From assembly GCF_012273515.2 (NCBI RefSeq), contig NZ_CP050975.2:6262001-6326000 (forward strand): a stretch of DNA of 64,000 nt, read 5' to 3'. Each line of letters begins with the position of its first letter. Position 1 is the stretch's first letter. Below the pieces are notes generated by a model that was not told the origin of the DNA, ran no database searches, and was given only the letters and a program-made list of their open reading frames with translations. The translations under genes and the position numbers were made by a program. The DNA comes from Streptomyces sp. RPA4-2. GTDB taxonomy: Bacteria; Actinomycetota; Actinomycetes; Streptomycetales; Streptomycetaceae. Shown one piece after another: positions 1 through 64,000 of the stretch.

Positions 1-907
1 CGAGGGCCGTGGAGAGGAAGGCCACCAGCGTGCCCGCGGAGAGGCGGTCGTCGGCGACCTGTGTGGTGCCGAGGACGAGGGCGGCACCGATGGCGAGTTC
101 GGGCAGGGTGACGATGACGGCCCAGATGGAGGCCAGCAGCCGGGCCTTGGCCAGCTCCGTGCCGCGCAGGGTGCGGGACAGCTCACGGAAGGCGTGGGCC
201 TGGCTGCGATGGCGACCGAAACCCTTGATGATGCGGATGCCGAGCACGCTCTCCTCGACGACCGTCGTCAGGTCGCCCACCTGGTCCTGGGCCCGTCGCG
301 CCACCTGGGAGTAGCGGCGCTCGAAGAGCCAGCAGACGACCATGACGGGCAGCGCGGGAGCGAGCAGCACCAGCCCCAGTGTCCACTCCTGATCGAGCAT
401 GATGAGGACACCGACGAGGATCGTCACGCCGTTGACCAGCAGGAACGTCAGAGGGAAGGCGAGGAACTGACGCAGCAGCATCAGATCGGTGGTGCCCCGG
501 GACAGCAGCTGGCCGGAGGCCCAGCGGTCGTGGAAGGCGACCGGGAGACGCTGCAGATGCCGGTACAGATCCGCCCGCATGTCCGCCTCGACCCCCGCCA
601 GCGGCCGCGCCACCAGCCACCGTCGCAGCCCGAACAGGACGGCCTCGGCGATCCCGAGCAGCAGCAGGTACAGCGCGCCGAGCCAGATGCCCGCCGGGTC
701 GTGGTCGGTCACGGGACCGTCCACCATCCACTTCAGGACGAGCGGGATCACCAGCCCCGTACAGGACGCCACGACCGCGACGACGGCCGCGCCGAACAGC
801 CGCCCCCGCACCGGCCGTACGTACGGCCACAGGCGCAGCAGGCTGCCGACGGTCGAATGGTCCCTGGTTCCGGCACGGTCCGTGGTCACTGCATCTGAAG
901 TGGACAT
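1..907 (-). CDS. ABC transporter, fused membrane/ATPase half-transporter (3' part cut by window edge)
   Basis: The reading frame opens with ATG at 907 on the minus strand and stays open to the left edge, giving about 302 codons of the N-terminal half. It starts MSTSDAVTTDRAGTRDHS and then shows the helices of a type 1 ABC exporter membrane domain: a hydrophobic helix after RPVRGRLFG, a linker with ADMRADLYRHLQRLPVAF, and the coupling region EESVLGIRIIKGFGR. The Walker motifs would lie beyond the edge, so fusion to the nucleotide-binding domain is inferred from the family. Such proteins usually work as homo- or heterodimeric exporters of drugs, lipids or peptides; nothing here shows the substrate. 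It is transcribed away from the ABC-2 operon to its right. Confidence 0.85.
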   Translation of the reverse strand, partial: MSTSDAVTTDRAGTRDHSTVGSLLRLWPYVRPVRGRLFGAAVVAVVASCTGLVIPLVLKWMVDGPVTDHDPAGIWLGALYLLLLGIAEAVLFGLRRWLVARPLAGVEADMRADLYRHLQRLPVAFHDRWASGQLLSRGTTDLMLLRQFLAFPLTFLLVNGVTILVGVLIMLDQEWTLGLVLLAPALPVMVVCWLFERRYSQVARRAQDQVGDLTTVVEESVLGIRIIKGFGRHRSQAHAFRELSRTLRGTELAKARLLASIWAVIVTLPELAIGAALVLGTTQVADDRLSAGTLVAFLSTAL

Positions 908-1077
908 CAGAAGCGAGCCTACGGACCGGCACTGACAGTGCCCACCGAGTTTTGGCCGGACCTGAATCGTTCCACGGGGCGCACGGGGGTCGTAGTGCCG
1001 CATCGACCGATCGGCTGATGCCTCTTCGAGCGCGATGGACGATGTGGCGGCCCCGGTCCCGCCGGGATGCTCGGGGC

Positions 1078-1977
<900 letters not shown>

Positions 1978-1981
<4 letters not shown>

Positions 1982-2811
1982 GCGCGACGAACACGACGAA
2001 CACGACGAACACGATGAACGCGACGAACACGACGAACGCGACGAGCGCGGAGAACACGACGACCTCGAGGCGAACGACGACCCTGGCGGTGCTGCGGACC
2101 GAGGCCCGCCTCTTCCGGCGCGAACCCGGCTCCCTCTTCTGGGTCCTGGCGTTCCCCACCCTGCTCCTGGCGATCCTCGGCTCGATCCCCTCCTTCCGTA
2201 CGGCGGACGACGCGCTGGGCGGCATCCGCCCGGTCGACGCGTACGTCCCGGTGACCGTGCTGATCGCCCTGATCATGGCGGGCGTGCAGGCCATGCCACC
2301 GGTCGTCACCGGCTACCGCGAACGCGGCATCCTGCGCCGGATGTCGACGACCCCGGTCCGCCCCGCCGCCCTCCTCTCGGCGCAGACGGGCCTGCACGGC
2401 GTGGCGGCGCTGGGCTCGGCGCTGCTGTCGCTCGCGGTCGGCAGGATCGCCTTCGGCGTGGCGCTGCCGCGCCAGGCGTCCGGCTACGCCGTCGCCCTGC
2501 TGCTCGCCGTCGGGAGCGCCCTCGCGCTGGGCGCCCTCGTCTCGGCGCTCTCCCGCACCTCCAAGATCGCCAACGCGGTGGGTTCGGCGGTCCTCTTCCC
2601 GATGATGTTCTGCGCGGGCGTCTGGCTGCCGGTGCGGTCCATGCCGGGCGCGCTCGCCCGGGTCGTGGAGGCCACGCCCTTCGGCGCGGCCGCGCGGGCC
2701 CTGGACCAGGCCGCTTCGGGCGACTGGCCGGCCTGGTCCCACCTGGGTGTGCTCGCGCTGTGGACGGTGGTGCTGTCCGGGGCGGCGGCCCGCTGGTTCC
2801 GCTGGGAGTGA
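1978..2811 (+). CDS. ABC-2 type transporter permease
   Basis: A 277-residue integral membrane protein, the partner of the ATPase just upstream (ATGA overlap, so translationally coupled). After an odd Thr/Asn-rich leader of about 35 residues come the ABC-2 features: LRTEARLFRREPG just before the first helix, the extracellular loop region, then helices including ALIMAGVQAMPPVVTGYRER, a long central block and a C-terminal helix ending at AARWFRWE. With a sensor kinase and response regulator immediately downstream it looks like a stress-responsive export module, as in Bce or drug-efflux arrangements, but the substrate is unknown. If the ATPase is truly broken this permease would need another ATPase. 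Confidence 0.88.
1984..2063 (+). repeat. 9-bp (ACGAACACG-type) tandem repeat inside the permease start
   Basis: About eight imperfect copies of a 9-base unit encode a Thr-Asn-Thr run at residues 3-28 of the ABC-2 permease. Slippage by whole units would keep the frame and change leader length. Confidence 0.8.
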
Positions 2812-2837
2812 GCGCGGCCGTGGACGACACTGAGGGC

Positions 2838-4094
2838 ATGGAAGAGGACGTGGCGGGGGTCGAGCGGCGGTGGGCGGCGTTCAACCGCTTGGGACCGTAC
2901 GGGCTGTTGGCGGTCGGCACGCTCCTGGCGGCCGCGACCACGGACCTGCTCGGGATGGGCCGCGGCGACTGGTACGCGGTGACGGCCCTGGTCGCCGCCG
3001 GCCTCGTCCTGCAACTGTGCTGGGTGCGCGCCGTCCGCGACCGCCCGGAGCGCTCCGCGGTGAGCGTGGGCTACTACGCCGTCCGCTGGGCGATCGCCTT
3101 CGTGCTCACCTGGATCAATCCGTTCTTCGCGTTCTACGCGGTCTCCGGCTACTTCGGTGTCCGCCGGATCCTGCCGTCCCGGCTGGTCAACGTGGGGCTC
3201 GTCGCCACCGCCGTCACGATGGCCGGATCGGAGTCCGGCGGGCTCCCGCCGCGCGGCGGGACGGGCTGGCTGCTGTTCTCGGCCGTGCTCGCCATCACCC
3301 TCGTCCTGGTCGCCGCCTTCAACCGGCTGGCCCTCCAGGAGGACGAGCGGGCCCGCGTCCAGTCCGCCACCATCGGTGAACTGGAGCGCACCAACACCGC
3401 GTTGCAGCGGGCCCTCGACGAGAACGCGGCCCTGCACGCCCAACTCCTGGTGCAGGCACGGGAGGCGGGCGTCGCCGACGAACGGCGCAGGCTGGCGGCC
3501 GAGATCCACGACACCATCGCGCAGGGCCTGACCGGCATCATCGCCCAGCTCCAGGTCGTCGCGAACACCCCCGACCCCGGGACCGCCCGCGAACACCTGG
3601 GGCGCGCCTCGGACCTGGCCCGGCAGAGCCTCGGCGAGGCCCGCCGCTCCGTGCACAACCTCGCCCCGGTCGCCCTGGAGCACGACGGACTCCCGGAGGC
3701 ACTGGACAAGACGGTCACGGAATGGGGCCGTCGCACCGGCGTCCGCTCGGAGTTCACGCTCACCGGCACGGCCGAGCACCTGCACGAGGAGGTGTCGGCG
3801 ACCCTGCTGCGCATCGCCCAGGAGGCGCTGTCGAACGCGTCGCGCCACGCCCGCGCAGCCCGCCTCGGCGTCACCCTCTCCTTCATGGGGGACGAGGTGA
3901 CCCTGGACGTACGCGACGACGGCCGCGGCTTCGACCCGGTGGCCGTCCCCGAGCGCACCGGCAGCGGCGGGTTCGGCCTCGAGGGCATGCGGGCCCGGGC
4001 CGAGCGCATCGCCGGCTCGCTCACCGTCGAGTCGGAGCCCGGGCAGGGCACGGCGGTGTCGGCTCGCGTACCGTTGGTGCGCCATGAGCGATGA
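2838..4094 (+). CDS. Two-component sensor histidine kinase (NarL/DesK type)
   Basis: A membrane sensor kinase of 418 residues from ATG 2838. About four to five hydrophobic helices fill residues 15-165. A short coiled coil follows (QSATIGELERTNTALQRAL), then the HisKA_3 motif DERRRLAAEIHDTIAQGL with the phospho-accepting His near residue 224, and an HATPase_c domain with N box QEALSNASRHA and G1 box DVRDDGRGF. It lacks an extended extracellular sensor domain, so it probably senses the membrane or a transport partner. A GTG at 2820 preceded by GGGAGTGAG is a credible alternative start. It overlaps the response regulator gene by 11 bases, so the pair is co-translated and cognate. Confidence 0.93.
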   Translation: MEEDVAGVERRWAAFNRLGPYGLLAVGTLLAAATTDLLGMGRGDWYAVTALVAAGLVLQLCWVRAVRDRPERSAVSVGYYAVRWAIAFVLTWINPFFAFYAVSGYFGVRRILPSRLVNVGLVATAVTMAGSESGGLPPRGGTGWLLFSAVLAITLVLVAAFNRLALQEDERARVQSATIGELERTNTALQRALDENAALHAQLLVQAREAGVADERRRLAAEIHDTIAQGLTGIIAQLQVVANTPDPGTAREHLGRASDLARQSLGEARRSVHNLAPVALEHDGLPEALDKTVTEWGRRTGVRSEFTLTGTAEHLHEEVSATLLRIAQEALSNASRHARAARLGVTLSFMGDEVTLDVRDDGRGFDPVAVPERTGSGGFGLEGMRARAERIAGSLTVESEPGQGTAVSARVPLVRHER

Positions 4095-4722
4095 CGCGAT
4101 CACCCTTCTCATCGTCGACGACCATCCCGTCGTACGGGACGGGCTGCGCGGCATGTTCGAGTCCGCGCCCGGGTTCACGGTCCTCGGCGAGGCGGCCGAC
4201 GGGGTGGCGGCGCTCGCCCTGGCTCAGGCCCTCGACCCGGACGTCGTCCTGATGGACCTGCGCATGCCGGGCGGCAACGGCGTCGCGGCCATCGCGGAGC
4301 TCACCCGCCGCGGCGCCCGCGCGAGGATCCTCGTGCTGACCACGTACGACACCGACTCCGACACGCTGCCCGCGATCGAGGCGGGCGCGACGGGCTATCT
4401 GCTCAAGGACGCCCCGCGCGACGAGCTCTTCACCGCGGTGCGTGCGGCGGCCGAGGGCCGCACGGTGCTCTCCCCGGCGGTGGCCTCCCGGCTGGTCTCG
4501 GCCGTACGCACCCCCACGACCGTGCAGGACTCCCTCTCGGGCCGTGAGCGCGAGGTGCTGGCCCTGGTCGCCAAGGGCACGTCGAACCGCGAGATCGCCC
4601 GCGTCCTGTTCATCAGCGAGGCCACGGTCAAGACCCACCTCACCCACCTGTACGCCAAGCTGGGCGTCAACGACCGGGCGGCCGCGGTGGCGGTGGGCTA
4701 CGACCGGGGCATCCTCGGCTGA
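4084..4722 (+). CDS. LuxR/NarL-family response regulator
   Basis: A 212-residue response regulator. The receiver domain has the acidic pair in IVDDHPVVRDGL, the phospho-acceptor Asp near residue 58 in VVLMDLRMPGGNG, the conserved Thr in LVLTTYD and the Lys in YLLKDAPRDEL. The C-terminal LuxR helix-turn-helix is SGREREVLALVAKGTSNREIA followed by EATVKTHLTHLYAKLGV. It starts inside the 3' end of the kinase gene and is its partner. By analogy with similar loci it would control the upstream ABC-2 genes; no binding site was identified. Confidence 0.95.
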   Translation: MSDDAITLLIVDDHPVVRDGLRGMFESAPGFTVLGEAADGVAALALAQALDPDVVLMDLRMPGGNGVAAIAELTRRGARARILVLTTYDTDSDTLPAIEAGATGYLLKDAPRDELFTAVRAAAEGRTVLSPAVASRLVSAVRTPTTVQDSLSGREREVLALVAKGTSNREIARVLFISEATVKTHLTHLYAKLGVNDRAAAVAVGYDRGILG

Positions 4723-4791
4723 CGGCCGTCCCGTGGTCCCCGGCGGGCGCCCGGCCCGCTCACGCCGCCCGCGTCACGCCACCAGCCCGCG

Positions 4792-7167
4792 TCACTCGAC
4801 GACCCGCAGCAGCAGTACCGACCGGGCCGGCACCGTGATCGTCACCCCCGCACGATGGACCAACCCCGGTGACACGCCCTGCTCCTCCGCCGAGGTGTCG
4901 ACCACGACCTCGTAGCGGTGGGCCCACGGCGGCCCCGGCAGCACGAAGCCCGCCGGCCGGTCCCCGGCGTGCAGCACGGCGAGGAAGCTGTCGTCCACCA
5001 CCGGCGCTCCCCGCGCGTCCCGCCCGGGTATGTCCCGCCCCGACAGGTACATGCCCAGCGTCCCGGCGGGCGCGTACCAGTCGCGTTCCGTCATCTCCGC
5101 CCCGCGCGCGGTGAACCACGCCAGGTCCCGCAGCCCGTCCACGGAGTGCGCCCGGCCCGAGAAGAACGCCCGCCGCCGCAGCACCGGATGCCGGTGCCGC
5201 AGCGCGATCAGGCGGGACGTCAGATCGAACAGGGCCCGCCAGCCCGGCTCCTCCAGCAGGCTCCAGTCGACCCAGCTGATCTCGTTGTCCTGGCAGTACG
5301 CGTTGTTGCTGCCGCGCTGCGTCCGCCCGAACTCGTCCCCGGCGACCAGCATCGGCACCCCGGTGGACAGCAGCAGCGTGGTCAGCAGGTTCCGCAACTG
5401 CCGCCGCCGCAGGGCCCGTACGCGTTCCTCGTCCGTCTCCCCCTCCACCCCGCAGTTCCAGGCCCGGTTGTCGTCCGTGCCGTCCCGGTTCCCCTCCCCG
5501 TTGGCCTCGTTGTGCTTGCGCTCGTAGGAGACGAGGTCCCGCAGGGTGAAACCGTCGTGCGCGGTCACGAAGTTCACGGACGCGTACGGCCGCCGCCCGC
5601 CCCACGCGTACAGGTCGCTCGATCCCGACAGCCGGTACCCCAGATCCCGTACGTCGGGCAGCGCCCCCCGCCAGAAGTCCCGTACCGCGTTGCGGTACCG
5701 GTCGTTCCACTCCGTCCACAGCGGCGGGAAGGCCCCCACCTGGTAGCCGCCGGATCCCACGTCCCACGGTTCCGCGATCAGCTTCACCCGGCGCAGCACC
5801 GGATCCTGCGCGATGACGGCCAGGAACGGCGACAGCATGTCCACGTCGTGCATGGAGCGGGCCAGCGCCGCCGCCAGATCGAAACGGAAGCCGTCCACCC
5901 CCATCTCCGTCACCCAGTACCGCAGCGAGTCGGTGATCAGCCGCAGCACATGGGGCTGCACCACATGCAGCGTGTTCCCGCACCCGGTGTAGTCCGCGTA
6001 CCGCCGGGCGTCCGACTGGAGCCGGTAGTACCCCCGGTTGTCGATACCGCGCAGCGACAGCATCGGCCCCAGCTCGCCCGCCTCGGCGGTGTGGTTGTAG
6101 ACCACGTCGAGGATCACCTCGATGCCGGCGGCGTGCAGCGCCCGCACCATCCGCTTGAACTCGCCGACCTGCCCGCCCGTCGTCCCGGCGGCGGCGTACC
6201 CCGCGTGCGGGGCGAAGTAGCCGATCGAGTTGTAGCCCCAGTAGTTCTTCAGCCCCCGGCGCAGCAGATGGTCCTCGTGCGCGAACTGGTGCACCGGCAG
6301 CAGCTCCACGGCCGTGACGCCGAGCGCGACCAGGTGCTCGATCGCCGCGGGGTGCGCCAGCCCGGCGTAGGTGCCGCGCAGCTCCTCCGGAATCCCCGGG
6401 TGCAGACGGGTGAAACCCCGCACGTGCAGCTCGTAGATGACCGAGTCCGCCCACGGGGTCTTCGGACGGTGGTCGTCCGACCAGTCGTCGTCGTCCTGGA
6501 CGACGACGCCCTTGGGGACGTACGGCGCCGAGTCCCGGTCGTCCCGCACGGTGTCCGCGACGTGCTGCTGCGGCCAGTCGCGCACATGCCCGTACACCTC
6601 CGGCGGCAGGCTGAAGTCGCCGTCCACGGCGCGGGCGTACGGGTCCAGGAGCAGCTTCGCCGGGTTCCAGCGGGCGCCGGTCCACGGGTCCCAGCGGCCG
6701 TGCACGCGGTAGCCGTAGCGGCGGCCCGGCAGTACGCCGGGGACGAAGCCGTGCCAGATCTCGTGGGTCAGCTCGGTGAGCGGGACCCGGGTCTCGTGGG
6801 TCGCGCCGTCCCGTTCGTCGAAGAGACAGAGGTCGACGGCCTCCGCCCCGCCCGCCCACAGCGCGAAGTTGGTGCCCGCGACGCCGTCGGGACCGACCCG
6901 GAAGCGGGCCCCGAGCGGGGTCGGCGCGCCGGGCCACACGGCCACGGCGGGAGCCGGGCGCCTGGACCCGTTCACCAGGGGCGCGGGCAGCACGCCGTCG
7001 GGCAGGCGTTTCTCGCGCACTCCGCTCTCGGGCGCGTGTCCTTCCCGCACTCCGCCCTCGGGCGAGTGCCCTTCCCGCACTCCGCCCTCGGGCGCGCGTC
7101 CTTCCCGCGCTTCGCCGTCGGGGGCGCGCCCCTCCTGCACTGCCTCCTGCTCGGCTGCGCTCGACAC
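4792..7167 (-). CDS. glgX: Glycogen debranching enzyme GlgX (isoamylase type)
   Basis: A 791-residue GH13 enzyme that hydrolyses alpha-1,6 branch points in glycogen or limit dextrins in the cytoplasm. An N-terminal carbohydrate-binding/isoamylase domain (PTPLGARFRVGPDGVAGTNFA) precedes the barrel, which shows all four GH13 regions: DVVYNHT, DGFRFDLA with the nucleophile Asp, LIAEPWD with the acid Glu, and NFVTAHDGFTLRDLV. The GlgX subclass is supported by the full length and by WNCGVEGETDEERV and NNAYCQDNEISW. The first 75 residues are not part of the usual enzyme: residues 11-60 are five copies of a charged 10-residue repeat. It is convergent with the two-component operon. Confidence 0.95.
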   Translation of the reverse strand: MSSAAEQEAVQEGRAPDGEAREGRAPEGGVREGHSPEGGVREGHAPESGVREKRLPDGVLPAPLVNGSRRPAPAVAVWPGAPTPLGARFRVGPDGVAGTNFALWAGGAEAVDLCLFDERDGATHETRVPLTELTHEIWHGFVPGVLPGRRYGYRVHGRWDPWTGARWNPAKLLLDPYARAVDGDFSLPPEVYGHVRDWPQQHVADTVRDDRDSAPYVPKGVVVQDDDDWSDDHRPKTPWADSVIYELHVRGFTRLHPGIPEELRGTYAGLAHPAAIEHLVALGVTAVELLPVHQFAHEDHLLRRGLKNYWGYNSIGYFAPHAGYAAAGTTGGQVGEFKRMVRALHAAGIEVILDVVYNHTAEAGELGPMLSLRGIDNRGYYRLQSDARRYADYTGCGNTLHVVQPHVLRLITDSLRYWVTEMGVDGFRFDLAAALARSMHDVDMLSPFLAVIAQDPVLRRVKLIAEPWDVGSGGYQVGAFPPLWTEWNDRYRNAVRDFWRGALPDVRDLGYRLSGSSDLYAWGGRRPYASVNFVTAHDGFTLRDLVSYERKHNEANGEGNRDGTDDNRAWNCGVEGETDEERVRALRRRQLRNLLTTLLLSTGVPMLVAGDEFGRTQRGSNNAYCQDNEISWVDWSLLEEPGWRALFDLTSRLIALRHRHPVLRRRAFFSGRAHSVDGLRDLAWFTARGAEMTERDWYAPAGTLGMYLSGRDIPGRDARGAPVVDDSFLAVLHAGDRPAGFVLPGPPWAHRYEVVVDTSAEEQGVSPGLVHRAGVTITVPARSVLLLRVVE
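6988..7137 (-). repeat. 30-bp coding tandem repeat, five copies, at the GlgX N-terminus
   Basis: Five consecutive 10-codon units (QEGRAPDGEA, REGRAPEGGV, REGHSPEGGV, REGHAPESGV, REKRLPDGVL) lie at residues 11-60. The two central units are almost identical in DNA, suggesting recent expansion. Confidence 0.9.
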
Positions 7168-7375
7168 CGTTCAGCCTCCCGCGGCTCGGTGGGCGGCCCG
7201 AAGAGGAGCGCACGGCGTCCCGGCCGCGGCTCCTCGTCGCGTCGTCCTCCCCACTGTTCTGCCCAGAGCTTGGCTCGCACTCACGTTTCCCCGGAGGTGC
7301 GCGGTCGTTGGGCCCCCTGTACCGCACTTTCCGAGGGCGATCCCCTGCCCCCGGCCGGAAGGACACGAGGTTCGC

Positions 7376-8593
7376 GTGAGGCATACGACATTCGGCCCCC
7401 GGCGCGCGGGGGCCGCGCTGGCCGCCGCACTGACCTGGGCCGCACTGCTGGCCTCAGCCGCCGGCTGCACGTCGGGCACGATGGACGAGGTGCTCGGCAA
7501 ACCCCCCGCCGCCGAGGACGTCATCCAGGTGACCCCCGCCGACGACAGCAAGAACGTACGAGCGGGGCAGGAGCTGCGGGTACGGGTGGCGGACGGCAGG
7601 CTGGACTCCGTACAGGTCGTCAAGGACCAGGACGCGCAGGAGTCCGCGGTGCCCGGACACGTCTCCGCCGACGGCCTGGCCTGGCAGCCCGACTCCCCGC
7701 GGCTCGCCCTGGGCGCCAAGTACACCGTGGACGTGGTGGCCCTCGACGGGCACGGGCGGCGCACGGCACGGCACACGACGTTCACCACGTACGTCCCCGA
7801 GGAACGCTTCATCGGCTACGCGACGCCGGAGAACCGGTCCACCGTCGGCACCGGCATGATCGTCTCGCTGAAGTTCAACCGGGAGATCCGCGACCGGGCC
7901 GCCGTCGAGCGCGCGATCCACGTGGAGGCCAGCCCCGCGGTCGAGATCCGCCCGCACTGGTTCGGCAAGGACCGTCTCGACTTCCGGCCCGAGGAGTACT
8001 GGAAAGCGGGCACCGAGGTGACGGTCGACCTGCGACTGCGCGACGTGGAAGGAGCGCCGGGCGTGTACGGACTCCAGTCCAGGACCACCACCTTCACCGT
8101 CGGCCGCAGCCAGGTCTCGCTGGTCGACGCCGCCGACCACACCATGGAGGTCCGCCGCGACGGCGACCTCCTCACCACCGTGCCGATCACCGCGGGCTCC
8201 CCCGAGACCACGACCTACAACGGGAAGATGGTCGTCATGGAGATGCTGGAGGTGACCCGGATGAACAGCCGCACGGTCGGGTTCGGCGGCGAGTACGACA
8301 TCCCCGACGTCCCGCACGCGATGCGCCTCACCGACTCCGGGACCTTCCTGCACGGCAACTACTGGTCGGGCGACGTCTTCGGCTCCACCAACGTCAGCCA
8401 CGGCTGCGTCGGTCTGCGGGACGTGAAGGGCGGCGGCTCCGACACCCCCGCGGGCTGGTTCTTCGACCGCAGCCTGATCGGCGACGTCGTCGAGGTCGTG
8501 CACAGCAAGGACAAGAAGGTCGCCCCCGACAACGGGCTCGGAGGATGGAACATGGGCTGGGCGCGGTGGAAGGCGGGCGGCGCGGTGAAGTAG
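7376..8593 (+). CDS. L,D-transpeptidase lipoprotein (Ig-like plus YkuD), first of a tandem pair
   Basis: A 405-residue secreted cell-wall enzyme starting at GTG 7376. The lipoprotein signal ends in a lipobox with Cys31 (LLASAAGC). Two Ig-like domains fill roughly residues 45-245 (VIQVTPADDSKNV, then FIGYATPENRSTVG), followed by the YkuD catalytic domain. The active site is HGNYW at about 326 and SHGCVGLRD with the nucleophile Cys near 343. Such enzymes form 3-3 cross-links in peptidoglycan, as the mycobacterial LdtMt2 family does. The next gene downstream is a clear paralogue with the same architecture. A longer in-frame extension upstream exists but overlaps glgX and lacks a signal peptide. 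Confidence 0.95.
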   Translation: MRHTTFGPRRAGAALAAALTWAALLASAAGCTSGTMDEVLGKPPAAEDVIQVTPADDSKNVRAGQELRVRVADGRLDSVQVVKDQDAQESAVPGHVSADGLAWQPDSPRLALGAKYTVDVVALDGHGRRTARHTTFTTYVPEERFIGYATPENRSTVGTGMIVSLKFNREIRDRAAVERAIHVEASPAVEIRPHWFGKDRLDFRPEEYWKAGTEVTVDLRLRDVEGAPGVYGLQSRTTTFTVGRSQVSLVDAADHTMEVRRDGDLLTTVPITAGSPETTTYNGKMVVMEMLEVTRMNSRTVGFGGEYDIPDVPHAMRLTDSGTFLHGNYWSGDVFGSTNVSHGCVGLRDVKGGGSDTPAGWFFDRSLIGDVVEVVHSKDKKVAPDNGLGGWNMGWARWKAGGAVK

Positions 8594-8797
8594 CCGCGGC
8601 GGGCGGCGGGCACCGGGGCGCGAGCGGGCGGGGGACGGACAGGAACCCAGCCCGCCCCCACACGGCCGAAGTTGGGACTGAACAGTGACAATCCCGGGGA
8701 TCCATGGCTTGTGACCGTGTGATTAATTAGCGCGATACGCGCGGGGACGACGCGCTGGGGTGCGGGCCTGATCAGGCCGTGCGAGGGGAGAACGAAC

Positions 8798-10045
8798 GTG
8801 AACGGGCGACCGATATCGGGGGCATCGGTTGGTGCGCGGACCCGGGGGAGCAAGGGAGTCCTGGCACTGCTGCTGGGTGTGCTGCTGCTGGCCGTGACCG
8901 CCTGCGGCGGGGGAGGGAGTTCGGACTCCTCCGGCGAGGGCAAGGGCAAGAGCACCGGCAGCGCCGGGAAGGCGGACACCAAGGCCTCGCAGGCCGTGGT
9001 GACCATCGCCCCGAAGGACGGCAGCGCCGGTGTGGCCACCAGCGGTGCCCTCAAGGTGACCGCGGCCAAGGGCAAGCTGACCGAGGTGAAGGTCGAGGAC
9101 ACCAAGGGCAAGGCGGTGGACGGGGCGATCACCGGCGGGGGAACCACCTGGACACCCGCCACTCACCTCGCCGCCGCCACCAAGTACAAGGTCCACGCGG
9201 TGGCCAAGGACACCGACGGCCGTGAGGCGGCCGAGGAGTCCGCGTTCACCACGCTGACCCCGAAGAACACCTTCGTCGGCCTCTTCACGCCCGAGGACGG
9301 TTCCACGGTCGGCGTCGGAATGCCCTTCTCGGTCCGTTTCACACGGGGCATCACGCACCCCCAGGACGTCGAGAAGGCGATCACGGTCAAGACCGAGCCG
9401 GCCGTGGACGTACAGGGTCACTGGTTCGGCAACGACCGCCTCGACTTCCGTCCCGAGCAGTACTGGAAGGCCGGCACGAAGGTCACCGTCACGCTCAACC
9501 TGGACGGTGTCGAGGGCCGGCCCGGTGTCTACGGCAAGCAGGCCAAGACGGTGGCGTTCACCATCGGCCGCAGCCAGGTCTCCACCGTCGACGCGAAGAC
9601 CCACAAGATGGTCGTCAAGCGCGACGGCAAGGTCATCAAGACCATCCCGATCACCACGGGCAAGCCGGGCTACGACACCTGGAACGGCCAGATGGTGATC
9701 AGCGAGCAGCTCCGGGTGACCCGGATGAACGGCGAGACGGTCGGGTACGGCGGCGAGTACGACATCAAGGATGTGCCGGACGCCCAGCGCCTGACCGACT
9801 CCGGCACCTTCATCCACGGCAACTACTGGGGCGGCGACGCCTTCGGCAACTACAACGCCAGCCACGGCTGCGTGGGCCTGCGTGACGTCCGCGGGGGCGG
9901 CGACCGCAGCGCTCCCGCCGCCTGGTTCTTCGACCACTCGATCACCGGTGACGTGGTGGTCGTCAAGCGCTCCAACGACCGTACGGTCGCCCCGGACAAC
10001 GGCCTCAACGGCTGGAACATGTCCTGGGAGAAGTGGACCGCCTGA
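8798..10045 (+). CDS. L,D-transpeptidase lipoprotein, second of a tandem pair
   Basis: A 415-residue lipoprotein with GTG start at 8798 behind a GAGGGGAG ribosome site. The signal peptide runs through GVLALLLGVLLLAVTAC with lipidated Cys36, then a Gly/Ser/Lys-rich linker (residues 37-65), two Ig-like domains, and a YkuD domain with HGNYWGGDAF and SHGCVGLRD (nucleophile Cys near 358). It shares the same order and most motifs with the preceding gene, for example RPEQYWKAGTKVT against RPEEYWKAGTEVT, so the pair arose by duplication. The role is 3-3 cross-linking of cell-wall peptides at the outer membrane face. A strong hairpin follows at 10067-10103. Confidence 0.95.
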   Translation: MNGRPISGASVGARTRGSKGVLALLLGVLLLAVTACGGGGSSDSSGEGKGKSTGSAGKADTKASQAVVTIAPKDGSAGVATSGALKVTAAKGKLTEVKVEDTKGKAVDGAITGGGTTWTPATHLAAATKYKVHAVAKDTDGREAAEESAFTTLTPKNTFVGLFTPEDGSTVGVGMPFSVRFTRGITHPQDVEKAITVKTEPAVDVQGHWFGNDRLDFRPEQYWKAGTKVTVTLNLDGVEGRPGVYGKQAKTVAFTIGRSQVSTVDAKTHKMVVKRDGKVIKTIPITTGKPGYDTWNGQMVISEQLRVTRMNGETVGYGGEYDIKDVPDAQRLTDSGTFIHGNYWGGDAFGNYNASHGCVGLRDVRGGGDRSAPAAWFFDHSITGDVVVVKRSNDRTVAPDNGLNGWNMSWEKWTA

Positions 10046-10066
10046 CCGTCCCTCCCGTCCTCGACG

Positions 10067-10103
10067 CGGGCCCGGTGCGCTGTGACCCAGCACACCGGGC
10101 CCG
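10067..10103 (+). terminator. Hairpin terminator after the L,D-transpeptidase pair
   Basis: An 11-bp perfect stem (CGGGCCCGGTG against CACCGGGCCCG) encloses a 15-base loop and begins 21 bases after the stop codon. There is no T tract, as is usual for Streptomyces terminators. Confidence 0.7.
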
Positions 10104-10120
10104 TTGTCGTTAGCGCGCGT

Positions 10121-10126
10121 TAACCT
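10121..10126 (+). promoter_or_regulatory. Leaderless-type -10 element (TAACCT) for the enoyl-CoA hydratase gene
   Basis: TAACCT ends six bases before the ATG at 10133 and no ribosome-binding site is present, so transcription probably starts at the A of the start codon. The -35 region is not obvious. Confidence 0.5.
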
Positions 10127-10132
10127 GCCTGC

Positions 10133-10900
10133 ATGACTGTGCATCTCGAAGTGGCCGAAGGCGTCGGCACGATCCGCCTGGACCGCCCTCCCATGAACGC
10201 GCTGGACATCGCCACGCAGGACCGTCTCAAGGAACTCGCCGAGGAGGTCACCCGGCGTACGGACGTACGCGCGGTGGTCATCCACGGCGGGGAGAAGGTG
10301 TTCGCGGCGGGCGCGGACATCAAGGAGATGCAGGCGATGGACCACGCGACGATGATCGTCAGGTCCCGGGCCCTGCAGGACTCCTTCAGCGCCGTGGCCC
10401 GCATCCCCAAGCCCGTCGTCGCGGCCGTCACCGGGTACGCGCTCGGCGGTGGCTGCGAGTTGGCGCTCTGCGCGGACTTCCGCATCGCCGCGGACGACGC
10501 CAAGCTCGGGCAGCCGGAGATCCTGCTCGGTCTGATCCCGGGCGCCGGCGGCACCCAGCGCCTCTCCCGGCTGATCGGACCCTCCAAGGCCAAGGACCTC
10601 ATCTTCACGGGCCGGATGGTGAAGGCCGACGAGGCGCTCTCGCTCGGGCTGGTGGACCGGATCGTCCCCGCCGCCGAGGTGTACACCGAGGCGCACACCT
10701 GGGCCGCGAAGCTGGCGCAGGGACCCGCGATCGCGCTGCGCGCGGCCAAGGAGTCGATCGACACGGGCCTGGAGACGGACCTGGAGACCGGACTCGCGGT
10801 GGAACGGAACTGGTTCGCCGGTCTGTTCGCGACGGAGGACCGCGAGCGCGGCATGCGCAGCTTCGTCGAGGAGGGGCCGGGCAAGGCGAAGTTCCTCTGA
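10133..10900 (+). CDS. Enoyl-CoA hydratase/isomerase family protein
   Basis: A 255-residue crotonase-fold enzyme that adds water across a trans-2-enoyl-CoA double bond in fatty acid beta-oxidation or related pathways. The oxyanion-hole segment is EKVFAAGADIKEM. Both catalytic glutamates of classical hydratases are present, in GYALGGGCELALCADFRIA and in QPEILLGLIPGAGGTQRL. Length and ends match the family. It is monocistronic between the transpeptidase terminator and a broken HATPase gene. The exact acyl-CoA substrate cannot be told from sequence. Confidence 0.92.
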   Translation: MTVHLEVAEGVGTIRLDRPPMNALDIATQDRLKELAEEVTRRTDVRAVVIHGGEKVFAAGADIKEMQAMDHATMIVRSRALQDSFSAVARIPKPVVAAVTGYALGGGCELALCADFRIAADDAKLGQPEILLGLIPGAGGTQRLSRLIGPSKAKDLIFTGRMVKADEALSLGLVDRIVPAAEVYTEAHTWAAKLAQGPAIALRAAKESIDTGLETDLETGLAVERNWFAGLFATEDRERGMRSFVEEGPGKAKFL

Positions 10901-11007
10901 CGGGACGCGTCCGGCTGCGCGGAAATTCACCCGTCAAGTTCGGCTGATCCACTTGCAGTTGACTCGGTGTCTTACCCGGTGTCCCCCGAAGGGCTGGATT
11001 ATGCGGT

Positions 11008-11037
11008 CCTTAAGGCAGCCTTAAGGCTGCCTTGCGG
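11008..11037. promoter_or_regulatory. 11-bp-periodic CCTTAAGG array containing a perfect 22-bp palindrome
   Basis: CCTTAAGG occurs at 11008 and 11019 and as CCTTGCGG at 11030, spaced exactly 11 bases and separated by CAG and CTG. Positions 11012-11033 form a perfect palindrome with half-site AAGGCAGCCTT. The helical-turn spacing points to a multimeric DNA-binding protein rather than a terminator; no T tract follows. It lies about 175-200 bases upstream of the broken HATPase gene. Confidence 0.55.
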
Positions 11038-11210
11038 GGGACCCTGGGCGATTGCCCTCCGAGGTGGAGTCGCCGCAGGTCGGACGGGCTGTGACCGGGT
11101 CCGAACTGCCGCTGGCATATGCCGATCGGATGGTGCGGAATGGGCGCTTCCGGGGGGCGTATTCCTCCGGAACGGCCCCCGGGGGCGGCCTGGGCGGCCA
11201 TGATGGGGGC

Positions 11211-11714
11211 ATGGCGGGGCTGGAGGGTATGGAACAGCCGCGGCGGCACGTGAGTGCGACCGCGGCGCGCTGGTCGCCTGCGGTCGAGGACGAACGGGCG
11301 CTGAAGGCGCTCGAGTTGTTCGGCAACCCGACGGAGGCGGAGGTACCGCTGCCGTCCCGCCCCGAATCCGCGGCCACCGCGCGCTAGCTCGCCCAGGTCG
11401 TCGTCCTGCGCCAGTGGGGACTCTCCCCGAAGATGACCGAGGACGCCGTGTTACTCGTGTCCGAACTCGTCGGCAACGCCGTACGGCACACGGGCGCCCG
11501 CGTCTTCGGGCTGCGGATGCGGCGGCGCCGGGGCTGGATCCGCGTCGAGGTCCGCGACCCCTCCCGGGGGCTGCCCTGTCTGATGCCGGTCCAGGAGATG
11601 GACCTGAGCGGCCGCGGCCTCTTCCTCGTCGACAAGCTCTCCGACCGGTGGGGCGTCGACCTCCTGCCCCGCGGCAAGACGACCTGGTTCGAGATGCGCG
11701 TCGCCGACCGCTGA
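11211..11714 (+). pseudogene. RsbW/anti-sigma-type HATPase regulator interrupted by an in-frame TAG
   Basis: One reading frame runs from ATG 11211 (or 11229) to the TGA at 11714 and is broken only by TAG at 11385-11387. Upstream of it lies PLPSRPESAATAR, the first strand of the fold. Downstream come LAQVVVLRQWGLSPK, the N box AVLLVSELVGNAVRHT, RVEVRDPSRGLP and GRGLFLVDKLSDRWG. Together these make a single-domain Streptomyces HATPase protein of the SpoIIAB/RsbW-like group, usually an anti-sigma or anti-anti-sigma partner. An internal ATG at 11433 could make a 93-residue fragment lacking strand 1 and helix 1. A rare TTA leucine codon sits at 11451. Alternatives are base-call error or amber readthrough. 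Confidence 0.8.
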
Positions 11715-11980
11715 CCGTGACCCGCCCGCCCTTGTCGTGCCGCGCCCCGTTGCCGGTCGCCCCTCGCCCGTCGCCCGCGTCCCCGGTCCGTGTCCCGGTA
11801 AGCGTCCCCGCCTGCGTCCCCACCCGCGTCCCCGTTCCGTGCGCGGGCCCGGGCCGATGCCGCGACCCGCACCCCACCTACCGGTCCAATCGCCTGTTTT
11901 CTTACCCATACACCCTTAAATGGTGCGGGTGACCACGCCCGCCCGTCCCCCTCAGCACTCCACCGAAGAGAGCGACACGC

Positions 11981-12769
11981 GTGCCGCGCCGGACCGGCGT
12001 GCGGCGCTGCGTTCGGGTGTCGCACTCGCCGCCGGGACGCTCACCATACGGCTGCGCCACCCCCGGCGCCGTCGCCCACCCGCCCGCCGCGTCCCGCGCG
12101 TCCGGCACACCGCCCGCCACGCCCCCGGCCGCGCAGCGCGCCGCACCCGCGCCCCGGCGATTCCCGCAACAGCCCGCCGAGATCACCCACGGCCCCCGGG
12201 ACCGCCCCCAGGTCGCCCTCACCTTCCACGGGCAGGGCGATCCGGCCGTCGCCAGGACGCTCCTCGGCGAGGCCGAGAAGAGCGGGGCCCGGGTCACGGT
12301 GCTCGCGGTGGGGACCTGGCTGGACGAACACCCGGACCTGGCCCGGCGCATCCTCGACGGCGGCCACGACCTCGGCAACCACACCCTGCGCCATCTCGAC
12401 ATCAACGCGATGTCCGAGGCGGACGCGGACGCGGAGATCCGGGGCTGCGCGGAGCGCCTGCGCCGGCTGACCGGATCCATCGGCACCTGGTTCCGGCCGT
12501 CCCGCACCCCCCGGGCCTCCCAGGCCGTCGAACGGCTCGCCCGCGGCGCGGGCTACCCGCACGTCCTCTCCTACGACCTCGACTCGCTCGACTACACCTC
12601 GCCGGGCGCCCCCGCCGTCACCCGCCAGGTTCTCGGCGGGATCCGCAACGGATCCGTGGTGAGCCTGCACTTCGGGTACGCGGACACGGTCGCCGCGCTT
12701 CCCGCCGTCCTGGAAGAACTCGGCCGTCGCGGACTGCGCGCGGTCACCACCACGGAGCTGCTGAGCTGA
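11981..12769 (+). CDS. Polysaccharide deacetylase-like protein (CE4 fold), probably frameshifted at its signal peptide
   Basis: The open frame from GTG 11981 encodes 262 residues. The CE4 core begins at about residue 75: RPQVALTFHGQGD, NHTLRHLD (the His-x3-His zinc pair), TWFRPSRTP, SYDLDSLDY and VVSLHFG. Motif 1 is normally TFDDGP; here both Asp are replaced by His-Gly, so classical chemistry is doubtful. The likely true N-terminus lies one frame over from ATG 11920 (DRRAALRSGVALAAGTLT, a twin-arginine-like signal) and joins this frame at the lipobox near 12045-12055, where GGCTGC encodes Gly-Cys. One extra base there would split signal from enzyme. The stop overlaps the next ATG (TGATG). 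Confidence 0.75.
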   Translation: MPRRTGVRRCVRVSHSPPGRSPYGCATPGAVAHPPAASRASGTPPATPPAAQRAAPAPRRFPQQPAEITHGPRDRPQVALTFHGQGDPAVARTLLGEAEKSGARVTVLAVGTWLDEHPDLARRILDGGHDLGNHTLRHLDINAMSEADADAEIRGCAERLRRLTGSIGTWFRPSRTPRASQAVERLARGAGYPHVLSYDLDSLDYTSPGAPAVTRQVLGGIRNGSVVSLHFGYADTVAALPAVLEELGRRGLRAVTTTELLS

Positions 12770-13950
12770 TGCACCGCAACCGCAACCACCTCCGGAGCGC
12801 CCTGATCGCGGGCGCCGTGCTCGCCGCCCTCGCGGGCTGCAGCGGCGGGTCGAAGGACCACGCGAACCAGGCCGCCGGTACCCAGGCCGCCGTCCGGCCG
12901 GCCCAGCCGAAGATGCCGGACGGCCTGCCCGGCATGCCCCCCGTGCTCGACGCGAAGGACGTCTACGCCGCCGACCGCGCGAACCAGCTGTCCCCGGTGG
13001 TCAAGGACTTCCCGTCCCGCGTCTACGTGCCCAACACCAACTCCAACACGGTCTCCGTCATCGACCCGGCGACGTACAAGGTCATCAAGACGATCCGGGT
13101 CGGCGTGCAGCCCCAGCACGTCGTGCCCTCCTGGGACATGAAGACGCTCTGGGTCAACAACGACCGGGGCAACTCCCTCACCCCCATCGACCCGAGGACC
13201 GGCAAGGCCGGCAAGTCCGTCGACGTCCACGACCCCTACAACCTGTACTTCACGCCGAACGGCAAGTACGCGATCGTCATGGCCTCCCTCGACCGCGAGC
13301 TGGTCTTCCGCGACGCGCACACCATGGAGCCCAGGAAGACCGTGCCGGTCAGCTGCTACGGCGTCAACCACGCCGACTTCTCGCCCGACGGCCGCTCCTT
13401 CATCGTGTCGTGCGAGTTCAGCGGTGAGCTGCTCAAGGTCGACACCGAGAAGATGAAGGTCGTCGCCCAGCAGAAGCTCCCCTTCCGCGGCGCCATGCCG
13501 CAGGACGTGAAGATCTCCCCGGACGGCAAGAAGTACTACGTCGCCGACATGGTGGCCGACGGGGTGTGGGTCCTGGACGCGGCCGGCTTCGGCAAGCCGA
13601 CGCTGCTGCACACCGGCAAGGGCTGCCACGGCCTGTACGTCAGCCGCGACTCGCGCGAGATGTACATCTCCAACCGGGGCGAGGGCACGATCTCCGTCTT
13701 CGACTTCGCCCAGGACAAGCTGACCAAGAAGTGGCGCCTGCCGCACGGCGGCAGCCCCGACATGGGCGGTGTCTCGGCCGACGGCAAGGTCCTGTGGCTG
13801 TCGGGACGCTACAACTCCGAGGTGTACGCCATCGACACGCGCTCCGGGAAGCAGCTGGCCCGCATCCCGGTCGGCAGCGGCCCGCACGGCCTGGCCGTCT
13901 ACCCGCAGCCGGGCCGCTACTCGCTCGGCCACACCGGCATCTTCCGCTGA
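12769..13950 (+). CDS. YVTN beta-propeller lipoprotein
   Basis: A 393-residue secreted lipoprotein. The signal LIAGAVLAALAGCSGGS gives lipidated Cys24, then comes a short Ala/Gln linker and a beta-propeller of YVTN/NHL-like repeats: RVYVPNTNSNTVSVIDPATY at residues 84-103, QDVKISPDGKKYYVADMVAD, GLYVSRDSREMYISNRGEG and DGKVLWLSGRYNSEVYAIDT. These propellers bind ligands or act in surface adhesion or as enzyme partners; no catalytic residue is evident. The start overlaps the stop of the deacetylase-like gene, so the two are made together and probably act together at the cell surface. Confidence 0.9.
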   Translation: MHRNRNHLRSALIAGAVLAALAGCSGGSKDHANQAAGTQAAVRPAQPKMPDGLPGMPPVLDAKDVYAADRANQLSPVVKDFPSRVYVPNTNSNTVSVIDPATYKVIKTIRVGVQPQHVVPSWDMKTLWVNNDRGNSLTPIDPRTGKAGKSVDVHDPYNLYFTPNGKYAIVMASLDRELVFRDAHTMEPRKTVPVSCYGVNHADFSPDGRSFIVSCEFSGELLKVDTEKMKVVAQQKLPFRGAMPQDVKISPDGKKYYVADMVADGVWVLDAAGFGKPTLLHTGKGCHGLYVSRDSREMYISNRGEGTISVFDFAQDKLTKKWRLPHGGSPDMGGVSADGKVLWLSGRYNSEVYAIDTRSGKQLARIPVGSGPHGLAVYPQPGRYSLGHTGIFR

Positions 13951-14051
13951 CCGGGCCACAGTCGGGCCTGACCCCCTCGCCCGGCGGCCCGGGACCGGGG
14001 CGGGGGACACCTGCGCGAGCGGGCCCGCACCACGACCCCTGGCACCGGGCC

Positions 14052-14687
14052 TCAGGGCGCGGTGAGCAGCGCCTCCGCGCCCACCGGACGGTAGCCCGCC
14101 GCCTGGAACGCCCGCAGACCGCGGGCGTTGCCCGGTGCCACCTGGACCCAGACGGGTTCGCCGGCGAGCTGTCGCGCCGCCGCCGCGAGCGCCCGCCCGA
14201 GCCCGCGGTGCCGTAACCCCTCGTCGACCTCGACGGCGGCCTCCAGCCGTCCCGCGACCCCGCGCCCGAGGACGAGCACCCCGCCCCCGGCGGCCCAGAC
14301 ACGGACGTCGTCGCGGTGCCGCCGGGCCCGTACCACCCGGGGATGGCCAGGATCGCCGATCTCCGCCAGGTCCACCGCCGGCCGCCCCGGCGCCGGAGCG
14401 GCGGCCAGCAGCAGGTCGACCGTGTCGTGGGAGCGCCCCGTACGGTCCATGAACGCGGCCAGGAACCGGGGATTCACGGCCGCGGCGAGCGCGTCGCAGC
14501 CGACCCGGGCCAGCGTCTCGCGCACCCACCGCGGATCCTCGTCGGTGAAGACGACGGAGTGCGCCGTGAAGGCGAGGACACCGGCGTCCCGGTGGGCGTG
14601 CTGCGGTACGACGGTCGTGGAGCCGTCGGGCGGGGGGAAGACGCCATGGGCCGCCGAGTCCAGAATGCCGCGCAGAGTGTCACCCAT
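14052..14687 (-). CDS. GNAT-family N-acetyltransferase
   Basis: A 211-residue protein from ATG 14687, chosen because GGAGGG lies seven bases upstream. The N-terminal half (DTLRGILDSAAHGVFPPPDG, then DEDPRWVRETLARVGC) resembles Streptomyces acetyltransferases with an extra domain. The C-terminal GNAT domain carries the acetyl-CoA binding loop HRGLGRALAAAARQLAG and the closing GNARGLRAFQAAGYRPVG. The acceptor is unknown. It is convergent with the propeller gene. Confidence 0.85.
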   Translation of the reverse strand: MGDTLRGILDSAAHGVFPPPDGSTTVVPQHAHRDAGVLAFTAHSVVFTDEDPRWVRETLARVGCDALAAAVNPRFLAAFMDRTGRSHDTVDLLLAAAPAPGRPAVDLAEIGDPGHPRVVRARRHRDDVRVWAAGGGVLVLGRGVAGRLEAAVEVDEGLRHRGLGRALAAAARQLAGEPVWVQVAPGNARGLRAFQAAGYRPVGAEALLTAP

Positions 14688-14828
14688 CCCCGTACCCTCC
14701 CACCGCTCGGGTCTCCACCCGCGCACCGCGAGGAGGCCGCGTGGGTGGGCGCCGCACCGCGCGGCCTGCCCGCCCGTTAATCTGACCTCCGTACACACGG
14801 CAGTAATGCACTACGAAGGGGCGGATCG

Positions 14829-15041
14829 GTGGCGGACATCGAGGAAGCACGCAAGCAGTTCGAGCGGATCGATACGGATGGTGACGGGTTCATCACCGCG
14901 GCCGAGTTCAAGAGCGCCCTCGCCCAGGGCGGCGACTGGAACGTCACCGAGTCGGTGGCGGAGGCCGTCATCGCCACCCGCGACCTCAACGGCGACAAGG
15001 TCCTCTCGTTCGACGAGTTCTGGACCCACCTGAACAAGTGA
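14829..15041 (+). CDS. Small two-EF-hand calcium-binding protein (CabB/CabD-like)
   Basis: A 70-residue soluble protein from GTG 14829 with a GAAGGGG site upstream. It consists of two EF-hands: DTDGDGFITAAE at residues 15-26 and DLNGDKVLSFDE at about 52-63. Both loops keep the acidic residues at positions 1, 3, 5 and 12, so calcium binding is expected. Small calmodulin-like Cab proteins are known in Streptomyces and are linked to calcium buffering during spore germination and aerial growth; assignment to a named Cab protein is by recollection only. A strong hairpin follows immediately. Confidence 0.92.
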   Translation: MADIEEARKQFERIDTDGDGFITAAEFKSALAQGGDWNVTESVAEAVIATRDLNGDKVLSFDEFWTHLNK

Positions 15042-15050
15042 CGTACGCGG

Positions 15051-15084
15051 AGGGGCGCCCACCGGTGATCCGGCGGGCGCCCCT
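15051..15084 (+). terminator. Hairpin terminator after the EF-hand gene
   Basis: A nearly perfect 15-bp stem built from GGGGCGCCCACCGG and CCGGCGGGCGCCCC with a four-base loop starts ten bases after the stop codon. Confidence 0.7.
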
Positions 15085-15331
15085 TCGCCGTACCCCCGGG
15101 CGATGCGCACGCTCCCCCGTCCGTCCCGCCGCGCCGTCGCCGGCGCGGACCGGAGCACGCGCCGAGCCGGTCACCGGTCAGGACGGAGCCGACCGGTCCC
15201 ACGCCGACCGCGCCGGCCCCCGGGGTACGCGAGCACGACCCGTGACCCGTGAGTGCGAGGCCGCCGGGGTGAATCCGCGGGGGCGCTCACCCGATCGCCG
15301 TACGCCCGCGGAATAGCCTTCCCGGCCCCGG

Positions 15332-15361
15332 GGTTGATGCTCGCCATCAGGAGCATCAACC
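15332..15361. promoter_or_regulatory. Perfect 11-bp inverted repeat upstream of the reductase gene (putative operator)
   Basis: GGTTGATGCTC and GAGCATCAACC are separated by eight bases and end 19 bases before the ATG at 15381. The size and symmetry suit a dimeric repressor of MarR, HxlR or TetR type. It could also fold as an RNA hairpin in the leader. Confidence 0.6.
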
Positions 15362-15380
15362 ACTGAAGGGCCTGGCACTC

Positions 15381-16043
15381 ATGAAGATCGGCATCATCGG
15401 CGCGGGCAACATCGGCGGCAACCTCACCCGGCGGCTGACCGCCCTCGGGCACGACGTCTCCGTCGCGAACTCGCGCGGCCCCCAGACCCTGACCGCGCTC
15501 GCCGAGGAGACCGGGGCGACACCCGTCCCGGTCGGGGAGGCGGCGCGCGGTGCCGAGGTGGTCGTGGTCACCGTCCCGCTGAAGGCGGTGCCCGACCTGC
15601 CGTCCGGCGTGCTGGACGGGCTGGCGGACGGAGCCGCCGTCATCGACACCGGCAATTACTACCCGCAGCAGCGGGACGGCAGGATCGCCGCGATCGAGGA
15701 CGGCCGGCTCACCGAGAGCCGCTGGACGTCCCAGCAGATCGGCCACCCCGTCGTGAAGGCGTTCAACGGCACGTACGCGCAGGACATCCTGGACCGGCAC
15801 CGTCCGGCGGGCGACCCCGACCGCATGGCCCTGCCGGTGGCCGGCGACGACGCCGCCGCCAAGCAGGTCGTACGTGACCTCATCGACGAACTCGGCTTCG
15901 ACACGGTCGACGCGGGTGGCATCGACGAATCCTGGCGCCAGCAGCCCGGCACTCCGGTGTACGGCCTCCAGAAGGGCCTCGAGGCGGTGACGAAGGCACT
16001 GGCCGAGGCGTCCGCGGAGCGCCCGGCGGACTTCCGCGGCTGA
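15381..16043 (+). CDS. NADPH-dependent F420 reductase-like dinucleotide-binding protein
   Basis: A 220-residue protein with a Rossmann fold at its N-terminus: MKIGIIGAGNIGGNLTRRL, strand 2 ending VANSRGPQT, and VVVVTVPLKAVPDLP. The central GHPVVKAFNGTYAQDIL is typical of the F420H2:NADP oxidoreductase-like family (Pfam F420_oxidored). These enzymes reduce NADP with F420 or related substrates; many members have unknown substrates. A perfect inverted repeat just upstream suggests dedicated repression, but no linked regulator gene is visible. Confidence 0.88.
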   Translation: MKIGIIGAGNIGGNLTRRLTALGHDVSVANSRGPQTLTALAEETGATPVPVGEAARGAEVVVVTVPLKAVPDLPSGVLDGLADGAAVIDTGNYYPQQRDGRIAAIEDGRLTESRWTSQQIGHPVVKAFNGTYAQDILDRHRPAGDPDRMALPVAGDDAAAKQVVRDLIDELGFDTVDAGGIDESWRQQPGTPVYGLQKGLEAVTKALAEASAERPADFRG

Positions 16044-16141
16044 CGCTCCACGCCTCCTCGACCCGTCCGGCGCCGGTCACCCGGTGTCGGACGGCGACGC
16101 GCGTCCGGACCGCTGCCGGAGCCCCGCCGCACCCACGCCGG

Positions 16142-16699
16142 TCAGTCGACCGCGGCCCACTCGCGCAGCGCCGCCTTGCTGGAGAACTGCGCGACGTCCT
16201 TGTCCAGAGGGTTGTCGGTGTACTGATGGAAGCGCCACTTCGCCTTGATACGGGGCTCGCCCGCGGTCACGTAGTCGGCGATCCACAGACCGTCTCCCGC
16301 GTACGAGGTGGTGTCGACGTTGAGCCAGAAGTTGCGGTTCGTGTAGAGCAGGACCCGGTGGTCCGGCCTCAGTTCCTTCACCTTGCGCACGAAGCGGTCC
16401 TTCTCGGCGTTGCTGGCGTGGGTGCCGTCACCGGTGGTCTCCCAGTCGACGGCGAGCAGATCACCGGCCTTCTCCGGGGCCTTGCCGACGAAGTACTCGG
16501 CCTGGGCGGTGAGGTCGCCGGGCCACAGGAAGTGGTAGAAACCGACGACGCAGCCGCCGTCACGGGCCGTCTTCACCTGGGCCGTGAGCTTCGGATTGAC
16601 GTACGAACGACCCTCGGTCGCCTTGATGAAGACGAAGGAGAGCCCCTCGGTCGAGTAGGCGGACGACTGGTAGGCGCTGACGTCGATGCCGCGGAGCAT
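16142..16699 (-). CDS. Glycoside hydrolase family 25 (lysozyme-like) protein without signal peptide
   Basis: A 185-residue single GH25 domain starting at ATG 16699 behind GGAGGAG. The first catalytic-site Asp is in GIDVSAYQ at the extreme N-terminus, the central Asp-x-Glu pair is in LLAVDWETTGDG, and the fold closes with WIADYVTAGEPRIKAKWRFHQY. The family cleaves muramic acid-N-acetylglucosamine bonds in peptidoglycan. There is no signal peptide or cell-wall-binding domain and the fold begins at residue 2, so export by Sec is not expected; non-classical release, lysis, or an intracellular role are possibilities. Confidence 0.9.
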   Translation of the reverse strand: MLRGIDVSAYQSSAYSTEGLSFVFIKATEGRSYVNPKLTAQVKTARDGGCVVGFYHFLWPGDLTAQAEYFVGKAPEKAGDLLAVDWETTGDGTHASNAEKDRFVRKVKELRPDHRVLLYTNRNFWLNVDTTSYAGDGLWIADYVTAGEPRIKAKWRFHQYTDNPLDKDVAQFSSKAALREWAAVD

Positions 16700-17329
16700 G
16701 GGGGACTCCTCCGTGGGTGGGGGACGGGTGCGAGCGATTCTGCCCCTGTGGGTGGGGTGAGTTCCGGGTTTCACAGGTCTTACGACCTCTCCGAGTGACG
16801 TTCCCCCACATCGCCCACCCCACCCTCGAACGACCGGCCGACGCCCCGCCCGGTCCAGACGAATGACTTATTTCCGGTGGCCCGGATTTCGATCAAGCGG
16901 AACGGCTGGTGATCCGGATCACGTCGGCCTGACGGAAGGCGTCGGCGCGTGCGCGGCTCGCGTACTGAGCGCCGTGGTCGGTGCGTTGGACGGCGCCGGT
17001 GAGGCTGCCGCGGCACCACTCGGCGAGACGGCCGCCGAGGCGGGACGGCGGGACGGCCGGACGGCGGGACGGCGGGATGTCCGCAGGGTGCGTCCCCGTG
17101 GGCGGTGAATGCTCTCCATCTGGCCGGATCGCGTCGCGAGCGCATCGGACGTGCCGGCGTCAGATCGGTGCAAGTCCGGTTTGATCGGTACTTAGGGACC
17201 CGCAGCTTGTTGCGCCGCGCAGAGCCTGATCTGGCCGAAGGGACACCTGGTTTGGCATATTTGCCTGCCGGGTGAGGCTCGGCGGTTTCCGGGGCACGGG
17301 CGCCCACGCAAAGGTTCGCGGGGAGCACA
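16700..17329. other. Intergenic region, no gene supported (630 bp)
   Basis: It separates the divergent GH25 gene and the membrane-protein cluster. It holds a short GGACGGCGGGAC-type repeat block near 17041-17077. No open frame has both Streptomyces codon bias and recognisable motifs. The promoter of the 54-residue ORF must lie near the right end. Confidence 0.6.
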
Positions 17330-17494
17330 GTGCGTACAGGCAGCGCCAGGGAGATGCGGCACCTGATCGGCCAGTTGACCGACGGGTTACGCCTGCCCGT
17401 TCCCTCGGACCCCGACGACGGCGCGTCCACGGACCGGACCCGGATCGCCGGCCGGATCGCCGCGTCACTGGGACAACGCCGGTCCAGGGTCTGA
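17330..17494 (+). CDS. Small 54-residue ORF with a TTA codon, coupled to the membrane protein gene
   Basis: GTG 17330 is preceded by GGGGAG at good spacing. The product is hydrophilic (VRTGSAREMRHLIGQLTDGL, then DRTRIAGRIAASLGQRRSRV) with no Cys or Trp, signal or membrane segment. Codon 20 is TTA (17387-17389), so translation should depend on the bldA tRNA. The stop lies four bases before the GTG of the MAB_1171c-type gene, which favours coupling. I do not recognise it. It may be the decayed N-terminus of the regulator/toxin component that often precedes such membrane proteins, or a real small regulator. Confidence 0.5.
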   Translation: MRTGSAREMRHLIGQLTDGLRLPVPSDPDDGASTDRTRIAGRIAASLGQRRSRV

Positions 17495-17497
17495 GCC

Positions 17498-18694
17498 GTG
17501 GGCGCCTCGACCTACTACATACCGGCGCTGGCCCTGTGGGCCGGCCTCGCCTCGAAGCTGCCCGACCTGGTGAGGTCCTGGCGCGACCCGCTGGTTCGGT
17601 GGGTCTGCTGGGTGATCTTCCTGGGGGGCGCGGGGTTCGCCTTCGCCGCCCCGCCCACCGTCGCCGCCGTGAACAGGACGAGCGGCATCCCGAATCTCGC
17701 CGCCCTGCTGGTCTACGCCGTCGTCAGCGCCTACAGCGCCTCCTGTCTGGTGCTCATCCTGCACTGGCGCGGAGGTCCGGCCGGCCATGTGCGCCGTCTC
17801 GCCCGGCGCTGGCAGATCGGCTACGCCGTCGTGATCGCCCTGTTGATCCTCCTGTTCGTCCTGGGGGACGCCCCGGTCGAGCGGCGGACGGACCTCGACA
17901 CCCACTACGCCACCTCGCCCTGGATCGGGCAGATGATCGTGCTGTATCTGCTCGGCCACATGACCGCCGCGATCGCCACCACGGTGCTGTGCTGGCGCTG
18001 GGCGATCCAGGTGCACGGATGGCTGCGGGCCGGTTTGTGGCTGCTCGTGGCCGGCTGGCTGCTCAACCTGTCCTTCAGCACGCTGAAGCTGACCGCGGTG
18101 ATGGCACGGTGGGCCGGCCGGGACTGGGACGTGCTGAGCACCGTCCTGGCGCCGGGCCTCGTGGGCCTGGCCGCCACCGTCGCCACCGTCGGCTTCACGC
18201 TGCCGCTGTACGGCCCGCGGCTGGTCGCGCTCTGGCGTGCGGTGGTGAGCTGGAGACGGCTCGGCCCCCTGTGGCGTGAACTCGCCGGCGCCTCTCCCGG
18301 CACCCCGCTCGCCGCGCCGATCCCCTGGTACTCGTCCTGCGCCGTGCGCCTCACCCGGCGTGAGGCCGGCATCCAGGACGGCTTGAACCTCGTCCGCCCG
18401 CACCTCGACGACCAGGTCCGTACCCACGCGCAGAGCCTGGCCCGAGCCGCGGGCCACACCGAGGAGGACGCCTTCCGCATCGGTCTCGCGGCGATGATCG
18501 CCGCCGCCGTCCGCTCCCACCGCGCCGACGCGTCCGCTGCCCCGGTGGACGTCGCGCAGAACACCGCGAGCTTCGCTTCGCGTGCCACCTTGGTGGGTGT
18601 GGCACGTGCGTTGCGCACGTCCCCCGTCGTCGTGGCGGCCCGTGCCGCCGCCGGGGTCCGCACGGCGGCGGATGACGAAAGAACCCCCCTGTGA
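17498..18694 (+). CDS. MAB_1171c-type multi-pass membrane protein (putative transporter/receptor)
   Basis: A 398-residue protein starting at GTG 17498. Seven to eight hydrophobic helices fill residues 1-245, including GASTYYIPALALWAGLASKL at the N-terminus, CWVIFLGGAGFAFAAPPTVA, ALLVYAVVSAYSASCLVLIL and WQIGYAVVIALLILLFVLGD. The cytoplasmic C-terminal domain (RREAGIQDGLNLVRPHLDD, then EEDAFRIGLAAMIAAAVRSH) fits the DUF6545-like region of MAB_1171c proteins. The biochemical role of this family is not established; in Streptomyces members sit near small regulators and isoprenoid or redox enzymes, as here. It is upstream of an FAD oxygenase and a polyprenyl synthase. Confidence 0.8.
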   Translation: MGASTYYIPALALWAGLASKLPDLVRSWRDPLVRWVCWVIFLGGAGFAFAAPPTVAAVNRTSGIPNLAALLVYAVVSAYSASCLVLILHWRGGPAGHVRRLARRWQIGYAVVIALLILLFVLGDAPVERRTDLDTHYATSPWIGQMIVLYLLGHMTAAIATTVLCWRWAIQVHGWLRAGLWLLVAGWLLNLSFSTLKLTAVMARWAGRDWDVLSTVLAPGLVGLAATVATVGFTLPLYGPRLVALWRAVVSWRRLGPLWRELAGASPGTPLAAPIPWYSSCAVRLTRREAGIQDGLNLVRPHLDDQVRTHAQSLARAAGHTEEDAFRIGLAAMIAAAVRSHRADASAAPVDVAQNTASFASRATLVGVARALRTSPVVVAARAAAGVRTAADDERTPL

Positions 18695-19396
18695 ACCCCG
18701 GCCCAGCTCACCGCCGCCGGGTCAGCCGCCGGGAGATCGCTCTCGGGGATGCTCGCAGGCGCGGTCACCCAGCGGCTCCGCGCAGCGCCGAGAGCGCCGT
18801 CGGCGTCCTCGGACGCCGGCCCGCCACCCCACGCCGTACACCGGGCCACGTTCGTGGCCGAAGCGGCGATGCCGGCAGCCGGCGTGCGGGCGTCCCGCAC
18901 GGGCGGCACCGAGCCCCCGGCGAGCGTCGGGACGCTGCGGTCCATGGCGGAACCGCATCCGATGGCCCGTCTGGCGGGCGCGCTCTCCACGTCACAGACC
19001 GTGGCGAAGCGCGCCGGCGGGCCGAGAACCGGATGACCACCACCCATGACTGACGTGCGGAGAGGCTCCGCCGTACACAGCGTGCGGTGGTGACCGGCGC
19101 GGCGCCGCGCCGGCTCCCGACCCGGTGAAGCCCGGCAGGCAGGTGTCCCGGGCCGCCGGACGGTGACGCGCGGCAACGGCGCCCCGCGGGAGATCGAACC
19201 GCCCTTCGGGTGGGAAGCCTTCGGCCGGACACGTTCGTCGCACCACCGTCGCGTGTCCCGCAACACCCCGGTGGCCGGCCGGCCTTGGACCACTCCGCTC
19301 GCAGCCGCGACACGACGTCGCGGATGATGCGGTGTGGTGTGCGGCCGGCGAGGTCCGCCGTCCGCTCCGTCCCTGCGACAGAAGAGAGTTCCGTAC
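18695..19396. other. Gap inside the MAB_1171c/isoprenoid cluster, possible decayed gene
   Basis: About 700 bases separate the membrane protein from the FAD enzyme. A G/C-biased frame from ATG 18749 to TGA 19036 could encode 95 residues (MLAGAVTQRLRAAPRAPSAS at the start) but shows no family motif and no good ribosome site. The rest shows no supported gene on either strand. The size and bias are compatible with remnants of a lost gene. Confidence 0.4.
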
Positions 19397-20791
19397 ATGC
19401 CCGACAGATCCGCTCCCCGCCGCACCGCCGTGGTCATCGGCGGGGGCATGACGGGCATGCTCGCGGCAGCCGTGCTCGCCGACCACGCCGACGTCACGAT
19501 CGTCGAGCGCGACCTCCTGCCGGACGGCCCGCGACCCCGCAAGGGGCTGCCGCAGGCCCGGCACGCCCACGTGTTGTGGTCCGGCGGGGTCAAAGCCCTC
19601 GAGGAACTCCTGCCGGGTGTCGTCGACCGGCTCGTCGGCCAGGGCGCACGGCGAAGCCGCATCATGAGCGACCTGGTGTCCAAAGCTCCGTCGGGCCAGT
19701 GGTTCCGCCGCTTCGGCGACGCCCGCCACATCAACCTTCTGTGCAGCCGCGACCTGCTCGATGCCGTGATCCGCGCCAGGGTGCTCGAAGACCGGCGCAT
19801 CTCCCTGCGGCAGCAGACCGAACTGGTGTCCCTGGAAGGCGACGCCGGACGCGTGTCCGGAGTCCGCATACGCGCGGCGGACACCCACAGCGCCCTTGCC
19901 GCCGATCTGGTCATCGACGCCGGCGGGCGTGGCAGCCGCGCCCCCGGCTGGCTGCGGGACCTGGGCCTTCCACCCGTGGCCGAGCGTACGGTCGACGCGG
20001 GCGTCGGCTACGCCAGCCGGATCTACCGCGCTCCCGGCACCACCGCCGACGGTTTCCCGATCGTCAACGTCCAGGCGGACCCCCGCCAGAACCCGGGCAG
20101 GGGCGGCATCATCACCCCCATCGAAGGCGGCCGCTGGCTGGTCACGCTCGCCGGAACCCGTGGGGGTCAACCCGGCCCCGGCAACGAGGACTTCGTTCCC
20201 TTCGCGCTCAAGCTGCCGCACCCCGTCATCGGTGAACTCCTCGCCGGCGCCGAGCCCGAGACGGACGTCGTCACCACCCGTAGCACGGCCAACAAGCGGC
20301 GCTACTACGAAAAGGCCGCCCGCTGGCCCGACGGCTTCGCCGTCCTCGGCGAGGCCGTCGCCGGCTACAACCCCGTCTACGGTCACGGACTGAGCGCCGC
20401 CGCACAGAGCGTCGTCGCCCTGCGCGACGTCCTGCGGCGGCAGGACCTTCGCGCCCCCGGCACGTCCCGGCGCATCCAAAAGGCCGCGGCCCGCCCGGTC
20501 GAGAACGCGTGGAGCCTGGCCGTGGGCCAGGACGTGTTCTACCCGGGCGCCAGTGAACAGCCCCCCACCCGGCTCGAAAGGAACCTCGCCGCCTTCGTCG
20601 ACAAGGCCGTCGACGCCGGCGCGCGCAACCCCCACGCCCTCCGCATCCTGCTGGACGTGATGAGCATGGAGAAACCGCCTGCCCGGCTGCTGATGCCCGA
20701 CATGCTCGCCCTGGTCTACCTCGGCCGGAAGAAGCCCCTTCTGGATGGGCCGCCCCTGACGGAGCACGAGCGCGCGGCCGCCACCGGCTGA
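19397..20791 (+). CDS. FAD-dependent monooxygenase/epoxidase-like oxidoreductase
   Basis: A 464-residue flavoprotein from ATG 19397 behind GAAGAGAG. The N-terminal dinucleotide motif is VVIGGGMTGMLAAAVLADHA, ending at Glu in TIVERD. It is followed by GLPQARHAHVLWSGG, the hallmark of a group of 2-polyprenyl-6-methoxyphenol-hydroxylase-like and squalene-epoxidase-like enzymes. The second FAD motif appears as FAVLGEAVAGYNPVYGHGLS, with Gly-Glu in place of Gly-Asp. Next to a polyprenyl synthase, the natural inference is oxidation of a prenyl chain or prenylated compound. There is no transmembrane segment, and the substrate is unknown. Confidence 0.85.
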   Translation: MPDRSAPRRTAVVIGGGMTGMLAAAVLADHADVTIVERDLLPDGPRPRKGLPQARHAHVLWSGGVKALEELLPGVVDRLVGQGARRSRIMSDLVSKAPSGQWFRRFGDARHINLLCSRDLLDAVIRARVLEDRRISLRQQTELVSLEGDAGRVSGVRIRAADTHSALAADLVIDAGGRGSRAPGWLRDLGLPPVAERTVDAGVGYASRIYRAPGTTADGFPIVNVQADPRQNPGRGGIITPIEGGRWLVTLAGTRGGQPGPGNEDFVPFALKLPHPVIGELLAGAEPETDVVTTRSTANKRRYYEKAARWPDGFAVLGEAVAGYNPVYGHGLSAAAQSVVALRDVLRRQDLRAPGTSRRIQKAAARPVENAWSLAVGQDVFYPGASEQPPTRLERNLAAFVDKAVDAGARNPHALRILLDVMSMEKPPARLLMPDMLALVYLGRKKPLLDGPPLTEHERAAATG

Positions 20792-20896
20792 AGCCGTTCC
20801 CGCCGGGCCGCCGTCGCGTATTCCGTGCCCCGGACGACCCGGCGCCCGCGTCCGGAACGGCCCGTTGAAATCCACCACGAAGACACGGAACAGCAC

Positions 20897-21886
20897 ATGA
20901 CTCCCGCATCCTATTTGGACCTCCATCAGGAATTCTCCTCGGAAATAGAGGAGGAAATAGAGTCCATCCTTGAACGGCTCGGCCCGTCGGCGGAATCCGT
21001 CAGGAGCGTCGTCGCGGAACTCCTGTGCCACCAGAAGATGAAATACCCTCTTTCGGTGCTGCCGCTGGTCGTGCACGGCGTAGAGACGGGCAGCCCCGGA
21101 CCCGCCGTCCCGCTGTCCGCCGTGCACGTGCTGTGGTGGACCTCGGCCTGCTATCTCGACGATCTGGCGGACGGGCACGGCGCGCACACGCCCGCCGGAC
21201 TCACCCCGCACGAAGCACTTCTGGCGGCCGTGGTCACGGGACACGTGCTCTCGCTGAAGGCGATCGGCTCGCGACGGATCCCGGAGCCGGTCCGCGGCGC
21301 TTTGACGGACGAAGTCCTCGACTGCGGGATCACTGCCGCCCAGGGGCAGCTGGGCGACATGCGCGCAGACGTGGGCAACGTGTCCCGGAACTCGGTCGTC
21401 ACGGCGTACCGGGAGAAATCCGGCGCCCCCTTCGGCATGATCACCGCGATGGCCGCGATACTCGCGGGCGCGGAGGCCGAGCGGATCGATCTGTGGCGGG
21501 AGTTCGGCTCCGTATTCGGAATTCTGTGGCAGATGTTCAATGACCAGGAGGACATCGCCTCCGGACGGAACGAAGATCTGCTGAACGGCACCGTGACCTA
21601 TCTTTTCGCCTGCGCTCTGGAAGACGCGGCGCCCGATATCAGGCCCCGCATCCTGGACCTGCACGCCGGTGCGAGAACATCGGCCGCGTCACGATCGGCC
21701 CTGACCGGCCTGCTCCTCACCCCCGCCGTTCTCGACCGCTACGAGGACGACATCCACAAGTTCCGTGACGAGGCGCACCGCATCCTCGGCGACCTCGGCG
21801 GCGACGAGAGCCACCTGCCCGTTCTCCGGCAACTCGTGGACCAGACGTCCCGAATGCTGGTGCGCCCGGAGGACACCGCCGGATGA
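20897..21886 (+). CDS. Polyprenyl synthase family protein (trans-isoprenyl diphosphate synthase)
   Basis: A 329-residue all-helical enzyme from ATG 20897. The first Asp-rich motif is DDLAD (residues 88-92) in WWTSACYLDDLADGHG. The second is degenerate: NDQED (215-219) in WQMFNDQEDIASG, where the first Asp is Asn. The segment TAYREKSGAPFGMITAMAAI carries the Lys and small residues typical of the middle of the fold. These enzymes condense IPP with allylic diphosphates to make C10-C20 or longer chains; ComQ-like members instead prenylate peptides. Product length cannot be judged. It lies 105 bases after the FAD enzyme, so the two are probably co-transcribed. Confidence 0.85.
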   Translation: MTPASYLDLHQEFSSEIEEEIESILERLGPSAESVRSVVAELLCHQKMKYPLSVLPLVVHGVETGSPGPAVPLSAVHVLWWTSACYLDDLADGHGAHTPAGLTPHEALLAAVVTGHVLSLKAIGSRRIPEPVRGALTDEVLDCGITAAQGQLGDMRADVGNVSRNSVVTAYREKSGAPFGMITAMAAILAGAEAERIDLWREFGSVFGILWQMFNDQEDIASGRNEDLLNGTVTYLFACALEDAAPDIRPRILDLHAGARTSAASRSALTGLLLTPAVLDRYEDDIHKFRDEAHRILGDLGGDESHLPVLRQLVDQTSRMLVRPEDTAG

Positions 21887-21949
21887 GCCCGACCCTCGAG
21901 TCGATCAGCGGGGAGTCGAACGTCGCGGTCGGCGCGGCATCGCACCGCG

Positions 21950-22084
21950 TCAGACCTTGATCACACGGACGCTGGGGCCGCACGGCATCAAGAGGTCCTC
22001 GGGGTCCGAGGTCAGGACGGCCACCGGATGCGGGAGACGGCGTTCGAGTTGGCGCTGGATGAGGCTTTCGACGTAGGCGGACAT
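21950..22084 (-). pseudogene. Fused remnant of a VapBC-type toxin-antitoxin pair
   Basis: A 44-codon frame from ATG 22084 to TGA 21950. The first part (MSAYVESLIQRQLERR) looks like the start of a small antitoxin, and the second (PVAVLTSDPEDLLMPCGPSV then RVIKV) matches the last strand and Asp of a PIN-domain ribonuclease toxin. The likeliest origin is an internal deletion joining the antitoxin start to the toxin end. Neither part would be functional. It marks the boundary between the accessory cluster and the serine/glycine genes. Confidence 0.5.
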
Positions 22085-22109
22085 GCCGCTTTGTGCCTTG
22101 CCCCTGGCC

Positions 22110-23477
22110 TCAGCACTCGATGATGTTGACCGCCAGCCCGCCCCGCGCCGTCTCCTTGTACTTGACGCTCATGTCCGCGCCGGTCTCCTTCATGGTCTTG
22201 ATGACCTTGTCGAGGGAGACCTTGTGGGAGCCGTCGCCGCGCATCGCCATCTTCGCGGCGGTGACCGCCTTGACCGCGGCCATGCCGTTGCGCTCGATGC
22301 AGGGGATCTGGACCAGACCGCCGACCGGGTCGCAGGTGAGGCCGAGGTTGTGTTCCATGCCGATCTCCGCGGCGTTCTCGACCTGCTCGGGGGAGCCGCC
22401 CAGTACCTCGGCGAGGGCGCCCGCCGCCATCGAGCAGGCGGAGCCGACCTCGCCCTGGCAGCCGACCTCGGCGCCCGAGATGGACGCGTTCTCCTTGAAG
22501 AGCATGCCGATCGCGCCCGCGGCCAGCAGGAAGCGGACCACGCCGTCCTCGTCCGCGCCGGGGACGAAGTTGATGTAGTAGTGCAGCACCGCGGGGATGA
22601 TGCCCGCGGCCCCGTTGGTGGGGGCGGTGACGACCCGGCCACCGGCCGCGTTCTCCTCGTTGACCGCCATCGCGTAGAGGGTGATCCACTCCATCGCGTG
22701 CGCCAGGGGGTCGCCCTCGGCGCGCAGCTGGCGGGCCGAGACGGCGGCGCGGCGGCGCACCCGCAGGCCGCCGGGCAGGATGCCCTCACGGGACATGCCG
22801 CGCGACACGCAGGCCTGCATCACACCCCAGATGGCGAGAAGGCCCTCACGGATCTCGTCCTCGGTGCGCCAGGCGCGCTCGTTCTCCAGCATCAGCGCGG
22901 AGATCGACAGCCCGGTCTCCTTGGTCAGCCGCAGCAGCTCGTCGCCCGTGCGGAAGGGGTATTTCAGGACGGTGTCGTCCAGCTTGATGCGATCCTCGCC
23001 CACCGCGTCCTCGTCGACCACGAAGCCGCCGCCGACGGAGTAGTACGTCTTCTCCAGCACGAGTTCGCCGGAGGCGCCGTACGCGAAGATCGTCATGCCG
23101 TTCGCGTGGTACGGCAGCGCCTTGCGCCGGTGCAGGACCAGGTCGTCGTCGAAGGAGAAGGGGATCTCCCGCTCGCCGAGCAGGCTGATGCGGCCCGAGG
23201 CCTTGATCTCCTCGACGCGGTCGTCGGCCCCCTCCACGTCCACCGTCCGCGGCGAGGCGCCCTCCAGGCCGAGCAGCACCGCCTTCGGGGTGCCGTGCCC
23301 GTGGCCGGTCGCGCCCAGTGAGCCGTACAGCTCGGCCCGGACGGAGGCCACGGCGGGCAGCAGGTCCTCGTTGCGCAGCCGGTGGGCGAACATCCGGGCC
23401 GCGCGCATCGGGCCCACCGTGTGGGAGCTGGACGGGCCTATGCCGATCGAGAACAGGTCGAAGACCGAGATGGCCAC
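22110..23477 (-). CDS. sdaA: L-serine ammonia-lyase, iron-sulfur type, single chain
   Basis: A 455-residue enzyme converting L-serine to pyruvate and ammonia using a [4Fe-4S] cluster. Start is GTG 23477 with AGGAG upstream (protein begins [20 protein letters not shown]). The beta (regulatory) half carries [20 protein letters not shown]. The alpha half contains the cluster region, with cysteines in [26 protein letters not shown] and QIPCIERNG. It is the last gene of a same-strand run after glyA; the 100-base gap may hold its own promoter. It consumes the serine that glyA and the glycine cleavage proteins make or balance. Confidence 0.96.
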
Positions 23478-23577
23478 GGGAACTCCTAGCAAGCGGGGTG
23501 GTGCATGAGGTGGGCGCCGCGCACGGCTGTGCTTCCAGTGTGCGCGGCGCCCCGAGGAATCGTACGTTCCGCGCGAA

Positions 23578-24840
23578 CTACTTCAGGCCGGGGTACAGCG
23601 GGTGCTTGTCGGCCAGAGCGGACACCCGGGCCTTGAGGGCGTCCGCGTCGTAGGACGGCTTCAGCGTCTCGGCGATGATGTCCGCGACCTCGGTGAAGTC
23701 CTCGGCCTGGAAGCCGCGGGTGGCGAGGGCGGGCGTGCCGATGCGCAGGCCCGAGGTCACCATCGGGGGTCGCGGGTCATTCGGGATCGCGTTCCGGTTG
23801 ACCGTGATGCCGACCTCGTGGAGCCGGTCCTCGGCCTGCTGTCCGTCCAGCTCGGAGTTGCGCAGGTCGACCAGGACCAGGTGAACCTCCGTGCCCCCCG
23901 ACAGGACCGAGACGCCGTGCTCGGTGACGTCGGCCATCACCAGGCGCTCGGCCAGGATCCGCGCGCCGTCGAGCGTGCGCTGCTGGCGCTCCTTGAAGTC
24001 GTCGGAGGCGGCGACCTTGAAGGAGACGGCCTTCGCGGCGATCACGTGCTCGAGAGGACCGCCCTGCTGGCCCGGGAAGACCGCGGAGTTGATCTTCTTG
24101 GCCAGTTCGGCGGTGGAAAGGATCACGCCACCGCGCGGGCCGCCCAGCGTCTTGTGGGTGGTGGTGGTGACGACGTGGGCGTGCGGCACCGGGTTCGGGT
24201 GCAGCCCCGCCGCCACCAGGCCGGCGAAGTGCGCCATGTCGACCATCAGGTACGCGCCGACCTCGTCCGCGATCCGGCGGAAGGCGGCGAAGTCGAGCTG
24301 GCGCGGGTACGCGGACCAGCCGGCCACGATCAGCTTCGGCCTGGACTCCTTGGCGAGGCGCTCGACCTCGGCCATGTCGACCCGGCCCGACTCCTCGTCC
24401 ACGTGGTACGCGACCACGTCGTAGAGCTTGCCGGAGAAGTTGATCTTCATGCCGTGGGTCAGGTGCCCGCCGTGCGCGAGGTTCAGGCCCATGATCGTGT
24501 CGCCGGGCTTGAGCAGCGCGAACATCGCGGCCGCGTTGGCCTGGGCGCCCGAGTGCGGCTGTACGTTCGCGTGCTCGGCGCCGAACAGCGCCTTGACGCG
24601 GTCGATGGCGATCTGCTCGACGACGTCGACGTGTTCGCAGCCACCGTAGTAACGGCGGCCCGGGTAGCCCTCGGCGTACTTGTTGGTCAGGACCGAGCCC
24701 TGGGCCTCCATGACCGCGACCGGAGCGAAGTTCTCCGAGGCGATCATCTCCAGGGTGGACTGCTGGCGGTGCAGCTCGGCGTCGACGGCGGCCGCGACGT
24801 CCGGGTCCAGTTCGTGCAGGGGCGTGTTCAGAAGCGACAT
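23578..24840 (-). CDS. glyA: Serine hydroxymethyltransferase
   Basis: A 420-residue PLP enzyme interconverting serine and glycine with tetrahydrofolate as one-carbon carrier. The PLP lysine is in [19 protein letters not shown]. Other family marks are [10 protein letters not shown] at the N-terminus, [20 protein letters not shown], and [19 protein letters not shown]. Length is normal. It starts 11 bases after gcvH on the minus strand, so gcvT, gcvH and glyA form an operon governed by the glycine riboswitch upstream of gcvT. Confidence 0.98.
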
Positions 24841-24851
24841 GCGGTGACTCC

Positions 24852-25229
24852 TCAGCCGGCGGTGAAGGCGGTGTACTCGTCGGCGGACATCAGGTCGTCC
24901 GGCTCGTCCGTGACCCGTACCTTGAACAGCCAGCCGCCCTCGAAGGGCCCGGAGTTCACGAGCGACGGGTCGTCCACCACGTCCTGGTTGGCCTCCACGA
25001 TCTCGCCGGTGACCGGCGCGTACAGGTCGCTGACCGACTTGGTCGACTCCAGCTCCCCGCAGGACTCGCCCGCGGTCACCGTGTCACCGACCTCCGGAAG
25101 CTGGGCGTAGACGACATCGCCGAGCGCGTTGGCCGCGAACTCGGTGATGCCGACCGTCGAGACGCCGTCCTCGGCGACCGACAGCCACTCGTGCTCCTTG
25201 CTGTAGCGCAGCTGCTGGGGGTTGCTCAT
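24852..25229 (-). CDS. gcvH: Glycine cleavage system H protein
   Basis: A 125-residue lipoyl carrier protein. The lipoylated lysine is in [20 protein letters not shown], the invariant ESxK-like context for H proteins. The N-terminus [20 protein letters not shown] and the C-terminal GWLFKVRV are typical. It shuttles the aminomethyl group from the P protein to GcvT and passes electrons to lipoamide dehydrogenase. The P protein gene (gcvP) is not in this window and must be elsewhere. Confidence 0.98.
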
Positions 25230-25364
25230 GGCCTGAATTCTCCTGTACGCGGGGGAGTGCTGGTGAACGGGTACGGACGGGGTGTCCGGATGCCGGGGTG
25301 TCGTGAGACAGGGGACAGGGCGCGACGAGGTACGTCACGTCGACGCGCCCGGCCCCGGGTGGAC

Positions 25365-26483
25365 CTACTTCTGGCGCTTGTAGAACGGCAGCGCCACGAC
25401 CTCGTACGGTTCGTGACTGCCCCGGATGTCCACGCCGACGCCGGCGGTGCCCGGCGCGGCGTGCGCGGCGTCGACGTAGGCCATGGCGATCGGCCGGCCC
25501 AGCGTCGGGGAGGGAGCGCCGGAGGTGACCTCACCGACGACCGCGCCGCCCGCGACGACGGCGAACCCGGCGCGCGGGACGCGGCGGCCCTCGGCGACGA
25601 GCCCGACGAGCACCCGCGGGGGGTTCGCGGCGGCGCGTCCGGCGGCTGCCTCCAGGGCCTCGCGCCCCACGAAGTCACCCTCCTTCTCGAACTTCACGAC
25701 CCGCCCGAGCCCCGCGTCGAACGGGGTGAGCGAGGTGGTCAGCTCGTGCCCGTACAGCGGCATGCCCGCCTCCAGGCGCAGCGTGTCGCGGCAGGACAGA
25801 CCGCACGGGACCAGCCCGGCCGGGGCGCCCGCCTCGGTCAGCGCCTGCCACAGCTTCTCGGCGTCGGACGGGGCCACGAAGAGCTCGAAGCCGTCCTCGC
25901 CCGTGTAGCCGGTGCGCGCGATCAGCGCCGGGACGCCCGCGACCGTGCCCGGCAGACCCGCGTAGTACTTCAGGCCGTCGAGGTCGGCGTCGGTGAGCGA
26001 CTTGAGGATCCCGGGGGACTCGGGGCCCTGGATGGCGAGCAGCGCGTACGCGTCCCGGTCGTCACGGACCTCGGCGTCGAAGCCGGCGGCGCGCCCGGTC
26101 AGCGCGTCGAGGACGATCTGGGCGTTGGAGGCGTTGGCGACGACCATGTACTCGGTCTCGGCCAGCCGGTACACGATCAGGTCGTCGAGGATGCCGCCGT
26201 CGGCCCGGCAGATCATGGTGTAGCGGGCGCGGCCCACGCCGACGGAGGCGATGTTGCCGACCAGCGCGTGGTTCAGCAGCGCGGCGGCCTGCGGGCCGGT
26301 GACCGTGATCTCGCCCATGTGGGAGAGGTCGAAGAGACCGGCCCGGGTGCGGACGGCGACGTGCTCGTCGCGCTCGGAGCCGTACCGCAGGGGCATGTCC
26401 CAGCCCGCGAAGTCGGTCATCATCGCGCCCAGCGAGCGATGCACGGCATCGAGCGCGGTACGGCGGGGTGCGTTACTGCTCAT
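25365..26483 (-). CDS. gcvT: Glycine cleavage system aminomethyltransferase (T protein)
   Basis: A 372-residue folate-dependent enzyme that releases ammonia and methylene-tetrahydrofolate from the H-protein-bound intermediate. Start is ATG 26483 (MSSNAPRRTALDAVHRSLGA). Family marks are FAGWDMPLRYGSERDEH, LFDLSHMGEITVTG, the folate-site RTGYTGEDGFELF, and LRLEAGMPLYGHEL. It is first in the gcvT-gcvH-glyA operon with 135 bases before gcvH. Control is by the glycine riboswitch in its leader. Confidence 0.97.
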   Translation of the reverse strand: MSSNAPRRTALDAVHRSLGAMMTDFAGWDMPLRYGSERDEHVAVRTRAGLFDLSHMGEITVTGPQAAALLNHALVGNIASVGVGRARYTMICRADGGILDDLIVYRLAETEYMVVANASNAQIVLDALTGRAAGFDAEVRDDRDAYALLAIQGPESPGILKSLTDADLDGLKYYAGLPGTVAGVPALIARTGYTGEDGFELFVAPSDAEKLWQALTEAGAPAGLVPCGLSCRDTLRLEAGMPLYGHELTTSLTPFDAGLGRVVKFEKEGDFVGREALEAAAGRAAANPPRVLVGLVAEGRRVPRAGFAVVAGGAVVGEVTSGAPSPTLGRPIAMAYVDAAHAAPGTAGVGVDIRGSHEPYEVVALPFYKRQK

Positions 26484-26518
26484 CGGTGGGGCTCCCAAGG
26501 CATGACGGCGAGGTCGTT

Positions 26519-26745
26519 CCTCCCCATCTGTCATCGGAACCTGAGAGGTTCATCACGACCCCGCGAACGGAGGTCACGACTTGCACCTTGGGTGGAGCCA
26601 CCGGTCAGCGGCCCGCTTTTCAGATGTGCCTCGCCCGCGCGGTAACGGGGCCTGAGAGATTCAAGGGAGGGACTTGCTCCTTCGGCGTCCCAGCCGGACG
26701 TACGTCACACGGATGTGTGCACGTCACTGGGAACTCTCCCGCGCG
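26519..26745 (-). ncRNA. Tandem glycine riboswitch upstream of gcvT
   Basis: Read on the minus strand, the leader opens with GCGGGAGAGTTCCC, then has GCCGAAGGAGCAAGTCCCTC and AATCTCTCAGGCCCC, the conserved core of the first glycine aptamer. A second aptamer follows with CCAAGGTGCAAGTC and AACCTCTCAGGTTCC, ending about 35 bases before the gcvT start. The two-aptamer layout is the classical glycine-activated switch, which turns on glycine cleavage when glycine is high. Boundaries are approximate. Confidence 0.95.
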
Positions 26746-26925
26746 GATTCAAGCGGCCGGTATGCAGTTGGCGGGCACATCATTGCACGCGCCGTCCGAT
26801 GACGGCAGTCCGCATCTGTAACCGGGCTGTGGCAGTCCGAACATGGAAACAGCAAGCATCGCGCATTACCTTCTCTTTACACTCGACGGGGATGGGACTC
26901 CAGACCCAAGGGGAGGACGATCACG

Positions 26926-27594
26926 GTGAACAGGACCAGGGCGTACGCCACGACCTCGGCCCTCGCGCTGCCGCCGCAGCCGGGTACCACGGCCCGGGAG
27001 GTGTGCGGCGCGCTCCCCGCGGCCGTCGTGCGCGATCTCCGGGAGCGCGCCGGACACAGCCCGCACGGCCTGTACTTCGGCACGGCGGACCTCGTGGTGG
27101 TCACCGGGCTGCCCGGCAGCGGCAAGTCGACCCTGATGCGCCGCGCGGTCGCGGGCCGGCGCGTGGACTCCCAGGACACCCGCGACCGCTGGGACGGCCG
27201 GCTGGCCCGCCGGCTCCCGTACGCGCTCTACCGCCCCCTCGTCCGCCTGGCGCACTACGCGGGCCTGCGCCGCACGCTGCGTTCCGGCACCGGCGTCGTC
27301 GTGCACGACTGCGGTACCCAGGCCTGGGTGCGCCGCTGGCTCGCCCGCGAGGCCCGCCGCCGGGGCGGCACACTCCACCTCCTGCTCCTCGACGTCACAC
27401 CGGGCACGGCGCTGGAAGGCCAGCGCGAACGCGGCCGGGGCGTCTCGCGGTACGCGTTCGCGCGTCACCGGGGCGCGCTCAGCCGGCTGGTGCGCTCCGT
27501 CGAGCGGGGCGAACTGCCGGAGGGATGCGGCTCGGCGGTACTCCTCGACCGCGAAGCGGCGGACGTCCTGCGCCGGATCGGCTTCGACGGTTGA
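26926..27594 (+). CDS. P-loop AAA-type kinase-like ATPase (zeta/PNK-like)
   Basis: A 222-residue soluble protein from GTG 26926. The Walker A motif is VVTGLPGSGKSTLMRR at about residues 60-75. A Walker-B-like strand is VVVHDCGTQAW and the lid region is RRWLAREARRRGG. The arrangement resembles small nucleoside or polynucleotide kinases and zeta-type ATPases. It is divergent from the gcv operon and its promoter region adjoins the riboswitch, but no functional link is shown. The substrate is unknown. Confidence 0.8.
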   Translation: MNRTRAYATTSALALPPQPGTTAREVCGALPAAVVRDLRERAGHSPHGLYFGTADLVVVTGLPGSGKSTLMRRAVAGRRVDSQDTRDRWDGRLARRLPYALYRPLVRLAHYAGLRRTLRSGTGVVVHDCGTQAWVRRWLAREARRRGGTLHLLLLDVTPGTALEGQRERGRGVSRYAFARHRGALSRLVRSVERGELPEGCGSAVLLDREAADVLRRIGFDG

Positions 27595-27624
27595 CGGGCG
27601 CGGGGTGCCGGCCGCGCGCGAGCC

Positions 27625-27692
27625 CGTCGTACGGAACACGTCGTACGGAACACGTCGTACGGAAGCACGTCGTACGAAAGCACGTCGTACGG
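27625..27692. repeat. Five direct copies of CGTCGTACGG at 14-15 bp spacing
   Basis: Copies start at 27625, 27639, 27653, 27668 and 27683 (the fourth ends CGAA). Each contains the palindrome CGTACG. They lie about 180-240 bases before the first SseB-like gene and could be iterons for a regulator or slippage products. Confidence 0.75.
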
Positions 27693-27867
27693 CAGTGCGG
27701 AGCCGGTCGGACAGAGGGCCGGACGGAAGCCGGCACGGGAGAACGGGACATCGACGTACGAGAGGGTCGTAGGCGCCCACTAACCTTTCCAGCCGGAACA
27801 CCACAGCAGAACAGCACACCAGGACACCGGAACACCGGATCAGCGGTTCACAGCAGGCGGTAGACAG

Positions 27868-28650
27868 ATGGACTTCCCCGACTTCCCGGCACCAGCGCAC
27901 CCGCACCCCCACCCGCACGGCGGGTGGCCGGGCAACGAACTGGAGGAGGTGCTCTCCGCGTCCCTCGGAGTGCCCTCGGCGGGCGGCCGCATCGTCGAGG
28001 TCCTCGGCCGCAGCTTCGTCTGGGTGCCGCTGCCCAACGGCGGCGGTCCGCACGCGGGCCCCCTCGACCTGCCCACGCTGGAGATCGAGGGACAGGCGTA
28101 CGTGCCGGTCTTCAGCTCCGAGGAGCAGTTCCGCCAGGTCGTCGGCGGCCATCTGTCGTTCACGATCGCGCCCGCCGTCGAGTTCGCCCGCGGGCTGCCC
28201 CCGCAGGTCGGCGTCGCGATCAACCCGGGAGGTGTGGTGGGCGTACCGCTGCCGCCCCTCGCGGTCGCCGAACTGTGCCGTGCCGGGCGCACCCCGCTGG
28301 ACGGTCCCGCGAGCGGCGGCCGGGTGAAACTCTCCGAACCGGACTGGCAGGACGACCCGGTGGACTTCCTGGCCGCGGCCTCGGCCGAGTTCGCGGCGAC
28401 CGGTGTGGTGCTGACCGCGCGTCGCTGCCTGGCCAGCATCGAGGGCGACCACCCCTTGATGTTCATCGGGGTCGAACTGGCCGGATGGGAGGGCGACGCC
28501 CGGACGCTCCCGCTGGACGCGCTCGGCCGCGCCCTCGGCCGGGTGCCGGTGGACCGGCCGGTGAACATGGTGTTCCTCGACGTCGCGCAGGACCCGGTGG
28601 GGGAGTGGATGCGCGCGAACGTGCGCCCGTTCTACCAGCAGGGCTACTGA
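27868..28650 (+). CDS. SseB-like protein (enhanced serine sensitivity family), first copy
   Basis: A 260-residue soluble protein. The N-terminus MDFPDFPAPAHPHPHPHGGW is His/Pro rich. The SseB-N-like domain spans about residues 25-130 (NELEEVLSASLGVPSAGGRI, QAYVPVFSSEEQFRQV) and the C-terminal domain includes VVLTARRCLASIEGDHPLMF and ends WMRANVRPFYQ. In E. coli SseB overproduction causes serine sensitivity, but its biochemical role is unknown. It is followed by a second, related gene ending in nearly the same words (WLRANARPFYD), and both lie beside serine and glycine catabolic genes. Confidence 0.85.
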   Translation: MDFPDFPAPAHPHPHPHGGWPGNELEEVLSASLGVPSAGGRIVEVLGRSFVWVPLPNGGGPHAGPLDLPTLEIEGQAYVPVFSSEEQFRQVVGGHLSFTIAPAVEFARGLPPQVGVAINPGGVVGVPLPPLAVAELCRAGRTPLDGPASGGRVKLSEPDWQDDPVDFLAAASAEFAATGVVLTARRCLASIEGDHPLMFIGVELAGWEGDARTLPLDALGRALGRVPVDRPVNMVFLDVAQDPVGEWMRANVRPFYQQGY

Positions 28651-28820
28651 CGCGGCGGGGAGCTCCCGGGCCGTGCGTCAAGTCGCTGTCAGGATCGCCG
28701 CTTAAGCTGGTTTCATGGCTCGGTCGGGGTGTGGTCGAGGTGTCGAGGTACCTCGGCCGCCGGTGTCGCTGGCGTAATGGGTGAGTTCATCGTGATTTCT
28801 TCGCGAAGGGGCGATTGAGG

Positions 28821-29621
28821 GTGAGTGCGTCGGGCACGGCCGCGGCCGGGCAGGTCGAGCACATGCTGCGCCAGGTGACGCCCGGGCGTTACGACGCCTA
28901 CGAGGCGCTCCTTCGCGCGCTCGCGACCCCGTCGTCCGGCCAGGTGTGGATGCTGCTCTGGCACGGCCAGGGCGGTTCCCCGGACGCCCAGTACGGGAAC
29001 ATGGAGGTGGGCGGCTTCGGTTACGCGCCGTGCGTCACCTCCGCCCAGGAGCTCTCGGCCAGTGGCTGGAACCGGTCGTACGAGGTCGTCGACGGCGTCG
29101 ACGTGGCCCGCACCCTCTACCCCGACCACTTCGGGCTGTGGCTCAATCCGCACGCCCCGGGCGGCGGGCTCGGCATCCCGTGGCTGGATCTGCGCCGGAT
29201 CGCCGCGGGCCTGGAGCGCCAGCCCGCAGGTCCGCTGCGGCTGTCCGAACCCGGCATCGAGATCCCGCAGTTCTACGCCCTGCTCACGCAGAACGCGCAT
29301 CGCACCCCGGCCGTCCGCTCGTTGCGGCGGACCTGGGTGCAGCCCGCGCTCGGTGCGCCGTATCTGGCCATCGGCCTCGAGGTCTACGACACCTCGCCGC
29401 CCGCCGTCGACTCGGTGCGGGCGATGATGCAGCAGTCGATCGGCGCGGTTCCGGACGGGCTGCCCGTGTCGACCGTCGCGATGTCCGACGAGTACGACCC
29501 GGTGGCGATGTGGCTGCGCGCCAACGCGCGCCCGTTCTACGACCGCGAGGCCCACGCGGCCCCGGCGCAGGCACCGATGGCGGGCGGGTACGGCTACCCG
29601 CCGGCGCGCGGACTGTACTGA
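28821..29621 (+). CDS. SseB-like protein, second copy
   Basis: A 266-residue soluble protein from GTG 28821, chosen for the GAAGGGG ten bases upstream. It has the same two-domain layout as its neighbour: PGRYDAYEALLRALATPSSG and MLLWHGQGGSPDAQYGNMEV in the N-terminal half, then LRRTWVQPALGAPYLAIGLE and AMWLRANARPFYD near the end. The C-terminal tail is Ala/Pro/Gly/Tyr rich (APMAGGYGYPPARG). The pair is probably an old duplication acting as partners. Function is not established. Confidence 0.85.
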   Translation: MSASGTAAAGQVEHMLRQVTPGRYDAYEALLRALATPSSGQVWMLLWHGQGGSPDAQYGNMEVGGFGYAPCVTSAQELSASGWNRSYEVVDGVDVARTLYPDHFGLWLNPHAPGGGLGIPWLDLRRIAAGLERQPAGPLRLSEPGIEIPQFYALLTQNAHRTPAVRSLRRTWVQPALGAPYLAIGLEVYDTSPPAVDSVRAMMQQSIGAVPDGLPVSTVAMSDEYDPVAMWLRANARPFYDREAHAAPAQAPMAGGYGYPPARGLY

Positions 29622-30648
29622 TCCGCGCCGCACGGTGCCGGCTGCGGGCCGGCGCCGGCCGTTCCGTCACCACGGCGCGGTTCGTCTTCTCCTTCCGCTT
29701 GGCGGTGCGGTCGGCCCATTTCGTGGTGCGGTCGGCGCACGGGAGCTTGGGCCGCGCATATCCGTAGTGCTTTCCTGCCGCCGGCAACGGAAAAGAGACG
29801 CTGTTCCTTCTTGGCCCGCCGGGTGAGCGTGTCCGTGCAACCGCCGTCGGCCTCGATCTTCTCGGTCCTGGCCAACTTCCCTTCGAGGCTCGCGCCGAGC
29901 GCCCCGCGGTACGGCGGGCGCGGGCCTGTTCGTACCGGAATCCGCTTTCATCAGGGGTGGCCCCACCTCGTGATCGCGTGGAATGTCCGGCCTGCGGGGG
30001 TGGGTGACGTCCGCCGGAAGTCCTGGACCGGGCGCGCCTCCCGGCCGCTGTGATCCATGTCACTCGCCGTCGAAGTGGAGTGCGCCAACGGGGAGTTGGG
30101 GTGTCCGCTCATCGGGGTCGCCGGGGAGGTAGGGGCTGGTCCCTGGGGGAATGCGGGGTTCCATCGGTGCGCCGGGGAGGCTGCCGATGGCCAGGTTTGA
30201 GCCGGCGGCGAGTGGTCACGGCTTGTCGCGGCCTCACGCATACTGGTTGCCCCTTCACCTTCCTCACCGCGCTGACCTGCGCGCGAGAAGGCGAAAGGGC
30301 CGGTTGTCCGCTTTGGGGGTGACAAGCGGTGAAAGGGTCCCTCGTGGACCCTTCCATACCAACTGACCACTGTCCGACCCCCGTTACCCACTGTTCGGAT
30401 AACGGAATCCCCCTAAGAGCATCACGGTTGCGCATACTTTCCCCGTCAGCTCTGGCACGTGATCGTGGAGTCGCTGAAGACTCCCGTGTCAGACATGGGG
30501 TCATCGATCCTGTGAGCGAGACAAGTCGTAGTTCAAGAGCGCAGCGGCGCCGCATCATCTGCGGCAACTGCGCACGTCGTAGGCGAGGCAAGCCGTAGAC
30601 CGCGGCATGCAGAGGCCGGTGACCACCGGCGAGAAGGGTCAGGGCACT
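29622..30648. other. 1 kb intergenic region upstream of the peptide transporter operon
   Basis: No convincing gene is seen on either strand. It contains a repeated GGTGCGGTCGG sequence near 29705-29735 and a perfect hairpin at 30333-30353 (AAGGGTCC, five-base loop, GGACCCTT). The right half is richer in A/T, fitting the promoter and leader of the transporter operon. The hairpin may be a leader regulatory element or terminator. Confidence 0.5.
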
Positions 30649-31647
30649 GTGACCGCACCGATCGAGACCACCGGGGCGGCTGCCGAGGCGCAGCCGGAGG
30701 CAGTCCTCGCCGGGGCCAAACAGAGCCAGATCCAGGGTCGTTCCCTCGGGCGGATCGCCTGGAACCGTTTCAAGCGGGACAAGGTCGCGGTGGCCGGCGG
30801 AATCGTCGTCATCCTCCTGATCCTGATGGCGGTCCTGGCGAAGCCCATCGAATCGATCTTCGGTCTGGACCCCAACGAGTTCCACCAGGACCTCATCGAC
30901 CCGGCCCTGCTGTCGCCCAGGGGCAGCTGGGGCGGCATCAGCCTGCACCACCCGCTGGGTGTCGACCCGCAGTTCGGGCGCGACGTGCTGACCCGCATCA
31001 TCGAGGGCTCCTGGGTCTCCCTGCTGGTCGCAGGCGGTGCCACGATGCTGTCCGTCGTGATCGGCGTCGTGTTCGGCGTCGTGGCCGGCTTCTACGGCGG
31101 CTGGGTCGACACCATCATCAGCCGGGCGATGGACACCTTCCTCGCCTTCCCGCTGCTGCTCTTCGCGATCTCGATCTCGGCCTCGCTGCAGGACGGGGCG
31201 TTCGGACTGACCGGACTTCCGCTGCGGATCGCCGTACTCATCTTCGTGATCGGATTCTTCAACTGGCCGTACATGGCACGCATCGTGCGTGCGCAGACGC
31301 TGAGTCTGCGTGAGCGCGAGTTCGTCGAGGCCGCACGCAGCCTCGGTGCCCGCGGGCCGTTCATCCTCTTCCGAGAGCTGCTGCCCAACCTCGTCGCGCC
31401 GATCCTGGTCTACGCGACGCTGCTGATCCCGACGAACATCCTGTTCGAGGCGGGCCTCAGCTTCCTCGGCGTGGGCATCGCGCCGCCTCAGGCTTCCTGG
31501 GGCGGCATGCTCACCAGCGCGGCCGGCCTCTACGAGACCGATCCGATGTACATGATCGTGCCGGGCCTGGCCATCTTCATCACGGTCCTGGCATTCAACC
31601 TGCTGGGCGACGGGCTGCGTGACGCACTCGATCCCCGCAGCAAGTAA
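30649..31647 (+). CDS. Oligopeptide/dipeptide ABC transporter permease (DppC/OppC type)
   Basis: A 332-residue inner-membrane subunit. The OppC N-terminal segment SLGRIAWNRFKRDKVAVAGG precedes helix 1, then comes a periplasmic loop with GVDPQFGRDVLTRIIEGSWV. The family loop for ATPase contact is SLREREFVEAARSLGARGPF and the C-terminus ends LGDGLRDALDPRSK. GTG 30649 is favoured because it starts at the conserved TAPIETTG; ATG 30607 in frame is an alternative. Unusually the C-type permease is the first gene, before the binding protein and the B-type permease. Confidence 0.92.
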   Translation: MTAPIETTGAAAEAQPEAVLAGAKQSQIQGRSLGRIAWNRFKRDKVAVAGGIVVILLILMAVLAKPIESIFGLDPNEFHQDLIDPALLSPRGSWGGISLHHPLGVDPQFGRDVLTRIIEGSWVSLLVAGGATMLSVVIGVVFGVVAGFYGGWVDTIISRAMDTFLAFPLLLFAISISASLQDGAFGLTGLPLRIAVLIFVIGFFNWPYMARIVRAQTLSLREREFVEAARSLGARGPFILFRELLPNLVAPILVYATLLIPTNILFEAGLSFLGVGIAPPQASWGGMLTSAAGLYETDPMYMIVPGLAIFITVLAFNLLGDGLRDALDPRSK

Positions 31648-31704
31648 CGCGCGGCAACACCCAGTTCGTCCGCCGCAACCATCAATTGAGGGGGCTTTCC
31701 TCAG

Positions 31705-33468
31705 GTGAAGACCAAGAAAGTGACAGCTGCAGTCGCCACTGCAGTGGCGCTGACGCTGGGGGCGTCTGCGTGCAGCAGCTCCGACAGCGGAGACGGTGGC
31801 GGCAGCAAGGGGGGCTCCTCCGCGAAGGCTGACGCCGCGCTCACGTCCGTCGTCAACGCGAGCACCAAGAAGGGCGGCACGGAGAACTTCGAGATCTCCG
31901 ACGTCCCGGACTCGCTCGACCCGGGCAACACGTACTACGGCTGGGTGCAGAACTTCTCCCGCCTCTACGCGCGTTCTCTCACCACCTTCAAGCCCGCGGC
32001 GGGCAAGGCCGGCCTCGAGGTCGTCCCGGACCTCGCCGAGGGTCTCGGTGTGCCCAGCGACGGCGCCAAGACCTGGACGTACAAGCTCCGCAAGGGTCTG
32101 AAGTACGACGACGGCACCCCGATCACCTCGAAGGACGTCAAGTACGCCGTCGAGCGCTCCAACTTCGCTCCCGAGGCGCTGTCCAACGGTCCGACGTACT
32201 TCAAGGCGCACCTCCTCGGTGGCGACAAGTACAAGGGTCCCTACAAGGACAAGTCGAAGGACGGCATCGCGTCCATCGAGACGCCGGACGACACGACGAT
32301 CGTCTTCAAGCTGAAGGACGCCTTCGCGGACTTCGACTACCTGGCGACGTTCAACCAGACGGCGCCGGTGCCGCAGGCGAAGGACACGGGCGCCTCGTAC
32401 GTCCAGCACATCGTCTCCTCGGGCCCGTACAAGTTCCAGTCGTACGAGGAGGGCAAGAGCGCCACCCTCGTCCGCAACACGAACTGGGACCCGGCGACGG
32501 ACCCGATCCGCAAGGCCCTGCCGGACAAGGTCAACATCCGGTTCAAGGTCAACCAGACGACCATCGACAACAACCTGATGTCGGACAACATCACGGTTGA
32601 CGGCGCTGGTACCGGTGTGGCTCCGGAGACCCAGCCCAAGGTTCTGACGAACGCCAAGTACAAGGCGCAGCTCGACAGCTCCTACGCCGGTGCGACCGGG
32701 TACGCGGGTCTGAACCTGCACGTGAAGCCCTTCGACAACATCGACTGCCGCAAGGCCGTCCAGTGGGGTCTCGACAAGGCCTCGGTCCAGGCCGCGGCCG
32801 GCGGTGACCCGAAGGGTGACGTCGCCACGACGCTGCTTCCGCCGACCGTCAACGGTTACACCAAGTTCGACCTGTACCCGTCCGCGGGCAACAAGGGCGA
32901 CGTGGCGAAGGCCAAGGACTCGCTGAAGGCGTGTGGCAAGCCGAACGGCTTCACCACCAACCTGTCGGCCCGTTCGGACCGTCCGGCTGAGATGGCCATG
33001 GCGACCGCCATCCAGGCGTCGCTGAAGAAGATCGGCATCACGGTCAACATCAAGTCCTACCCGAGCGGCAAGTACTTCTCGAACTTCGCGGGTGTCCCGA
33101 GCTACGTGCACGAGCACGACCTCGGCATCATCATGACCGCGTGGGGCGCGGACTGGCCGACCGGCTTCGGCTTCCTGGACCAGATCATCAACGGCTCGGC
33201 CATCAAGCCGTCCGGTGGTAACAACGTCTCGGAGCTGAACGACCCGGCGATCAACAAGGCGCTGAACGAGGGCATTGCCAACACCGACGCCACGGCCCGT
33301 ACGAAGGCGTGGGGCGAGGTCGACAAGCTGGTCATGGAGAACGCCTCCGTGGTCCCGCTGGTCTACCGCAAGAACCTGCTGATGCGGCCCACCTCCGCGA
33401 CGAACGTCACGGTCACCCAGGCCTACCTCGGCATGTACGACTACCTGCTGATGGGTTCCGCGAAGTAA
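31705..33468 (+). CDS. Peptide ABC transporter substrate-binding lipoprotein (SBP family 5)
   Basis: A 587-residue extracellular lipoprotein. The signal peptide KKVTAAVATAVALTLGASAC ends in a lipobox with Cys23, followed by a Ser/Gly linker. The family 5 signatures are SDVPDSLDPGNTYYGWVQNF near the start, AEGLGVPSDGAKTWTYKLRK and KYDDGTPITSKDVKYAVERS. It captures oligopeptides or similar solutes for the flanking permeases. It has a higher A/T3 and Lys content than the neighbours, consistent with high expression. Confidence 0.95.
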   Translation: MKTKKVTAAVATAVALTLGASACSSSDSGDGGGSKGGSSAKADAALTSVVNASTKKGGTENFEISDVPDSLDPGNTYYGWVQNFSRLYARSLTTFKPAAGKAGLEVVPDLAEGLGVPSDGAKTWTYKLRKGLKYDDGTPITSKDVKYAVERSNFAPEALSNGPTYFKAHLLGGDKYKGPYKDKSKDGIASIETPDDTTIVFKLKDAFADFDYLATFNQTAPVPQAKDTGASYVQHIVSSGPYKFQSYEEGKSATLVRNTNWDPATDPIRKALPDKVNIRFKVNQTTIDNNLMSDNITVDGAGTGVAPETQPKVLTNAKYKAQLDSSYAGATGYAGLNLHVKPFDNIDCRKAVQWGLDKASVQAAAGGDPKGDVATTLLPPTVNGYTKFDLYPSAGNKGDVAKAKDSLKACGKPNGFTTNLSARSDRPAEMAMATAIQASLKKIGITVNIKSYPSGKYFSNFAGVPSYVHEHDLGIIMTAWGADWPTGFGFLDQIINGSAIKPSGGNNVSELNDPAINKALNEGIANTDATARTKAWGEVDKLVMENASVVPLVYRKNLLMRPTSATNVTVTQAYLGMYDYLLMGSAK

Positions 33469-33567
33469 TTGCGGGCCCGTTGGGCTAAGAGACTGAAAGG
33501 CAGGTGAAGGCGCCGGTGTCCGCCGGCCGGGTGACCCCCGGCCGGCGGGCATCGATGCCGGACAGCT

Positions 33568-34581
33568 GTGGCTGCGTACATCATCCGACGCGTGTTTGGC
33601 GCTGTGGTGCTGCTGCTGATCGTCAGCGCCGTCACCTTCGCGATTTTCTTCCTCGTCCCCCGGCTCGCCGGGCAGTCGATGGACCAACTGGCCGCCCAGT
33701 ACGTGGGCAAGGACGCCAACAAGGCGTCCATCGCCGCGGTGAAGCAGAACCTCGGGTTCGACAAGCCGCTCTACGAGCAGTACTGGCACTTCATCAAGCA
33801 GATCTTCGTGGGAGCGGACTACAAGTTCGGTCCCGACGCCTCGCACTGCTCCGCGCCGTGCTTCGGCTACTCGTTCAAGTCCCACATCGAGGTCTGGCCG
33901 CAGATCACCGACCGCATTCCGGTGACCTTCTCGCTGGCCATCGGCGCGGCGGTCATCTGGGTGACCACCGGTGTCGCGACCGGCGTCGTGTCGGCCCTCA
34001 AGCGGGGTTCGTTCCTCGACCGCTTCTTCATGGGTATCGCCCTCGCCGGCGTCTCCCTCCCGATCTTCTTCACCGGCATGCTGGCGCTGGGCCTCTTCAC
34101 CGTCCAGTGGCCGATCTGGGACACGGGCGTCAACTACGTCAACTTCACCGACAACCCCGGTGAATGGGCGTGGAACCTGCTCATCCCGTGGTGCAGCCTC
34201 GCGTTCCTCTACTCGGCGCTCTATGCCCGGCTCACCCGAGCCGGAATGCTGGAGACCATGAACGAGGACTACATCCGCACCGCCCGGGCGAAGGGCCTGC
34301 GGGAGTCCAAGGTGATCGCCAAGCACGGTCTTCGGGCCGCGCTGACCCCCATCGTCACGATCTTCGGTATGGACTTCGGCCTGCTCGTCGGCGGCGCCGT
34401 CATCACCGAGAACGTCTTCTCCTTCCAGGGCCTCGGCTTCTACGCCGTCAAGGGCGTGTCGGACAACGACCTGCCGATCGTCATGGGCGTCACCCTGGTC
34501 GCCGCCTTCTTCATCGTCGTCTGCAATCTGCTGGTGGACCTGGTGTACGCCGCCATTGATCCCCGGGTGAGGCTCGCATGA
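33568..34581 (+). CDS. Oligopeptide/dipeptide ABC transporter permease (DppB/OppB type)
   Basis: A 337-residue membrane subunit from GTG 33568. It begins AAYIIRRVFGAVVLLLIVSA, the usual OppB first helix, followed by a longer external loop with paired cysteines (HCSAPCFGYSF). The ATPase-contact loop is TMNEDYIRTARAKGLRESKV and the C-terminus [11 protein letters not shown] is typical. Its stop overlaps the next start (ATGA at 34578), so it is coupled to the first ATPase gene. Confidence 0.93.
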   Translation: MAAYIIRRVFGAVVLLLIVSAVTFAIFFLVPRLAGQSMDQLAAQYVGKDANKASIAAVKQNLGFDKPLYEQYWHFIKQIFVGADYKFGPDASHCSAPCFGYSFKSHIEVWPQITDRIPVTFSLAIGAAVIWVTTGVATGVVSALKRGSFLDRFFMGIALAGVSLPIFFTGMLALGLFTVQWPIWDTGVNYVNFTDNPGEWAWNLLIPWCSLAFLYSALYARLTRAGMLETMNEDYIRTARAKGLRESKVIAKHGLRAALTPIVTIFGMDFGLLVGGAVITENVFSFQGLGFYAVKGVSDNDLPIVMGVTLVAAFFIVVCNLLVDLVYAAIDPRVRLA

Positions 34582-35666
34582 CTGAACTCAGCAAGACCGG
34601 AGCGGCAGTCGGTGAGCCCGTGGAGAGCGCGCCGACGGATGCCGAGGGGGCCTTCCTCTCGGTCCGCGACCTGCGTATCCACTTCGACACGGACGACGGC
34701 CTGGTCAAGTCCGTGGACGGCGTCAGCTTCGACGTGAGGCCCGGCCAGACCCTCGGCATCGTGGGCGAGTCCGGCTCCGGCAAGTCGGTCACCTCGCTCG
34801 GCATCATGGGGCTGCACCGCACCGCCAAGGCGAAGATCTCCGGCGAGGTGTGGCTGGACGGCGAGGAGCTCATCGGCGCCGACCCCGACCACGTGCGCCG
34901 GCTGCGCGGCCAGAAGATGGCGATGATCTTCCAGGATCCGCTGTCCGCCATGCACCCGTACTACACGGTCGGCGCGCAGATCATCGAGGCCTACCGCACC
35001 CACAACAAGGTCAGCAGGAAGGTGGCGCGGGCCCGTGCCATCGAGATGCTCGACCGGGTCGGCATCCCGGAGCCGGGCAAGCGGGTCGACAGCTACTCGC
35101 ACGAGTTCTCCGGCGGTATGCGCCAGCGCGCGATGATCGCGATGGCGCTGGTCAACAACCCCGAACTGCTCATCGCGGACGAGCCGACCACGGCCCTGGA
35201 CGTGACCGTCCAGGCCCAGATCCTCGACCTGATCCGGGATCTGCAGAAGGAGTTCGGCTCCGCGGTCATCATGATCACCCACGACCTGGGCGTCGTCGCC
35301 GAGATGGCGGACGACATCCTGGTCATGTACGGCGGCCGCTGCATCGAGCGCGGTTCGGCCGAGAAGGTGTTCTACGAGCCCCGGCACCCCTACACCTGGG
35401 GTCTGCTCGGCTCGATGCCGCGGCTGGACCGTGCCCAGACCGAGCGCCTCATCCCGGTCAAGGGCTCCCCGCCCTCGCTGATCAACATCCCGTCCGGCTG
35501 TGCCTTCAACCCGCGCTGCCCGTACGCGGACGTGCCCAAGGACAACCTCACCCGCACGGTCCGCCCCGAGCTGGCCGAGGTGGGCAGCGATCACTGGGCC
35601 GCCTGCCACATGTCGCAGGAGCAGCGCGAGAAGATCTGGATCGAAGAGATTGCGCCCAAGCTGTGA
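34578..35666 (+). CDS. Oligopeptide ABC transporter ATP-binding protein (DppD/OppD type)
   Basis: A 362-residue ATPase. Walker A is [20 protein letters not shown], the signature [15 protein letters not shown], and Walker [21 protein letters not shown]. The C-terminal oligopeptide domain has the cysteines [16 protein letters not shown] and CHMSQEQ that bind a cluster in some OppD proteins. It heterodimerises with the next gene product to drive peptide import. Confidence 0.96.
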
Positions 35667-37105
35667 GTGAGAACGCAGAGGACAAAGCAGTGACCATCCC
35701 TGCACAGAGCGACGGCGCGGAAACGGCGAAGACCCCGGCGGCGACCCTCACCAAGGGCGCGGCCAAGGGCGAGACGCTGCTCAAGGTGACCGGGCTGCAG
35801 AAGCACTTCCCCATCCGCAAGGGCCTGCTGTCGCGGCAGGTCGGCGCGGTGCGGGCCGTCGACGGCATCGACTTCGAGGTGCGCGCGGGGGAGACCCTGG
35901 GCGTCGTGGGCGAGTCCGGCTGCGGCAAGTCGACGATGGGCCGGCTGATCACCCGGCTGCTCGAACCGACCGGTGGCAAGGTCGAGTTCCAGGGCAGGGA
36001 CATCACGCACCTCAGCACCGGGGGCATGCGCCCGATGCGCCGCGACGTGCAGATGATCTTCCAGGACCCGTACTCGTCGCTGAACCCGCGTCACACGATC
36101 GGCACGATCGTCAGTGCTCCCTTCAGGCTCCAGGGCGTCGAGCCCGAGGGCGGCGTCAAGAAGGAAGTGCAGCGGATGCTCGAGGTCGTCGGCCTCAACC
36201 CCGAGCACTACAACCGCTACCCGCACGAGTTCTCCGGCGGTCAGCGTCAGCGCATCGGCATCGCCCGCGCGCTCGCTCTGAACCCGAAGCTGGTCGTCGC
36301 GGACGAGCCGGTGTCGGCGCTGGACGTGTCCATCCAGGCGCAGGTCGTCAACCTTCTCGACGACCTGCAACAGGAGCTCGGCCTCACGTACGTGATCATC
36401 GCGCACGACCTGTCGGTCGTCCGGCACGTCTCGGACCGGATCGCGGTGATGTACCTCGGCAAGATCGTCGAGCTCGCCGACCGCGACTCGCTCTACACGG
36501 CGCCGATGCACCCGTACACCAAGGCCCTGATGTCCGCGGTGCCGATCCCGGACCCGAAGCGCCGGAACGTGAAGAGCGAGCGGATCCTGCTCACGGGCGA
36601 CGTGCCCTCGCCGATCGCGCCGCCCAGCGGCTGCCGCTTCCACACGCGGTGCTGGAAGGCCACGGAGATCTGCAAGACGACCGAGCCGCCGCTCCTCGAG
36701 CTGAAGCCCGGCCAGCAGGTCGCCTGCCACCACCCGGAGAACGCGGAGGACCAGGCGCCGCAGGACGTGGTGCTGCTGTCGGCCGCCAAGGTCGCGATCG
36801 AGCTGGTCCCGGACGCGGTGCTGGCCGAGGAGGCCGCCGCGAAGAAGTCCGAGGCGCCGGCGGAGAAGGCCCCCGAGGCCGCGGCCGAGGCTGCGGAGAC
36901 CGCTGAGGTTGTCGAGACCGCTGAGGTCGCGGAAGCCACTGAGGCCGCTGAGGCCCCCGAGGCCCCCGAGGCCCCCGAGGCCGCCGAAGCTCCGGAGGCT
37001 GTCGATGCTCCCGGGACTTCCGCGTCGGTCGAGGCTCCTGAGGTCACCGAGGCGGAAGCCCCCGCCGAACCGGAAGCCGGTCGTCAGGAGTCAACCGACA
37101 AGTAG
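35663..37105 (+). CDS. Oligopeptide ABC transporter ATP-binding protein (DppF/OppF type) with long acidic tail
   Basis: A 480-residue ATPase from GTG 35663 (overlaps the previous stop; GTG 35690 is possible). Walker A is [17 protein letters not shown], the signature [15 protein letters not shown], Walker [21 protein letters not shown], and the oligopeptide C-terminal domain has [19 protein letters not shown]. Where the family normally ends, about 105 extra residues follow: an Ala/Glu/Pro/Val tail with runs such as [20 protein letters not shown]. The tail is not needed for ATPase activity and its function is unknown. Confidence 0.95.
36949..36984 (+). repeat. 9-bp GAGGCCCCC tandem repeat in the DppF-like tail
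   Basis: Several tandem units of GAGGCCCCC encode the Glu-Ala-Pro run of the ATPase tail. Slippage would change tail length in frame. Confidence 0.7.
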
Positions 37106-37211
37106 GCCGTGACGATTGGGCAAAGTCATGAACATGCCCGAACGGGAGAGTGCAGAGTCTCGCGTGTCCATCTGATCAGGAACGATCGGAACACGTACGA
37201 AAGGGACGCTC

Positions 37212-38603
37212 ATGGCACTCTCCCGTTCGGCACGTTTAGGGGCCCTCGCGACCGCGGCGGCCTCCTTTCTCGTCATCGCCGCCTCCTCCGCCCCGAAACC
37301 GGGCGCCGACGGCATCGGCGATCCCTACTTCCCCCAGCTCGGCAACGGTGGCTTCGACGCCCGCCACTACGACCTCGACGTGGCGTACAACCCGGACACC
37401 GACCGCCTCGACGGGCGTACGACGCTCACGGCCCGCGCCACCCAGAACCTCTCGTCGTTCGACCTGGACCTGCAGAAGCTCGAGGTCACGAAGGTCGAGG
37501 TGAACGGCAGACGGGCGGGCTTCACGCGTACGGGCGACGAGATCCGCATCACCCCGCGCGGCACGCTGTCGAAGGGCAGGACCTTCACGGTGACCGTCAC
37601 CTACGGGGGTGTCCCCGAAGCCCTCAACGGCCCCATAGTCTTCGGTTCCGACTACGGATGGATGAAGACCGCGGACGGGGTCTTCGTCGCCTGTGAGCCG
37701 AACGCCGCCTCCACCTGGTTCCCCTCCAGCGACCACCCGTCCGACAAGGCCACGTACGACATCCGTATCAAGGCTCCGAAGGGCCTCACCGGTGTCTCCA
37801 ACGGCCGCCTGATCTCGACGCGCGACCGGGGGGCCAGCACCGTCACGCACTGGCGCGAGAACCGGCCCATGGCGACCTACCTCGCGACCGCGACCATCGG
37901 GAAGTTCGACGTGAAGTCGGGGCGGACCCCGGCCGGCACGCCGATCTACGTCGCCATCGACCCGGTGCTCGCCAACAGCAACAGCGTCGACGTGTACGCC
38001 GTGACGGCCGCGGCCACCGACTACTGGTCGCAGATCTTCGGTCCGTATCCCTTCGAGGAGACCGGCGCGATCGTCGACGACATGCCGGAGGCCGGGTTCT
38101 CGCTGGAGGTGCAGTCCAAGCCCGCGTACTCCGCCGTGCGCTCCGAGTCGACCATCGTGCACGAGCTGGCGCACCAGTGGTTCGGCGACTCGGTCTCGGT
38201 CGAGCACTGGAAGGACATCTGGCTCAACGAGGGCTTCGCGACCTACGCCCAGTGGCTGTGGTCCGAGCACCAGGGCGTCCGCTCGGCGCACGACTCGTTC
38301 CTCGCCGGGTACGGCACACGGCCCGCGGACTCGTCCTTCTGGCAGACGGTGGTGGCCGATCCGCAGCGCGACACCATGTTCGCCTCGGCGGTCTACCAGC
38401 GCGGCGCGATGACGCTCCAGATGCTGCGCGAGCGCATCGGCGACACCGCGTTCTTCAAGCTGCTGCCCGCCTGGACCAAGCTGCACCGCTACGGCAACGC
38501 GAACACGGCCGACTTCATCCGGCTCGCGGAGAAGGTCTCGGGGCAGCAGCTCGACGATCTCTTCCAGACCTGGCTCTACAGCCCGGGAAAACCTTCCCTC
38601 TAG
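37212..38603 (+). CDS. Secreted M1-family zinc metallopeptidase (short form)
   Basis: A 463-residue protein with a signal peptide (LGALATAAASFLVIAASSAP). Domain 1 is a beta saddle (HYDLDVAYNPDTDRLDGRTT). The catalytic domain has HELAHQWFGD with two zinc His and the catalytic Glu, the third ligand in WLNEGFATYAQWLWSE, and a substrate-site segment ending EAGFSLEVQS where aminopeptidase N has GAMEN. The protein is about half the length of classical PepN and lacks the helical C-terminal domain. It follows the peptide importer by 106 bases, so it may generate the small peptides or amino acids imported. Confidence 0.92.
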   Translation: MALSRSARLGALATAAASFLVIAASSAPKPGADGIGDPYFPQLGNGGFDARHYDLDVAYNPDTDRLDGRTTLTARATQNLSSFDLDLQKLEVTKVEVNGRRAGFTRTGDEIRITPRGTLSKGRTFTVTVTYGGVPEALNGPIVFGSDYGWMKTADGVFVACEPNAASTWFPSSDHPSDKATYDIRIKAPKGLTGVSNGRLISTRDRGASTVTHWRENRPMATYLATATIGKFDVKSGRTPAGTPIYVAIDPVLANSNSVDVYAVTAAATDYWSQIFGPYPFEETGAIVDDMPEAGFSLEVQSKPAYSAVRSESTIVHELAHQWFGDSVSVEHWKDIWLNEGFATYAQWLWSEHQGVRSAHDSFLAGYGTRPADSSFWQTVVADPQRDTMFASAVYQRGAMTLQMLRERIGDTAFFKLLPAWTKLHRYGNANTADFIRLAEKVSGQQLDDLFQTWLYSPGKPSL

Positions 38604-38657
38604 GCATCCGTTCGCCTTCTAGGCCTTCCTTTGTAAGGTGCAGTCCCTGCGGCGGGT

Positions 38658-38663
38658 GAGAAT
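38658..38663 (+). promoter_or_regulatory. Leaderless-type -10 element (GAGAAT) for the TRIC gene
   Basis: GAGAAT ends six bases before the GTG at 38670. The TAGGGG between them could also serve as a poor ribosome site, so leaderless initiation is possible, not certain. Confidence 0.4.
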
Positions 38664-38669
38664 GTAGGG

Positions 38670-39335
38670 GTGCTTCAGCAACTTTTCAGTCCCTCCGTCC
38701 AGCACACGCTCGACCTGATCGGCATCTTCGTCTTCGCGATCTCGGGTGCCCTGCTGGCCGTACGCAAGAACTTCGACGTCTTCGGCATCGCCGTCCTCGC
38801 CGAGGTCACCGCGCTGGGCGGGGGGCTGTTGCGTGACGTGGTCATCGGGGCCGTGCCGCCGGCCGCGTTCACCGACCTCGGCTACTTCCTCACGCCGCTG
38901 CTCGCCGCGCTCCTGGTCTTCTTCCTGCACCCCGAGGTGGAGCGCATCCAGGTCGCGGTGAACGTCTTCGACGCGGCCGGACTCGGTCTGTTCTGCGTCG
39001 CGGGCACCACGAAGGCGTACGAGTACGGTCTCGGCCTGACCGCGTCGGCGGCCCTCGGGCTCGCCACCGCCGTCGGCGGCGGTGTGCTGCGTGACGTGCT
39101 CGCCAACGAGGTGCCCTCGCTGCTGCGCTGGGACCGCGATCTCTACGCGGTCCCGGCCATCGTCGGCGCCACCATGGTCGCCCTGTGCATCCGCTACGAC
39201 GCGCTGACCCCTTTCACCAGCGGTCTCGCGGTCGTCATGGCCTTCGTGCTGCGGCTTCTCGCGATGCGCTTCCACTGGCGAGCGCCGCGTGCCTGGAACC
39301 GGCGCTCGACAGCGACGGAGGCGGAGACGCCTTAG
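38670..39335 (+). CDS. TRIC-family trimeric cation channel (YicG/UPF0126-like)
   Basis: A 221-residue membrane protein with seven predicted helices in two inverted repeats. Each half carries the family motif: TALGGGLLRDVVIG and TAVGGGVLRDVLANEVP. The first helix is LIGIFVFAISGALLAVRKNF. Prokaryotic TRIC channels conduct monovalent cations and are trimeric. The last 100 bases of the gene overlap the 3' end of the convergent esterase gene. Confidence 0.93.
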   Translation: MLQQLFSPSVQHTLDLIGIFVFAISGALLAVRKNFDVFGIAVLAEVTALGGGLLRDVVIGAVPPAAFTDLGYFLTPLLAALLVFFLHPEVERIQVAVNVFDAAGLGLFCVAGTTKAYEYGLGLTASAALGLATAVGGGVLRDVLANEVPSLLRWDRDLYAVPAIVGATMVALCIRYDALTPFTSGLAVVMAFVLRLLAMRFHWRAPRAWNRRSTATEAETP

Positions 39336-40515
39336 CCCGCGCGCCGGGGCCGATCTGCAGGGTCAGCCAGCGGAACACCTCGGTCACCTGCGGCCGCCAC
39401 AGGGCCATGTTGTGGCCACCGGCGCTCCGCGGCAGCAGCACCACCTGCACGGTCGTCGGCGGTTTCGCGATCCGCTGGAGCGCGGCGCCCGCCTCGTAGC
39501 CGTCGTGCACCTCGCCGGAGTAGTAGAGGGCGACGCGGGGCGGGACGCGGTCGGCGCGCAGCAGCAGGAAGGGGTTGTTGCGGCGGCGCAGTTCGAGGTT
39601 GCGCGCGGGCAGCGAGTTGCGTTCGCCGATCGGGTCGTTGTAGCCGGACATGCTGACCGCGGCCCGGTAGCGGTCGGGGTGGGCGACGGCGAGCTTGGTC
39701 GCGCAGTGCGCCCCCGCCGAGTAGCCGGCGACGCCCCAGCCGTCCGGCGCGGCCTTGGCGCGGAAGTTGTCCGTCACCATCTTCGGCACGTCGATGCTGA
39801 GCCAGGTGTCGGCGTTCACCTTGCCGGGGACGTTCGCGCAGCCGGTGTCCACCTTGGCCAGCAGCGTCGTACGCGGTGCCACCAGGATGAACGGCGCGAC
39901 CTGCCCGTCACGCATCAGCGGCAGCAGTTGTTCGTGCACCTTCAGGGAACCGAACCATGCCTTGGCCGAGCCCGGGTAGCCGGGCAGGAGTTCGACCACG
40001 GGGAACTTCCGGTTGCGGTAGGCGGGCTCGTTGTACTGCGGCGGCAGCCAGACGTAGACCTCCGCGTTCACGCCCGAGACCTGGCCGTGCAGCTGGGTGA
40101 CACGCACCCCGCCCGCCTGGCGCATGGCGGGGCCGTCCGACTCCGCGAACGTCTGGTGGACCCTGGGCAGGTCCCGTACCTGGACACCACCGGTGCCGTC
40201 GGCGCCCAGGTCGGCGGCCGCCTGCACGTGGTTGCCCGTGCCGAGGAGGTCGGACCAGTTGTCGTAGAGGCTGTTGGCGTTGTTCGCGAGCACGAAGACG
40301 AGGGTGATCGCCGTGCCCTGGGCGAACAGCAGCATCAGCATCCGGGCCGTGCTGCGCAGGAACGCGGGGCCGGGGATGCGCGACCACAGGACGAGAGGGA
40401 GGACGAGGGCGACCGCGACCAGGGCGATCGCGGTGAGGAGGAACGGCGTTCCGGTGAGGCTCACGGTCTGTGCGGCTCTTCCTGTGACGGGCTGGATCGG
40501 GCTCGGCGGCTGCAT
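39235..40515 (-). CDS. Membrane-anchored esterase, Ag85/esterase D-like alpha/beta hydrolase
   Basis: A 426-residue protein from ATG 40515; a GTG at 40464 starting SLTGTPFLL has a better ribosome site (GGAAGAG) and may be the true start. Two N-terminal helices (PFLLTAIALVAVALVLPLVLW and MLMLLFAQGTAITLVFVLAN) anchor it, then a hydrolase domain with KFPVVELLPGYPGSAKAWFG, the nucleophile elbow GVAGYSAGAHCATKLAV, and the catalytic His in SAGGHNMALW. Such proteins resemble mycolyltransferase-fold esterases in actinomycetes; the natural substrate is unknown. The C-terminal 35 residues overlap the TRIC gene in opposite orientation. Confidence 0.85.
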   Translation of the reverse strand: MQPPSPIQPVTGRAAQTVSLTGTPFLLTAIALVAVALVLPLVLWSRIPGPAFLRSTARMLMLLFAQGTAITLVFVLANNANSLYDNWSDLLGTGNHVQAAADLGADGTGGVQVRDLPRVHQTFAESDGPAMRQAGGVRVTQLHGQVSGVNAEVYVWLPPQYNEPAYRNRKFPVVELLPGYPGSAKAWFGSLKVHEQLLPLMRDGQVAPFILVAPRTTLLAKVDTGCANVPGKVNADTWLSIDVPKMVTDNFRAKAAPDGWGVAGYSAGAHCATKLAVAHPDRYRAAVSMSGYNDPIGERNSLPARNLELRRRNNPFLLLRADRVPPRVALYYSGEVHDGYEAGAALQRIAKPPTTVQVVLLPRSAGGHNMALWRPQVTEVFRWLTLQIGPGARAKASPPPSLSSAGSRHAALASGSASREAAARRP

Positions 40516-40666
40516 CGGGTTGTATGTCCCTGAAGAGGGGGTTCCGAAGCCATTGGTCACGGACGAGTGGCGGACACTTACCAAGAAATTGCCGAAATCT
40601 CACCTTGGGCACGGGCGTGTGATGTGCGCGAAGCAGCAAAAGCTACCGCTTAGTAATGGCCTGTTG

Positions 40667-40672
40667 TACCGT
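40667..40672 (+). promoter_or_regulatory. Leaderless-type -10 element (TACCGT) for the thioesterase gene
   Basis: TACCGT ends six bases before the ATG at 40679 and no ribosome site is seen. Confidence 0.5.
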
Positions 40673-40678
40673 TCAGGC

Positions 40679-41539
40679 ATGTCAGAAGCAGCCTCGGCAC
40701 AGGCCGTGCGAGCCACGATCGGCGACAGCGAGTTCGACCGCGACACCGCGGTCACCCTGCGTGCACCCGGCGTCTACGACGTCGACCTGTCCCCGGGATG
40801 GACGATCATCAGCGCCGTCAACGGCGGGTACCTGCTGGCCGTCCTGGGCCGCGCCCTCGCGGACGCCCTGCCGCACGACGACCCGTTCACCATCTCGGCG
40901 CACTACCTCACCGCCTCCCAGCCGGGACCCGCGGTCGTCCGCACGGACGTCGTCCGCACCGGCCGCACCCTGTCGACCGGCCAGGCCTCGCTCCTCCAGT
41001 ACGACGACGAGGGCCGCGAGGTCGAACGGATCCGCGTGCTCGCCTCGTACGGCGACCTGGGCGCCCTGCCCGACGACGTCCGCACCACGGCGACACCGCC
41101 CGCGATCCCGCCGATGGAGCACTGCTTCGGGCCCGAGGACGGACCGGCCCCCATCGACGGCAGCTCCGCCATCACCGAGCGGCTGATGCTCAAGCTCGAC
41201 CCCTCGACGCTGGGCTGGGCCCTCGGGGCGCCGTCCGGCAGGGGCGAGATGCGGGCCTGGTTCGGGCTCGCCGACGGCCGCGACGCCGACCCGCTCTCGC
41301 TGCTCCTCGCGGTCGACGCGCTGCCGCCGACCGCCTTCGAGATCGGGCTGTCGGGCTGGGTGCCGACGGTCGAGCTCACGGTGCACGTGCGCTGCCGCCC
41401 CGCGCCCGGCCCGCTGCGGGTCTCCATCACCACCCGCAACCTGGCCGGCGGCTTCCTGGAGGAGGACGCCGAGGTGTGGGACAGCGCGGACCGGCTGGTC
41501 GCGCAGTCCCGGCAGCTCGCCCGGGTCAGGCTCGGCTAG
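40679..41539 (+). CDS. Acyl-CoA thioesterase-like double hot-dog protein
   Basis: A 286-residue protein. It begins with GDSEFDRDTAVTLRAPGVYD and the hot-dog central helix motif IISAVNGGYLLAVLGRALAD, then FTISAHYLTASQPGPAVVR, typical of the TesB-like fold used in Streptomyces thioesterases. The second hot-dog half includes GEMRAWFGLADGRDADPLSL and PTVELTVHVRCRP. These hydrolyse acyl-CoA or act on polyketide-like thioesters; the substrate is not evident. It is divergent from the esterase gene and near-leaderless. Confidence 0.85.
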   Translation: MSEAASAQAVRATIGDSEFDRDTAVTLRAPGVYDVDLSPGWTIISAVNGGYLLAVLGRALADALPHDDPFTISAHYLTASQPGPAVVRTDVVRTGRTLSTGQASLLQYDDEGREVERIRVLASYGDLGALPDDVRTTATPPAIPPMEHCFGPEDGPAPIDGSSAITERLMLKLDPSTLGWALGAPSGRGEMRAWFGLADGRDADPLSLLLAVDALPPTAFEIGLSGWVPTVELTVHVRCRPAPGPLRVSITTRNLAGGFLEEDAEVWDSADRLVAQSRQLARVRLG

Positions 41540-41746
41540 CCGGCCGCCGGCCCGGACAGGGGCCGCCGTCCGCCCGTAGGCGTCCGCCCGCCCGGCGCCG
41601 GGGGTGCCGAGCCGGACGGAGTTCCCGCGTCGGCGTGATCGGGTGTCCCAGGATCCATGGTCCGCCCAGGGCGGGTGCCCAGGGTCCCGGGGTGGCGCGT
41701 TCGGTGAACGGGGGCGTCACCCGGGCCCGTTGCCGGGGAGGCTCCG

Positions 41747-42373
41747 TCAACCCAGCCAGTTGCGGCGGCCGATGGCGATCAGCCGCATCTGGCGACCCGC
41801 CACCCGGGCCACCCGCTCCCGTTCCTCCTCGGACGCCTCCAGCGCCTCCAGGAAGAGCGAGGCCGTCATCAGCATCTGGTCGACGTACAGGCCGGCGAGC
41901 ATCAGCAGATCGTCGTCGCTCCACCCCTCCGATTCGGGGTGTTTGGCCAGCTCGACCCGCACCTCCTGGGCGAACCGGGCCAGTTGGTCACTGATCGCCC
42001 GCCGTACCGGCTGGACGCCGCCGTGGCGCTCGCGGGCGATGAAGCGGACGTGGGCGGGGTGGGTCTCGACATGGTGGGCGATCAGATCGACCGCGCGCTC
42101 GATGCGTTCGCCGCTGTCGCCGGCCGCGGACACCGTGTCCCCGATCATCGGGTGCAGGCTGCCCAGGGCCTCCTCGACCAGCGCCACACCGAGATCCGCC
42201 GTCGAGCGGAAGTGCCGGTAGAAGGCGGTCGGGGCCACGCCCACGGCGCGGGTGACCTCGCGCAGGCCCAGGCTGCTCAGACTCTGCTCCTCCAGCAGCT
42301 CCAGCGCCGAGTCCAGGAGCGCCTGTCGCGTCTTCTGCTTCTGCGCCTGCCGGATGCCGAGAGTGTGACTCAT
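41747..42373 (-). CDS. TetR-family regulator, DesT/FabR-like fatty-acid sensor
   Basis: A 208-residue repressor. The N-terminal DNA-binding domain contains KTRQALLDSALELLEEQ and the helix-turn-helix LREVTRAVGVAPTAFYRHFR, which matches the DesT and FabR regulators of unsaturated fatty acid synthesis. The C-terminal ligand domain has DQMLMTASLFLEALEAS. Two operator-like palindromes with the AGTGAAC-N4-GTTCACT pattern lie just upstream (42381-42398 and 42438-42454), which suggests auto-repression and control of the divergent membrane proteins. No desaturase gene is nearby. Confidence 0.88.
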   Translation of the reverse strand: MSHTLGIRQAQKQKTRQALLDSALELLEEQSLSSLGLREVTRAVGVAPTAFYRHFRSTADLGVALVEEALGSLHPMIGDTVSAAGDSGERIERAVDLIAHHVETHPAHVRFIARERHGGVQPVRRAISDQLARFAQEVRVELAKHPESEGWSDDDLLMLAGLYVDQMLMTASLFLEALEASEEERERVARVAGRQMRLIAIGRRNWLG

Positions 42374-42380
42374 ACCATGC

Positions 42381-42398
42381 AGTTAACAACTGTTCTCT
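42381..42398. promoter_or_regulatory. DesT/FabR-type operator 1
   Basis: AGTTAAC-AACT-GTTCTCT fits the DesT consensus AGTGAAC-N4-GTTCACT at 12 of 14 positions. It ends at the regulator's own start region, seven bases upstream of the ATG at 42373, so it should mediate autoregulation. Confidence 0.6.
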
Positions 42399-42435
42399 GT
42401 AATTGAAAAGCCGGGCGACGCGCTAGACTTCGGAG

Positions 42436-42469
42436 TCAGTGAACAAGTGTTACTACAACCGTTCACTGA
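42436..42469. promoter_or_regulatory. DesT/FabR-type operator 2 and 9-bp inverted repeat
   Basis: AGTGAAC-AAGT-GTTACT at 42438-42454 is the DesT pattern missing one base. TCAGTGAAC (42436-42444) also pairs perfectly with GTTCACTGA (42461-42469) across 16 bases, giving a second symmetric arrangement. It lies about 90 bases upstream of the divergent membrane-protein gene. Confidence 0.6.
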
Positions 42470-42556
42470 ATCGTCAGGTCCCCGAAACAATCGGAGCCTC
42501 ACCGTCGAGGCGGCGACCACGGGGACCGGACCCAGAGACTCACGAGAGGCACTCAC

Positions 42557-42724
42557 ATGCTGTTCCTCGTCGCCGCCCTCCTGCTGATGGGTGTCGTCAT
42601 GGGCTCGGTGGCCCATGCCCCGCTGCCCGTCTCCCTCGTCGCCGCCGCCGTCATCGGTGTCTGGCTGACCGTCTTCGCGGTCCGCGAGCGCGCCGGCCGC
42701 CGGCGCCACACCTCCGCCCACTGA
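42557..42724 (+). CDS. Small two-helix membrane protein
   Basis: A 55-residue protein from ATG 42557. Two hydrophobic helices ([20 protein letters not shown] and [20 protein letters not shown]) are followed by a basic tail [11 protein letters not shown] that probably stays in the cytoplasm. I do not recognise the family. It opposes the DesT-like regulator and, with the next gene 23 bases later, is the obvious candidate for regulation by it. Confidence 0.7.
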
Positions 42725-42747
42725 GCCGCAGGGAGCTGACTCACCCC

Positions 42748-43014
42748 ATGGAACTCACCGCCACGCCCACCCGCCGCACCGGCACCCGGGACGCCGACGG
42801 CATGGCCGTCGCCTCCTTCATCCTCGGGCTGCTCGGTCTGCTGGTGCTGAACGTCTTCCTGGGCCCGATCGCCATCGTCCTCGCCTCCGTCGCCCTGCGG
42901 CGCGGCACCGCCCGTCGCGGACGCGCCTTCCTCGGCCTCGGCCTGGGCATCGCCGACCTCGTGGTGCTGGTGGCGTTCATGCACTTCGACAGCACGATGT
43001 CCTGGAACTTCTGA
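42748..43014 (+). CDS. DUF4190-like small membrane protein
   Basis: An 88-residue protein from ATG 42748 with GGGAG upstream. The first 20 residues are polar, followed by two helices ([20 protein letters not shown] and [14 protein letters not shown]) around a Pro-Ile-Ala-Ile-Val loop typical of DUF4190. The family role is unknown. It is probably co-transcribed with the 55-residue gene and controlled from the operator region. Confidence 0.8.
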
Positions 43015-43120
43015 CCCACGACGTCCTGGAACACCTGAGAACCTCCGATCGCGCACCGGACGAGGACCGCGGGGACGGTCCCCGCCGACGGGGGGCCGAA
43101 AGCGGGGGAGCGGGGGCCCG

Positions 43121-43126
43121 TAGAAT
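43121..43126 (+). promoter_or_regulatory. -10 element (TAGAAT) giving a leader of only about 3 bases for the desulfurase gene
   Basis: TAGAAT ends ten bases before the ATG at 43137, with no ribosome site. Transcription would start within about three bases of the ATG. Confidence 0.5.
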
Positions 43127-43136
43127 CAGGGCCACC

Positions 43137-44306
43137 ATGGCTTACCTCGACCACGCCGCGACCACCCCGATGCTCCCGGAGGCGGTAGAGGCACTGACCG
43201 CCCAGCTGAGCGTCACGGGCAACGCCTCCTCCCTCCACGCCGCCGGCCGCAGGGCCCGCCGTACCGTCGAGGAGGCCCGCGAGAGCCTCGCGGAGGCCCT
43301 CGGCGCCCGCCCCAGCGAGGTGGTCCTCACCTCCGGCGGCACCGAGGCCGACAACCTCGCCGTGAAGGGTCTGTACTGGGCCCGCCGCGACGCCGACCCG
43401 GCCCGCACCCGGGTGCTCGCGAGCCCCGTGGAGCACCACGCCGTCCTCGACGCCGTCGACTGGCTCGGCGAACACGAGGGCGCGACGGTCGAGTACCTGC
43501 CCGTCGACCCCTATGGCCGCGTCCACCCGGACACCCTGCGTGAGGCCATCGCCCGCAACCCCGACGACGTCGCCCTCGCCACCGTGATGTGGGCCAACAA
43601 CGAGATCGGCACCGTGCTGCCGGTCCGTGAACTGGCCGACGTCGCCGCCGAGTTCGGCGTCCCGCTGCACTCCGACGCCGTCCAGGCCTTCGGGCAGCTC
43701 CCCGTCGACTTCGCGGCCTCCGGCCTCGCCGCGATGACCGTCTCGGCCCACAAGATCGGCGGCCCGTACGGCATCGGCGCGCTGCTGCTCGGCCGCGAGT
43801 ACACCCCCGTACCGGTCCTGCACGGAGGCGGTCAGGAACGCCATGTGCGCTCCGGCACCCTGGACGTGCCCGCCGTCGCGTCCTTCGCCGTCGCCGGCCG
43901 GCTCGCCACCGAGCGGCGCGAGTGGTTCGCCCGGGAGATCGGCGCGCTCCGCGACGACCTGGTCGACGCCGTACGGGCCGCCGTGCCCGACGCCCTCCTC
44001 GGCGGCGACCCCGACCCCGCGGGCCGGCTGCCCGCCAACGCGCACTTCACGTTCCCGGGCTGCGAGGGCGACTCCCTGCTGCTGCTCCTGGACGCGCAGG
44101 GCATCGAGTGCTCCACGGGCTCCGCGTGCACGGCGGGCGTCGCCCAGCCCAGCCACGTCCTGCTGGCCACCGGCACCGATCCGGACCTGGCCCGCGGCAC
44201 CCTGCGCTTCTCCCTCGGCCACACCTCCACGGCGGCCGACGTCGAGGCGGTCGCGAAGGCCATCGGTCCGGCCGTGGAGCGGGCGCGGACGGCGGGTCTG
44301 ACCTGA
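43137..44306 (+). CDS. Cysteine desulfurase (IscS/NifS type)
   Basis: A 389-residue PLP enzyme that removes sulfur from cysteine. It begins [19 protein letters not shown], has the cofactor Lys in [18 protein letters not shown], the [20 protein letters not shown] loop, and the catalytic Cys in [17 protein letters not shown]. The active-site context marks group I (IscS-type). It sits upstream of mnmA, which needs persulfide sulfur for tRNA thiolation, so supply to MnmA is the likely role; FeS assembly is also possible. Confidence 0.95.
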
Positions 44307-44343
44307 CCGCCGCCACGCGCTGACGGCAGCGCGCGCCGGGCGG

Positions 44344-45171
44344 TTACGTCCCGGCGGTGCGCGTCGGCCCGGCGGAGGCTCCGGCCGGCTGCGCCGCGGT
44401 GCGCGCCTGGCGCACCAGCCGCAGGTACCGGTCCCAGTCCCAGTAGCGGCCGGGGTCGGTGTGGTCGGTGCCCGGCACCTCCACATGTCCGATGATGTGC
44501 TCGCGGTCGACGGGGATGTCGTAGCGGGCGCAGATCCCGGCCGTCAGCCGCGCCGACGCGCGGTACATGGCGTCGGTGAACGACGAGGCGTGCTCGACGA
44601 AGCCCTCGTGCTCGATGCCGACACTGCGCTCGTTGTACCCGCGGTTGCCCGCGTGGAACGCCACGTCCAGCTCGCGGATCATCTGGGTGATGTGGCCGTC
44701 CCTGCGGACGATGTAGTGCGCGGCCGCGCCGTGGCCCGGGTCCTGGAAGACCTTGACCGCGCTGCGGTAGCTGCCCTGGGTGACATGGATGACCACCCGG
44801 TCTATGGCGTAGTCGTCGGGCCGGTCCGCCCGCCGCCAGTTCGCGCTCGACGCCGCCACCCACTGGGCGCCCCGGAAGTCGACCACGCCCGCCTCGCGGG
44901 GCTTCTCCACCCCCGGCAGCCGCCACCACAGGTGGCCCAGCTCGCCCCGCGCCAGCACCGCCGTTCCCACGGCGGCCGCCATGCCACCGATGAGCAGCGT
45001 CCGCCGCCCGACCCGCCGGTCGCCGTCCCTGCCCGGCCGCCCCTTCGCCTCCGGTGTCCCACCGTCCGGTGCGCCCTGGTCCGCTGACTCGCGACCGGTC
45101 GACTCCTCGTCCGGTGTCTCCGGGTCCGGAGTCCCCCGGGTTTCCGGCGCCTCCTGCGCGGCTCCGCTCAT
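44344..45171 (-). CDS. N-acetylmuramoyl-L-alanine amidase (Amidase_2), probable Tat export
   Basis: A 275-residue enzyme. The first 50 residues are an acidic low-complexity segment, then the Tat-like signal [20 protein letters not shown]. The amidase domain has the zinc His in [46 protein letters not shown] and the last ligand in [14 protein letters not shown]. It removes peptides from peptidoglycan at the muramyl bond. It is convergent with the desulfurase gene. Confidence 0.9.
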
Positions 45172-45243
45172 CGTGTTCGTCCCCTATCGCTCCCCGTCGC
45201 GATCCTCAACGCATACTCGCGGGAATCGGTTCCCGGCGCCCCG

Positions 45244-45249
45244 TACCCT
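45244..45249 (+). promoter_or_regulatory. -10 element (TACCCT) upstream of mnmA
   Basis: TACCCT ends nine bases before the ATG at 45259. GGAGGGG between them is an excellent ribosome site, so initiation may be either very short-leader or coupled to transcription start further upstream. Confidence 0.4.
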
Positions 45250-45258
45250 GGAGGGGCT

Positions 45259-46386
45259 ATGACTGAGACCTCGCCGCGCCCCCGCCCCCTCCGCGTCCTC
45301 GCCGCCATGTCCGGCGGCGTGGACTCCGCCGTCGCCGCCGCCCGCGCGGCGGAAGCGGGCCACGACGTGACGGGCGTGCACCTCGCGCTCTCCGCCAACC
45401 CCCAGTCGTTCCGCACCGGCGCGCGCGGCTGTTGCACCATCGAGGACTCCCGGGACGCCCGCCGCGCCGCCGACGTCATCGGCATCCCGTTCTACGTGTG
45501 GGACCTCGCGGAGCGCTTCCGTGAGGACGTGGTCGAGGACTTCGTCGCCGAGTACGAGGCGGGGCGCACCCCGAACCCGTGTCTGCGCTGCAACGAGAAG
45601 ATCAAGTTCGCCGCCCTGCTCGACAAGGCGCTCGCGCTCGGCTTCGACGCGGTCTGCACGGGCCACTACGCGAAGGTGCTCGTGAACGAGGACGGCACCC
45701 GCGAGCTGCACCGCGCCTCCGACATGGCCAAGGACCAGTCGTACGTCCTCGGTGTCCTGGACGACCGCCAGCTCGCGCACGCGCTGTTCCCGCTCGGCGA
45801 CACACTCACCACGAAGGACGAGATCCGAGCCGAGGCGGAGCGGCGCGGCCTCGCGGTCGCCAAGAAGCCCGACTCGCACGACATCTGCTTCATCGCGGAC
45901 GGCGACACCCAGGGCTTCCTCGCGAACCGTCTGGGCAAGGCCGAGGGCGACATCGTGGACGAGTCCGGCGCGGTCGTCGGCTCCCACGAGGGCGCGTTCG
46001 GCTTCACCATCGGCCAGCGCAAGGGCCTGCGCATCGGCACCCCGGCCGCCGACGGCAAGCCGCGCTACGTCCTGGACATCTCGCCGGTGGACAACAGGGT
46101 GACGGTCGGCCCGGCGGCGTCCCTGGACGTCTCCGCGCTGACGGCGATCAAGCCCCGCTGGTGCGGCGCCGCCCCGGCCGGCCCCGGCACGTACACCGCC
46201 CAGCTCCGCGCCCACGGCGGCGAGACGACGGTCACCGCCGACCTCGTCGACGGCGGCCTGGAGGTCGCGTTCACCGAGCCGGTCCGCGGGGTCGCGCCCG
46301 GCCAGGCGATCGTCCTGTACGACGGCACGCGCGTGGTGGGCTCGGCGACGATCGCGACGACCACGCGCGCGACGGCGTCCGTCTAG
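45259..46386 (+). CDS. mnmA: tRNA-specific 2-thiouridylase
   Basis: A 375-residue enzyme that thiolates uridine 34 of Lys, Glu and Gln tRNAs. The PP-loop is [18 protein letters not shown]. The two catalytic cysteines are in [16 protein letters not shown] and [28 protein letters not shown] and the C-terminal beta domain ([14 protein letters not shown]) are typical. Sulfur would come from the desulfurase encoded 1 kb upstream. A GCGGGACC hairpin follows at 46386-46408. Confidence 0.97.
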
Positions 46387-46408
46387 CGGGACCTGCCGCC
46401 GGTCCCGC
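46386..46408. terminator. Bidirectional hairpin between mnmA and the DUF427 gene
   Basis: GCGGGACC and GGTCCCGC form a perfect 8-bp stem with a seven-base loop, starting at the mnmA stop and serving both convergent genes. Confidence 0.6.
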
Positions 46409-46431
46409 CGGCACGGGTCGGCGGGCGGGGA

Positions 46432-46755
46432 CTACAGGACCTCCACCTCGTAGAAGCACAGGTGGTCCTTGATCTGCGCGACGTCCGGCTTCGGCTCGGG
46501 GTAGAACCAGACGAGGTCCGGGGCGTCGGGCAGGGACCAGTAGGACGCGTCGCCCTTGAAGGGGCAGTGCGTGTGGGTGTCGGAGGCCGTCAGCAGGTCG
46601 AGGCGGACGTCCTGCGGAGGGATGTAGTAGCGCACCGGACAGCCCGTCTCGCGCAGCAGCAGCGGCCGGTCGCTCTCCGCCAGGACCTGGTCGCCGTGCA
46701 CGACGCGTACGCGCTGGGTGCCCTGCTCGATGGTGATCGTGTGTCCTTGGGTCAT
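46432..46755 (-). CDS. DUF427 domain protein
   Basis: A 107-residue single-domain protein. The DUF427 pattern is seen in VRVVHGDQVLAESDRPLLLR, the tryptic Cys-Pro in RETGCPVRYYIPPQDVRLDL, and THTHCPFKGDASYWSLPD. The family is small, of unknown biochemistry, with conserved Arg, Tyr and His that suggest ligand binding. It is convergent with mnmA and divergent from the LOG-type gene. Confidence 0.9.
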   Translation of the reverse strand: MTQGHTITIEQGTQRVRVVHGDQVLAESDRPLLLRETGCPVRYYIPPQDVRLDLLTASDTHTHCPFKGDASYWSLPDAPDLVWFYPEPKPDVAQIKDHLCFYEVEVL

Positions 46756-46793
46756 AACGGGAAAGCACCCGCGGGGCCCGGGTTCTTCCCGCG

Positions 46794-46799
46794 TACCGT
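46794..46799 (+). promoter_or_regulatory. Leaderless-type -10 element (TACCGT) for the LOG-family gene
   Basis: TACCGT ends six bases before the ATG at 46806, with no ribosome site. Confidence 0.5.
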
Positions 46800-46805
46800 G
46801 ATCGC

Positions 46806-47345
46806 ATGAACATCTGTGTCTTTCTCTCCGCCGCCGACCTCGACGACCGCTACACAGGCCCCGCGCGCGAGTTCGCGGAACTCCTCGGCAAGGGCGGTCA
46901 CACCCTGGTGTGGGGCGGTTCCGACGTCGGCCTCATGAAGGTGGTCGCCGACGGCGTCCAGGAGGCGGGCGGGCGGCTGGTGGGCGTCTCCGTGGACTTC
47001 CTGGCGGCCAGGGCGCGGGCGGGTGCCGACGAGATGGTGATCGCCCGGGACCTCGCCGAGCGCAAGGCGCTGCTCCTGGAGAAGGCCGACGCGGTGGTGG
47101 TGATGGTCGGCGGTACGGGGACGCTCGACGAGGCGACCGAGATCCTGGAGCTGAAGAAGCACGGGAGGACGGACAAGCCGGTGGTCCTGCTGAACACGGC
47201 GGGCTTCTACGACGGCCTGAAGGAACAGTTCCGGCGCATGGAGGCCGAGGGTTTCCTGCCGAGGCCGCTCATCGACCTGGTGTTCTTCGCCGAGGAGCCG
47301 GTGGGCGCGCTGGCCTACCTGGAGGAGAGCGCGGGCACCCGGTGA
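46806..47345 (+). CDS. LOG-family protein (TIGR00730-like, putative nucleotide 5'-phosphate phosphoribohydrolase)
   Basis: A 179-residue Rossmann-fold protein. The LOG motif is VGGTGTLDEATEIL (canonical PGGxGTxxE, with Val in place of Pro), plus LVWGGSDVGLMKVVADGV and ARDLAERKALLLEKADAVVV. Plant and bacterial LOG proteins release cytokinin-type bases or AMP; the substrate here is unknown. It is monocistronic and leaderless. Confidence 0.9.
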   Translation: MNICVFLSAADLDDRYTGPAREFAELLGKGGHTLVWGGSDVGLMKVVADGVQEAGGRLVGVSVDFLAARARAGADEMVIARDLAERKALLLEKADAVVVMVGGTGTLDEATEILELKKHGRTDKPVVLLNTAGFYDGLKEQFRRMEAEGFLPRPLIDLVFFAEEPVGALAYLEESAGTR

Positions 47346-47361
47346 TGCGAGCATGGCGTCC

Positions 47362-48051
47362 ATGGCTACACATCTGATCACCGGGGCCGGTTCCGGCATC
47401 GGCGCGGCCGTCGCCCGCCGCCTGCACGCGCGCGGGGACGAACTCGTACTGCACGCGCGCGACGCGGGTCGCGCGAAGGAACTCGGCGCCGCGTACCCGG
47501 GGGCGAAGACCCTGGTCGGCGACCTCGCGGACCCGGACAAGCTCTCCTGGGCGTTCTCGCACCAGTCCCTGCCCGACCGCGTCGACTCGCTCCTGCACAT
47601 CGCGGGCGTGGTGGACCTCGGCCCGGTCGGCGAGCTGACGCCCAAGTCCTGGCGCCACCAGCTCAACGTCAACCTGATCGCCCCCGCCGAGCTCACCCGC
47701 CACTTCCTGCCCCAACTGCGCCTCGCCCAAGGCCACGTGCTGTTCGTGAACTCCGGCGCCGGCCTCAGCGCCAACGCCGACTGGTCCGCGTACGCCGCCT
47801 CCAAGCACGGTCTGAAGGCCCTCGCGGACTCGCTGCGCCACGAGGAGCACGGCAACGGGGTCCGGGTCACCTCGGTCTACCCCGGCCGTACCGCGAGCCC
47901 CATGCAGGCCAAGGTCCACCAGCAGGAGGGCAAGCCGTACGACTCCTCGAAGTGGATCGACCCGGAGTCCGTCGCGACGACGATCCTGACGGCCCTGGAC
48001 CTGCCGCGCGACGCGGAGGTCAACGACCTGACGGTGCGACCGGGGCGCTGA
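47362..48051 (+). CDS. Short-chain dehydrogenase/reductase
   Basis: A 229-residue NAD(P)-dependent oxidoreductase from ATG 47362 (47353 also in frame). The cofactor motif is LITGAGSGIGAAVARRLHAR, the central NIAG equivalent is LLHIAGVVDLGPV, and the catalytic Ser-Tyr-Lys is in VNSGAGLSANADWSAYAASK. The substrate is not evident. Start lies 17 bases after the LOG-type gene, so they are probably co-transcribed. Confidence 0.92.
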   Translation: MATHLITGAGSGIGAAVARRLHARGDELVLHARDAGRAKELGAAYPGAKTLVGDLADPDKLSWAFSHQSLPDRVDSLLHIAGVVDLGPVGELTPKSWRHQLNVNLIAPAELTRHFLPQLRLAQGHVLFVNSGAGLSANADWSAYAASKHGLKALADSLRHEEHGNGVRVTSVYPGRTASPMQAKVHQQEGKPYDSSKWIDPESVATTILTALDLPRDAEVNDLTVRPGR

Positions 48052-48199
48052 CGCGGGCCCACGGCGCGGTGCGCGGGGCTCTTGAGCGACGCGTGGGGCA
48101 CCGGGTGAGCGACGCGCGGGACGCCTGGGAGCGGCGCGGGGGACACCGGGGACGCACGGTGCGCACCGGCTCGCTCGCGTCGCACCCCGCGGGGTTACG

Positions 48200-48205
48200 T
48201 ACGCT
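48200..48205 (+). promoter_or_regulatory. Leaderless-type -10 element (TACGCT) for the MetE-like gene
   Basis: TACGCT ends six bases before the GTG at 48212, with no ribosome site. Confidence 0.5.
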
Positions 48206-48211
48206 TCGCGG

Positions 48212-49219
48212 GTGAGCGAAAAAAGCGAGTTCGGGTTCGGTGCCGCCACCGGTGTCGGGTCCATGCCGGGCGGTGACGCGCGGGAGACCGCCAGGACCGT
48301 CACCGGGTCCTTCGACGACTTCCCCCATCTGCCGGAGCTGCCCGCGCGCGGCCCCGGCGCCGACATGATCGGGCGGACGGCCGGGATGCTGGTCGAGCTG
48401 TACGCGCGCGTGGAGCCCAGCGGCTGGCGGATCGGGGACCGGCCGGGGCGGGACACCCGGCGCGCCCGGTCCTGGCTGGGCGAGGACCTCGACGCGCTGG
48501 AGGAGAACACCCAGGGGTACGAGGGGCCGCTGAAGGTGCAGGCGGTGGGGCCCTGGACCCTGGCGGCCGCGCTGGAGCTGAGGAACGGCGAGGCGGTCCT
48601 GTCCGACCCCGGGGCCTGCCGCGATCTCACCGGCTCGCTCGTCGAGGGCCTGCGCATCCATCTCGACGAGGTACGGCGCCGGGTACCGGGAGCCCAGGTC
48701 GTGCTGCAGCTCGACGAACCCTCGCTCGTCGCCGTCCTGCGCGGTCATGTGAAGTCCGCGAGCGGGTACCGCACCCATCGCGCCGTCGACCGGCAACTGG
48801 TCGAGTCGACGCTGCGGGACGTCGTGGGGGTTCACGCCGGCGGCCCGGTCGTGGTGCACTCGTGCGCGCCGGACGTGCCGTTCGAACTGCTGCGCAGGGC
48901 GGGCGTCGCGGGCATCTCCTTCGACCTCACCCTGCTCACCGAACGTGACGACGACGCGATCGGCGAGGCGGTGGAGGGCGGCACCCGGCTCCTCGCCGGT
49001 GTCGTGCCCGGCACGGACGGCCCGTTGTCGGACCCTGCCGGTAGCGTCATGGGTGTCAGGACGTTGTGGCGCAGGCTGGGGCTGCATCCGGGGCTTCTCG
49101 CGGAGGCCGTCACGGTCACTCCGTCGTGCGGACTCGCGGGCGCTTCCCCCGAGTACGCGCGCCGGGCGCTCGCCCACTGCGTCCGGGCGGCGAGATCCCT
49201 CGCGGACAACCCAGAGTAA
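48212..49219 (+). CDS. Vitamin B12-independent methionine synthase family protein (MetE C-terminal-like)
   Basis: A 335-residue protein resembling only the catalytic C-terminal half of MetE, well short of the usual 750 residues. It starts with FGAATGVGSMPGGDARETAR. Zinc-ligand candidates are VVVHSCAPDVPFEL and TPSCGLAGASPEYARRAL. The folate/substrate region includes VLQLDEPSLVAVLRG. Such short forms are known in actinomycetes and may use a different methyl donor or acceptor. It is 15 bases upstream of ligA, probably in one operon. Confidence 0.88.
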   Translation: MSEKSEFGFGAATGVGSMPGGDARETARTVTGSFDDFPHLPELPARGPGADMIGRTAGMLVELYARVEPSGWRIGDRPGRDTRRARSWLGEDLDALEENTQGYEGPLKVQAVGPWTLAAALELRNGEAVLSDPGACRDLTGSLVEGLRIHLDEVRRRVPGAQVVLQLDEPSLVAVLRGHVKSASGYRTHRAVDRQLVESTLRDVVGVHAGGPVVVHSCAPDVPFELLRRAGVAGISFDLTLLTERDDDAIGEAVEGGTRLLAGVVPGTDGPLSDPAGSVMGVRTLWRRLGLHPGLLAEAVTVTPSCGLAGASPEYARRALAHCVRAARSLADNPE

Positions 49220-51430
<2,211 letters not shown>

Positions 51431-51438
51431 GGGTTGAA

Positions 51439-51478
51439 GGCCACCCGTTCGGCGCATATCAGATGCATACGGGTGGCC
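51439..51478 (+). terminator. Hairpin terminator after ligA
   Basis: GGCCACCCGT and ACGGGTGGCC form a perfect 10-bp stem around a 20-base loop that contains GCATATCAGATGC, starting nine bases after the stop. Confidence 0.65.
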
Positions 51479-51691
51479 GGGTCGCATTCGGGCAACCGTC
51501 GTCGACCGCTGCCCGTGGAAGCCTTCTGCGGCCTACTGTTGAGGTGTGCGCCTGCCGTGCCCGGCTGCGGTTGGGGCATCCCCTGCTCCTGACGAGTCGG
51601 GGGACGAGTTCTTGAGACGCGGTGCCGTTGGCGGTTGTCGCCGGCAACGGGTCGCGTGGCGTGGGCACCGCCGGCTGTGAGAGGGACGGGA

Positions 51692-53923
51692 ATGGAACCG
51701 ACCGAGAGCGCCGCCCCGGACGTACGGCTGCGCCTGCGCCGAACGACCGGCGCGTGGATGGCGGGCCTCCGGACGGGACGGTCGTCGACGCGCCCCGGCG
51801 CGGGCGAGCGGGACCACATATCCTTCACCGCCACCACCGGAGGCCGGTACACCGCCGGGCGCGGCTCGGGCCTGCCCGGCCACGATCCCGAACGGCCCAC
51901 CTCCTGGCCCACACTTCCCGCCGCGGTCGTCTCCCTGGCCGCGCTCGTCCTCGGCGGCGGTTTCTACCGGGCGTTCAGCGACCACCACGCGCTCTTCCCG
52001 TCCGGATCGGTCGGCTGGTCGCTGGCCGTACTGACCGGCGTCATCGTCGGTCATCTGGTCGCCCTGGGCCGCGCGCGCTGGTGGGGCGGCACCGGCTCCG
52101 GCGCCGCCCTGACCCTCGCGGTCCTGCTGCTGTACGGCTGGGTGGCCGCCGGGATGGTCAGCCTGACCGTCGTCGTCCTGGTCGGCGCCGCGCGCCGGGG
52201 CCGCTGGCGCCAGGGGGTGCTGCACGGCGCGGCCGACATCCTCGGCATCGGCGCCGGAGCGGTGGTCCTCGCCGTGTTCGGGCGGGTGCCGTCGGTCGAG
52301 GCCCCCTGGAACCCGCAGAGCTGGGACTTCTACGCCGCGCCCCAGGTGGTGCTGGTCGCCGCCGCGTATCTCGCCGTCACCCGCGTCCTGCTCTGGTACC
52401 TGCACACGCAGGGCACCGGCGGCCTGCCGACCGCCGCCCGCACGGCCCTGGTCCGGCAGGGTCTCGTCGCGGTCGCCCTGCTCGGCATCGCACCGCTGAT
52501 CTGTGTGGTCGCCGTCGCGCAGCCCATGCTGCTGCCGCTGTTCTCGATCCCCCTGATCGCGCTCGACTCCACGCTGTGGATCGCGCGCGTCCGGGCCGAG
52601 GAGCAACTGCGCGATCCGCTGACCGGGCTGCCCAACCGGCAGTGGCTGCTCGAACGTACCTGGGCGGCCCTGGACGACGCCGAACGCATAGGCGCGCGTT
52701 CGGCGTTGATGCTGATCGACCTCGACCGCTTCCGCTCCGTGAACGACACGCTGGGGCACCTCGCCGGGGACCGGCTGCTGCTCCAGATAGCCGAACGGCT
52801 GCGGCTGGCGCTGCCGCGCGGGGCGGAGGCCGCGCGGCTCGGCGGTGACGAGTTCGCGGTGTTACTGCCCGTCGCCGACTCCACGACGTCGGCCACCCGG
52901 GTGGCCCGCAATCTCGTCGCCGCGCTCGGTTCGCCGCTCGACCTCGACGGGCTCACCCTCGTGCTGGAGGCCAGCGCCGGACTCGCCGTCTTCCCCGACC
53001 ACGCGCTCGACGCGGAGGGACTGCTGCGGCGGGCCGACGTCGCGATGTACCAGGCGAAGCGGGACCGTACGGGGGTGGAGGTCTACGAGTCCAAGCGGGA
53101 CTCGAACACACCGGACCGGCTCGGTCTGCTGGGGGACCTGCGGCGGGCCCTGGACGCCGGTGACGTCGAAGTGCACTACCAGCCGAAGGTCCGCTTCGAC
53201 GGACAGGTGGTCGGCCTCGAGGCACTTGTCCGCTGGGTGCATCCGGAGCGGGGCAAGGTCCCGCCCGACGAGTTCATCGCGATCGCCGAATCGTCCGGGC
53301 TGATGCCGCACCTCACCGAGTACGTGCTGGAGACGGCCCTCGCGCAGGTCGCGCGGTGGCGGGCACAGGGGCTGCGGGTGCCGGTCGCGGTGAACGTGTC
53401 GCCGCGCGACGTGCACACCCCCGGCTTCGCGGGCGCGGTCGCCGCCCGGCTCGCCCGGCACGGGGTTCCCGCGGGGGCCCTCCAGCTGGAGATAACGGAA
53501 CACGTACTGCTGGAGGACCCGCAGCGTGCCGCGGACACCCTGGCCGGGCTGACCGGGCACGGGGTCAAGATGTCGCTGGACGACTTCGGCACGGGGTACT
53601 CCTCACTGGTCCATCTGCGCCGGCTGCCCGTCAGCGAACTGAAGATCGACCGGTCCTTCGTCGCGCGGCTCGCCATCGACAACGAGGACGCGGAGATCGT
53701 GCGCTGCACGGTGGACCTCGCGCACTCGCTGGGGCTGCTGGTCGTCGCGGAGGGCGTCGAGGACGACGAGACGTGGGAGCGGCTGCGGGATCTGAGGTGC
53801 GACGCGGTGCAGGGGTGGCTGGTCGCCGCCGCGATGCCGCCGGACGAGGCCACGGCGTGGTTGCTGGCGCGGGGGTCGCGGGGCTGGCAGCGGCCGCGGG
53901 CCGCGTTGCCGGCCGCGGAGTAG
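51692..53923 (+). CDS. rmdB: Membrane GGDEF-EAL cyclic di-GMP protein (RmdB orthologue)
   Basis: A 743-residue protein from ATG 51692 behind GAGAGGGA. A polar head of about 75 residues is followed by five to six transmembrane helices (residues 80-305), then GGDEF at about 384-388 ([13 protein letters not shown]) preceded by [15 protein letters not shown], and an EAL domain with [36 protein letters not shown] and [12 protein letters not shown]. In S. coelicolor, RmdA and RmdB are c-di-GMP phosphodiesterases controlling colony morphology and development; identity here is from architecture and recalled gene order near ligA and gatCAB. Codon 391, in the GGDEF domain, is TTA and needs bldA tRNA. 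Confidence 0.9.
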
Positions 53924-53933
53924 TTCCGGCGGG

Positions 53934-53968
53934 TCGTCGTCCGTCGTCCGTCGTCCGTCGTTCGTCGG
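53934..53968. repeat. 7-bp CGTCGTC tandem repeat
   Basis: About four to five copies of a CGTCGTC/CGTCGTT unit lie just after the rmdB stop codon. Confidence 0.7.
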
Positions 53969-54087
53969 GTGCGGGTCCGTGGGGCTCCGCGGTGTTTCTC
54001 CCACCCGCGCACCACCCATGACGGTCACCCGAAAAGTGAAGCCCTCCCGCGGCGGTCCCTCACCGCCGGCGCCCGCACCCCGCCAGG

Positions 54088-54355
54088 CACGCGGGGAACC
54101 GCGCGCCCGGTCACGGACGGCCCGCAGCTCGGTCACGGTGGTGGAGCGGCCCCCTGACGGGGGCGCGGGGAACTACGCGATCGGCCAGGGGTGGCTCGCA
54201 GCTCTCCCACGGGGGTGGCGCCTCCCTGACAGGGGCGCGGGGAACTGCGCACCCAGCCACGCGCGGCCCGCAGCTCGGTCACGATGGTGGAGCGGCCCCC
54301 TGACGGGGGCGCGGGGAACTGCGCACCCAGCCACGCGCGGCCCGCAGGTTCGGAA
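54088..54355. repeat. 74-bp tandem repeat block with CGCGGGGAACT cores, about 3.5-4 copies
   Basis: CGCGGGGAAC occurs at about 54090, 54164, 54238 and 54311, each followed by C-rich and GGCCCGCAG blocks. The second and third full copies are nearly identical (GGAGCGGCCCCCTGACGGGG and GGGAACTGCGCACCCAGCCA). This matches the CGCGGGGAACTGCGC-type intergenic repeats common in Streptomyces genomes. It fills the intergenic space before the gatC promoter. Confidence 0.85.
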
Positions 54356-54477
54356 GGCGGTGACAGCCCCCGGGACGGACCGGTGGCGGCGGTGCGGAAC
54401 TCCCGTCGGCGACTCCCACCTCGTACACGGGAGGGCCCCCCGGGCAAACCCGGGCGCGGGCATCGGCCCCGGCCCCA

Positions 54478-54483
54478 TAGGAT
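54478..54483 (+). promoter_or_regulatory. -10 element (TAGGAT) upstream of gatC
   Basis: TAGGAT lies about 38 bases before the ATG at 54522, giving a leader of roughly 30 bases. The -35 match is unclear. Confidence 0.4.
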
Positions 54484-54521
54484 TGGGCCAAACCACACAC
54501 TCTCACCCAGAGGATCGCTGC

Positions 54522-54818
54522 ATGCCTGGCATCACGCGCGAGGAGGTCGCCCACCTCGCACGGCTGGCGCGTCTGGAGCTGAAGGCGGAAGAGCTCGACC
54601 ACTTCGCCGGCCAGCTCGACGACATCATCGGCGCGGTCGCCCGCGTCAGCGAGGTCGCCGACCAAGACGTACCGCCGACCTCCCACCCGCTGCCGCTGAC
54701 GAACGTCATGCGCGCGGACGAGGTCCGCCCGTCGCTCACCCCCGAGCAGGCGCTCTCCGGCGCCCCGGCCCAGGAGCAGCAGCGTTTCAAGGTGCCGCAG
54801 ATCCTGGGGGAGGACTAA
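54522..54818 (+). CDS. gatC: Asp-tRNA(Asn)/Glu-tRNA(Gln) amidotransferase subunit C
   Basis: A 98-residue subunit that stabilises GatA. Family marks are [20 protein letters not shown] and a C-terminal [20 protein letters not shown]. Start is ATG 54522. It is the first gene of gatC-gatA-ORF-gatB; the next gene begins five bases after its stop. Confidence 0.96.
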
Positions 54819-54823
54819 TCACC

Positions 54824-56329
54824 ATGACGGACACCAACGTCAACATCATCAAGCTCACCGCGGCGGAGATCGCCGGGAAGATCGCGGCAGGCGAGCTCAC
54901 CGCCGTCGAGGTCACCGAGGCCCACCTCGCCCGCATCGAGGCCGTCGACGAGAAGGTGCACGCCTTCCTGCACGTCGACCGCGAGGGCGCCCTCGCGCAG
55001 GCCCGCGCCGTCGACGCGAAGCGGGAGCGCGGCGAGAAGCTCGGACCGCTCGCCGGCGTGCCCCTGGCGCTCAAGGACATCTTCACCACCGAGGGCATCC
55101 CGACCACCGTCGGTTCCAAGATCCTCGAAGGCTGGATCCCGCCCTACGACGCGACGGTCACCAAGCGGCTCAAGGCCGCCGACGTCGTCATCCTCGGCAA
55201 GACCAACATGGACGAGTTCGCCATGGGGTCCTCCACCGAGAACAGCGCGTACGGCCCCACGGGCAACCCCTGGGACCTCAGCCGCATCCCCGGCGGCTCG
55301 GGCGGCGGCTCGTCCGCCGCGCTCGCCTCCTTCGAGGCGCCGCTCGCCATCGGCACCGACACGGGCGGCTCCATCCGCCAGCCCGCGTCCGTCACCGGCA
55401 CGGTCGGCGTCAAGCCCACGTACGGCGGCGTCTCCCGCTACGGCATGGTGGCGTTCTCCTCCTCCCTCGACCAGGGCGGCCCCTGCGCCCGTACGGTCCT
55501 GGACGCGGCGCTGCTGCACGAGGTCATCGCCGGGCACGACCCGCTCGACTCGACCTCCATCGACGCGCCGGTCCCCCCGGTGGTCGAGGCCGCCCGCAAC
55601 GGCTCCGTCGCCGGCATGCGCGTCGGTGTCGTCAAGCAGTTCCGCGGCGAGGGCTACCAGGCCGGTGTCCTGCAGCGCTTCGACGAGGCCGTCGCCCTGC
55701 TCAAGGACCTCGGCGCCGAGATCGTCGAGCTGGACTGCCCGTCCTTCGACCTGGCGCTCTCCGCGTACTACCTGATCGCGCCGTCCGAGTGCTCGTCCAA
55801 CCTCGCCCGCTTCGACGCGATGCGCTACGGCCTGCGGGTCGGGGACGACGGCACGCGCTCCGCCGAGGAGGTCACCTCGCTCACCCGCGAGGCCGGCTTC
55901 GGGGACGAGGTCAAGCGCCGCATCATGCTCGGCACGTACGCCCTCAGCTCCGGCTACTACGACGCGTACTACGGCTCGGCGCAGAAGGTCCGTACGCTCA
56001 TCACCCGCGACTTCGACAAGTCGTTCGAGCAGGTGGATGTGATCGTCTCGCCGACCACGCCCACCACCGCCTTCGCGATCGGCGAGCGCGCCGACGACCC
56101 GATGGCGATGTACCTCGCGGACCTGTGCACCATCCCGACCAACATGGCGGGCAACGCGGCCATGTCGCTGCCCTGCGGTCTCGCGCCGGAGGACAACCTC
56201 CCGGTCGGTCTGCAGATCATCGCCCCCGCGATGAAGGACGACCGGCTCTACAAGGTCGGCGCCGCCGTCGAGGCCGCCTTCGTGGAAAAGTGGGGGCACC
56301 CGCTGATCGAGGAGGCTCCGTCGTTGTGA
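54824..56329 (+). CDS. gatA: Asp-tRNA(Asn)/Glu-tRNA(Gln) amidotransferase subunit A
   Basis: A 501-residue amidase that releases ammonia from glutamine for the transamidation. The Ser-cisSer-Lys triad is visible: Lys in [11 protein letters not shown], the Gly-rich [14 protein letters not shown], and [39 protein letters not shown] is highly conserved. Its stop overlaps the GTG of the small downstream ORF (GTGA). Confidence 0.98.
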
Positions 56330-56568
56330 GTAAGGCTCTGACCAAGGCCAAGGGCTTCAAGAAGTCCAAGTCCGGCACGTACCTGTCCATCGCGACCACC
56401 GCGTTCGGTGCTCTCGGCGTCGCCAAGCAGGCCAAGAAGGCCCGCACGGAGCACGACACGCTGCGCCTGATCGACGCGGCCGTGTCCGCCGCCGCCATCG
56501 TCACCGGCCTCGCCATCCTCTACCGGGAGCTCAGGCGCCTGGGCGACGACGACGTCCTGCTGGGCTGA
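56326..56568 (+). CDS. Small membrane-associated protein between gatA and gatB
   Basis: An 80-residue protein from GTG 56326, coupled to gatA. The basic N-terminus [20 protein letters not shown] is followed by one weak helix ([20 protein letters not shown]) and a clearer one ([20 protein letters not shown]), with an acidic tail. I do not recognise the family, but insertion here between gatA and gatB looks stable in Streptomyces as far as I recall. Its role in amidotransferase function is unproven. Confidence 0.8.
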
Positions 56569-56584
56569 GAGGGAAGTTTTCACC

Positions 56585-58102
56585 GTGACCACCACGACCG
56601 ACGAGCTGGTGTCGTACGAGGACGCCCTGGCGACGTACGACCCCGTCATGGGCCTCGAGGTCCATGTCGAGCTCGGCACCAAGACCAAGATGTTCTGCGG
56701 GTGCTCCACCGAGCTGGGCGCCGAGCCCAACTCGCAGACCTGCCCCACCTGCCTCGGCATGCCCGGCTCGCTGCCCGTCGTCAACGCGACCGGCGTCGAG
56801 TCCGCCATCAAGATCGGTCTCGCGCTGCACTGCGAGATCGCCGAGTGGTGCCGCTTCGCCCGGAAGAACTACTTCTATCCGGACATGCCGAAGAACTTCC
56901 AGACCTCCCAGTACGACGAGCCGATCGCCTTCAACGGCTACCTCGACGTACAGCTGGAGGACGGCGAGGTCTTCCGCGTCGAGATCGAGCGCGCCCACAT
57001 GGAGGAGGACACCGGCAAGTCCACGCACGTCGGCGGCGCGACCGGCCGTATCCACGGCGCCTCGCACTCCCTGCTCGACTACAACCGCGCGGGCATCCCC
57101 CTCATCGAGATCGTCACCAAGCCGATCGAGGGCGCGGGCGAGCGCGCGCCCGAGGTCGCCAAGGCCTACGTCGCCGAGCTGCGCGAGCTCATCAAGGCGC
57201 TCGGCGTCTCGGAAGCCCGCATGGAGATGGGGCAGATGCGCTGCGACGTGAACCTGTCGCTGCGCCCGCACGGCCGTGAGAAGTTCGGCACGCGCTCCGA
57301 GACGAAGAACGTCAACTCGCTGCGCTCGGTGGAACGCGCCGCCCGCTTCGAGATCCAGCGGCACGCCGCGGTGCTGAACTCCGGCGGCACGATCATCCAG
57401 GAGACGCGCCACTTCCACGAGGACACCGGGTCCACGACCTCGGGACGCGTGAAGGAGGAGGCCGAGGACTACCGGTACTTCCCGGAGCCCGACCTGGTCC
57501 CCGTCGCCCCGTCCCGCGACTGGGTCGAGGAGCTGCGTGGGGGTCTGCCCGAGCAGCCGCTGGCCCGCCGCAACCGGCTGCGCGAGGACTGGGGCGTCAG
57601 CGCCCACGACATGCAGTCGATCCTCAACGCCGGTGCCATCGACGCGATCGTCGCCACGACCGAGGCCGGCGCGGACGCCGCGTCCGCCCGTAAGTGGTGG
57701 ATGGGCGAACTGGCCCGCAGCGCCAACGAGTCGGGCAAGGCCCTGGAGGACCTGCCCATCACCCCGGCGCAGGTCGCCCGGGTGACGCAGCTCGTGGCCT
57801 CCGGAGACCTGAACGACAAGCTCGCCCGTCAGGTCATCGAGGGCGTGCTCGCGGGCGAGGGCACCCCGGACGAGGTCGTCGACAAGCGCGGTCTCAAGGT
57901 CGTCTCGGACGAGGGCGCGCTGACCGCCGCCGTCGACGAGGCCATCGCCGGCAACCCGGGCGTCGCGGACAAGATCCGCGGCGGCAAGGTGGCCGCGGCC
58001 GGCGCCCTGGTCGGCGCCGTCATGAAGGCCACCCGGGGCCAGGCCGACGCGGCCCGCGTCAAGGAGCTCATCCTCGAGAAGCTGGGCGTCAGCGAAGGCT
58101 GA
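56585..58102 (+). CDS. gatB: Asp-tRNA(Asn)/Glu-tRNA(Gln) amidotransferase subunit B
   Basis: A 505-residue subunit that binds misacylated tRNA and phosphorylates the acyl group. It starts GTG 56585. The N-terminal catalytic cradle has [20 protein letters not shown] and the cysteine-rich [19 protein letters not shown], with [16 protein letters not shown]. The C-terminal YqeY-like domain ends [19 protein letters not shown] ([14 protein letters not shown]). A near-perfect 18-bp hairpin terminates the operon. Confidence 0.97.
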
Positions 58103-58120
58103 CCGTCCGCGCACCACCCA

Positions 58121-58158
58121 CCTGGGGGGACGCACCGGGACCGGTGCGTCCCCCCAGG
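58121..58158 (+). terminator. Strong hairpin terminator after gatB
   Basis: An 18-base arm starting CCTGGGGGGACGCACC pairs perfectly with its partner starting CCGGTGCGTCC around a two-base centre, 19 bases after the gatB stop. Confidence 0.8.
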
Positions 58159-58197
58159 CCTGTCGTGGGCACCCCGGCGCGGCGGAGTCCACCGGCT

Positions 58198-58260
58198 CGA
58201 CCGGTGCCGTCGACCGGTGCCGTCGACCGGTGCCGTCGACCGGTGCCGTCAACCGGTGTC
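58198..58260. repeat. 13-bp CGACCGGTGCCGT tandem repeat, about 4.5 copies
   Basis: A CGACCGGTGCCGT unit is repeated head to tail with slight decay at the ends, between the gatB terminator and the acetyltransferase gene. Confidence 0.85.
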
Positions 58261-58364
58261 GCCGGCCGCCGCCGGGCCGCCGGAGTGCCGCACCACCCAT
58301 GAGAGACCGGCCGCCGCGACGGACACGGAACCGGCGGACACAACGGAGAAGGAGCAGCAGCAGG

Positions 58365-58931
58365 ATGTACGCGATATCCCTGGGTGACGACGGCGCGGAA
58401 CTGCGCCCCCTGGAGCCCTGGCACGCCGAGGAGTTCCTCGCGCATCTGGACCGGGGGCGGGAGTTCATCGGGCAGTACATCCCGTTCGGTTCGGCGGCCA
58501 CGGACGTGGCGTCCGCGCGGGAACTGCTCCAGCGGTACGCCGACAACCGTGCCGCCGACACCGGATCCCTGCACGGCCTGTGGCTGGAGGGAACGCTCGT
58601 GGGCGGCGTGCTCTTCCTCAACTTCGACGCGGCCCAGGGCAATTGCGAGGTCGGCTGCTGGCTGGAACCCGCGGGTACCGGACGGGGCCTGGTCACACGC
58701 GCGATGCGACTGCTCATCGACTGGGCCGTCGAGGAACGCGGGATCCACCGGGTGGAGTGGATCGCCGCCTCGGCGAACGAGCCGAGTGTGAACGGCGCCC
58801 GGCGGCTGGGGATGACCCGGGACGCCGTGCTGCGGGAGAGCTTCCCCTACCGGGGGGTACGCCACGACATGGAGGTCTGGTCGGTGCTCGCGCCCGACTG
58901 GCGGGCGACGCGCGCGGGGACGAGCGACTGA
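58365..58931 (+). CDS. GNAT acetyltransferase, RimJ/RimL-like
   Basis: A 188-residue enzyme from ATG 58365 behind GGAGAAGGAG. RimL-type marks are LRPLEPWHAEEFLAHLDRGR, LEGTLVGGVLFLNFDAAQGN, GCWLEPAGTGRGLVTRAMRL and SANEPSVNGARRLGMTRDAV. Typical targets are N-terminal amines of ribosomal proteins, but small-molecule acceptors occur. Confidence 0.9.
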   Translation: MYAISLGDDGAELRPLEPWHAEEFLAHLDRGREFIGQYIPFGSAATDVASARELLQRYADNRAADTGSLHGLWLEGTLVGGVLFLNFDAAQGNCEVGCWLEPAGTGRGLVTRAMRLLIDWAVEERGIHRVEWIAASANEPSVNGARRLGMTRDAVLRESFPYRGVRHDMEVWSVLAPDWRATRAGTSD

Positions 58932-59015
58932 GCGTTGCACGACGGTCACGCACGCTTACGCCGATCGTTACCGGCGAGCACAGGGATCATTAAGAGACTT
59001 CTCAGACTCCGTCCG

Positions 59016-59021
59016 TACGGT
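59016..59021 (+). promoter_or_regulatory. Leaderless-type -10 element (TACGGT) for the membrane protein at 59029
   Basis: TACGGT ends seven bases before the ATG at 59029; no ribosome site is visible. Confidence 0.5.
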
Positions 59022-59028
59022 GCGGGAC

Positions 59029-59652
59029 ATGGGAACCAAGACAGTTGACGAAGCCGTGGACGCGAACGGCACCGAGGCGAAGAGCGACAAGGAGACCGTG
59101 GACGGCACCGGCACCGGCACTGGCACCGAGGAGACGCCCGACAGCGCGGCCGTGACCGGAGCCGAGACCGACGCCGAGGCCGAGGCCGAGGAGCAGGACG
59201 ACACCGAGGCCGACGCCCCGGCGGACGAGGACGTCCCCGCGGCCGGGGAGAAGGACGCCCCCGGCGTCGGCCAGGGCGCCGCCGCCGTCGTCTCCGCCGG
59301 ACTCGGCATCGTGTCGCTCACCGGCAGCTGGGTCGCCACCGTGGCCGCCGCCCGCGAGACCCTGGTCGGACAACTGCAGACCTCGTCGTCCGCGAGCGTG
59401 GCCACGCAGGTCAAGGAGGTCTACGGCGACGCCTGGGCGACCACCGCGCTCGTCGGCGGCCTCTTCGCGCTGGCCGCGCTGATCGTCGGCGTCGTGGTCC
59501 TGGCCCGGCCCGCCTTCGGGGCGCCCGGCAAGCCGCAGGCCGCCTGGATCAAGTCCGTCGCCTGGGCGGGCGTCTCGCTCGGCGTCGTCGGCCTCGTGCT
59601 CGCGGTCGCCAAGTACTCCGACATCCTGCTCGGACTGCCCTCCACCAAGTGA
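59029..59652 (+). CDS. Membrane protein with acidic disordered N-terminus
   Basis: A 207-residue protein. Residues 1-85 are a Glu/Asp/Ala/Thr/Gly-rich, probably disordered segment with a Thr-Gly repeat (DGTGTGTGTEETPD). Three hydrophobic helices follow: AAAVVSAGLGIVSLTGSWVA, TALVGGLFALAALIVGVVVL and SVAWAGVSLGVVGLVLAVAK. I do not recognise a named family. It is apparently transcribed alone and leaderless. A hairpin follows at 59668-59716. Confidence 0.8.
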   Translation: MGTKTVDEAVDANGTEAKSDKETVDGTGTGTGTEETPDSAAVTGAETDAEAEAEEQDDTEADAPADEDVPAAGEKDAPGVGQGAAAVVSAGLGIVSLTGSWVATVAAARETLVGQLQTSSSASVATQVKEVYGDAWATTALVGGLFALAALIVGVVVLARPAFGAPGKPQAAWIKSVAWAGVSLGVVGLVLAVAKYSDILLGLPSTK

Positions 59653-59667
59653 ACCTCCGTACCTCTG

Positions 59668-59716
59668 AGGGGCCTTAGGGCCGGCGTGGGTAACCTGCCG
59701 CCGCTCTAAGGCCCTT
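59668..59716 (+). terminator. Hairpin terminator after the acidic membrane protein
   Basis: AGGGGCCTTAG pairs with CTAAGGCCCTT with one G-T wobble around a 27-base loop containing complementary CCGGCG and CGCCG stretches. Confidence 0.65.
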
Positions 59717-59826
59717 CGCGTGCGCAAGATGCGGAACTCTCCCGATGTGACGCACCCCCCTGGGAGACGAAGGTTGAGGCATCGCACAGAGCGAGGCCGA
59801 AACCGGCTCTTCACGAGGGGTACGAG

Positions 59827-60027
59827 ATGTTCGAGTACGAGCTCCACCAGATCCGATCCGCCGAGCTGATCCGCGAGGCGCAGAACCACCGACTGGCACA
59901 GGAGGCCCTCCGCGGCCGCCGTGCCGACCGCCGCCGCACCGCCGCGCGCGAGTCCGGCCGGAACGACACAGAGGGGCGGGCGCACAGCCCGCGCCCCCGC
60001 CGGTACCGGTTCACCCGCGCCGCGTGA
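59827..60027 (+). CDS. Small basic protein of unknown function
   Basis: A 66-residue soluble protein from ATG 59827 with GAGGGG upstream. It starts FEYELHQIRSAELIREAQNH, an amphipathic helix with heptad-like Leu/Ile, then an Arg-rich disordered tail. Many Streptomyces genomes carry similar short proteins; I know no function. Its stop overlaps the open frame of the LAL regulator. Confidence 0.75.
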   Translation: MFEYELHQIRSAELIREAQNHRLAQEALRGRRADRRRTAARESGRNDTEGRAHSPRPRRYRFTRAA

Positions 60028-60205
60028 ACGCCGGGCCGAAGGAGGCTGCCCGCACTGGCGGCGGCCCCCCTCGGACGCCGGGGGAGGCCGGCCGTACGGG
60101 GGTCGGCCGGCCTCCCGGGAGAGCGCTCGCCGCTCTCCCCGCACACGGCCCGGCACCGATGGCCGGCCGCCCGATAACCAGTGCCGCTCCCGCGGACCGT
60201 TGTGC

Positions 60206-60211
60206 GATGCT
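60206..60211 (+). promoter_or_regulatory. Leaderless-type -10 element (GATGCT) for the LAL regulator
   Basis: GATGCT ends seven bases before the GTG at 60219. This supports GTG 60219 as the true start over the upstream ATG at 60207. Confidence 0.45.
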
Positions 60212-60218
60212 CGGGCCC

Positions 60219-63200
60219 GTGGAGACCAGATCCGTCAGCCCCGTGTTCGTCGGCCGCGCGGACGAACTCGGGGTCCTGCGCGAGGCGTTGGCCCGCGCCG
60301 CCGGCGGCAGCGGCTCCCAGGCGTCGGACACCGGGGGCGAACCGCAGGCGCTGCTCCTCGGCGGCGAGGCCGGGGTCGGGAAGACCCGCCTGATCGAGGA
60401 GTTCGCCACCGTGGCCGACCGCGAGGGCGCCGTCTTCGTGTGCGGCGGCTGTGTCGAGATCGGCGCCGACGGACTGCCCTTCGCCCCGTTCTCCACCGCC
60501 CTGCGCGCCCTGCGCCGGCTGCTCCCGGACGAGCTCGCCGCGGCCGCCGCCGGCCAGGAGGACGAGCTGGCCCGGCTGCTCCCCGAGCTGGGCGAGACCG
60601 ACCGCGGCCGGCGCCCCGACGAGGAGGGCATGGCCCGCCTCTTCGAACTCACCGCCCGCCTCCTGGAGCGCCTCGCCGCCGACCGCACGGTCGTCGTGGC
60701 CCTGGAGGACCTGCACTGGGCCGATGCCTCCACCCGTCACCTGCTGGCCTACCTCTTCCGCACGCTGCGCAGCGGACGCCTCGTCGTCGTCGCCACGTAC
60801 CGCGCCGACGACATCCACCGCCGCCACCCGCTGCGCCCCCTCCTCGCCGAACTGGACCGCCTGCGCACCGTCCGCCGTATCGAACTCGGCCGCTTCACCC
60901 GCGCCGAGGTCGGCCGCCAGATTGCCGGAATCCTCGCCCACGAACCCGACCCGGCCCAGGTCGACGACATCTTCGAACGCTCCGACGGCAACGCGTTCTT
61001 CGTCGAGGAACTCGCCGTCGCCGCCCACCAGGGCTGTCCCACCGGCCTCACGGACTCGCTGCGCGACCTGCTCCTCGTACGCGTCGAAGCGCTGCCCGAG
61101 AGCGCCCAGCGCATCGCCCGGATCGTGGCCGAGGGCGGCTCCACCGTCGAGTACCGGCTGCTCGCCGCCGTGGCCCGGCTCGCCGAGGACGACCTCATCG
61201 AGGCGCTGCGCGCCGCCGTCGGCGCCAACATCCTGCTCGCCTCACCCGGCGGCGACGGCTACCGCTTCCGTCACTCCCTGGTCCGCGAGGCAGTCAGTGA
61301 CGACCTGCTGCCCGGCGAGCGCTCCCGCTACAGCCGGCGCTACGCCGAAGCCCTGGAGGCCGACCCCACGCTCGTACCGGCCGACGAGCGCGCCACCCGG
61401 CTGGCCAGCTACTGGTACCACGCGCACGACGCGGCCAAGGCGCTGCCCGCCGTCCTGGACGCCTCCGTCGACGCCCGGTGCCGGCATGCCCACTCCGAAC
61501 AGCTCCGGCTCCTGGAACGGGCCATGGAGCTGTGGGAGGTCGCCCCGGAAGCCGTACGGGCAGCCCTGCGCCCCATCGACTACGTGGAGGTGTTCCCGCC
61601 CTGCGGCCAAGACCCGGCGGCCCAGGGACACCCGGCGTCCCCGGAGGTCCCGGCACCCCTGCGCTATCTCGACCTGATGGCCGAGGCCGCCGTCGCCGGC
61701 CGGCTGGCGGGGGAGCGCGAACGGGCCCTGAAGATCACCAAACGGGCGCTGCACGTCCTGGAGGACGAGAGCGATCCCCTGCGTGCCGCCTGGTTCTGGG
61801 TCCAGCGCTCCCGGCTGATCACCGCGCAGGCCCGCGGCGACGGGTGGCACGAACTCGCCACCGCCCGGGACCTGGTACGCGGCCTGCCCCCGTCGGAGGT
61901 GCACGCCGAGGTGCTGTCCCTGGTCGCCGCCTGGTGCATGCTGCACGAACCGGGCCCCGGCGCCCTCTTCGCCGCCGAGCGCGCCGTGGAGTACGCGCGC
62001 ATGGTCGGCGCCCGGGACATCGAGCTGAACGCCCGGCTCACCCTCGGCGGTCTCATGGTCGACGCGGGGGACATCGAGGCGGGCATCACGGAGATGTACG
62101 AGGTCAAGGAGCAGATCCCGCCGCACGGCGCGTCCCTCGTCGCGGGACGCCTCCACATCAACCTGCCCTCCCACCTGGAGTCGGTCGGCCGCTCCCGCGA
62201 AGCCGTCCCGATCCTGCGGCAGGGCACCGAACTCGCCCGGAGGAACGGCCTGCTGGACACCGAGGCCTGGGTGTGGGGCAACCTCGCCGAGTCGCTCAGC
62301 TCACTCGGCCGGTGGGACGAAGCCGTCGAGGCGGCACGGAACGCCCTGGGCGTGGGAGCCAGCGGCAAACCGTCCGGCAGCGGCGCCATGCGCCTGGCGG
62401 ACCTCGCCCTCGACCGCGGCGACCTCGCCGAGGCGGCACGTCGACTGGACGCCGCCCGCGCCCACTTCGGCACCCACGACCCCATGCCGCAGCACGCCCT
62501 GCCGCTGGTGCGCAGCACGATCCGCGTCGCCGCGGGCGAGGGCCGCCTCCTCGACGCCCGCACCGCGCTGGAGCAGGCGCTGGACGCGGGCTTCCCGCCC
62601 GGCACCCAACGCTACGGCTGGCCCCTGCTGCTCGCCGCCGCCACCGCGGAGGCCGACGCCCGCGGACTGCCCGCCGCCGAGGCGGGGCGCGACAAGGCCG
62701 TGCGGTCCCTCCGGGAGGCCGCCAGGACGCTGGCCACCGGAGTGCCTCTCTGGCACGCGTACGAGCGGTGGGTGCGCGCCGAACTCCGACGGGCCGAGGG
62801 CGTGTCCGACCCGCACGAGTGGGCCGAGGTGGTCTCGGCCTTCGAATGCCTGGAACGCCCCTACGACCTCGCCCGCGTCCGTCACCACCTGGCCGACTCC
62901 CTGCTGACCGCGGGCGCCGACGAGGACGAGAGGGCACGCGCCACCGAGCTCCTGCGGCTGGCCGGGGCGGCGGCCGACCATCTGGGCGCCCGCCCCCTCG
63001 CCGACGCCGTGGCGCTGCTCGCCCAGCGGGCCCGCCTCGCCCTGGGCAGGGCCCCCGGGCCGTACGACCCGACCCCCGGCGATCCGGCCCAGGCCCTCGG
63101 CCTCACCAGCCGTGAGCGCGACGTGTTGCGTCTGGTCGCGGCCGGCCGCACCAACCGCCAGATCGCCGAGGAACTCTTCATCTCCCCGAAGACCGCCAGC

Positions 63201-63320
63201 GTCCACGTGTCGAACATCCTCGCCAAGCTCGACGTCTCGGGACGGGGAGAGGCGGCGGCACTGGCCCATCGGCTCCGGCTGTTCCCCCAGGAGACCCCCA
63301 CTGCCCCGACGGCGGGCTGA
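60219..63320 (+). CDS. Large ATP-binding LuxR-family (LAL) regulator
   Basis: A 1,033-residue regulator from GTG 60219. An N-terminal AAA/NACHT-like ATPase has Walker A LLGGEAGVGKTRLIEEFATV and Walker B VVVALEDLHWADASTRHLLA, followed by long alpha-helical repeats probably of TPR type (residues 450-900), and a C-terminal LuxR helix-turn-helix SRERDVLRLVAAGRTNRQIA and KTASVHVSNILAKLDVSGRG. LAL proteins often activate carbon or secondary-metabolism genes. There is no pathway cluster next to it. A much longer open frame starting at 60024 is probably not used. Confidence 0.9.
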   Translation: METRSVSPVFVGRADELGVLREALARAAGGSGSQASDTGGEPQALLLGGEAGVGKTRLIEEFATVADREGAVFVCGGCVEIGADGLPFAPFSTALRALRRLLPDELAAAAAGQEDELARLLPELGETDRGRRPDEEGMARLFELTARLLERLAADRTVVVALEDLHWADASTRHLLAYLFRTLRSGRLVVVATYRADDIHRRHPLRPLLAELDRLRTVRRIELGRFTRAEVGRQIAGILAHEPDPAQVDDIFERSDGNAFFVEELAVAAHQGCPTGLTDSLRDLLLVRVEALPESAQRIARIVAEGGSTVEYRLLAAVARLAEDDLIEALRAAVGANILLASPGGDGYRFRHSLVREAVSDDLLPGERSRYSRRYAEALEADPTLVPADERATRLASYWYHAHDAAKALPAVLDASVDARCRHAHSEQLRLLERAMELWEVAPEAVRAALRPIDYVEVFPPCGQDPAAQGHPASPEVPAPLRYLDLMAEAAVAGRLAGERERALKITKRALHVLEDESDPLRAAWFWVQRSRLITAQARGDGWHELATARDLVRGLPPSEVHAEVLSLVAAWCMLHEPGPGALFAAERAVEYARMVGARDIELNARLTLGGLMVDAGDIEAGITEMYEVKEQIPPHGASLVAGRLHINLPSHLESVGRSREAVPILRQGTELARRNGLLDTEAWVWGNLAESLSSLGRWDEAVEAARNALGVGASGKPSGSGAMRLADLALDRGDLAEAARRLDAARAHFGTHDPMPQHALPLVRSTIRVAAGEGRLLDARTALEQALDAGFPPGTQRYGWPLLLAAATAEADARGLPAAEAGRDKAVRSLREAARTLATGVPLWHAYERWVRAELRRAEGVSDPHEWAEVVSAFECLERPYDLARVRHHLADSLLTAGADEDERARATELLRLAGAAADHLGARPLADAVALLAQRARLALGRAPGPYDPTPGDPAQALGLTSRERDVLRLVAAGRTNRQIAEELFISPKTASVHVSNILAKLDVSGRGEAAALAHRLRLFPQETPTAPTAG

Positions 63321-63358
63321 GGCATACGCTGGCAGGGATCCGGGCCGAGGGAGGCGCC

Positions 63359-63598
63359 GTGTTCAACATGTTCGAGGAGATCTTCGCACCAGGCCGCAAG
63401 CACACCGACGACGAACGCAAACGGCTCGAACTGACCCGCGTGGACCTGAACGACGGTGATCCGGGCCGCGGCCCCATCGACCTGTCCTCGGGCAAGGTGG
63501 TCGTACGGCCGCCGGAGCGGGAACGCGAGGGGGCGGAACCGGCGCAGGAACCCGTGTCCGAGCCGGACGAACCCGTGTCCGAGCCGGACGAACCCTGA
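63359..63598 (+). CDS. DUF6191-like small protein with C-terminal repeat
   Basis: A 79-residue soluble protein from GTG 63359 behind GAGGGAGG. It begins FNMFEEIFAPGRKHTDDERK and has the LTRVDLNDGDPGRGPIDLSS block that I recall from DUF6191-type actinomycete proteins. The end is a PVSEPDE unit repeated twice at codon level. The function is unknown. Confidence 0.8.
   Translation: MFNMFEEIFAPGRKHTDDERKRLELTRVDLNDGDPGRGPIDLSSGKVVVRPPEREREGAEPAQEPVSEPDEPVSEPDEP
63551..63592 (+). repeat. 21-bp perfect coding duplication
   Basis: The sequence starting CCCGTGTCCGAGCCGGACGA (21 bases) occurs twice in tandem, coding PVSEPDE twice at the end of the DUF6191-like protein. Confidence 0.9.
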
Positions 63599-63609
63599 GG
63601 CCGCGGACC

Positions 63610-64000
63610 CTACTTCACCTCCAGCTCCAGAATCCGGTCGTCGCCCTTCCCGGGGCTGCCCCGTCCGTCCGTCTCACTGGTGACCAGCCAGAGCTTGTCA
63701 CCGCCCGCCGAGACCACCGTGCGCAGCCGCCCGTACCTGCCGTTCAGGAAGGACTGCGGAGCGGCGGCGGCCCGTGTGCCCTCCAGGGGGACCCGCCACA
63801 GCCGCTCGCCCTTCAGCCCCGCCATCCAGATCGAACCGTCGGCATAGGCGATGCCGCTGGGCGAGGCGTCGTCCGTGTGCCACTGGGCGACCGGGTTGTG
63901 GTACTTCGGGTCGTCGCTCCTGCCCTCGACCACCGGCCAGCCGTAGTTGTCGCCGGGCTTGATCTGGTTCAGTTCGTCCCAGGTGTCCTGCCCGAACTCG
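63610..64000 (-). CDS. PQQ-dependent sugar dehydrogenase family protein (C-terminal part, start beyond window)
   Basis: The last 130 codons of a beta-propeller dehydrogenase. The sequence entering from the right edge reads EFGQDTWDELNQIKPGDNYG then WPVVEGRSDD, the usual Gdh/sGDH pattern, followed by SPSGIAYADGSIWMAGLKGE and LRTVVSAGGDKLWLVTSETD. Such proteins oxidise sugars or sorbosone-like aldoses with PQQ and are usually secreted lipoproteins, but the N-terminus lies outside the window. Confidence 0.85.
   Translation of the reverse strand, partial: EFGQDTWDELNQIKPGDNYGWPVVEGRSDDPKYHNPVAQWHTDDASPSGIAYADGSIWMAGLKGERLWRVPLEGTRAAAAPQSFLNGRYGRLRTVVSAGGDKLWLVTSETDGRGSPGKGDDRILELEVK

Follow-up and report, generated by a model that had tools for sequence, protein, structure and literature searches.

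A flavoenzyme and prenyl-enzyme locus of Streptomyces sp. RPA4-2 that may derive from a receptor-protease-repressor cassette

A locus in Streptomyces sp. RPA4-2 on balance appears to be a stripped descendant of a widespread XRE-peptidase-MAB-enzyme cassette, a ligand-sensing receptor-protease-repressor switch that would have lost its regulators and kept both of its enzymes. We analysed a 64,000-nt stretch, here called the window (NZ_CP050975.2: 6,262,001-6,326,000, forward strand), and all coordinates are positions within it. The locus contains the following features, abbreviated below as MAB for the membrane protein, FAD for the flavoenzyme and PPS for the prenyl enzyme.

17330..17494, + strand: remnant of an ImmA/IrrE-like peptidase gene (54 aa), with the first ~29 and last ~24 residues kept
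17498..18694, + strand: MAB_1171c/DUF6545 membrane protein, putative receptor (398 aa), with seven helices and a cytosolic helical domain
18743..19030, + strand: second MAB_1171c copy, remnant of the C-terminal (DUF6545) part, by sequence similarity
19397 (ATG)..20791, + strand: flavin-dependent epoxidase of the Lsd18/MonCI type (464 aa), by Lsd18 homology
20897..21886, + strand: non-canonical isoprenyl-diphosphate-synthase (IDS)-fold enzyme, PPS (329 aa), with DDLAD and NDQED and without the IPP-site motifs

Remnants and intact genes of the window locus

All four open reading frames (ORFs) named in a sequence-only reading of this DNA were confirmed in position, and the MAB, epoxidase and prenyl-enzyme frames read as intact. 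The small ORF (17330-17494) is real and has the in-frame TTA reported for it, a single one at codon 20 (17387-17389), with GGGGAG 4 nt ahead of the GTG start, but it is not a gene kind of its own. Its N-terminal part was 79% identical over 29 aa to the peptidase of locus L303, whose gene is intact (188 aa, HEVWH), and its C-terminal part was 72% identical over 25 aa to the peptidase of L304. When the end matches were scored against four relatives, 0 of 2000 shuffles equalled either score for each relative. By these matches the 54-aa ORF is a peptidase gene after in-frame loss of ~134 codons including the catalytic core; two ends only remain, and no intact HExxH peptidase gene stands upstream of the window MAB. 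The ORF found one match in other strains (98% identical), which we did not count as a relative sharing the deletion. Peptide prenylation like that of the ComX/ComQ system was rejected because the small ORF, a peptidase remnant, encodes no Trp. TTA codons were enriched in the peptidase and prenyl-enzyme genes of these families, and this recurrence is consistent with possible bldA control and so with the developmental timing suggested earlier.

The 0.7-kb gap between MAB and FAD holds the remnant of a second MAB, which matches the second MABs of L158 (41% identity over 86 aa, E 0.002), L308 (52% over 66 aa) and L303 (58% over 33 aa). Tandem MABs precede FAD in the nearest relatives of the window FAD locus, in the order peptidase-MAB-MAB-FAD, and it is among these that L303 retains its intact peptidase. 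With the peptidase core, the XRE gene and the second MAB lost, the locus could be decaying and without present function, FAD and PPS surviving by chance; the Ka/Ks of the remaining window MAB (MAB1), 0.56–0.58 to L303 and L308 vs 0.24 between L303 and L308, points the same way. We consider decay unlikely. FAD, 85% identical to that of L303, has a Ka/Ks of 0.19 to it, the same as between L303 and L308, and PPS has a Ka of 0.177 and a Ks of 0.723 against L193, so both enzymes appear to be kept under constraint. PPS is also 85–88% identical in six cluster representatives from other Streptomyces (Streptomyces sp. NBC_01571 and S. fagopyri have PPS in this range), which lay outside the genomes reached for locus comparison. 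At matched divergence the Ka/Ks of MAB1 (0.40 to L310) equals that of intact pairs (0.41–0.42), and we therefore make no claim of relaxed selection on MAB1, whose Ka/Ks was raised against L303 and L308 alone.

The window had been described as lacking a P450 and a terpene cyclase. The P450 part held, as a regex test for the haem motif matched in no frame; for cyclases, rough regexes on the 56 window ORFs gave one DxDD match (ORF 4792-7050). A promoter and terminator scan of the locus detected none, with fewer terminators than in shuffles, and is uninformative.

The MAB_1171c protein and its cassette

Most of the Streptomyces genomes searched carry MAB_1171c genes (48/61 genomes, 158 matches in total), yet the family is without a settled role, and in the literature searched one paper named MAB_1171c and none named DUF6545. 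The window MAB is a family member (NF042915, 151.2 bits, cut-off 100) with DUF6545 at residues 246-373 (62.3 bits, cut-off 24.4). The structure model and charge pattern predict a seven-helix bundle, N-out/C-in, with a cytosolic domain, in line with the earlier impression of a sensor with a large cytosolic domain; the 'FAD-linked' conservation set for this topology includes L030 and L158, both without FAD. The modelled fold may resemble that of GPCRs, a likeness that does not by itself indicate homology, with no Foldseek E-value < 0.1 and with helical bundles easily scoring high. NCBI names NF042915 'MAB_1171c family putative transporter', and in one report a Mycobacterium abscessus MAB_1171c knock-out had biofilm mass lower by about half, which its authors read as export (PMC8707978). 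The predicted seven-helix bundle with its cytosolic domain and the coupling to peptidase and HTH genes make transport improbable in our view, and we propose a receptor instead.

We surveyed 100 MAB loci of other genomes, picked down a ranked list and not at random; 9/102 loci were dropped where the ORF caller or profile missed MAB. A small HExxH gene was the first gene upstream of MAB in 83/104 cases and the second in 8/104, compared with 2/399 control neighbours, and the peptidase and MAB frames overlapped in 52 of the 83 directly adjoining pairs. For 12/104 MAB genes the two positions upstream held neither an HExxH gene nor another MAB; in five of these the pair lay downstream. Arg127 and a distal Glu135 were invariant in 60/60 aligned cassette peptidases (84 found; HExxH is present by selection), and 20/60 reached Pfam M78 at E 0.01. 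The genes before the peptidases (n = 47) carried HTH_3 in 25 cases and HTH_31 in 10. Downstream of MAB (n = 70 proteins, including two peptidases that already belong to the next cassette, L130:7396-8007 and L159:5215-5697) were P450 (13), FAD_binding_3 (13), SDR (7), amidase (4) and amidohydrolase (4) proteins. In the window this variable enzyme is the FAD gene, with the MAB remnant in between. By gene content and order, the conserved unit in actinomycetes is (XRE-)peptidase-MAB-enzyme and not a three-family system.

For FAD, 40/68 genomes were fetched, of which 2 had no FAD ORF, leaving 38 loci homologous to that of the window; the window itself and G169 (L193) were left out. MAB stood directly upstream of FAD in 32/38 loci. 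MAB beside a window-type flavoenzyme is far beyond chance, and because of this position the FAD gene is placed as a member of the MAB_1171c cassette.

In the cassette, as in ImmA/IrrE-XRE switches, a gene for a small HExxH peptidase lies next to an HTH gene; one such switch is IrrE-DdrO of Deinococcus, which serves a stress response (PMC7907104). In contrast to these switches, the MAB cassette also includes a DUF6545 protein with seven helices and a single variable enzyme gene, and the window has lost the peptidase core and the HTH gene. ImmA-ImmR and CapP-CapH are further proteolytic switches of the ImmA/IrrE-XRE kind. The BlaR1/MecR1 sensor-proteases combine membrane sensor, zinc protease and repressor in one logic; the logic proposed for the MAB cassette is the same, but here sensor and protease are separate genes and the sensor has seven helices. 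A literature search for such an operon gave none among the matches listed. No PADLOC profile matched MAB, FAD, PPS or one peptidase, and one XRE protein gave four matches (RmrA three times and capH, E about 5e-4 to 7e-4), all within its HTH part; an anti-phage defence system was rejected because these weak HTH-part matches were all that emerged.

The flavoenzyme and the prenyl enzyme

The epoxidase-like flavoenzyme of the sequence-only reading is, by homology over nearly its full length, of the Lsd18/MonCI type. Its best solved relatives are the polyether epoxidases Lsd18/LasC (E 1.4e-113, over residues 8-460) and MonCI (E 1.2e-108). FAD contacts and most pocket residues are shared, with Arg51, His71, Ala70, Trp74, Tyr218 and Val342 of Lsd18 retained and Ile72 replaced by Val, Val252 by Ile and His239 by Gln; unlike the polyether genes, the window FAD gene sits in a regulatory cassette. 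Lsd18 turns farnesyl acetate into a bisepoxide (PMC12144862).

PPS (PF00348, 33.3 bits) has the whole IDS fold of trans-isoprenyl diphosphate synthases, with the first DDxxD (DDLAD, residues 88-92) and K[ST]G retained. The degenerate second Asp motif noticed earlier (NDQED, residues 215-219) is a family trait, NDxxD occurring in 66/66 distinct relatives and in 0/4 canonical IDS of the same genome. GKxxR[PQ] was found in 0/66 PPS rows and RR after the first DDxxD in 1/66, vs 4/4 canonical IDS for each. From these motifs PPS is an IDS-fold enzyme without the usual IPP-site motifs. The PPS tree omits L167 (dropped by the script), L211 (PPS called at a truncated 142 aa), and L027 and L073 (no PPS ORF > 250 aa called), and identical copies were dropped. 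The RPA4-2 genome has four further IDS genes at other sites, canonical by sequence; a primary quinone or carotenoid IDS was rejected on this ground, and PPS is unlikely to be an enzyme of primary metabolism. A family 2 encapsulin cargo prenyl transferase (NF041169) was also rejected (32.5 bits vs a cut-off of 450).

The GGKRxRP-region arginine is absent from PPS; in the IDS-like terpene synthases described from Melampsora and from an insect, a change of this residue accompanied loss of coupling (PMC7484799). PPS differs from these enzymes, by description and not by sequence comparison, in being bacterial and in having NDxxD instead of NDxxSxxxE. The window reads NDQEDIASG at the second motif and does not form this triad; a triad-like string occurred anywhere in the sequence in 3/66 PPS, and the triad is reported as dispensable in some cases (PMC7484799). 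'Prenyltransferase Ord1' (9v4g) is among the IDS-fold structural relatives of PPS and is not the nearest; since octaprenyl and nonaprenyl synthases outscored it in the profile search, we claim no special kinship. Fungal indole-diterpene pathways combine an IDS-fold prenyltransferase, a FAD epoxidase and a membrane cyclase. The window has the same three gene kinds, PPS has lost the IPP-site motifs and Ord1 is within its structural range, and a meroterpenoid trio of this type with MAB as the cyclase was considered on these grounds. It is very improbable, as MAB is also found with peptidase genes and alongside genes for a P450, an amidase or an amidohydrolase, and as PPS was near none of the 38 surveyed FAD loci.

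PPS was linked to MAB in 19/66 PPS loci, in two tree clades, with further links outside the tree at L167/L211 (PPS grouped with MAB, an HTH gene and a gene for a 161-aa HETYH protein) and L027 (a peptidase-profile gene and MAB directly after PPS). No MAB lay within 5 kb in the other 47/66 loci, although for three of these the sequence was short or truncated. Within the 19, only the window and L071 have PPS and FAD co-oriented; in 16 further loci PPS is close to MAB, in most cases with FAD present and PPS on the opposite strand (L030 is without FAD). PPS stood beside FAD in 2/40 loci of the window FAD type, these two being the window and L193, and was near FAD in 0/38 surveyed loci once both were set aside; the survey did not reach the ~50%-identical FADs of L029-type loci, many of which have PPS on the opposite strand. 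The PPS-MAB link is, from these loci, real but confined to few lineages, and as PPS is so rarely beside FAD we regard it as accessory.

The sequence-only reading had proposed a dedicated three-gene system whose prenyl-derived signal is sensed or exported by the membrane protein. The co-direction of all three genes in the window and L071, the 16 further linked loci and the activity of Lsd18 on farnesyl acetate speak for it, but the 2/40 and 47/66 counts do not fit general conservation of the three families as one system, and we think this version unlikely. What stands of it is a sensor-like MAB, an epoxidase-type FAD, a probably non-primary PPS and recurrent TTA codons.

A stress or detoxification cassette, in which MAB senses a toxic lipophile that the variable enzyme degrades and the adjoining PPS is incidental, is a possible alternative with a smaller chance than the reading we favour. 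The downstream classes (P450, FAD monooxygenase, amidase, amidohydrolase, SDR) would be typical of xenobiotic turnover, PPS is rare beside FAD, and the IrrE-DdrO switch serves stress response. Against it, the solved structures nearest to the FAD enzyme are biosynthetic polyether epoxidases, PPS became associated with MAB cassettes in two clades as well as at L167/L211 and L027, and TTA enrichment is a feature more of late secondary metabolism.

A proposed receptor-protease-repressor switch

For the stripped-cassette reading that we favour, the mechanism of the switch is modelled on the likeness to IrrE-DdrO. In an intact cassette MAB would bind a small, probably lipophilic molecule and, via its cytosolic DUF6545, let the peptidase cleave the XRE repressor, and cleavage would allow expression of an enzyme by which the ligand is either made or broken down. 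In the FAD version this enzyme may epoxidise a polyene or isoprenoid chain. The window switch would have lost its protease and regulator, with an IDS-fold enzyme downstream for which chain elongation with IPP is improbable and which may be terpene-synthase-like or transfer a prenyl group to another acceptor; this combination makes an epoxidised prenyl compound, produced without the original feedback control, the most likely product as judged from sequence. Several observations count against the stripped switch: the window lacks two genes that the switch needs, which paralogues such as those of a complete MAB_1171c cassette elsewhere in the RPA4-2 genome (locus L107) might supply, the GPCR likeness has no low Foldseek E-value, only a third of the aligned peptidases reach M78, 12/104 MAB genes have no upstream partner, and PPS-FAD co-orientation is restricted to two linked loci.

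More speculatively, and with clearly less confidence, MAB_1171c proteins may be bacterial GPCR-like receptors signalling by regulated proteolysis, from ligand to ImmA-type protease to XRE cleavage to one ligand-making or ligand-destroying enzyme. The FAD version would handle an epoxidised isoprenoid or polyene hormone under bldA timing via TTA, and the window would have shed protease and repressor and taken on a terpene-synthase-like IDS enzyme. If the proposed switch operates, its layout of receptor, protease, repressor and exchangeable enzyme would amount to a general device for signalling in bacteria, and such cassettes would be a handle on undiscovered small-molecule signals. The PPS enzymes encoded beside MAB cassettes are candidate members of a terpenoid pathway class that might escape rule-based mining.

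The locus and its small ORF

The locus at 17330-21886, within G000:C1:6262001-6326000 of a 9.86-Mb chromosome, contained four co-directional ORFs flanked by genes on the opposite strand. The sequence-only reading had described them correctly: first a 54-aa ORF containing a single TTA codon, then genes for a MAB_1171c/DUF6545 membrane protein (MAB), a flavoenzyme, and a prenyl-synthase homologue (PPS).

16142-16699, opposite strand: GH25 gene (flank)
17330-17494, plus: 54-aa ORF
17498-18694, plus: MAB
19397-20791, plus: flavoenzyme
20897-21886, plus: PPS
22110-23477, opposite strand: serine dehydratase gene (flank)

The N-terminal (~29 aa) and C-terminal (~24 aa) parts of the small ORF each aligned with the ends of a 182–188-aa protein encoded immediately 5' of MAB in relatives, and either score was reached in 0/2000 shuffles for each of four relatives. 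At L303, the surveyed locus with the nearest flavoenzyme, the counterpart gene encoded 188 aa, with a start and end like those of the window ORF and HEVWH between them. The 54-aa ORF contained no HExxH. From the end matches and the HEVWH-bearing L303 gene, the small ORF is this peptidase gene, missing ~134 codons in frame. Of 84 cassette peptidases found, all selected by HExxH, 60 were analysed; an Arg and a distal Glu were both invariant in addition to HExxH, and 20/60 matched Pfam M78 (IrrE) at E 0.01.

The 0.7-kb gap between MAB and the flavoenzyme held no assignable intact gene. In one frame the gap aligned with the DUF6545 end of an additional MAB (41% over 86 aa, E 0.002, for L158; 52% over 66 aa for L308), and the order peptidase-MAB-MAB-flavoenzyme was found with near relatives of the flavoenzyme (L303, L304, L305, L308, L309; 77–85% identity). 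The locus is that arrangement minus the peptidase core and second MAB, without the XRE regulator, and with the prenyl enzyme added. At L307:5938-7626, XRE was followed by a stretch aligning with the peptidase's first 29 aa and then by a flavoenzyme (82%), and neither ORF calling nor alignment placed a MAB among them; this is possibly a second, separate stripping of the cassette.

The MAB cassette and its variable enzyme

We surveyed MAB at 102 loci, two from the window's genome and 100 from other Streptomyces, and the ORF caller returned 104 MAB genes in 93 of them. A small HExxH gene was first upstream of MAB in 83/104 and second upstream in 8/104, compared with 2/399 other genes having such an upstream neighbour. 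Another MAB was first upstream in 1/104, and 12/104 had neither, five of which had the pair downstream instead (L129, L131, L132, L133, L135). Peptidase and MAB reading frames overlapped in 52/83. Genes preceding the peptidase (n = 47) matched HTH_3 in 25 cases and HTH_31 in 10, where one gene may match both. In other actinomycete genera, an HExxH string in any frame lay ≤1 kb upstream of MAB in 13/15 loci, a frame count without a control, and eight of those 13 had a called small gene right before MAB. MAB occurred in 62/296 genomes of the class (41 above the cut-off), 24/114 genera, and 48/61 Streptomyces genomes.

The first protein of at least 150 aa after MAB (70 cases, E 1e-5) was variable: P450 (13), FAD_binding_3 (13), SDR (7), amidase (4), amidohydrolase (4), and aldo/keto reductase (2), with the remainder matching other, overlapping FAD models, HTH_3 (2), single families, or nothing at that threshold. 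One MAB subfamily (L240, L241, L243, L247, L249, L250) had a downstream gene of 258–280 aa, probably the source of the SDR matches, and an 811–840-aa gene upstream of the peptidase.

Peptidase-XRE pairs are already known; the receptor-like partner and interchangeable enzyme in that setting are new. Neither the name DUF6545 nor a description of the cassette was found in the literature searched, which lay mostly outside subscription journals. MAB_1171c was named in one paper of that literature, where its knock-out lowered biofilm mass by about half (PMC8707978). By analogy with IrrE, which cleaves the repressor DdrO (PMC7907104), the MAB protein would gate the peptidase, and in the window this control is gone.

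Flavoenzyme and prenyl enzyme

Lsd18 and MonCI were relatives of the window flavoenzyme over almost its full length. Mapped on Lsd18, the enzyme retained FAD contacts Arg51 and His71 and pocket residues Ala70, Trp74, Tyr218, and Val342, with changes of Ile72 to Val, Val252 to Ile, and His239 to Gln, the last in 17/17 family rows. PMC12144862 gives the roles of these residues and reports that Lsd18 converts farnesyl acetate to a bisepoxide, which makes an isoprenoid substrate plausible.

Window-type flavoenzymes (E 1e-150 or better) occurred in 68 of 392 genomes; 40 were examined and 38 yielded the ORF. MAB was immediately upstream on the same strand in 32/38, and a prenyl enzyme lay within four genes in 0/38. 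Among the 66 distinct PPS placed in a tree, 19 had MAB at ≤5 kb. These fell into two clades: the window grouped with L071 and L030 (the latter without flavoenzyme), and the other clade had a convergent arrangement (L029 and others). Three of the 47 without MAB lay on short or cut sequences and belonged to the second clade (L037, L052, L057), and linked loci L167/L211 and L027 were absent from the tree. As chance proximity would be ~0.3% (estimated from three MAB genes in 9.86 Mb) and 47/66 are unlinked, the PPS-MAB link is real but occasional. PPS lay near a window-type flavoenzyme in 2/40 (the window and L193, both outside the 38). More distant flavoenzymes (~50%) lay near PPS on the opposite strand in L029-type loci.

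A second site in the window's genome, L107, carried an XRE-peptidase-MAB-flavoenzyme cassette followed, beyond one opposite-strand gene, by a 73-aa-type gene. This 73–75-aa protein (at L071:13000-13221 and at a further 12 loci in the same cluster) lay 3' of the flavoenzyme in many cassettes; the one scanned had no Pfam match, its genes contained TTA in 0/18, and none was seen in the window. Next to the flavoenzyme, on the opposite strand and at the same site, L107:4113-5156, L160:2721-3764, and L050:11531-12574 encoded a 347-aa protein that by visual inspection is an alpha/beta hydrolase (GHSLGGG). L306:5011-9590 held three tandem flavoenzyme copies, one matched as two pieces. At L030:7466-13983, PPS sat between two MAB groups facing each other. 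L167:3988-8879, on linear plasmid pSSP121038, grouped MAB and PPS with an HTH gene and with a HETYH protein of 161 aa whose annotation is 'toxin-antitoxin system, toxin component'; transposase and integrase genes lay nearby. A distant Streptomyces PPS subfamily (L019-L025, 35–42% identity) had LWWRAAN before DDxxD and ND as second motif in three members.

Present role and TTA codons

Ka/Ks was 0.19 for the window flavoenzyme against L303, and Ka 0.177 and Ks 0.723 for PPS against L193; both genes are still under constraint. The present role of the locus is most likely making an epoxidised prenyl compound, in which the PPS product would become the flavoenzyme's substrate.

TTA occurred in 35/138 peptidase genes versus 9/743 other genes of similar length in the same loci, and in 12/66 PPS genes versus 19/424 (p 1.7e-4 and 2.1e-3 with 70%-identity cluster weighting). 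No enrichment was seen in flavoenzyme (1/77) or XRE (1/52) genes. The developmental timing suggested previously fits the enrichment in the peptidase and PPS families. Since peptidase sites differed (16 at one common position, five at another, the remainder elsewhere) and those of PPS were scattered over many codons, these TTA codons must have arisen repeatedly. In the window, the TTA in the remnant ORF could gate MAB translation by coupling.
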